Both the position numbers and the translations under genes were made by a program. Under the pieces are notes generated by a model, which saw only the letters and a program-made list of their open reading frames with translations, did no database searches and was not told the DNA's origin. Shown here piece by piece: positions 1-25,078 of a stretch of 25,078 bases of DNA (position 1 is the first letter of the stretch; every line of letters starts with the position of its first letter). This DNA comes from a virus: the IMG/VR virus record IMGVR_UViG_3300005735_000046, positions 1 through 25,078 of that record. The stretch is one strand, 5' to 3'.

Positions 1-1152
1 GAGTTTCCTGAGATTAAGCAGTTTATAAAAGATAAAGGAGAGTTTAATCCTAATTCAACTTTGCAATTAAGAGCATTGTTATTTGATTATATTGGACTGA
101 AGTCTGATAAGAAAACTGCAACGGGTGCGCTGTCAACTGATGCCGAAGTACTTGGCAACTTATCAGAAGAACATGATGTGCCTAAACATATTCTAGAAGT
201 CAGACAGAAAGTTAAAATCAAAACTACATATCTTGATAAAATTATACCAAACCTCGATAGAGATGGTAGACTTCGTACAGGTTTCAATCTTCACGGTACA
301 ACCAGTGGTAGATTGAGTAGTAGTGGTAAACTGAATATGCAACAGCTTCCAAGAGACAACCCAACAGTAAAAGGTTGTATCAAAGCAAAAGCTGGAAACA
401 AAATAGTTGCAATGGACTTAACAACAGCAGAGGTATACTGTGCGGCTGTACTTGCAGATGACAAAGGACTTATGAATGTATTTAAGTCTGGCGGTAATTT
501 TCATAGTACGATTGCGAAACAAGTATTCAGACTGCCAGGGGATGTTGACGACATAGCAGCAAACTTTGGTGCGCAAAGACAACAAGCAAAAGCTGTTACC
601 TTTGGCATCATGTACGGAGCAGGACCGAAAAAGATTAGTGAACAAGTAACAAAAGATAGTGGAGAGTATTTCAGTATGCAAGACGCAGCGAATACTATCA
701 AAGACTATTTTGAGGCTTTCCCTAAACTTCGTGAGTGGTTAGACTATCAGAAAAAGTTTATTCAAGCGAATGGATTTGTATATAGTAGATTTGGTAGAAA
801 GAGAAGATTACCTGATGTGTTTTCACAAGACAAGGGAATCGCCTCACACGAAGTGCGTAGTGGAATTAATTTCTTAGTGCAATCAGTTGCATCTGATATC
901 AACCTTATGGGCGGTATAGATATGCAAAGATACATAGAAAAGACAGGCATGAAGTCTAAAATATTTGCACTTGTTCACGATTCCGTACTAGCAGAAGTAC
1001 CTGAAGATGAGATAGAACATTATTCAGAAAAACTTCAGGAGTTTATACAAAAAGATAGAGGATTATCAATCCCAGGAGCTCCAGTCGGATGTGACTTTGA
1101 TGTTGCTGATGATTATTCACTAGGCAAGTTTGAAAAGTTATATGGAAATTAA
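1..1152 (+). CDS. polA: DNA polymerase family A, C-terminal part (5' truncated by window edge)
   Basis: The frame is open from base 1, so the N-terminal part (usually a 3'-5' exonuclease domain) lies outside the window; 383 residues remain. They cover palm and fingers of a Pol I/T7-type replicative polymerase. Motif A carries Asp139 and Glu144 (DLTTAE, in place of the common DYSQIE). Motif B has the full Arg193, Lys197, Phe201, Tyr205 spacing (RQQAK...FGIMYG). Motif C reads His326-Asp327-Ser328 where most family members have HDE. NMQQLP matches the conserved NLQNIP segment. Both catalytic aspartates are present, so the enzyme should be active. Phe at the O-helix position is the usual state, in contrast to the Tyr of T7. 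The next gene starts inside its last codons. The family call is secure; the motif A and C variants are phage-type deviations. Confidence 0.95.
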   Translation, partial: EFPEIKQFIKDKGEFNPNSTLQLRALLFDYIGLKSDKKTATGALSTDAEVLGNLSEEHDVPKHILEVRQKVKIKTTYLDKIIPNLDRDGRLRTGFNLHGTTSGRLSSSGKLNMQQLPRDNPTVKGCIKAKAGNKIVAMDLTTAEVYCAAVLADDKGLMNVFKSGGNFHSTIAKQVFRLPGDVDDIAANFGAQRQQAKAVTFGIMYGAGPKKISEQVTKDSGEYFSMQDAANTIKDYFEAFPKLREWLDYQKKFIQANGFVYSRFGRKRRLPDVFSQDKGIASHEVRSGINFLVQSVASDINLMGGIDMQRYIEKTGMKSKIFALVHDSVLAEVPEDEIEHYSEKLQEFIQKDRGLSIPGAPVGCDFDVADDYSLGKFEKLYGN

Positions 1153-1615
1153 TTTTGAGCCAGATTGGGATTATATGTTGGAAAAAGCTGCTGAGTTTTA
1201 CAGTAGGAATCCTTACATAGATTACAATACAGGATATACTTATGTAGACTATTGTGATAAAAATATAGAAACATTTCTAGGCACAAGCACGCCAATACTC
1301 AGTGGAATTAGTAAAAATAGGTATCTTTGGTTATCTCTCGGACATAATATGGGATTAGGAAAAGTAATAAGTACTAGGTTTGAATGGAGATGGGAGCATA
1401 GAGGACAAAAGTATTTCCCTAGAGGAGCTAATACTTGTATAGAGTGGAACTTAACTAAGAGAAAAGGATATATACTAGATCTCTCCAAAAGTAATAAAGT
1501 GTCAACAATACAACCTGAAGAAATATGGTTTTGTACTTATGGCGAACACAAGTATGAAAAGGTTATAGATTTTTGGAATAAAACATGGAATCAACAAAGG
1601 ACTTTGAATGACTAA
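1142..1615 (+). CDS. Unrecognised phage protein, 157 aa
   Basis: Starts at the ATG that overlaps the polymerase stop by 11 bp. An in-frame TTG at 1130 is possible, but it would begin deeper inside the polymerase gene and is less likely. The protein is rich in aromatic residues (many Trp and Tyr, for example FEWRWEHRG and NKTWNQQ), has no signal peptide or membrane segment, and shows no catalytic motif I recognise. It sits in a chain of overlapping genes between polymerase and the asparagine-synthetase-like gene and overlaps the next gene by 8 bp, so it is probably co-transcribed and translationally coupled. Function unknown. Confidence 0.75.
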   Translation: MEINFEPDWDYMLEKAAEFYSRNPYIDYNTGYTYVDYCDKNIETFLGTSTPILSGISKNRYLWLSLGHNMGLGKVISTRFEWRWEHRGQKYFPRGANTCIEWNLTKRKGYILDLSKSNKVSTIQPEEIWFCTYGEHKYEKVIDFWNKTWNQQRTLND

Positions 1616-2072
1616 ATATCCTGTTTATGTAATACATGGAGAGCCAGAGGAACTGGACAATATGTTATGGCTTGAAGACCAAGTCATTGATGATAGAAAT
1701 ATGTTAGGAAAAAGTCTTGGAATAAGAAGATTACAAACTCCAATGAAAAGTATTTATCCTTTGAAGTACCAATGTGATGATGAGGTAGCAATGTTAAAAC
1801 ATAGAGGAAAACATTTTGTAGACTCTGATGGTAAATATTTCTATAATGAAAAGCTCGATACAGCACCTTTAAAGTATCACAAAATTAAAAAAGTTATTAA
1901 AAAAGAGGTGGCGGCAGTAGTATGGATAAAGGATATTCCTTTTCCTTTTGCTATTGCTAGACCCCCAAGAGTAGAGCAAACATGGGCAGGTATACTTTAT
2001 AAAAAGGGTATACCTTATGCTATATGGGAGTTCACTGAAGAAAGGAAAAAAGATACATGGCGCAAGATTTAG
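1608..2072 (+). CDS. Unrecognised phage protein, 154 aa
   Basis: The ATG at 1608 has a ribosome binding site (AAAGGA about 6 bases upstream) and overlaps the previous stop by 8 bp. The protein is soluble and basic, with a lysine-rich central stretch (KIKKVIKKEV, about residues 92-101) followed by a more hydrophobic part with WIKDIPFPFAIARPP and WAGILYKKGIPYAIWEF. No domain was recognised. The gene is in the same overlapping chain as its neighbours and overlaps the small WYL_2-like gene by 16 bp. Being real is well supported by codon continuity, the ribosome binding site and packing; the function is unknown. Confidence 0.75.
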   Translation: MTKYPVYVIHGEPEELDNMLWLEDQVIDDRNMLGKSLGIRRLQTPMKSIYPLKYQCDDEVAMLKHRGKHFVDSDGKYFYNEKLDTAPLKYHKIKKVIKKEVAAVVWIKDIPFPFAIARPPRVEQTWAGILYKKGIPYAIWEFTEERKKDTWRKI

Positions 2073-2308
2073 ACAAAATGGTAAAAGGACTGGAAGAAGG
2101 AATAGTACTAGTACAGTACGAAGACTTAAGAACAGGCGAAACAAAAGAAAGAGAAATGACTTTAGTACCTGAAAATACTAGAGGCATGGATGCTCGTGCA
2201 TTAAATGATGGCGATAAACTAGGGGGTAGAATTCTTATGTTTGATGTTGAGTTTTCAAAGTGGGCAGATATAAGAGAAGATACAATTATTAGTTGGAAAA
2301 AATACTAA
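2057..2308 (+). CDS. Small WYL_2/DUF2693-like SH3-fold protein, 83 aa
   Basis: A small acidic and basic mixed protein. Its central pattern is a hydrophobic strand (GIVLVQYEDLRTGE), then a KEREMTLVPE strand, and at the end MFDVEFSKW...TIISWKKY. This matches, from memory, the layout of the phage WYL_2 (DUF2693) family: a VTF..KDGT strand, an MRCTL.PE strand, then a V.D...W...R...I strand, predicted as an Sm-like SH3 barrel. Such proteins are common in tailed phages and may bind nucleic acid or modulate transcription, but no role is established. Its stop codon shares one base with the start of the next gene (TAATG), so translation is probably coupled. Confidence 0.55.
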   Translation: MAQDLDKMVKGLEEGIVLVQYEDLRTGETKEREMTLVPENTRGMDARALNDGDKLGGRILMFDVEFSKWADIREDTIISWKKY

Positions 2309-3825
2309 TGTGTGGATTTGTTGTAAGCACTGAAGGAAATAGTATAGATGGCATGATAGATGCACAAAGATTCCGAGGCCCTGATGCGCGTGGAGAAACT
2401 ATTAGATACTTTAATGCATTAACATGGGCTCATGTACTGTTAGATATTTCTGGAGAAAAAGAAGTTCAACCTTATATAACAAGTAAAGGAAATATAATGG
2501 TATTCAATGGAGAAATGTATGATTCCAATATATCAAACGACACTAAATTCTTAGCAGATGGTTATGAAAAATATGGATTTAAGTTTATAGAGTTTACTAA
2601 TTGGCACGGCTCTTTTTGTTATATGGACTATAAAACAGGAATATGTGATATTGTAAGAGACCATTTTGGAGCAAAACCTTTGTGGATAAAAAGAGAAAAA
2701 AATAGTGGTATAACTATAACTACAAGTCTAACAAGTTTTAAAGACGTTAAAGCCCTCCCTTTAGCAGATAAATTTCTTGGCAATGCCATATGGATAGCAC
2801 ATAATAGTCCTTTTGAGGGAGTTAGAAAAGTAGAGCCTGGGCAAGTGTATCATTATAATATAATGTCAGGAGTATTAAAAAGAGGTTTAAATTTGTGGGG
2901 AGGTTACAAAATAGAAAACAATCCTTTTAATCCAGAACAGTTTAAAACTGAGCTAATAAAAGGGATAAGGAAAGTAGCAAAAAATAAACAAAAAACAGCT
3001 ATATTTTTAAGTGGTGGATTAGACAGTACTTGCGCATTAGGTATAGTAAAAGATATGGGGTTAGATTTAACCGCTTATATTTGTGCATATTCTGATGAAG
3101 AAGGAGATATGTATAGACAAGAAATATTTGCACAAGAATCAAAATTAGCAATTAAAACTTGTAAAGAGTGGGGAGTTCCCTACAAAGTAGTAACTCTAAG
3201 TAAACAACAAAGAGATGATTATGGAAAAGCTTGGATGGAAGGCAATAATTATATATGGAATGATAATAATAGAAGAGCCCCTAGATATGCTCTAGCCAAA
3301 GCAGCGTCTGAGGATGGGTGTAAGGTTGTCTTAACAGGAGACAGTGCAGATGAGTTTTTTAGTGGGTACCAACATCATTCTAAAAGATATACAAAAGGCT
3401 ATAATGATAGTTGGAAAAAAGAATGGCCTAAAAAATATACTTGGGTAGATGGTGGCATATTTGAGTATGATAAAGAAGGATTTAATTCTACATTATTTAT
3501 AGATTTAATGGTAACAAGTGAAAACAATGTGTTAGCTGCTGACCAGACTTGTGGGTTATTTGGAATGGAATCAAGGCCTGTATATCTTACTCAAGAATTT
3601 GCTAGATATATTTATCAACAAGATGGTAAGATAAAAATGAAATTACATAAAGACTATTCTTCAGGAACATATAAATACTTACTAAGAGAAGTTATGAAAG
3701 ACTATCTGCCACAACACATAAGAGAAAGAAAAAAGAAATGTGGGTGGTCTAGTCCTTGGGATAATAATTCCGATGAAATGAAAAAACAAAATAAAAAATT
3801 ATGGGAAGAATGGACAAAACAATAG
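2308..3825 (+). CDS. asnB: Asparagine-synthetase-like glutamine amidotransferase (AsnB family), 505 aa
   Basis: Two-domain enzyme. The N-terminal class II glutamine amidotransferase domain begins MCGFVV; Cys2 is the nucleophile exposed after Met removal. This fixes the start at 2308 rather than at an in-frame TTG at 2293. Further motifs are RGPD (23-26), NGE (67-69) and RDHFGAKPLW. The C-terminal AsnB domain has the ATP-binding PP-loop SGGLDS and the conserved-type segment TGDSADEFFSGY. The family makes asparagine from aspartate, glutamine and ATP, or amidates other carboxylates by the same chemistry. Length is close to AsnB (about 550 aa) but compact. The position equivalent to Arg49 of E. 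coli AsnB, which holds the glutamine carboxylate, seems to be Leu (HVLLDIS against HERLSIV). The substrate is therefore open: free asparagine supply or amidation of a surface or virion component. It lies next to a cytidylyltransferase gene. Confidence 0.88.
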   Translation: MCGFVVSTEGNSIDGMIDAQRFRGPDARGETIRYFNALTWAHVLLDISGEKEVQPYITSKGNIMVFNGEMYDSNISNDTKFLADGYEKYGFKFIEFTNWHGSFCYMDYKTGICDIVRDHFGAKPLWIKREKNSGITITTSLTSFKDVKALPLADKFLGNAIWIAHNSPFEGVRKVEPGQVYHYNIMSGVLKRGLNLWGGYKIENNPFNPEQFKTELIKGIRKVAKNKQKTAIFLSGGLDSTCALGIVKDMGLDLTAYICAYSDEEGDMYRQEIFAQESKLAIKTCKEWGVPYKVVTLSKQQRDDYGKAWMEGNNYIWNDNNRRAPRYALAKAASEDGCKVVLTGDSADEFFSGYQHHSKRYTKGYNDSWKKEWPKKYTWVDGGIFEYDKEGFNSTLFIDLMVTSENNVLAADQTCGLFGMESRPVYLTQEFARYIYQQDGKIKMKLHKDYSSGTYKYLLREVMKDYLPQHIRERKKKCGWSSPWDNNSDEMKKQNKKLWEEWTKQ

Positions 3826-4217
3826 GATTTACTTGTGGAGCATTTGATTTGCTACACGCAGGTCATATAGTAATGCTCAAAGAAGCAAAAGAAAACTGTG
3901 ACTATTTAATAGTAGGATTACAGACAGACCCTAGTCTAGATAGACAAGAAAAGAATATACCTGTTCAATCTGTATTTGAAAGATATATACAACTACGAGC
4001 AGTAAAGTATGTAGACGAGATTATTCCATATGATACAGAACAAAGTCTACTAGACTTACTAGAGGCTACAGAAATACATCTTCGATTTGTCGGAGAGGAT
4101 TATGTCGAGAGGCATTTTACAGGCAAAGGACTGCATGAGATTTTCTACACAAGTAGACAGCACTCTTTTTCTAGTACGAATTTAAGAAATAAGATACATG
4201 AAAGCAGTTCTAAGTAA
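3810..4217 (+). CDS. Cytidylyltransferase-like nucleotidyltransferase (TagD/glycerol-3-phosphate type), 135 aa
   Basis: Shows the nucleotidyltransferase signature GAFDLLHAGH near the N-terminus (GxFDxxHxGH) and the C-terminal SSTNLR segment (the family's STTxLR), with the usual length of about 130 residues. Family members join CTP to glycerol 3-phosphate, phosphoethanolamine or phosphocholine, or ATP to heptose phosphate, producing an activated alcohol or sugar for surface polymers. Start: ATG 3810 gives MDKTIGFTCGAFD, the usual spacing before the motif. ATG 3801 would add three residues and is equally possible. The gene overlaps the AsnB-like gene and the helicase gene. The precise substrate cannot be read from sequence. 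It fits a set of phage-encoded glycan genes seen elsewhere in the window. Confidence 0.85.
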   Translation: MDKTIGFTCGAFDLLHAGHIVMLKEAKENCDYLIVGLQTDPSLDRQEKNIPVQSVFERYIQLRAVKYVDEIIPYDTEQSLLDLLEATEIHLRFVGEDYVERHFTGKGLHEIFYTSRQHSFSSTNLRNKIHESSSK

Positions 4218-5481
4218 CAGAATATATATGAGTGTAACTAAAGAGTTACATAATTCTATAGAAAAAGAACTTACTTATACTATTGCTCCTCGTATACCAT
4301 CAGACCCACCTTTAGTATTTAAAACAATACGATTTATAAAAGAAGGTTTGATATCCATACCTATCGGAAGAATGGATTTAATCCCAGATGATTACGAAAT
4401 AGTAGATAAGAGAAATGAGTCGCCCATAGAACATGCAGATTTTAAGTTTGATTTACGACCAAGCCAAAAAGCGGTTCATGATGAGATTAATGACAATGCT
4501 ATAGTTAACGCTTGGGTAAGTTGGGGAAAGACTTTTACAGGTTTAGCTATCGCAGCGAAGCTTGGTCAGAAAACACTTGTTGTTACCCACACTACCAACT
4601 TAAGAAATCAGTGGGAAAAAGAAGTACGAAAATGTTTTGGAATTGAACCAGGCAGAATAGGTAGTGGAGACTTCAAGATTGACGCTCCTATAGTTATCGG
4701 GAATATTCAGAGTTTATACCGAAAAATGGACGACATAAAACAAGAATTTGGAACATTGATTTTAGATGAGATGCACCATGTTAGTAGTCCTACTTTTACG
4801 CGTATAGTAGACGAAATGCCTACTCGTTATAAGATAGGACTGACAGGAACATTAGAGCGTAAAGATGGTAGGCACGTAGTTTTTAGAGATTATTTTGGGA
4901 ATAATGTTTTTAAACCGCCTAAAGAGAATTATCTTATTCCATCTATACATATAGTAAAATCAGATATAAGATTCTTAGATGGGTCGTTTACGCCATGGGC
5001 AGAAAGAATTAATGACTTGGCATATAAAGAAGAATATGTACATAGTGTAGCTATGATTGCTTCTAAGTATGCAGCTTTAGGACATAATGTATTAGTAGTA
5101 TCAGATAGAGTACTTTTCCTAAAGGCTTGCGCTAGATTAGTAGGAGATAATGCGGTATCAATTACAGGGGACATGGATTTTCAAGAAAGAGAAGATACTA
5201 TGCAACTAATAAAAGGTAAAGATAAAAACATTTTATTTGGAACACAGTCTATTTTTTCAGAGGGAATATCACTAAATGAATTAAGTTGTTTAGTATTAGG
5301 AACGCCAGTTAACAATGAGCCTCTTCTCACGCAGTTAATAGGCAGAGTTATAAGAGAACAAAAGGGAAAAGTACAACCCATAGTGGTTGATATACATTTA
5401 AAAGGAAAAACAGCAACCCGTCAAGCTAATGCTAGAATGGGTTACTATATAAAACAGGATTATGAGGTAAAAATATTATGA
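4198..5481 (+). CDS. SF2 DNA/RNA helicase (UvsW/XPB-like), 427 aa
   Basis: Superfamily 2 motifs in order: LRPSQ (87-90, Q-like), an unusual motif I AWVSWGKT (105-112, Lys111 and Thr112 kept), motif II DEMH (190-193), motif III TGT (216-218, followed by LERKDG), motif V GTQSIFSEGISL (348-359) and motif VI QLIGRVIR (379-386). The order, size and the TLERKDG element are typical of the UvsW/RAD25-type phage helicases, which unwind branched DNA and help restart replication and recombination. Motif I lacks the usual Gly-Ser/Ala-Gly context (VSWGKT). The gene overlaps its neighbours by 20 bp and 4 bp (ATGA). Helicase identity is firm; the branch-migration role is inferred from family. Confidence 0.9.
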   Translation: MKAVLSNRIYMSVTKELHNSIEKELTYTIAPRIPSDPPLVFKTIRFIKEGLISIPIGRMDLIPDDYEIVDKRNESPIEHADFKFDLRPSQKAVHDEINDNAIVNAWVSWGKTFTGLAIAAKLGQKTLVVTHTTNLRNQWEKEVRKCFGIEPGRIGSGDFKIDAPIVIGNIQSLYRKMDDIKQEFGTLILDEMHHVSSPTFTRIVDEMPTRYKIGLTGTLERKDGRHVVFRDYFGNNVFKPPKENYLIPSIHIVKSDIRFLDGSFTPWAERINDLAYKEEYVHSVAMIASKYAALGHNVLVVSDRVLFLKACARLVGDNAVSITGDMDFQEREDTMQLIKGKDKNILFGTQSIFSEGISLNELSCLVLGTPVNNEPLLTQLIGRVIREQKGKVQPIVVDIHLKGKTATRQANARMGYYIKQDYEVKIL

Positions 5482-6422
5482 ACGAAAAATCAAGAGAAAT
5501 CACTCTAAACATAGAGGAAATGCGAAAAAATAAAGTATTTTTAGCTACACCTATGTACGGAGGTATGTGCCATGGACTATATACTAAGTCTTTAATGGAC
5601 ACCACAGGGACAGCTTTATCCCATGGATTATATCTACAAATATACTATATGTTTAACGAAAGCTTAATTACTAGAGCTAGAAATTATTGTGTGGCTAACT
5701 TTTTAAAGAGTGAGTGCGAATACTTACTTTTTGTAGATAGTGATATTGCTTGGGGAGCTATGGATTTGATGTATATGTGGCATCTAATCTCAGAAAATCC
5801 TGAAAAGTACAAAGTACTATGTGCTTTATATCCTAAGAAAACTATAGCTTGGGAGAAAGTATTACATGCAGCAAAAAGTGGTGCATACGACGATGACCCT
5901 AGAGGACTAGAAAAAGTTGCAGGAGATATGGTATTCAATCCTTTGCCTAACGAGTATGAAAATGGGCAAGCTCCTATATATGAGCCTGTAAAAATTAAAG
6001 AAGGTGCAACAGGATTTATGCTTATACACAGGTCTGTATTTGAAGAATATGATAAAGCTCATCCAGAAAGACTATATACTCCTGACCATTTAAGAGAAGG
6101 AGAGTTTGAACGAGGCGAACAGATTATGGCATATTTTGATTGTATAATCAATGACCAAAACAGATATTTAAGTGAAGATTATATGTTTTCGGAAACTGTA
6201 AGAGCATTGGGTATAGATATATGGGCACTGCCTATGGTAGAATTAATGCATTGTGGAGGCTACATATATCAAGGTAGTTTAATTAAAATGGCACAAGCGG
6301 GAGTACACGCTACTTTAGATCCTGCAGATGAAAGATTACTAAGAAAAGCAGGTAAAGGATTAAGTAACCGTCCTGACCCAGGAACTTTGAGTTCCCATAG
6401 TGCTGAGAAAAATAGTTCTTGA
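5478..6422 (+). CDS. GT-A glycosyltransferase (Anp1/MNN9-like or GT2-like), 314 aa
   Basis: The segment TRARNYCVANFL followed by YLLFVDSDIAW (Asp87-Ser88-Asp89, the metal-binding DXD) matches the GT-A architecture of Anp1/MNN9-type and related GT2 transferases: an aRN..v..fl stretch, then LlfvDsDi.w. A downstream KEGATGFMLIHRSVFEEY segment is also typical of phage members of this group (G.G.mlirr.vfe). No transmembrane segment or signal peptide, so cytoplasmic. The start overlaps the helicase stop by ATGA. The stop codon TGA (6420-6422) lies inside the -35 hexamer of the next promoter. Likely transfers a sugar from a nucleotide sugar; donor and acceptor unknown. Confidence 0.78.
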   Translation: MNEKSREITLNIEEMRKNKVFLATPMYGGMCHGLYTKSLMDTTGTALSHGLYLQIYYMFNESLITRARNYCVANFLKSECEYLLFVDSDIAWGAMDLMYMWHLISENPEKYKVLCALYPKKTIAWEKVLHAAKSGAYDDDPRGLEKVAGDMVFNPLPNEYENGQAPIYEPVKIKEGATGFMLIHRSVFEEYDKAHPERLYTPDHLREGEFERGEQIMAYFDCIINDQNRYLSEDYMFSETVRALGIDIWALPMVELMHCGGYIYQGSLIKMAQAGVHATLDPADERLLRKAGKGLSNRPDPGTLSSHSAEKNSS

Positions 6423-6447
6423 CACAATCTTAAAAATTTGTTATAAT
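6419..6447 (+). promoter_or_regulatory. Near-consensus sigma-70-type promoter with extended -10
   Basis: TTGACA at 6419-6424, a 17-base spacer and TATAAT at 6442-6447: both hexamers match the bacterial housekeeping consensus exactly at optimal spacing. TG one base before the -10 (TGTTATAAT) is the extended -10 element. Predicted transcription start is near 6454. It would drive the unit from 6475 to 10749 with host RNA polymerase. The 5' half overlaps the end of the upstream glycosyltransferase gene. A close copy lies at 10767. Confidence 0.85.
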
Positions 6448-6474
6448 ATGTTACTATTTAATTGGAATAAGATA

Positions 6475-6840
6475 ATGAGAGTAAGCGAAGGAAGTGTTGA
6501 TGATATAATACAAATCCTTCGTATTATGACTTATAAGATTCAACCAAAAAATTACTATGATAAAACGTTTAAGTTTTATCAGCATCGTTTCGGCGGCAAG
6601 TCGTATCTCCAAAATCCGAGAGAGCTACTTGAAGTTGGACGCACATTTAGTGATAGAGAAGTTGTAGAGTATGCAGGTGTTGCATCCTTTCGCAATTATC
6701 ACGACTATGTGAATACTAAAAACACCACACTAGACTGTTTGTTATCACCGATATCAGACGAAATTATAAAAAATAACAGACTGCTTGATATAAAGGATGG
6801 TCGGATTACCTTTATGTTTGAGGAGACAATGGAGAAATAA
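6475..6840 (+). CDS. Unrecognised phage protein, 121 aa, first gene after promoter
   Basis: The frame is open back to 6400, but the promoter at 6419-6447 predicts a transcript starting near 6454. The ATG at 6475 is therefore the first usable start, with GGA about 9 bases upstream; an ATG at 6448 would precede the transcript. The protein (MRVSEGSVDDII...) has a basic N-terminal half with KFYQHRFGGKSYLQNPRELL, then a helical-looking C-terminal half ending FMFEETMEK. It has no known catalytic motif, membrane segment or signal. It directly precedes the single-strand DNA-binding-like gene with a one-base gap, so a replication-associated accessory role is possible. Function unknown. Confidence 0.72.
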   Translation: MRVSEGSVDDIIQILRIMTYKIQPKNYYDKTFKFYQHRFGGKSYLQNPRELLEVGRTFSDREVVEYAGVASFRNYHDYVNTKNTTLDCLLSPISDEIIKNNRLLDIKDGRITFMFEETMEK

Positions 6841-6841
6841 A

Positions 6842-7477
6842 ATGGCAATTGGATTCAACCAAACCAAGGGCTCAGCCCAAAAAAACAAAATAGAAACATA
6901 TAACTACGCAGGTAAAGAAGACCACCACGTAAGACTGGTAGGAGACTTACTTCCTAGATATGTGTACTGGATTAAAGGAGAAAATGGCAAAAACATTCCT
7001 ATGGAGTGCTTATCTTTTGACAGAAACTCTGAAACATTCAACAATGTAGAACATGACCATGTTCGAGACTTTTACCCTGATTTAAAATGTGGATGGAGTT
7101 ATGCCGTTCAGTGTATTGACTACGCCGATAAATCTATAAAAGTTCTTAATCTAAAAAGAAAGTTATTCGACCAAGTTATAGTAGCAATGGAAGAGTTGGG
7201 AGACCCAACAGACCCAGTTACTGGTTATGACATTCATTTTAAAAGAAAGAAAACTGGTCCACAGGTATTCAACGTAGAATATCAGTTAGCAGTTCTTAAG
7301 TGTAAGCCAAGAGAATTGGAAGATTGGGAAAAAGAATTAATTTCAGGACTTAAGTCTATGGATGAAATTCTTGTTAGACCAACAGCAGATGCTCAGCTTG
7401 AACTATTAAGAAGAGTTAACGGCAATGACGCAGGTGAAGTATCAGAAGATATTTCTAGCGAGTTTGACGTATCATGA
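6842..7477 (+). CDS. Single-stranded DNA-binding protein, gp32/phage SSB-like, 211 aa
   Basis: Starts at ATG 6842, one base after the previous stop, with GGAG about 7 bases upstream. Features: a basic N-terminus (NQTKGSAQKNK), the segment VRLVGDLLPRYVYWIKG, a Cys-containing centre (FYPDLKCGWSYAVQCID), then LGDPTDPVTGYDI...KTGPQVFNVEY. These segments match what I recall of marine-phage proteins annotated as gp32-like SSBs. The C-terminus is acidic (GEVSEDISSEFDV), as in SSBs that recruit partners through an acidic tail. The context (polymerase, SbcCD, exonuclease) agrees. It would coat single strands during replication and recombination. The assignment rests on remembered family pattern and the acidic tail, without a decisive motif. 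Confidence 0.62.
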   Translation: MAIGFNQTKGSAQKNKIETYNYAGKEDHHVRLVGDLLPRYVYWIKGENGKNIPMECLSFDRNSETFNNVEHDHVRDFYPDLKCGWSYAVQCIDYADKSIKVLNLKRKLFDQVIVAMEELGDPTDPVTGYDIHFKRKKTGPQVFNVEYQLAVLKCKPRELEDWEKELISGLKSMDEILVRPTADAQLELLRRVNGNDAGEVSEDISSEFDVS

Positions 7478-7995
7478 TAGGCGTTGGAGAGAAGTTCCCT
7501 GCCTTTACACTGCAGGGTGTAGACAAAGATAATAACTTTGTAACAGTATCTGTCACAGAACAGTACGAACCTTTGAAAAAAGATTACACAGTTATATACT
7601 TCTATCCAAAAGACTTTACTTTCATATGCCCAACAGAAATTGCGGGAATGGATATGTTAGTAGAGGAAGCTAATGTTATTGGTATTAGTGGCGATAACGA
7701 GTTCTGTAAGTTAGCTTGGAAACAAGATAATGAACTCATAGGAAACATACAACACTCCTTAGCGGCAGACTGCGGCTTAGGACTATCTTCTAAACTAGGA
7801 ATAGTGCACGAAGAAGCAGGAGTATGTTATAGAGCTACTTTTATCATTGACAGAAATGATATAATACAACATGTAAGTGTTAACGCACTTGACACAGGCA
7901 GAAATGCTCATGAAGTTCTTAGAACTTTACAAGCAATCAAAGCAGGTGGATTAACAGGGTGTGAATGGACACCTGGGGATGAACTATTAGGATGA
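7474..7995 (+). CDS. ahpC: Typical 2-Cys peroxiredoxin (AhpC/Prx1 type), 173 aa
   Basis: The active-site segment PKDFTFICPTEI contains the peroxidatic Cys52 with conserved Pro and Thr. Arg120 lies in GVCYRATFIID, the family's catalytic Arg. The C-terminal GLTGCEWTPGDE carries the resolving Cys163, so this is a two-cysteine enzyme that forms intersubunit disulfides. It reduces hydrogen peroxide and organic peroxides using thioredoxin- or AhpF-like donors. Length is slightly shorter than bacterial AhpC (about 187 aa) because the tail after the resolving Cys is short; by family analogy this suggests resistance to overoxidation. The start overlaps the SSB-like stop by ATGA and the stop overlaps sbcD the same way, so it is embedded in a recombination operon. 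A virus-encoded peroxidase may protect nucleotide synthesis or phage DNA from oxidants during infection. Confidence 0.93.
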   Translation: MIGVGEKFPAFTLQGVDKDNNFVTVSVTEQYEPLKKDYTVIYFYPKDFTFICPTEIAGMDMLVEEANVIGISGDNEFCKLAWKQDNELIGNIQHSLAADCGLGLSSKLGIVHEEAGVCYRATFIIDRNDIIQHVSVNALDTGRNAHEVLRTLQAIKAGGLTGCEWTPGDELLG

Positions 7996-8966
7996 TTTTA
8001 TTTACAGCAGACTGGCATATTAAACTTGGACAAAAGAATGTACCTGTAGCGTGGGCGTGTTCCCGCTATGAGATGTTCTTTGAACAAGTACAGGAAGCTA
8101 TAGATAAACATAATGTGACTCTTCACATCATAGGCGGGGACTTGTTTGATCGAGTCCCTTCTATGGACGAGCTTACTTTGTACTTTGACTTTGTAAAGAG
8201 ACAAAGTGTAAGAACAATTATCTATGATGGCAACCATGAAGCCACTAAGAAAAACAAAACTTTCTTTGACAATTTAAAGAGAGTTACAACAGAATTAAAC
8301 CCCTGTGTAGAAGTTATTACAGAAACATACTACGAAGACGACTGGGCAATATTGCCCTACGCAGATTTACACAGAAAGAAAAGTATAGAAACAATAGATG
8401 CAGACTACTTATTCACTCATGTTCGTGGAGAAATACCACCTCATGTTATGCCTGAAGTAGAACTAGAAAGATTTGATAAGTACAAGTTGGTTTTTGCAGG
8501 AGATTTACATGCTCACGAGAATACTCAAAGAAACATTGTATACCCAGGCAGTCCAATGACTACATCATTTCATAGAAATATAGTAAAAACAGGGTACTTA
8601 GTTATAGATACTAATGCCCATCATTTTGATGAAGACTGGTGCTGGACATGGCATAAATTTGATTTGCCACAATTAATTAGAAAGACTATCGAAGACCCAG
8701 CGGGTATGCAACAAACAGACTTCCATCACACTATTTATGAAGTTACAGGAGATGTACAAGATTTGGCCAAAGTCAAAAACTCAGATCTTCTTGATAAGAA
8801 AGTAGTAAATAGAACAGTGGACGCACGACTAGATTTAAGTGGAGACTTAAGTATGTCAGACGAGTTAATTAAATATCTACAAGAGATACTTTCTCTTGAT
8901 GATGAAAAAATAAAAAATATAATAGGAGTATTCAATGATTATTCTTCAGAAGTTGAAGTGGGATAA
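7992..8966 (+). CDS. sbcD: SbcD/Mre11/gp47-like metallophosphoesterase nuclease, 324 aa
   Basis: All metal-binding motifs of the Mre11/SbcD/T4 gp47 family are seen: DWH (Asp7, His9), GGDLFDR (49-54), GNHE (80-83), His143 in FTHVRG and GDLHAH (170-175), followed by the typical YPGSPMTTSF segment (Y.GSp...sf). Length fits T4 gp47 (339 aa). With the neighbouring SbcC-like ATPase it should form an ATP-driven nuclease that trims DNA ends and opens hairpins for recombination-dependent replication. The gene starts by ATGA overlap with the peroxiredoxin gene and ends 32 bp inside the SbcC-like gene, consistent with coupled production of the two subunits. Confidence 0.93.
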   Translation: MILFTADWHIKLGQKNVPVAWACSRYEMFFEQVQEAIDKHNVTLHIIGGDLFDRVPSMDELTLYFDFVKRQSVRTIIYDGNHEATKKNKTFFDNLKRVTTELNPCVEVITETYYEDDWAILPYADLHRKKSIETIDADYLFTHVRGEIPPHVMPEVELERFDKYKLVFAGDLHAHENTQRNIVYPGSPMTTSFHRNIVKTGYLVIDTNAHHFDEDWCWTWHKFDLPQLIRKTIEDPAGMQQTDFHHTIYEVTGDVQDLAKVKNSDLLDKKVVNRTVDARLDLSGDLSMSDELIKYLQEILSLDDEKIKNIIGVFNDYSSEVEVG

Positions 8967-10749
8967 TTGTTTCTCATATGGAGAAGGCAACGAGTTAGAC
9001 CTATCCAGAGATACACTTACACAATTAGTAGGTACAAACGGAGTGGGAAAATCCTCTATTCCCCTTATTTTAGAGGAAGTATTATTTAATAAGAATAGTA
9101 AAAATGTTAAGAAAGCCGACATCGCAAACCGTTATGTCAATAGCGGTTATAATATCAGCTTATCTTTTACAGTGGATGATTCTGATTACGTTATCAGCGT
9201 AAACAGAAAGGCTACACTTAAGTGTAAACTAACAAAAGATGGCGAAGATATAAGCTCACACACAGCGTCGAATACGTACAAGACGCTTGGGGATATATTG
9301 GGTATTGATTTTAAGACATTTTCGCAATTAGTGTACCAGAATACTAATGCATCATTACAATTCTTAACAGCGACAGATACAAATCGTAAAAAGTTTTTAA
9401 TTGATTTATTAAAACTTGATGACTATGTTGCATATTTTGATACATTTAAAGAGGCAGTACGTATTGCTTCTAGTGAAGTCACAATGGAGACTGCAAAAAT
9501 TGCAACAATTGAGAAATGGTTAACAGACAATATTCTCGAAGATAGTTCCATACTTGATAAAATGATTTTACCAAAAATGTCAGAAAAAGACGAAGAATCT
9601 TTGCGTTCTTTACAATACGAATTTGAAAATATCTCCGAAAAGAACAAAAAAATAAATCTGAATGAAAATCTGAAGGAACAGTTAAAATCGATAGACCTTG
9701 ATAAAGCAAAAATGCAGTTGACAAGTTATCCTGAAGAACAACCTTACATTGAACATTTAGGAACAGTACAGACACTCAAAGTAGAGAGTCTAAGAGAAAA
9801 AGAAATGGTAGACAAATATGTAGACCTAATGTCTCAAACAAATGCAGAATGTCCTACTTGCAGTCAAACTATAGATGACGAGTTTGTAGCAAGTCAGTTA
9901 CAAAAACATGAGACTAAACTTGTAAAGATTAACGAAGAGTTGCAAGAACAACAACAACTCACAGATACGATTGGTAAAGAGAATGAGATACATAAACAAG
10001 CAAAAAGGAATATTAAACAGTGGGAGGATCTCTACAGGTCTATTGACATTGAGCTCCCAGAACAAGCAATCAATGCAGAAGAAATCCAAAAACAGATTGC
10101 GGAACTTCGTGCAAAAATTACCACTGTTAGGTCGTCTCTTCAGGAGGTCATAGATGAGAATACTAGACGAGAGCGACATAATACGAGAATTGGAATCATT
10201 CAAGAGCAAACAGAACAGTTTGAGACAGACCTTAGTGAGTCTCAGTCTAGACTTGAGAGTGCAGAAAGCAAATTGGCGGTACTTGAGACACTTAAGAAAG
10301 CTTTCTCGACAAACGGACTCCTCGCATATAAGATAGAGTCTTTAGTAAAAGAGTTAGAGATTCTTACAAATGAATACCTAGCAGAATTTAGCGATGGCAG
10401 ATTTGCCATCAACTTTGTAGTGGAGAATGATAAATTAAATGTGGAAGTGTCAGATAACGGCAATATTATTGACATCCTTGCTCTTTCTAGCGGCGAGTTA
10501 GCTAGAGTAAATATTGCAACGTTAGTATCAATTAGGAAGTTAATGACTTCAATAAGTAGAAGTCAAATCAATGTTCTTTTCCTTGACGAAGTAAATCAAG
10601 CGTTAGATGAAGTTGGAAAAGAAAAAGTAGTGGAAGTATTATTAAAAGAAGAAAATTTAAATACTTATATGGTTTCACACGGTTGGACTCACCCATTACT
10701 AGAAAAAATAGAAATTACAAAAGAGGATAATATTAGTTATCTTGAATAG
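8935..10749 (+). CDS. sbcC: SbcC/Rad50/gp46-like ATPase, 604 aa
   Basis: SMC-like layout: Walker A GTNGVGKS (33-40), long Glu/Lys/Gln-rich coiled-coil arms, zinc hook CPTC (306-309), a second coiled coil, ABC signature LSSGE (517-521), Walker B VLFLDE (547-552) with D-loop, and the switch His582 in MVSHGW. The length is close to T4 gp46 (560 aa) and much shorter than bacterial SbcC, so it is the phage type. The start is fixed by ATG 8935 with AGGAG 6 bases upstream. It partners the SbcD-like nuclease, holding two DNA ends through the hook and controlling nuclease access by ATP. It is the last gene of its unit; 66 bases separate it from the next gene. Confidence 0.94.
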   Translation: MIILQKLKWDNCFSYGEGNELDLSRDTLTQLVGTNGVGKSSIPLILEEVLFNKNSKNVKKADIANRYVNSGYNISLSFTVDDSDYVISVNRKATLKCKLTKDGEDISSHTASNTYKTLGDILGIDFKTFSQLVYQNTNASLQFLTATDTNRKKFLIDLLKLDDYVAYFDTFKEAVRIASSEVTMETAKIATIEKWLTDNILEDSSILDKMILPKMSEKDEESLRSLQYEFENISEKNKKINLNENLKEQLKSIDLDKAKMQLTSYPEEQPYIEHLGTVQTLKVESLREKEMVDKYVDLMSQTNAECPTCSQTIDDEFVASQLQKHETKLVKINEELQEQQQLTDTIGKENEIHKQAKRNIKQWEDLYRSIDIELPEQAINAEEIQKQIAELRAKITTVRSSLQEVIDENTRRERHNTRIGIIQEQTEQFETDLSESQSRLESAESKLAVLETLKKAFSTNGLLAYKIESLVKELEILTNEYLAEFSDGRFAINFVVENDKLNVEVSDNGNIIDILALSSGELARVNIATLVSIRKLMTSISRSQINVLFLDEVNQALDEVGKEKVVEVLLKEENLNTYMVSHGWTHPLLEKIEITKEDNISYLE

Positions 10750-10766
10750 CAACACGAAAGTATATC

Positions 10767-10795
10767 TTGACACGAAACTTAAAAAGTGTTATAAT
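10767..10795 (+). promoter_or_regulatory. Second near-consensus sigma-70-type promoter with extended -10
   Basis: TTGACA at 10767-10772, a 17-base spacer and TATAAT at 10790-10795, with the extended -10 TGTTATAAT. Predicted start of transcription is near 10802, leaving a very short leader before the glutaredoxin ATG at 10816, which has GGAG 5 bases upstream. Spacer length, the A-run and the TGT before the -10 are shared with the promoter at 6419, so both look like one promoter class. It would drive 10816-17812. Confidence 0.88.
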
Positions 10796-10815
10796 ATATA
10801 TCTTATGGAGACAAT

Positions 10816-11043
10816 ATGAAAGTAGAAATTTATAGTATACCTAATTGCACTTACTGCAAAAAAGCTAAGTTCTTAGCTGACCATGTAGATCAAGTGACTG
10901 AGGTATCATATAAAATGATTGGCGTAGATTTTTCTGCGTCTGATGTTAGGGAATTATTCCCAGGAGCAAGAACTTTTCCACAAATACTAGTAGACGATAA
11001 ACATATCGGTGGCTACGTAGAGTTGGAGAAGTTAATTGGTTAA
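10816..11043 (+). CDS. grx: Glutaredoxin, 75 aa
   Basis: Compact thioredoxin-fold protein. Active site CTYC (Cys11, Cys14; a variant of CPYC), the cis-proline segment TFPQI (Pro55) and the glutathione-binding IGGYVEL (Gly65-Gly66). Length matches phage and bacterial NrdH or Grx proteins. It shuttles electrons to disulfide enzymes. With nrdA and nrdB in the same unit it is the likely reductant for the C-terminal cysteine pair of NrdA. It is the first gene after the promoter at 10767. It could use glutathione or thioredoxin reductase; the sequence does not decide. Confidence 0.92.
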   Translation: MKVEIYSIPNCTYCKKAKFLADHVDQVTEVSYKMIGVDFSASDVRELFPGARTFPQILVDDKHIGGYVELEKLIG

Positions 11044-11524
11044 TAGCAGACAGAAAGGAAACAACGCAGAACTTAAAGTAGCAGAGATGCTTCATAGAAT
11101 AACAGGAGAATCCTTTACACAGACTCCTGGCAGTGGTAGTGGTAAAATAAAAGGGGACTTAATGATTCCTCATAAAGATAATAAATTTACCATAGAAGTT
11201 AAATTCTATAGAGATATGGCATTTAATCACAAAATATTTACTCAAAAGAGTAATACCTTTGTAGGGTGGTGGAATAAATTAGTAACACAGGCTGAACAAA
11301 TGAATCAAGAGCCTTTACTTATATTCAAAGAAAATCACTCACAATGGTACGTGGCAACGACAAGAAAGCCATGTTACAAAAAACATATGTATATTAATTG
11401 GCTAGGGTGCTATGTTACCTTTGCTGAGAAATTTTTCGAAACACAAAACCTGGAATTTACAAATGGCGATACAATTTATGAACCATGGAAAAGCGACCCC
11501 GAACGGGAATTTACTGATTGTTGA
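11036..11524 (+). CDS. PD-(D/E)XK-type endonuclease, possible Holliday junction resolvase, 162 aa
   Basis: Begins at TTG 11036 with GGAGAAG 4 bases upstream, overlapping the glutaredoxin stop by 8 bp. No ATG occurs before residue 18, and the conserved-looking KGNNAELKVAEML segment lies upstream of it, which supports the TTG start. Core: Glu12 in the first helix, the loop TPGSGSGKIKGD with Asp41, then IEVK with Glu54 and Lys56. This matches the E...D...ExK metal site of Hjc-like and other phage restriction-fold nucleases. It would cut branched or damaged DNA in recombination, consistent with SbcCD, helicase and exonuclease in the same phage. Resolvase specificity is inferred; fold assignment is moderately strong. 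Confidence 0.68.
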   Translation: MVNSRQKGNNAELKVAEMLHRITGESFTQTPGSGSGKIKGDLMIPHKDNKFTIEVKFYRDMAFNHKIFTQKSNTFVGWWNKLVTQAEQMNQEPLLIFKENHSQWYVATTRKPCYKKHMYINWLGCYVTFAEKFFETQNLEFTNGDTIYEPWKSDPEREFTDC

Positions 11525-12314
11525 TGGACTCAATCTAGCTTTTCGATGGAAACACCAAGGAACTACAGACTTCGAGCATGAATATGTTCGTACAGTGCAG
11601 TCTCTTGCAAAGTCCTATAACTGTGGAGAGATAGTCGTATTAGGCGATGGCGGTAGTAATTATCGTAAAGGAATCTATCCAGAGTACAAAGCAAATCGTA
11701 AAGAACGATATGCAGAACAAACTGAAAAAGAAGCAAAAGAATTTGAAATGTTCTTAGCAGAATTTTCAACTACACTTAAAACTTTATCTCGTAAGGGTTA
11801 TCTTACACTAAAGTATGCAGGTGTAGAAGCTGATGATATAGCCGCACTTATTACACAGAATCGAGAAGAACTAGGTCTTGATGAGATATGGATGGTGTCA
11901 TCAGATAGAGACTGGGATTTACTAGTCGATGGTAACATAAGTAGATTTTCTACAGTTACTAGAAAAGAAACAACACTCCTAAATTGGGACGAGCATTATG
12001 ACTTTGATCCTGAGTACTTCTTAACATATAAGTGCTTAACTGGAGACAAAGGAGATAACGTTCCTGGTGTTGATGGAATAGGGCCTAAGAGAGCCACACA
12101 GATTATACAACAGTATGGAGATATCTTTGATATCATGGCGAGTTTGCCAATAGAAGGAAAGTACAAATTCATTCAGAACTTAAATGAGTTCGGAGAAGAA
12201 GGACTAGAGATTGGATTAAAACTCATGGACTTAACTTATGACGTAGACGGAGCAGTCTTAGGTCATTCACAAGAAATTATAGGATTAGTAGAAAATTATG
12301 TCAGTAAAAATTGA
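11463..12314 (+). CDS. 5'-3' exonuclease / flap endonuclease (T5/T4 RNase H type), 283 aa
   Basis: FEN family motifs: IVDGLN (Asp21), the arch segment YPEYKANRK, the acidic cluster EADD (Glu122, Asp124, Asp125), SSDRD (Asp148, Asp150), and the helix-3-turn-helix metal and DNA site GDKGDNVPGVDGIGPKRA (194-211). It removes RNA primers and 5' flaps. In the phage it supplies the activity that cellular Pol I carries in its own N-terminus. The start is uncertain: ATG 11463 has TGGA about 9 bases upstream, ATG 11478 is possible, and ATG 11412 would overlap the upstream gene by more than 100 bases. The end overlaps nrdA by 17 bp. Confidence 0.92.
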   Translation: MAIQFMNHGKATPNGNLLIVDGLNLAFRWKHQGTTDFEHEYVRTVQSLAKSYNCGEIVVLGDGGSNYRKGIYPEYKANRKERYAEQTEKEAKEFEMFLAEFSTTLKTLSRKGYLTLKYAGVEADDIAALITQNREELGLDEIWMVSSDRDWDLLVDGNISRFSTVTRKETTLLNWDEHYDFDPEYFLTYKCLTGDKGDNVPGVDGIGPKRATQIIQQYGDIFDIMASLPIEGKYKFIQNLNEFGEEGLEIGLKLMDLTYDVDGAVLGHSQEIIGLVENYVSKN

Positions 12315-14073
12315 TTTTAGTAAAGATTCTCTCTTAGATGAGTTTGCACTTGCAACTCTAAAAGATAGATATATGATACCAGGTGAAACATCACCACAGG
12401 AAGCTTTTGCTCGTGCAGCAGAAACTTTTGCAGATGATGATGACCATGCACAAAGACTATATGACTATGTAAGTAATCTATGGTTTATGTTTGCAACTCC
12501 AGTATTATCTAATGGAGGTACTCGAAGAGGTCTACCCATTAGTTGTTTTTTAAATTATGTAGATGATAGCAGAGAAGGTATTACAGACCATTTTACTGAA
12601 AATGCTTTCTTATCATCTTTTGGAGGAGGCATTGGCGGTAGCTGGAGTGATGTTCGTTCTATAGGAAGTAAAACATCAAAAGGCTCAGAGTCTACTGGAG
12701 TAATGCCTTTCATGAAAGTTGTAGATGCAGAGATGTTGGCGTTTAGCCAGGGGGTAACTAGACGGGGTAGTTACGCTTCTTATTTACACATATCACACCC
12801 CGAAATAGAGGAGTTTCTAGATGTACGAAAGCCTACAGGCGGTGATACTAATCGTAAGTGCACTAATCTGCACCATGGTGTTGTTATCTCTGACGCCTTT
12901 ATGGAGCGAATACACAATGCTGGAAAAGTTGATAACTTCGATGATAGCTGGGACTTGGTGGATCCTCACTCTCAGAAGATCGTAAAAACAGTTAGTGCTA
13001 GAGCATTGTGGGTTAAACTCTTACAAAATAGAATGGAAACAGGAGAGCCGTACATTATGTTCGAAAATGCAGTACAGAATGAGCTACCTGACTTCCAAAA
13101 AAGAAAAGGATTAAAAGTTCATCATAGTAATTTATGTAGTGAGATTACTCTCGCAACAGATGAAGAAAGAACAGCAGTATGTTGTCTCTCTTCTGTAAAC
13201 TTAGAATACTATGATGAGTGGAAAAATCACCCTGCATTTATACCAGACTTAATTCGTATGCTTGATAATGTATTAACAAGTTTTATTGCTAATGCACCAG
13301 AGCAGTTAGATCGAGCCAAATTCAGTGCTATGAGGGAGAGAAGCATTGGATTAGGCGCCATGGGATTTCATGCGTATTTACAAAAGAATCGTGTTCCATT
13401 TGAAAGTGCCATGGCAGGTGGTACTAATTTAGAAATGTTTGCTTACATTAAAAATAAAGCAGATCAAACTACTAGAGAACTAGCAATAGAAAGAGGAGCA
13501 TGTCCTGATGATGACACAGCTTCAGTAAGAAATGCACATTTATTAGCGATAGCTCCAAATGCAAGCTCTAGTATTTTATGTGGTAACACTTCTCCAAGTA
13601 TAGAGCCTTTCAGAGCAAACGCATATACTCAGAAAACAAAAACTGGTAGTAACTTAGTAAAGAATAAATATCTTGACGATATTATTAAAGAAAAGTCTGC
13701 TACCGAGCAAGAGTATACAGAACATTGGAGAAGTATAGTTGCTAATAAAGGAAGTGTTCAACACCTTGAAATATTAGACGAGTGGGATAAAGATGTATTT
13801 AAAACTGCTGTTGAAATAAATCAGTCTTGGATTATTGAACACGCCTCTGTAAGACAGCAATTTATTTGCCAGTCACAGAGTGTAAACTTATTTTTCCCGC
13901 CTGACGTGAATAAAGCAGACTTGCATAATATTCATATGTTAGCATGGGCAAAAAATTTAAAAACATTATATTACCTAAGGAGTGAGGCAATCAGCAGAGC
14001 TGATAATGTTACTTCTCAGGCTAAAAGAGAGATAATCTTTGAGCAATCAGATTGTCTAAGTTGCGAGGGATAA
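12298..14073 (+). CDS. nrdA: Class I ribonucleoside-diphosphate reductase alpha subunit, 591 aa, no ATP-cone
   Basis: Reduces ribonucleotides to deoxyribonucleotides. Active-site residues: Cys83 (PISCFL) and Cys295 (TAVCCLSS) form the redox pair. SNLCSEI gives Asn278, the thiyl Cys280 and Glu282. The radical-transfer tyrosines are Tyr558-Tyr559 (KTLYYLRSEA), and the C-terminal relay cysteines are Cys586 and Cys589 (DCLSCEG). The active-site Cys occurs at residue 83 against 225 in E. coli NrdA, so the N-terminal ATP-cone (overall dATP inhibition) and part of the helical region are missing. The enzyme should not be switched off by dATP through that site. It is followed directly by nrdB, and glutaredoxin lies upstream in the same unit. 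Confidence 0.95.
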   Translation: MSVKIDFSKDSLLDEFALATLKDRYMIPGETSPQEAFARAAETFADDDDHAQRLYDYVSNLWFMFATPVLSNGGTRRGLPISCFLNYVDDSREGITDHFTENAFLSSFGGGIGGSWSDVRSIGSKTSKGSESTGVMPFMKVVDAEMLAFSQGVTRRGSYASYLHISHPEIEEFLDVRKPTGGDTNRKCTNLHHGVVISDAFMERIHNAGKVDNFDDSWDLVDPHSQKIVKTVSARALWVKLLQNRMETGEPYIMFENAVQNELPDFQKRKGLKVHHSNLCSEITLATDEERTAVCCLSSVNLEYYDEWKNHPAFIPDLIRMLDNVLTSFIANAPEQLDRAKFSAMRERSIGLGAMGFHAYLQKNRVPFESAMAGGTNLEMFAYIKNKADQTTRELAIERGACPDDDTASVRNAHLLAIAPNASSSILCGNTSPSIEPFRANAYTQKTKTGSNLVKNKYLDDIIKEKSATEQEYTEHWRSIVANKGSVQHLEILDEWDKDVFKTAVEINQSWIIEHASVRQQFICQSQSVNLFFPPDVNKADLHNIHMLAWAKNLKTLYYLRSEAISRADNVTSQAKREIIFEQSDCLSCEG

Positions 14074-15036
14074 ATGAGCAAATTATTAGAAGAAAGAGAC
14101 TATTATAAACCATTTGATTATCCTTGGGCGTTTGAGTTTTATAAAAAACAACAACAAATGCATTGGTTACCAGAAGAAGTACCACTCCAAGATGATATCA
14201 AAGATTATAGTCAAAAACTATCAGAAGGCGAAAGAAAACTTATAGATAACATATTTAAGTTTTTTACACAAGCCGATGTAGATGTATGTTGTGGATATGC
14301 AAAGCATTATCTTCCAACATTTAAAGTACCAGAGATAAGAATGATGCTAGTAAGTTACGCTGCTATGGAAGCAGTACACCAAGAAGCCTATTCTTTATTA
14401 CTGGAGACACTAGGAAAGTCAGACGACCAATACACAGAATTTTTTGAAATACAAGCTATGGCAGAAAAGCATGAGTATTTAACTGATTTTAATATGTCAA
14501 ACCCACACGAGATTGCAAAGACAATGGCAGTCTATAGTGGTTTTACAGAAGGAGTACAACTATTTAGTAGTTTTGCTATCCTTTTAAACTATCCAAGACA
14601 TAATCTTATGAAAGGTATGGGGCAGATAGTAACATGGTCTATAAGAGACGAGTCACTTCACGTTGAAGGATTATCAAAACTCTTTAGGACTTTTATTGCA
14701 GAAAATCCAGATATATGGACAGATAAACTAAAATATGAGATATACTGTGCAGCAGAACGCGTTGTTGAATTAGAAGATAAATTTATTGATGTTTGTTTTG
14801 ATAAAGCAGATATTGAAGATTTAACAGCTAAGGAAGTAAAAGAGTATATTCGTTATATTGCAGATAGAAGATTACTAGGACTAGGAATGAAAGCGATATT
14901 CCATAGTACTGAAAATCCTCTTCCATGGATTGATATGCAAATTAATGCAGTTGAGCATACCAACTTTTTTGAAAATCGTGCTACCGAGTATGCTAAGGCT
15001 AGTACACAAGGAAATTGGCAGGATATATTTAAATGA
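14074..15036 (+). CDS. nrdB: Class I ribonucleotide reductase beta subunit, 320 aa
   Basis: Ferritin-like radical subunit. Aligning to E. coli NrdB, the metal ligands are Asp68, Glu99, His102, Glu159, Glu193 and His196 (AMEAVHQEAY, FTEGVQ, IRDESLH). The radical Tyr106 is four residues after His102, as Tyr122 follows His118 in E. coli. All ligands and the tyrosine are present, so a tyrosyl-radical class Ia/Ib-type enzyme is expected, not a Tyr-less class Ic or Ie. Starts immediately after the nrdA stop, with GAGGGA as ribosome binding site. Length is slightly under E. coli NrdB (376 aa), as in class Ib and phage forms. Forms the complex with NrdA that supplies dNTPs for phage DNA. Confidence 0.95.
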   Translation: MSKLLEERDYYKPFDYPWAFEFYKKQQQMHWLPEEVPLQDDIKDYSQKLSEGERKLIDNIFKFFTQADVDVCCGYAKHYLPTFKVPEIRMMLVSYAAMEAVHQEAYSLLLETLGKSDDQYTEFFEIQAMAEKHEYLTDFNMSNPHEIAKTMAVYSGFTEGVQLFSSFAILLNYPRHNLMKGMGQIVTWSIRDESLHVEGLSKLFRTFIAENPDIWTDKLKYEIYCAAERVVELEDKFIDVCFDKADIEDLTAKEVKEYIRYIADRRLLGLGMKAIFHSTENPLPWIDMQINAVEHTNFFENRATEYAKASTQGNWQDIFK

Positions 15037-15251
15037 GCAATAACCAAAAAATTACTATTGACGGTGTAGAGCACGTTGTTAGTGAGTTAACAGAAGACCA
15101 ACAAGCTATAGTTATGTCTATAAATGTGGCGGATGTAGAAATAGATAGATGTAAACATCTTATTGCTATATGCCAAACAGCTAGACAAGCGTACATTAAT
15201 GATTTAGGTAATCAAGTAAATAGTGGCGACGTCGGTGAAGAAGACTCTTAG
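15033..15251 (+). CDS. DUF6447-like small protein, 72 aa
   Basis: Overlaps the nrdB stop by ATGA. The sequence opens KITIDGVEH, then SELTEDQQAIVMSI, then a helical stretch with ICQTARQAYINDLG. This matches, from memory, the DUF6447 pattern (KITIDG.EY..d.LS.eA......q..D.Ei..L...la..QTARnAY...L), a small family found in marine bacteria and phages and predicted to be a short beta unit followed by a helical hairpin. No function is known for the family. The tail is acidic (GDVGEEDS). It sits between nucleotide metabolism and glycosyltransferase genes and gives no clue which it serves. Confidence 0.7.
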   Translation: MSNNQKITIDGVEHVVSELTEDQQAIVMSINVADVEIDRCKHLIAICQTARQAYINDLGNQVNSGDVGEEDS

Positions 15252-16548
15252 ATTTTATATACTTACTTCTGCATCTGGAAGATACTTAGATTGGTTTAAC
15301 CGTACAGGAAAAACCGATACCAGCTTCAAAGCACTGAAATGTCACTTTGATCCTAGGTGGTCTAATATATCATATAAAGATGCAGTAGTAGTAGTAAATA
15401 CATTAAGTAAAGAGTATGAAAAAGAAGTAAGTCAATGGTGTTCAAGTAAAGGAATAGAATGTCATATAACAGAGTCTAATGGCAATCCAGGAAAAGGTAA
15501 AAATGAATTACTAAAAATATTTCAAAAGTCTGATGATGACTATATGGTACAAATAGACGGAGATGATATATTAACCCCTTATGGGGTTAATTTATATAAG
15601 AGTCTTGCAAAAGAAAATGCACCTGACAGTATTATTATTTATCACCAATGGTCACAAAATATAGATAAGTATGGGCAGAGAATATTTGTTAGAATAATGA
15701 ATAACCCTGACAGACCTTCTAATTATAAAAAAGACTATGCTCATTTCGCCACATATGTACCTATGATGTATAAATACCAACAAGAGTATAGAAAGAAAGT
15801 ACAAAAAATGGGCGGTATAAAAAAAGTATGTGATTTATATGCTACCTATACAGGACAAGTACACGCCTTAAACAGAGAGTTAAATGAGACTTATTTTTCT
15901 CATGTAACTAATCAAATGATGGTAGATAATCACTGTAGACCTGTATGGTATTCTAAAAAAGCAGCTAAGTTAAGATTTGATGAAAAAATGAGAATAGGTG
16001 AAGACACAAGATTCTATTTACAATTAAAACATAAACATTACCAAAAAGAATTAGAAGTTAGAAGATTAAAAGAGATTCCCTGTACTTATGTATACAATAA
16101 TATGTATGGCGGTATGGTTGCAGACGAGTCCAATGGCATGACAAATATGGATTGGATGAAATTGTACATGCACAATGTAAGAAAAGATTTAGAAGAAGGA
16201 AGAGTAGGTAAACACCCAAATCTACCTGAACTACCAGTTTTTGTACAAGATGAAGTAAAAGACTATTATATAACGCAAGATTTCGATATAGAAAGATTAG
16301 ACCCAAATAGTAAAGAATATAAAAATATAAAAATGTGTGATGATACTAGGAAAGCACTAAAACAAAAAATAAAACGAATACAAGACGATACTCTTGTACT
16401 AATGCGAAAATTAGTAATGAGTATAGTAGAACGAGGAACACAACCACAGTTAGTATATTTTAAAGACCCTTTAACACCTAATCTTTACTATGCTGTACCT
16501 CAAGATAATAAAATGGAACATTATTTTCAAAAAAGGATAATAGAATGA
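15235..16548 (+). CDS. GT2-like glycosyltransferase with long C-terminal extension, 437 aa
   Basis: GT-A fold pattern: an N-terminal strand (LRFYILTSASGR), then the family segment NGNPGKGKNELLKIFQ preceding DYMVQIDGDDILTPYG. This is the GT2 layout of a conserved N..G.g.arN segment followed by the metal-binding D.DD; here DGDD is at about residues 108-111. The remainder (about 300 residues) is charged, Tyr-rich and unrecognised. Start is uncertain: GTG 15235 (MKKTLRFY) looks natural, GTG 15223 adds four residues, and neither has a clear Shine-Dalgarno. It overlaps the DUF6447-like gene and, by ATGA, the next glycosyltransferase. Donor and acceptor unknown. Confidence 0.78.
   Translation: MKKTLRFYILTSASGRYLDWFNRTGKTDTSFKALKCHFDPRWSNISYKDAVVVVNTLSKEYEKEVSQWCSSKGIECHITESNGNPGKGKNELLKIFQKSDDDYMVQIDGDDILTPYGVNLYKSLAKENAPDSIIIYHQWSQNIDKYGQRIFVRIMNNPDRPSNYKKDYAHFATYVPMMYKYQQEYRKKVQKMGGIKKVCDLYATYTGQVHALNRELNETYFSHVTNQMMVDNHCRPVWYSKKAAKLRFDEKMRIGEDTRFYLQLKHKHYQKELEVRRLKEIPCTYVYNNMYGGMVADESNGMTNMDWMKLYMHNVRKDLEEGRVGKHPNLPELPVFVQDEVKDYYITQDFDIERLDPNSKEYKNIKMCDDTRKALKQKIKRIQDDTLVLMRKLVMSIVERGTQPQLVYFKDPLTPNLYYAVPQDNKMEHYFQKRIIE
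15571..15590 (+). other. Perfect intragenic stem-loop (8-bp arms, 4-base loop)
   Basis: TTAACCCC-TTAT-GGGGTTAA lies inside the GT2-like gene just after the DGDD codons. The arms are perfectly complementary with four G-C pairs at the loop end, and no T-run follows, so it is not a standard terminator. It could slow ribosomes or be a processing site in the long unit 3 transcript, or it may be a chance result of codons for Leu-Thr-Pro-Tyr-Gly-Val-Asn. Confidence 0.5.
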
Positions 16549-17174
16549 AAATCTTTATAGGCTACGAATCTGCATACCCAGAAATGTTTGACGTCTGTGC
16601 AAAAAGCATACTTCGTTACAATTCCAGTCATGAAATCATACCACTCAAAAAATCGGAAATATCCGAATATACTCGTCCATTTCAGAACGAGAGTACAGAA
16701 TTTGCCTTTACTCGTTTTCTAGTACCACAGCTCTGTGACTATGAAGGCGAAGCTTTATTCTGTGATGGAGATTTCTTATGGCTCTGTGACCCTGAAGAAG
16801 TTATGGATTATTTTTCCGATGAACATACAGTTCATGTAGTAAAACATCCTAGTTTCCTCGTCAAACCTAAGAAAATGAAAAACAAGAAAAACCATGCTTA
16901 TCCTAGAAAATACTGGTCAAGTCTTATGCTTTTTAATAATCCTAAGTGTAAAGAACTTACTTATGATTATGTAAACCAAGCCCCAGCGGGTGCATTGCAT
17001 GAGTTACGTTGGGCAGATAGTATAGGGGAACTTCCCGCGCAGTACAATGCCATGGTAAATTATTACAAATTCAAACAACCAAAAGCTCTACACTACACAG
17101 ATGGTGGGCCTTGGTTAAATATAAACGAGTGTTCGGAGTACACAGCAAAATGGATGACAGTTTACAAAAGCTAA
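16545..17174 (+). CDS. GT8-like glycosyltransferase, 209 aa
   Basis: GT-A features: FTRFLVPQLCDYEGEALFCDGDFLWLCD, where the DGD (74-76) is the metal and nucleotide-sugar DXD in the usual R..iP.l.....alY.D.D context. Next come RKYWSSLMLFNNP (the family's S.mlfN segment) and ALHYTDGGPW, matching the terminal H.TdG.PW typical of GT8-like and phage or capsule transferases. It has a good ribosome binding site (AAAAGGA about 7 bases upstream) and starts by ATGA overlap. Short for GT8 but with all three conserved blocks. Likely transfers a hexose; acceptor unknown. It is one of three consecutive glycosyltransferase genes ending the plus-strand unit. Confidence 0.85.
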   Translation: MKIFIGYESAYPEMFDVCAKSILRYNSSHEIIPLKKSEISEYTRPFQNESTEFAFTRFLVPQLCDYEGEALFCDGDFLWLCDPEEVMDYFSDEHTVHVVKHPSFLVKPKKMKNKKNHAYPRKYWSSLMLFNNPKCKELTYDYVNQAPAGALHELRWADSIGELPAQYNAMVNYYKFKQPKALHYTDGGPWLNINECSEYTAKWMTVYKS

Positions 17175-17812
17175 CAAAAGATAAAAATATTATACTTGTG
17201 GGAAATTCAGTAGAGATTCTACAGTATGATTTTGGGGAATACATAGATAGTTTTGACACAGTTGTACGATTTGGAAAAGGTATTCCCGAAGATAAACTAC
17301 ATCAACATATAGGAAGTCGTACAGATATATGGATTACAGGGTGGCTTCGAGTAAATTTACACGAGCATTTTAAAGATGCGTATCCTTTATTTAATCGTTC
17401 TCGTATACACTTGGACAAATACCCTGACCACAGAGGACCTCCGCCTTGGGGGCATGATAATGATATGTTTGATGACAACGAGTTAATGAAAATATTTGAA
17501 TTAGTGGGAGCAAAGAATAATGCTTATGGAAATGGTGCAAGACCAAGTGCAGGGTTTTTGGGTATATTGTTTTTCTTGCAGAAGTGCAAGTGTAAGAGTA
17601 TAACTTTAATTGGTTTTGATTTCTTTGCGAAAAAACTACCTTTTAAAACAGGAGGGGATTACCCATCAAGTTGGCACCTTCCCATAAATTCAACTAATAA
17701 AAATCCCCACAATCCTAATGAAGCTAAGCTAGTTAAGAAGTGGGAAGAAAAAGGTAAATTACATTGGAAAATTCTTTCCGACCTAAATGATGAGATGTTA
17801 AAGTTTACCTAA
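17150..17812 (+). CDS. GT29 sialyltransferase-like glycosyltransferase, 220 aa
   Basis: Starts at ATG 17150 with GGAG upstream; an in-frame TTG at 17111 is less likely. The N-terminal segment VGNS...GEYIDSFDTVVRFGKG (17-44) matches sialylmotif L (VGNs....G..ID..D.V.R.N). RPSAGFLG...CKSITLIGFDFF (131-159) matches sialylmotif S (P..G...l..al..C..v.lyGF.f), and His205 in a C-terminal LHWKIL context resembles sialylmotif VS. GT29 enzymes use CMP-sialic acid or related CMP-sugars. Distant members occur in marine bacteria and viruses, where donors are untested. No membrane anchor, so soluble, unlike Golgi enzymes. It ends 15 bp past the stop of the convergent minus-strand gene. Confidence 0.75.
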   Translation: MDDSLQKLTKDKNIILVGNSVEILQYDFGEYIDSFDTVVRFGKGIPEDKLHQHIGSRTDIWITGWLRVNLHEHFKDAYPLFNRSRIHLDKYPDHRGPPPWGHDNDMFDDNELMKIFELVGAKNNAYGNGARPSAGFLGILFFLQKCKCKSITLIGFDFFAKKLPFKTGGDYPSSWHLPINSTNKNPHNPNEAKLVKKWEEKGKLHWKILSDLNDEMLKFT

Positions 17813-18718
17813 CCTATATCCCACTTTTAATAGTTTACTGGCAGTTTCTTTTTGTCTGTTTGATTTGTATAGTAAATTTTCACACATTCTAGCATTTCTA
17901 TAATTTACAGGTATTCTTGGAATTAAATTAGCATATAAATCCCAAGGAGTAGACAATTGCTGTCCTGCACTCATTTTAGTATATCCATTTTCTAATGCTT
18001 TTGTTGGTAGTGCAATACTCCAAGATTTTCTTAACATTACATTGTAATTTAAATATTCTTTAGCAGGTAAGGCATCCCATTGAATTAGCAAGTCACTTTT
18101 ACCATTCATATATCTAGGCAATAGTCCTCTTTCTCCTTCATGTAATTTTGTGAAGAAGTATTTATTAGTAGAAGCCAATACTCTACTATCATAATCATCA
18201 TAAAAACCATTAGGATAAAACAAGTCATTATCATTTGCATCTTTTAATAAATCATAATTTATCATAAAAAACTCAGTATCCCAATTTGCAGGCATATCTG
18301 CTTTTGCAAAATCTAACATTCCATAATAACTAGAGAATACTTTGTGCCCTACAAATACTTTCTTTCTAGATAAGTGAGCCATTTTTGTTTGGAAAAAACT
18401 TTCTTTTGGTATTTCTTGTGTCCATCCACTTTTTAGAAATAGTCTATTACCTCCTGCGTATAAAATTCTTTTATGTAATCCTCTATCTTTCCAATGCAGT
18501 CTAAGATGTTGGATTGCTCTAGCTGCATAGTCTTTTTTCCAATAGCTTTCGTATATTGTAACATTTGGTATATTTTCAAGTATCCAGGTAACAGGTAAAT
18601 CCGCATAGTCATCCTCATCTACATATAAATGTAAACGATACTCTTCGTCCTTGTCTATAAGAGAAGCTAAAGTGAAGAAACTCCACGTAGGCTTCCATGT
18701 ATGTACTATTTCAATCAT
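17798..18718 (-). CDS. Unrecognised protein, possible glycosyltransferase, 306 aa
   Basis: The last gene of the minus-strand block; the tail overlaps the plus-strand GT29-like gene by 15 bp, so the two transcripts can pair at their 3' ends. The N-terminal part (IEIVHTWKPTWSFFTLASLIDKDEEYRLHLYVDEDD, given in outline) and the later KRILYAGGNRLFLKSGW resemble the strand order of a GT-A transferase, but the expected DXD position reads GGN, so activity cannot be claimed. Other parts are rich in Tyr, Trp and Asp (NGFYDDYDSR). No signal peptide or membrane helix. It overlaps the preceding gene by 8 bp. It may act on fibre or surface glycans given its neighbours, or be a structural accessory; unknown. 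Confidence 0.7.
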   Translation of the reverse strand: MIEIVHTWKPTWSFFTLASLIDKDEEYRLHLYVDEDDYADLPVTWILENIPNVTIYESYWKKDYAARAIQHLRLHWKDRGLHKRILYAGGNRLFLKSGWTQEIPKESFFQTKMAHLSRKKVFVGHKVFSSYYGMLDFAKADMPANWDTEFFMINYDLLKDANDNDLFYPNGFYDDYDSRVLASTNKYFFTKLHEGERGLLPRYMNGKSDLLIQWDALPAKEYLNYNVMLRKSWSIALPTKALENGYTKMSAGQQLSTPWDLYANLIPRIPVNYRNARMCENLLYKSNRQKETASKLLKVGYRLGKL

Positions 18719-19592
18719 TGTGTTTTCTATACTCCCAAAAATTATTTATGTATAAATCCATTCTATGCTTTGCATCTTTATCAAAGGCAAATATTATGCC
18801 AGAGTTTTTTGCTGAAAGTATTTTTTCTATGCCTGTATAACCATTTGAGTTTCCACACGCATGATAAATGCTTTCATATGTTAATAAACTTTTTTCTCTT
18901 TCTTTTTTTGAATAACTTATCATTCTTAAATGTTTTTTAAGTAATAATGCTATAAGTCCCATCTCACTATTGGGCATAGTAGCCACGTGAGAACATTTCA
19001 TTAGTAATTCCATTCCACCGCTTCTTTTATTTAATACTTTATCTTTACCAAATTTTCTTTTTAATTTGGCTATAAATAATTCCGTAGTAATAGGATGCGG
19101 CTTAATAACATAACCTTCTTCTATGCATTGTTCTATTCTACCCCAGTGTACACACTTCTCTTGTTTACTAAGAAGATTTGTTCCTGGAGGAAACACTACT
19201 TTATCATATTCTTCTTCAATCTCTTTTAAGTGATATTTATTTCGTAAGTTATTTTTAATTTTTTGTAATCGTTCCTTGTCAATTTCAACGTCTGATTTCA
19301 CTATTGCGTTCATTAGTTTATCATTGATTAGTACTGAATTTATTCTCATATATATTCCTGCACCTAAAAAATCTGTATATAACCATTTTCTAATAGTCAT
19401 AAGTTCATTAGTATTAAACCATACATCATAAACAAAATCTACACCTTCTCTAGACTCAGGTATTATTAATTTTTTTAAATTAGATAATTCATTCAAATCT
19501 TTTTGTGGTCTTATGCAAGATCCTGATTTAAATATATGAGTTGACTGGTCTCCGAGTTCTTCAACACTCGACATTGGTACTAGTTTACCCAT
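18711..19592 (-). CDS. KPHP-motif GT-B-like transferase, 293 aa
   Basis: The C-terminal half carries KPHP (164-167) after a hydrophobic strand, and about 40 residues later VATMPNSEMGLIALLLKK (203-220). That pair of segments, K-P-H-P then S/N-S-...-G..AlllgK, is the usual nucleotide-binding pair in GT-B-fold transferases of capsule and teichoic acid synthesis (CDP-glycerol glycerophosphotransferase, polysialyltransferase-like and capsule synthesis families). The N-terminal half is not recognised. No membrane segment. The start overlaps the coiled-coil gene by 8 bp and the end overlaps the next gene by 8 bp. Together with the plus-strand cytidylyltransferase it suggests transfer of a CDP- or CMP-activated unit, which is inference. 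Confidence 0.62.
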   Translation of the reverse strand: MGKLVPMSSVEELGDQSTHIFKSGSCIRPQKDLNELSNLKKLIIPESREGVDFVYDVWFNTNELMTIRKWLYTDFLGAGIYMRINSVLINDKLMNAIVKSDVEIDKERLQKIKNNLRNKYHLKEIEEEYDKVVFPPGTNLLSKQEKCVHWGRIEQCIEEGYVIKPHPITTELFIAKLKRKFGKDKVLNKRSGGMELLMKCSHVATMPNSEMGLIALLLKKHLRMISYSKKEREKSLLTYESIYHACGNSNGYTGIEKILSAKNSGIIFAFDKDAKHRMDLYINNFWEYRKHND

Positions 19593-19752
19593 TTTTTAAT
19601 GTTTTTATTGTTTGTTTTAGTTCTATTATATGTTTTTCTTGCTCTTGTAATCTTTCTTCAAATTGATGTATTGAATCAAATAAAGCATTACCTAAACTTT
19701 CTAATTTATCACTCACGTATTTAGGAGTGATATCTTCTTCTTTTAATCTCAT
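19585..19752 (-). CDS. Small coiled-coil protein, 55 aa
   Basis: Reads MRLKEEDITPKYV..., with AAAGGAA about 7 bases before the ATG as a good ribosome binding site; the stop lies 8 bp inside the next gene. From about residue 17 to 53 it shows a heptad-like pattern (LESLGNALFDSI, then FEERLQEQEKHIIEL, then TIKTLKN) with Leu, Ile and Phe at core positions, predicting one amphipathic helix or short coiled coil. It is directly downstream of the giant fibre gene, so a fibre trimerisation or assembly helper is a reasonable guess. No family recognised. Confidence 0.75.
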   Translation of the reverse strand: MRLKEEDITPKYVSDKLESLGNALFDSIHQFEERLQEQEKHIIELKQTIKTLKNG

Positions 19753-19776
19753 TATTATTCCTTTGGTTAGTTATTA

Positions 19777-22700
19777 TTATTCCGCCCACTTGTTACCATC
19801 CCAGAAAGAGGCGTCAAATGCTTCTGCGCTAGAAACTTCTGTATCAAATATAGTCCCAGCTGCTGATGCAGTAATTCTTTCAAATACTTGTGTAGATGTA
19901 TCGAAAGTTGTTGTAGTTGTAGGAGTTGTTGTCCTAGTTGTATCTGATAATCTACTTGTTTCTATTGTAGTGGTAGTAGTTCTACCTGTTGCATACGTTG
20001 TAGTTCTAGTTGTATTAAATACTGTTGAAGTTCCAAATACTGTTGTTCTGCTTGTGTCTGTACTTCTTGTAGTATTAAATGTAGAGGTCGTACTTCTATC
20101 TGTGCCTGTAGTTCTACTTGTTAATGAAGCTCTGGAAGTTTCAAATGTAGATACTGTATCTTGAGAAGTAACTGTTCCTCTAGTTGTAACAGAGTCTCTA
20201 GAAGTTGCAAATGTAGATACTGTGTCTTTAACTGTAACTGTTCCTCTACTTGTTTCAGAAATTCTAGTAGTATTAAAAGTGGATACTGTATCTTTAGAAG
20301 TAATTGTTCCTCTAGTTGTTCCCGTTGTAGTATTAGTGTCAAATGTAGTAGTAGTGCTTTTACTTGTTCCAGTAGACCTAGTTGTAATGGTTCCTTGAGA
20401 AGTAGCATAAGTTGTTGTTGTTGCTCTACTTGTAAGAGTTACATTACTTGTACCAGTAGCTAAAGTAGTGTTAAATGTAGTTACAGTGTTTTTACTTGTG
20501 CCAGTTGTTCTAGTTGTATCTGAGACTCTAGAAGTATTAAATGTTGTACTTGTATCTTTACTTGTTCCAGTAGACCTAGTTGTAACTGTTCCTCTACTTG
20601 TATTAAATGTTGTTGTTGTACCTCTATCTGTTATTGTTCCCCGTGAAGTATTGAATACTGTTGTTGTTGCTCTACTTGTACCTGTGCTTCTAGAAGACAG
20701 TCTTGAGGTTTGATATGCTGTAGTAAACTCTGTAGTTCTACTTGTATTTGTAGTCTGTGTAGTAGTATAGCTTGTTGACTGTGAAGTACCTGTTGTTCTT
20801 GATGTATTTGTCGCAAAAGATGTATTATACGCAGTTGACTGTGAAGTACCTGTGGCTCTCGCTGTATTCGTAGCTTGTGTAGTAGTATAACTTGTTGACT
20901 GTGAAGTGCCTGTGGCTAAACTTGTATTCGTACTTCTTGTAGTAGCAAATGAAGTGTTATTTGTAAATGTAGTTACCATACTTGTATTCGTACTTCTTGA
21001 AGTAGCAAATGAAGTGTTATTTGTAAATGCAGTTAGTCTACTTGTATTCGTACTTCTTGTAGTAGCAAATGAAGTGTTGTCTACATATGCGGTCAATCTA
21101 CTTGTATTTGTAGAATTTGTAAATGCTGTATTATCTGCATACTCTGTTGTTCTTGCAGTGTTTGTATTATAAGCAGTAGACCTAGTAGTATTATCTGCAT
21201 ACTGTGTTACTCTTGCAGTGTTTGTATTTCTTGTTGTAGCTTGTGAAGTGTTGTCTACATATGCAGTTAGTCTACTTGTATTTGTAGAATTTGTAAATGC
21301 TGTATTTCTTGCAGTATTTGTAGCAAATGATGTATTTCTACTTGTATTTGTTGATCTGGCTGTGTTTGTAGCAAATGCTGTGTTATCTACATATGCAGTT
21401 AACTGACTTGTATTTGTACTTCTTGTAGTACTTCTTGTAGTATTATCTGTAAATTGCGTAACTCTACTTGTATTTGTACTTCTTGTAGTATTATTTGTAA
21501 ATCCTGTAGAATTTGTAAATGCTGTATTATTTGTAAATGCTGTATTTCTTGCAGTATTTGTAGCTTGGGCTGTATTATATGTATAAGTAGTTGTAGTGTT
21601 TGTATTATACACCGTCTGAGTATAACCAGAATAATAAGTAAAGTATGTATATGTAAATGCGGTCGTAGTATTTCTTGCAGTATTTGTCGCAAATGAAGTA
21701 TTATTTGTAAATCCTGTACTTCTTGCTGTATTTGTGCTTCTTGCTGTGGCTGTATTTCTTACTGTGTTCGTAGCAAAGGCTGTATTAACGGCTGCTAACC
21801 CCGTGTTCCTACTTGTATTTGTACCGAATCCTGTATTATAAGAAGTATTAACGCTATATTGAGAAGTTCTTGATGTATTTGTACTTCTTGTAGTATTATT
21901 TGTAAATGCTGTATTATCTGCATACTCTGTGAGTCTACTTGTATTATTTGTAAATCCTGTACTTCTTGCTGTATTTGTATTTACTGCGGCTAATCCTGTA
22001 TTTCTACTTGTGTTTGTAGCAAATGCTGTGTTATAAGAAGTTGAGTTAGTAAACCCTGTACTTCTACTTGTGTTTGTTGAGAACGCTGTATTTCTAGTTG
22101 TACTATTAGTAAATCCTGTACTTCTACTTGTGTTTGTGCTTCTTGCAGTGTTTGTATTTACTGCCGCTAAGCCTGTATTTCTAGTTGTATTTGTAGCCTG
22201 CGTTGTAGTATAACTTGTATTTACTGCAGCTAACCCTGTATTTCTATTTGTGTTTGTAGACTGCGTTGTAGTATAACTTGTATTTACTGCAGCTAAAGCT
22301 GTGTTCTTACTTGTATTTGTAGACTGCGTTGTATTATAACTTGTAGATGCTGTAAATGTAGTTATTGTGTTAAAGGTTGTTGTTCTTGTTGTTGCAAAAG
22401 AAGTGTTATCTACATATGCAGTCGATGTATTAAATGTTGTTGTTCTTGTTGTAGACTGCGAAGTATTATCAGTGTAAGCTGTAGTTGTATCAAACGTTGT
22501 AGTTCTTGTAGTAGCAAATGATGTGCTATTTGTAAATTCAGTTAATCTATTTGTTAATATTACTGTATCAAAAAACGTTGTAAATGTGGTTGTTGTTTCA
22601 TACGCAGTCGTTGTACTTCTTGTAGTATTAAATACTGTAGTAGTAGTAAAATCGGTTGTTGTAGTAAGCGTTGTATTAAAGGTTGTTGTTGTAGTAAATG

Positions 22701-23541
22701 TAGTTGTTGTATTATACGCTGTAGTTGTGTTTCTGCTAGTTTCAAAGGTTGTAGTAGTTTCAAAGGTTGTAGTTGTATTAAATGCTGTAGTTGTGCTTTT
22801 AGTAGTATTAAAAGTTGTCGTAGTTGTAAATGCAGTTGTTGTATTAAAGGCAGTCGTTGTTGTAGTATTTGTATCAAACGTAGTAGTTGTAGTAAATGCT
22901 GTAGTTGTATTAAACGCTGTAACTGTACCCATCGCTGTAGCATAAGTCGTAGTTGTATTAAACGCTGTAGTAGTAGTAAAAGCGGTAGTCGTTGTGATAG
23001 TAGTATTAAACGTAGTAGTTGTGTTAAACGCAGTGGTTGTTGTAAAGTCGGTTGTTGTAGTTGTATTTGTATCAAACGTTGTAGTTGTGTTAAACGCAGT
23101 TGTGGTTGTGAAATCTGTAACCGTAGTAAGAGTTGTGTTGAAAGTTGTAGTAGTATTAAACGCTGTAGTTGTTGTAAATGCAGTTGTAGTATTTACTGTA
23201 GTTGCAAATATTGTGGTAGTTGCGAATGTAGTTACTAAATTAGTTTCTGTGCTTCTTGATGTATTAAACTCTGTTGTTCTGCTAGTATCGAAAGTTGTTG
23301 TTGTATTATAATTTGTATCAAAAGCAGTGGTGGTGTTGAATGTTGTAACAATATCAGTTGTATTTGTTACATTTGATGTTGCAGTGTTTCTTGACGTTTC
23401 ATGAATAGCAGAAAACGGCCCAGCTAAGTTACCGTTATCGTTTACGTATACTTCATTAACCCTTCGTATTGTTCCGCCATCGTTGATTGCAAGAAAGGAT
23501 ATCTGACGTAATGTGCCACTATCATTAACATATATTGCCAT
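19777..23541 (-). CDS. Giant Thr/Asn-rich repeat fibre-like protein, 1254 aa
   Basis: The N-terminus (residues 1-40) has three beta-type repeats (IYVNDSGTLR, AINDGGTIR, VYVNDNGNL) of a kind seen at attachment ends of phage fibre proteins. Residues about 50-1210 are almost wholly Thr, Asn, Ser, Ala and Arg with regularly placed Phe or Tyr, in units of 20-22 residues such as STNTSRLTAYVDNTSFATTR. In residues 106-320 aromatics recur at gaps of 6, 10 and 6 (period 22). The C-terminus (about 1211-1254, ending FWDGNKWAE) is non-repetitive. No Cys seen, one His, very few Pro; no signal peptide. The regular period suggests a fibrous beta structure, probably trimeric. NTS and NTT triplets (N-x-S/T) occur dozens of times. 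It is flanked by fibre and glycosyltransferase genes. Fibre identity is inferred from position and architecture. Confidence 0.8.
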   Translation of the reverse strand: MAIYVNDSGTLRQISFLAINDGGTIRRVNEVYVNDNGNLAGPFSAIHETSRNTATSNVTNTTDIVTTFNTTTAFDTNYNTTTTFDTSRTTEFNTSRSTETNLVTTFATTTIFATTVNTTTAFTTTTAFNTTTTFNTTLTTVTDFTTTTAFNTTTTFDTNTTTTTDFTTTTAFNTTTTFNTTITTTTAFTTTTAFNTTTTYATAMGTVTAFNTTTAFTTTTTFDTNTTTTTAFNTTTAFTTTTTFNTTKSTTTAFNTTTTFETTTTFETSRNTTTAYNTTTTFTTTTTFNTTLTTTTDFTTTTVFNTTRSTTTAYETTTTFTTFFDTVILTNRLTEFTNSTSFATTRTTTFDTTTAYTDNTSQSTTRTTTFNTSTAYVDNTSFATTRTTTFNTITTFTASTSYNTTQSTNTSKNTALAAVNTSYTTTQSTNTNRNTGLAAVNTSYTTTQATNTTRNTGLAAVNTNTARSTNTSRSTGFTNSTTRNTAFSTNTSRSTGFTNSTSYNTAFATNTSRNTGLAAVNTNTARSTGFTNNTSRLTEYADNTAFTNNTTRSTNTSRTSQYSVNTSYNTGFGTNTSRNTGLAAVNTAFATNTVRNTATARSTNTARSTGFTNNTSFATNTARNTTTAFTYTYFTYYSGYTQTVYNTNTTTTYTYNTAQATNTARNTAFTNNTAFTNSTGFTNNTTRSTNTSRVTQFTDNTTRSTTRSTNTSQLTAYVDNTAFATNTARSTNTSRNTSFATNTARNTAFTNSTNTSRLTAYVDNTSQATTRNTNTARVTQYADNTTRSTAYNTNTARTTEYADNTAFTNSTNTSRLTAYVDNTSFATTRSTNTSRLTAFTNNTSFATSRSTNTSMVTTFTNNTSFATTRSTNTSLATGTSQSTSYTTTQATNTARATGTSQSTAYNTSFATNTSRTTGTSQSTSYTTTQTTNTSRTTEFTTAYQTSRLSSRSTGTSRATTTVFNTSRGTITDRGTTTTFNTSRGTVTTRSTGTSKDTSTTFNTSRVSDTTRTTGTSKNTVTTFNTTLATGTSNVTLTSRATTTTYATSQGTITTRSTGTSKSTTTTFDTNTTTGTTRGTITSKDTVSTFNTTRISETSRGTVTVKDTVSTFATSRDSVTTRGTVTSQDTVSTFETSRASLTSRTTGTDRSTTSTFNTTRSTDTSRTTVFGTSTVFNTTRTTTYATGRTTTTTIETSRLSDTTRTTTPTTTTTFDTSTQVFERITASAAGTIFDTEVSSAEAFDASFWDGNKWAE
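19890..23400. repeat. Coding tandem repeats of 60-66 bp inside the Thr-rich gene
   Basis: The DNA repeats with the protein. A 66-bp period is seen where GTAGATAC-like strings recur at 20147, 20213 and 20279. A 60-bp period is seen where CTTGTATTCGTACTTCTTG-like strings recur at 20921, 20981 and 21041. Another 66-bp array spans about 22582-23226. Copies differ mostly at third codon positions, with some exact blocks. The plus strand here is strongly G+T-rich. The arrays are candidates for length change by recombination or slippage. Confidence 0.9.
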
Positions 23542-23544
23542 GTT

Positions 23545-23766
23545 TTAACTCGAATAAACAAACCATACATGACCATCACTCGTGCCTGTGGTATTTGTTG
23601 GTGCTGTTGTTGTTATTGTAAAGGGTAGTCTAGCTTTTGCGATAGTACCTGAGCCTACTTTATTAGCAGCTACTGCACCTTCAAAGTTCCTACTAGCATC
23701 GATAACATCACTACCATCAATTTTTAATCCTGCGTCTTCGATATTAAAGTCTAATTTTTGTCCCAT
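23545..23766 (-). CDS. Small structural/fibre-associated protein, 73 aa
   Basis: Reads MGQKLDFNIEDAGLKIDG..., contains VAANKVGSGTIAKARLPF, then a Thr-rich stretch (ITTTAPTNTTGT), and ends SDGHVWFVYSS. The VGSGTIAKARL element resembles the repeat units of the upstream fibre gene, and the aromatic C-terminus resembles tail-fibre-associated proteins. It lies one base downstream of the fibre gene and three bases upstream of the giant Thr-rich gene. A fibre hinge, connector or domain split from the fibre is likely; exact role unknown. Confidence 0.7.
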   Translation of the reverse strand: MGQKLDFNIEDAGLKIDGSDVIDASRNFEGAVAANKVGSGTIAKARLPFTITTTAPTNTTGTSDGHVWFVYSS

Positions 23767-23767
23767 T

Positions 23768-25078
23768 TTATACCTCTATTGTTGTCCTGATAAATTTGAA
23801 CGCCATACTATCTGTACTTGCTGGCGTTGCTCTTAATCTTATATTACCTGATACTAAGTCTGCATCAAATGCTGCTTGTGCTCCATTTTCAAATATAGAT
23901 GCGTACTGTGTTAAGTATACATCTGTACCATCATGGAATAATAAAATTTCTATTGCTTGAAAATCTGTATCTGTTGAATTGTGTACTTGTACTAAGTACT
24001 TAGCAGTTCTAAATGTAGCTGCTGCAAAAGTATCTAGTGTAAATTGTGCAGTTGAAGTTGAACTTCCTGTACCTACATCCATACCAGCTACACTGTTCAT
24101 ATGAAATCTTTGAGGTGCTGCTGTATCATTAATACCTAAATGACCGTTTGTTCTAAATCTAGTATCATCTTGTAAATTTACTACTGCATCATTATCAAAA
24201 CTAATTGTACCTGTCATAGTTTTACCATCAAGTGCTGCACTTGATAATTGTGTAGTTGTTACAGAGTTATTTGCAATCTCACTTGACCCAACATTGTTTG
24301 CTGCTATCTTAGCTGATGTTACAGAGTTAGCTCCTAGTTTTGCATTTGTTACATTACTATTAGCAATCTTTGCCGTTGTTACTTGTGAAGTTCCAATATG
24401 AATAGTATCAATACTACCCGATACGAGTTCTGATGAATCTACTGAGTTTGCAGCTAGTTCTGATGAACCTACTTGTCCTGTTCCTATTTGTGTGCTAGTA
24501 ATAGAACCGTCTGCTATCTTAGCTGCTGTTACACAGTTATCCGCTAATTCTGCTGTTCCTACAATACCGTTTTGGATTATACCAGCTGTGACCGAGTTGA
24601 GTGCTATTTCGCTTGTTCCGACAGCATTACCAGCTATCTTTGCACTTGTTACTGAGTTTGCTCCAATATGTATAGTATCAATTGAACCTGTTACGAGTTC
24701 TGCGCTATCTACTGAGTTACTTGCTAATTCTGTTGCTGTTATAGACCCTGCAACTATTTTTGACTGAGTTACTGAATTATCTGCTAAATCTGCTGTTACA
24801 ATACTACCGTTTACTATCTTTGATGAGTTTACAGAGTTTGCCGCTAGTTTACCTAGTGTTACTTGTGCGTCTGCAATATGTGCTGTATCAATACTGCCAT
24901 CTACATAATGTTCTGAATCTATAGAATCATCTGCAATTTTTGTGCCATCTACTGCATCAGCGGCTAACTTTCCATTAGTAACTGCTAAAGCATCTATACG
25001 ATTAGTAGTTACTTGCTGTGAGCCTATGTGTCTTGTTAAAACTGCACCTGATATAATTTTTGTTGCATTTATATTGTT
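23768..25078 (-). CDS. Phage tail fibre protein, C-terminal 436 aa (N-terminus outside window)
   Basis: The minus frame is open from the window edge to the stop at 23768-23770; an internal ATG at 24217 is not the true start, because the frame continues in register upstream. Residues in the window begin with 28 consecutive 10-residue units, consensus S-V/I-T/D-T/S-x-K/E/H-I/L-A-x-N/G (examples SVTSAKIAAN, SIDTIHIGAN), followed by a non-repetitive domain (TGTISFDNDAVVNLQDD, then FRTNGHLGINDTAAPQRF, then a beta-rich tail ending FIRTTIEV). Such decapeptide arrays preceding a globular tip are typical of trimeric phage fibre shafts. Role: adsorption or host recognition. Fibre identity rests on architecture. 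Confidence 0.82.
   Translation of the reverse strand, partial: NNINATKIISGAVLTRHIGSQQVTTNRIDALAVTNGKLAADAVDGTKIADDSIDSEHYVDGSIDTAHIADAQVTLGKLAANSVNSSKIVNGSIVTADLADNSVTQSKIVAGSITATELASNSVDSAELVTGSIDTIHIGANSVTSAKIAGNAVGTSEIALNSVTAGIIQNGIVGTAELADNCVTAAKIADGSITSTQIGTGQVGSSELAANSVDSSELVSGSIDTIHIGTSQVTTAKIANSNVTNAKLGANSVTSAKIAANNVGSSEIANNSVTTTQLSSAALDGKTMTGTISFDNDAVVNLQDDTRFRTNGHLGINDTAAPQRFHMNSVAGMDVGTGSSTSTAQFTLDTFAAATFRTAKYLVQVHNSTDTDFQAIEILLFHDGTDVYLTQYASIFENGAQAAFDADLVSGNIRLRATPASTDSMAFKFIRTTIEV
24236..25075 (-). repeat. 28-unit, 30-bp coding repeat in fibre gene
   Basis: Reading the minus strand, 28 units of exactly ten codons run without indels from the window edge to residue SVTTTQLSSA, ending at 24236. 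Hydrophobic residues sit at positions 2 and 7 of each unit, with Asn or Gly at position 10 (turn). A few units are divergent, such as SIDSEHYVDG and QVTTNRIDAL. The exact ten-residue register suggests a regular beta shaft with one unit per structural step. Confidence 0.88.

Follow-up and report, generated by a model that had tools for sequence, protein, structure and literature searches.

Several systems are known in which glycosyltransferases are dedicated to long repetitive proteins or to virion proteins. In the serine-rich repeat glycoproteins of Gram-positive bacteria (Fap1, GspB, SRRPs), a very long Ser/Thr repeat substrate is encoded beside glycosyltransferase genes and is O-glycosylated inside the cell (PMC5207161; PMC6973325). 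These proteins are exported cell-wall adhesins with an accessory Sec system. In mycobacteriophages, phage-encoded glycosyltransferases modify virion proteins, with glycans at the C-termini of capsid and tail-tube subunits (Freeman et al. 2023, cited in PMC12619734). Phages also use glycosyltransferases on DNA and on host antigens (reviewed in PMC12619734). Among enzymes, the beta-Kdo transferases WbbB and KpsC, the CDP-glycerol polymerase TagF, GT52 and the polysialyltransferases act on sugars or lipids rather than on protein. Finally, T5-like phages carry an L-shaped tail fibre module.

The locus described here resembles each of these only in part. A stretch of 25,078 nucleotides from a marine phage (IMG/VR record IMGVR_UViG_3300005735_000046; hereafter the window) encodes a very long, threonine-packed, fibre-like protein, followed by a gene, c1, for a predicted GT-B glycosyltransferase. 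The Ser/Thr repeat (49% Ser+Thr) and the directly linked glycosyltransferase gene, its class assigned by prediction, are shared with the serine-rich repeat systems. However, no accessory Sec export or cell-wall anchor gene was found among the window proteins scanned or in the conserved gene order, the repeat follows a Thr-x-bulky rule, the nearest folds of the enzyme are Kdo transferases rather than GtfA/B, and no shared sequence was found. In contrast to the mycobacteriophage case, a whole fibre would be an acceptor array with one dedicated linked enzyme. With the T5 module it shares fibre genes in a T5-like phage and, in related loci, an upstream relative of the L-shaped-fibre assembly protein, although the shaft sequence was unrelated in all searches made. 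A literature search, limited to open-licence papers, found no description of Thr-rich phage fibres with linked transferases.

Sequence grammar of the Thr-ladder protein

The ladder gene and its parts lie on the minus strand as follows.
19777..23541 (-), Thr-ladder fibre gene, ATG to stop, 1254 aa (stop codon at 19777-19779)
23392..23541 (-), conserved N-terminal cap, residues 1-50 (MAIYVNDSGTLRQ...NEVYVNDNGNLAGPF), the probable attachment end, from an alignment of 38 homologs
19915..23391 (-), shaft, residues 51-1209, of tetrads xTxZ and hexads xTxTxZ, with about 194 T-x-Z sites
19780..19914 (-), conserved C-terminal cap, residues 1210-1254 (FERITAS..GTIFDTEV..FWDG..W), from the same alignment

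A preliminary description of the sequence reported aromatic residues at gaps of 6, 10 and 6 (period 22) over residues 106-320, units of 20, 21 or 22 residues elsewhere, and no Cys with almost no Pro or His. This observation was confirmed. The protein contains 488 Thr (39%), 130 Asn and 125 Ser, but no Cys, two Pro and one His. Aromatic gaps between residues 106 and 320 run 6,10,6,6,10,6 without a break until the last two (to about residue 304), and the lag-22 autocorrelation of aromatics in this region is 0.96. From residue 979 to 1155 aromatics recur exactly every 22 residues.

The mixture of 20-, 21- and 22-residue units is also real, but all of these follow one simpler grammar of tetrads (xTxZ) and hexads (xTxTxZ), where Z is F, R, Y, Q or K, so that 22 = 6+6+6+4, 20 = 6+4+6+4 and 16 = 6+6+4. 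Gaps between bulky residues (F, Y, W, R, K, Q, H, M) are 4 or 6 in 81% of cases, against 17% in shuffled sequences (maximum of 1000 shuffles, 25%), and Thr is found two residues before Z (Z-2) in 189 of 197 cases. There are 194 T-x-Z sites, against 86 in shuffles (maximum 107 of 2000). Furthermore, neighbouring 22-mers of the 106-320 region are mostly as similar or more similar in protein than in DNA (for example 77% against 65%, and 82% against 74%), so recent DNA duplication alone does not explain the pattern, which points to selection on the protein pattern.

Family, gene context and predicted structure

Family and structure searches with the ladder protein returned no match in PHROGs, Pfam, PDB sequences or 50,697 phage isolate records. 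The N-terminal cap gave only insignificant hits against isolates (E 0.02 or worse), and the C-terminal cap gave none in bacterial genomes. In IMG/VR, 49 loci hold homologs, of which the full-length members run from 761 to 1621 aa with fixed N- and C-terminal caps and a variable shaft. Gene order in this family is constant, comprising a tail fibre with AKIADGS repeats, a 73-aa ORF, the ladder fibre, c1 and c2, then on the other strand c3, c4 and often c10. The neighbouring features in the window are as follows.
23768..25078 (-), c5, upstream tail fibre with AKIADGS-type repeats, cut by the window end; its relative in L001, a related locus, matches PHROG tail fiber families
23545..23766 (-), c6, 73-aa ORF between the two fibre genes
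18711..19592 (-), c1, glycosyltransferase-like protein (predicted GT-B, HP motif), 293 aa, 184 nt after the fibre gene on the same strand; phrog_26179
17798..18718 (-), c2, 306 aa, unknown function, overlapping c1 by 8 nt, present in all 44 marine loci that have c1; no Pfam, PHROG or PDB hit
17111..17812 (+), c3, sialyltransferase-like (GT29 motif), convergent with c2; PF00777 E=1.5e-7, over cut-off, and weak PDB sialyltransferase hits
16545..17174 (+), c4, GT8/Caps_synth-like, probable glycosyltransferase; PF05704 0.007 and PF01501 0.019, both below cut-off
15223..16548 (+), c10, GT2-like, probable glycosyltransferase, not in all loci; PF00535 0.0055, below cut-off
3801..4217 (+), nucleotidyltransferase of the heptose-1-P / glycerol-3-P class, a possible donor-making enzyme; PF01467 6e-15, with TIGR02199 and TIGR01518 below cut-off

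The contig of L042, a relative, has a portal about 40% identical to those of T5-like phages. No tail sheath or T4-like major capsid was found in eight related contigs, although the capsid search had no positive control. Upstream genes match tail-fibre PHROGs, among them L-shaped fibre assembly. Thus, the ladder protein is placed in the fibre module of a T5-like marine siphophage.

The preliminary description did not recognise a characterised fold and suggested a new fibrous beta architecture (solenoid or triple-stranded shaft). This interpretation was only partly supported. A fibre-like protein of an unrecognised family is supported by its position behind a tail-fibre gene, its conserved caps and the absence of matches in the libraries searched. 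That the 20-22-residue period marks a new beta fold is not supported, as the period is special to some lineages. Structure prediction of the shaft had been proposed as a check, and AlphaFold2 run on residues 860-1254 (the C-terminal 395 residues) as a monomer with 21 homologous sequences gave pLDDT 31 and pTM 0.21. This argues against an easily predicted monomeric solenoid but does not separate disorder from an intertwined, obligate trimer. Neither a sequence match nor a confident predicted fold was obtained for known fibre folds (solenoid, triple beta-helix, T4/T5 fibres). The preliminary description also missed the most telling feature, the linked glycosyltransferase-like gene.

Linkage of c1 to Thr-ladder genes

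Among isolates, c1 is matched only by diverged hypothetical proteins, in the Caulobacter podoviruses Lullwater, Quill, ERS and BL199, the T4-like Caulobacter phage Cr30, T4-like Vibrio phages of the KVP40 kind and Stenotrophomonas phage DLP_6. Homology between lineages was supported by profile-profile alignment (hhalign E=4.5e-22 and 2.6e-27). In Lullwater the gene directly before c1, gp41, is a Thr-ladder ORF next to the tail fiber gene, and is the only ladder ORF among 37. In KVP40 the only ladder ORF among 299, KVP40.0254, lies two genes before c1. Ladders also lie before c1 in Cr30, QD01, ERS, BL199 and Quill, and in F86, D479 and D484, where the ladder ORF was left unannotated. DLP_6 initially appeared to be a counter-example with no ladder gene next to c1. 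However, its ladder is the C-terminal extension (about residues 710-1288) of a protein annotated as baseplate wedge, about 15 kb before c1 if the terminally repeated genome is joined. In the KVP40 group the pair lies outside the annotated tail-fibre genes. The gene after c1 in KVP40 was rejected as a relative of c2 (hhalign 2%), and also of c4.

To avoid starting from c1, IMG/VR was searched by a DNA motif for Y-N-T-T-T-T-x-N-T, which gave 93 loci with a ladder ORF. A profile built from 24 c1 proteins of separate origin detected c1 in 73 of them, always downstream on the same strand, with a median gap of 38 nt and 71 within 300 nt. The other 20 loci end 0-1,094 nt after the ladder, whereas all 35 loci with 4.5 kb or more downstream have c1. 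Of the 73, 53 are not flagged as the window's own family, the marine family accounting for about 20. A second motif (TSRTTSRT) served as a control, and none of 96 ladder-free phage loci carried c1. Two loci from this search with a ladder both had c1, although these show the same ladder and the same c1 score and may be one phage; there c1 is 690 nt away and not downstream. An independent profile, phrog_26179, also recognises the c1 proteins of the ladder loci. Loci from metagenomes are partly redundant, so these counts are not independent events and no p-value is given.

Predicted function of c1 and conservation in the ladder

The AlphaFold2 model of c1 has pLDDT 79 and pTM 0.81. Its top PDB folds are GT-B transferases (E 6.7e-4 to 8e-4), with the beta-Kdo transferase WbbB (6.7e-4) and KpsC (7.5e-4) best, followed by TagF. 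However, similarity is modest (TMq 0.35-0.42; TM-scores to solved entries 0.28-0.42). A viral structure library returned an unnamed viral protein (TM 0.76) and the Vibrio phage form (0.70). Weak Pfam hits point mostly to GT52 (5e-4 at best), Capsule_synth (0.0016 at best) and alpha-2,8-polysialyltransferase, families that use CMP-activated acidic sugars through an HP motif. No c1 member scanned passes a curated Pfam cut-off for a transferase, and no NCBIfam hit to a transferase was obtained, so the assignment is a prediction. Across 21 diverse c1 proteins, D56, Y120, G137, N139, K164, H166, P167, T169, E210 and G265 are invariant, including the GxN and KxHPxT motifs and the acidic residues D56 and E210.

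In 24 c1-linked ladder proteins, spacing and parity differ widely, with even gaps making up from 29% to 96%, which led to the rejection of period 22 as a general signature of a fold. In contrast, Thr at Z-2 exceeds shuffles in all of them. At T+2, F, Y, W, R, K and H are about twofold enriched, and L, D, G, P and C are depleted. A fixed acceptor rule with free spacing fits the target of an enzyme better than a fixed fold does. N-linked sequons are unlikely to be the driver, as Asn is not the conserved residue.

Proposed role and alternative explanations

The preferred explanation, with a probability of about 0.6, is that the gene encodes a virion fibre, probably a side or tail fibre of a T5-like marine siphophage, whose shaft is an array of T-x-Z acceptor sites. 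In this view the ladder protein would be made late in infection and c1 would attach a sugar to many of its Thr residues in the infected cell before assembly. In the window's lineage c3, c4, c10 and perhaps c2 would extend the glycan, the nucleotidyltransferase at 3801-4217 might supply an activated sugar, and the coated fibre would then join the virion. The result would be a stiff, sugar-coated fibre that could aid adhesion, shield the virion or resist proteases. The analysis itself establishes the sequence rule, the conserved caps, the family and the strict two-gene linkage across unrelated phages, while the identity of c1 as a GT-B transferase with a CMP- or CDP-sugar type of donor site rests on prediction. 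That c1 acts on the ladder, that Thr is the acceptor and carries an O-glycan, that the ladder is in the virion of this phage, and what the glycan does are inferred, without biochemical or mass-spectrometric evidence. Gene adjacency can also indicate a chaperone or a co-injected factor, and the shaft is rich in aromatics and lacks Pro, unlike mucins.

An unlikely but not negligible alternative is that the ladder is a purely structural shaft (an intertwined triple beta-strand rod or solenoid) and that c1 is a fibre-specific assembly factor that has kept a GT-B fold but not its activity. The strict 4/6 spacing and alternation over more than 1000 residues in the window family, the conserved end caps and the tail-fibre setting are consistent with this, but spacing and parity are not conserved among c1-linked ladders, c1 keeps invariant motif residues typical of HP-motif transferases, and no solenoid was predicted for the C-terminal 395 residues. 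It is less likely still that c1 and its neighbours modify something else, such as a host surface glycan or phage DNA, with adjacency reflecting a shared late operon. Phages do use glycosyltransferases in these ways, and c3, c4 and c10 lie on the opposite strand; however, c1 follows ladder genes in unrelated phages with otherwise different neighbours, was absent from the 96 ladder-free loci, and lies beside the only ladder ORF of the genome in KVP40 and Lullwater. A disordered low-complexity tether produced by repeat expansion, with no specific modification, would fit the low AlphaFold2 confidence, the very simple composition and the variable length, but appears the least likely, given that Thr at Z-2 is kept in 96% of positions checked and neighbouring repeats are mostly more alike in protein than in DNA, and it leaves the linked c1 unexplained.

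Protein glycosylation with a dedicated enzyme is already described, whereas a recurrent phage module pairing a Thr ladder with c1 has not been named in the libraries used here. It is judged slightly more likely than not that this represents a widespread phage glycoprotein system, in which proteins or protein extensions made of T-x-[FYWRKH] acceptor ladders are each served by a dedicated protein O-glycosyltransferase of a new family (c1, phrog_26179), moved as a two-gene cassette among siphoviruses, podoviruses and myoviruses. Its potential to be a system of its own is real but unproven. The matching PHROGs are listed as 'unknown function', one ladder was named 'cell wall mannoprotein' by automatic annotation, and three Vibrio phages have it unannotated. 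Isolated relatives, namely Lullwater on Caulobacter, QD01 on Vibrio natriegens, and DLP_6, make the hypothesis testable. If c1 glycosylates the ladder, phages of several morphotypes carry a portable fibre-glycosylation cassette, which would explain an odd class of Thr-rich virion genes, give a compact enzyme with a simple acceptor rule for Thr O-glycosylation, and suggest that receptor binding and shielding of some phages depend on sugars that genome-based models ignore.

Additional ladder and c1 loci

In the deposited genomes of Vibrio phages F86, D479 and D484, the Thr-ladder ORFs were left unannotated or replaced by small ORFs (L139:3113–3670, L140:3167–3679 and L141:3162–3695, respectively), in each case shortly before c1, the predicted glycosyltransferase gene. 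In the KVP40-like Vibrio phages OM782678, ON190024, JN849462 and MW824377, the ladder protein is annotated as ‘cell wall mannoprotein’, which is probably a composition-driven misnomer. In Stenotrophomonas phage DLP_6, which also carries c1, a protein annotated as baseplate wedge (AAY80_265; L162:43408–47274) has a C-terminal extension of several hundred residues made of Thr ladder. Among the ladder loci from IMG/VR (L264–L356), 31 of 93 hold more than one ladder ORF (e.g., an MRWLWNRIDFWNT type about 2–4 kb before c1), while other loci have an MPNTSRST type directly before c1.

A conserved unknown protein follows c1 in all Vibrio phages examined (e.g., KVP40.0257 at L134:6533–7165), and profile comparison found it unrelated to c2 or c4, two genes of the marine phages. 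In the phage of the window, a possible further glycosyltransferase (a weak Anp1 hit) and an asparagine-synthase-like protein were observed (window positions 5478–6422 and 2293–3825). In the G001 contig, a relative of the window, ORFs that look like curlin-repeat and CsgG-like proteins, judged by eye alone, were seen in the phage contig (L052:11026–14392). In addition, a c1 relative 90% identical to the type of IMG/VR ladder locus L267 lies at L357, on a contig binned as a Flavobacteriales MAG (TMED123); this contig is possibly phage DNA and may hint at a host group.
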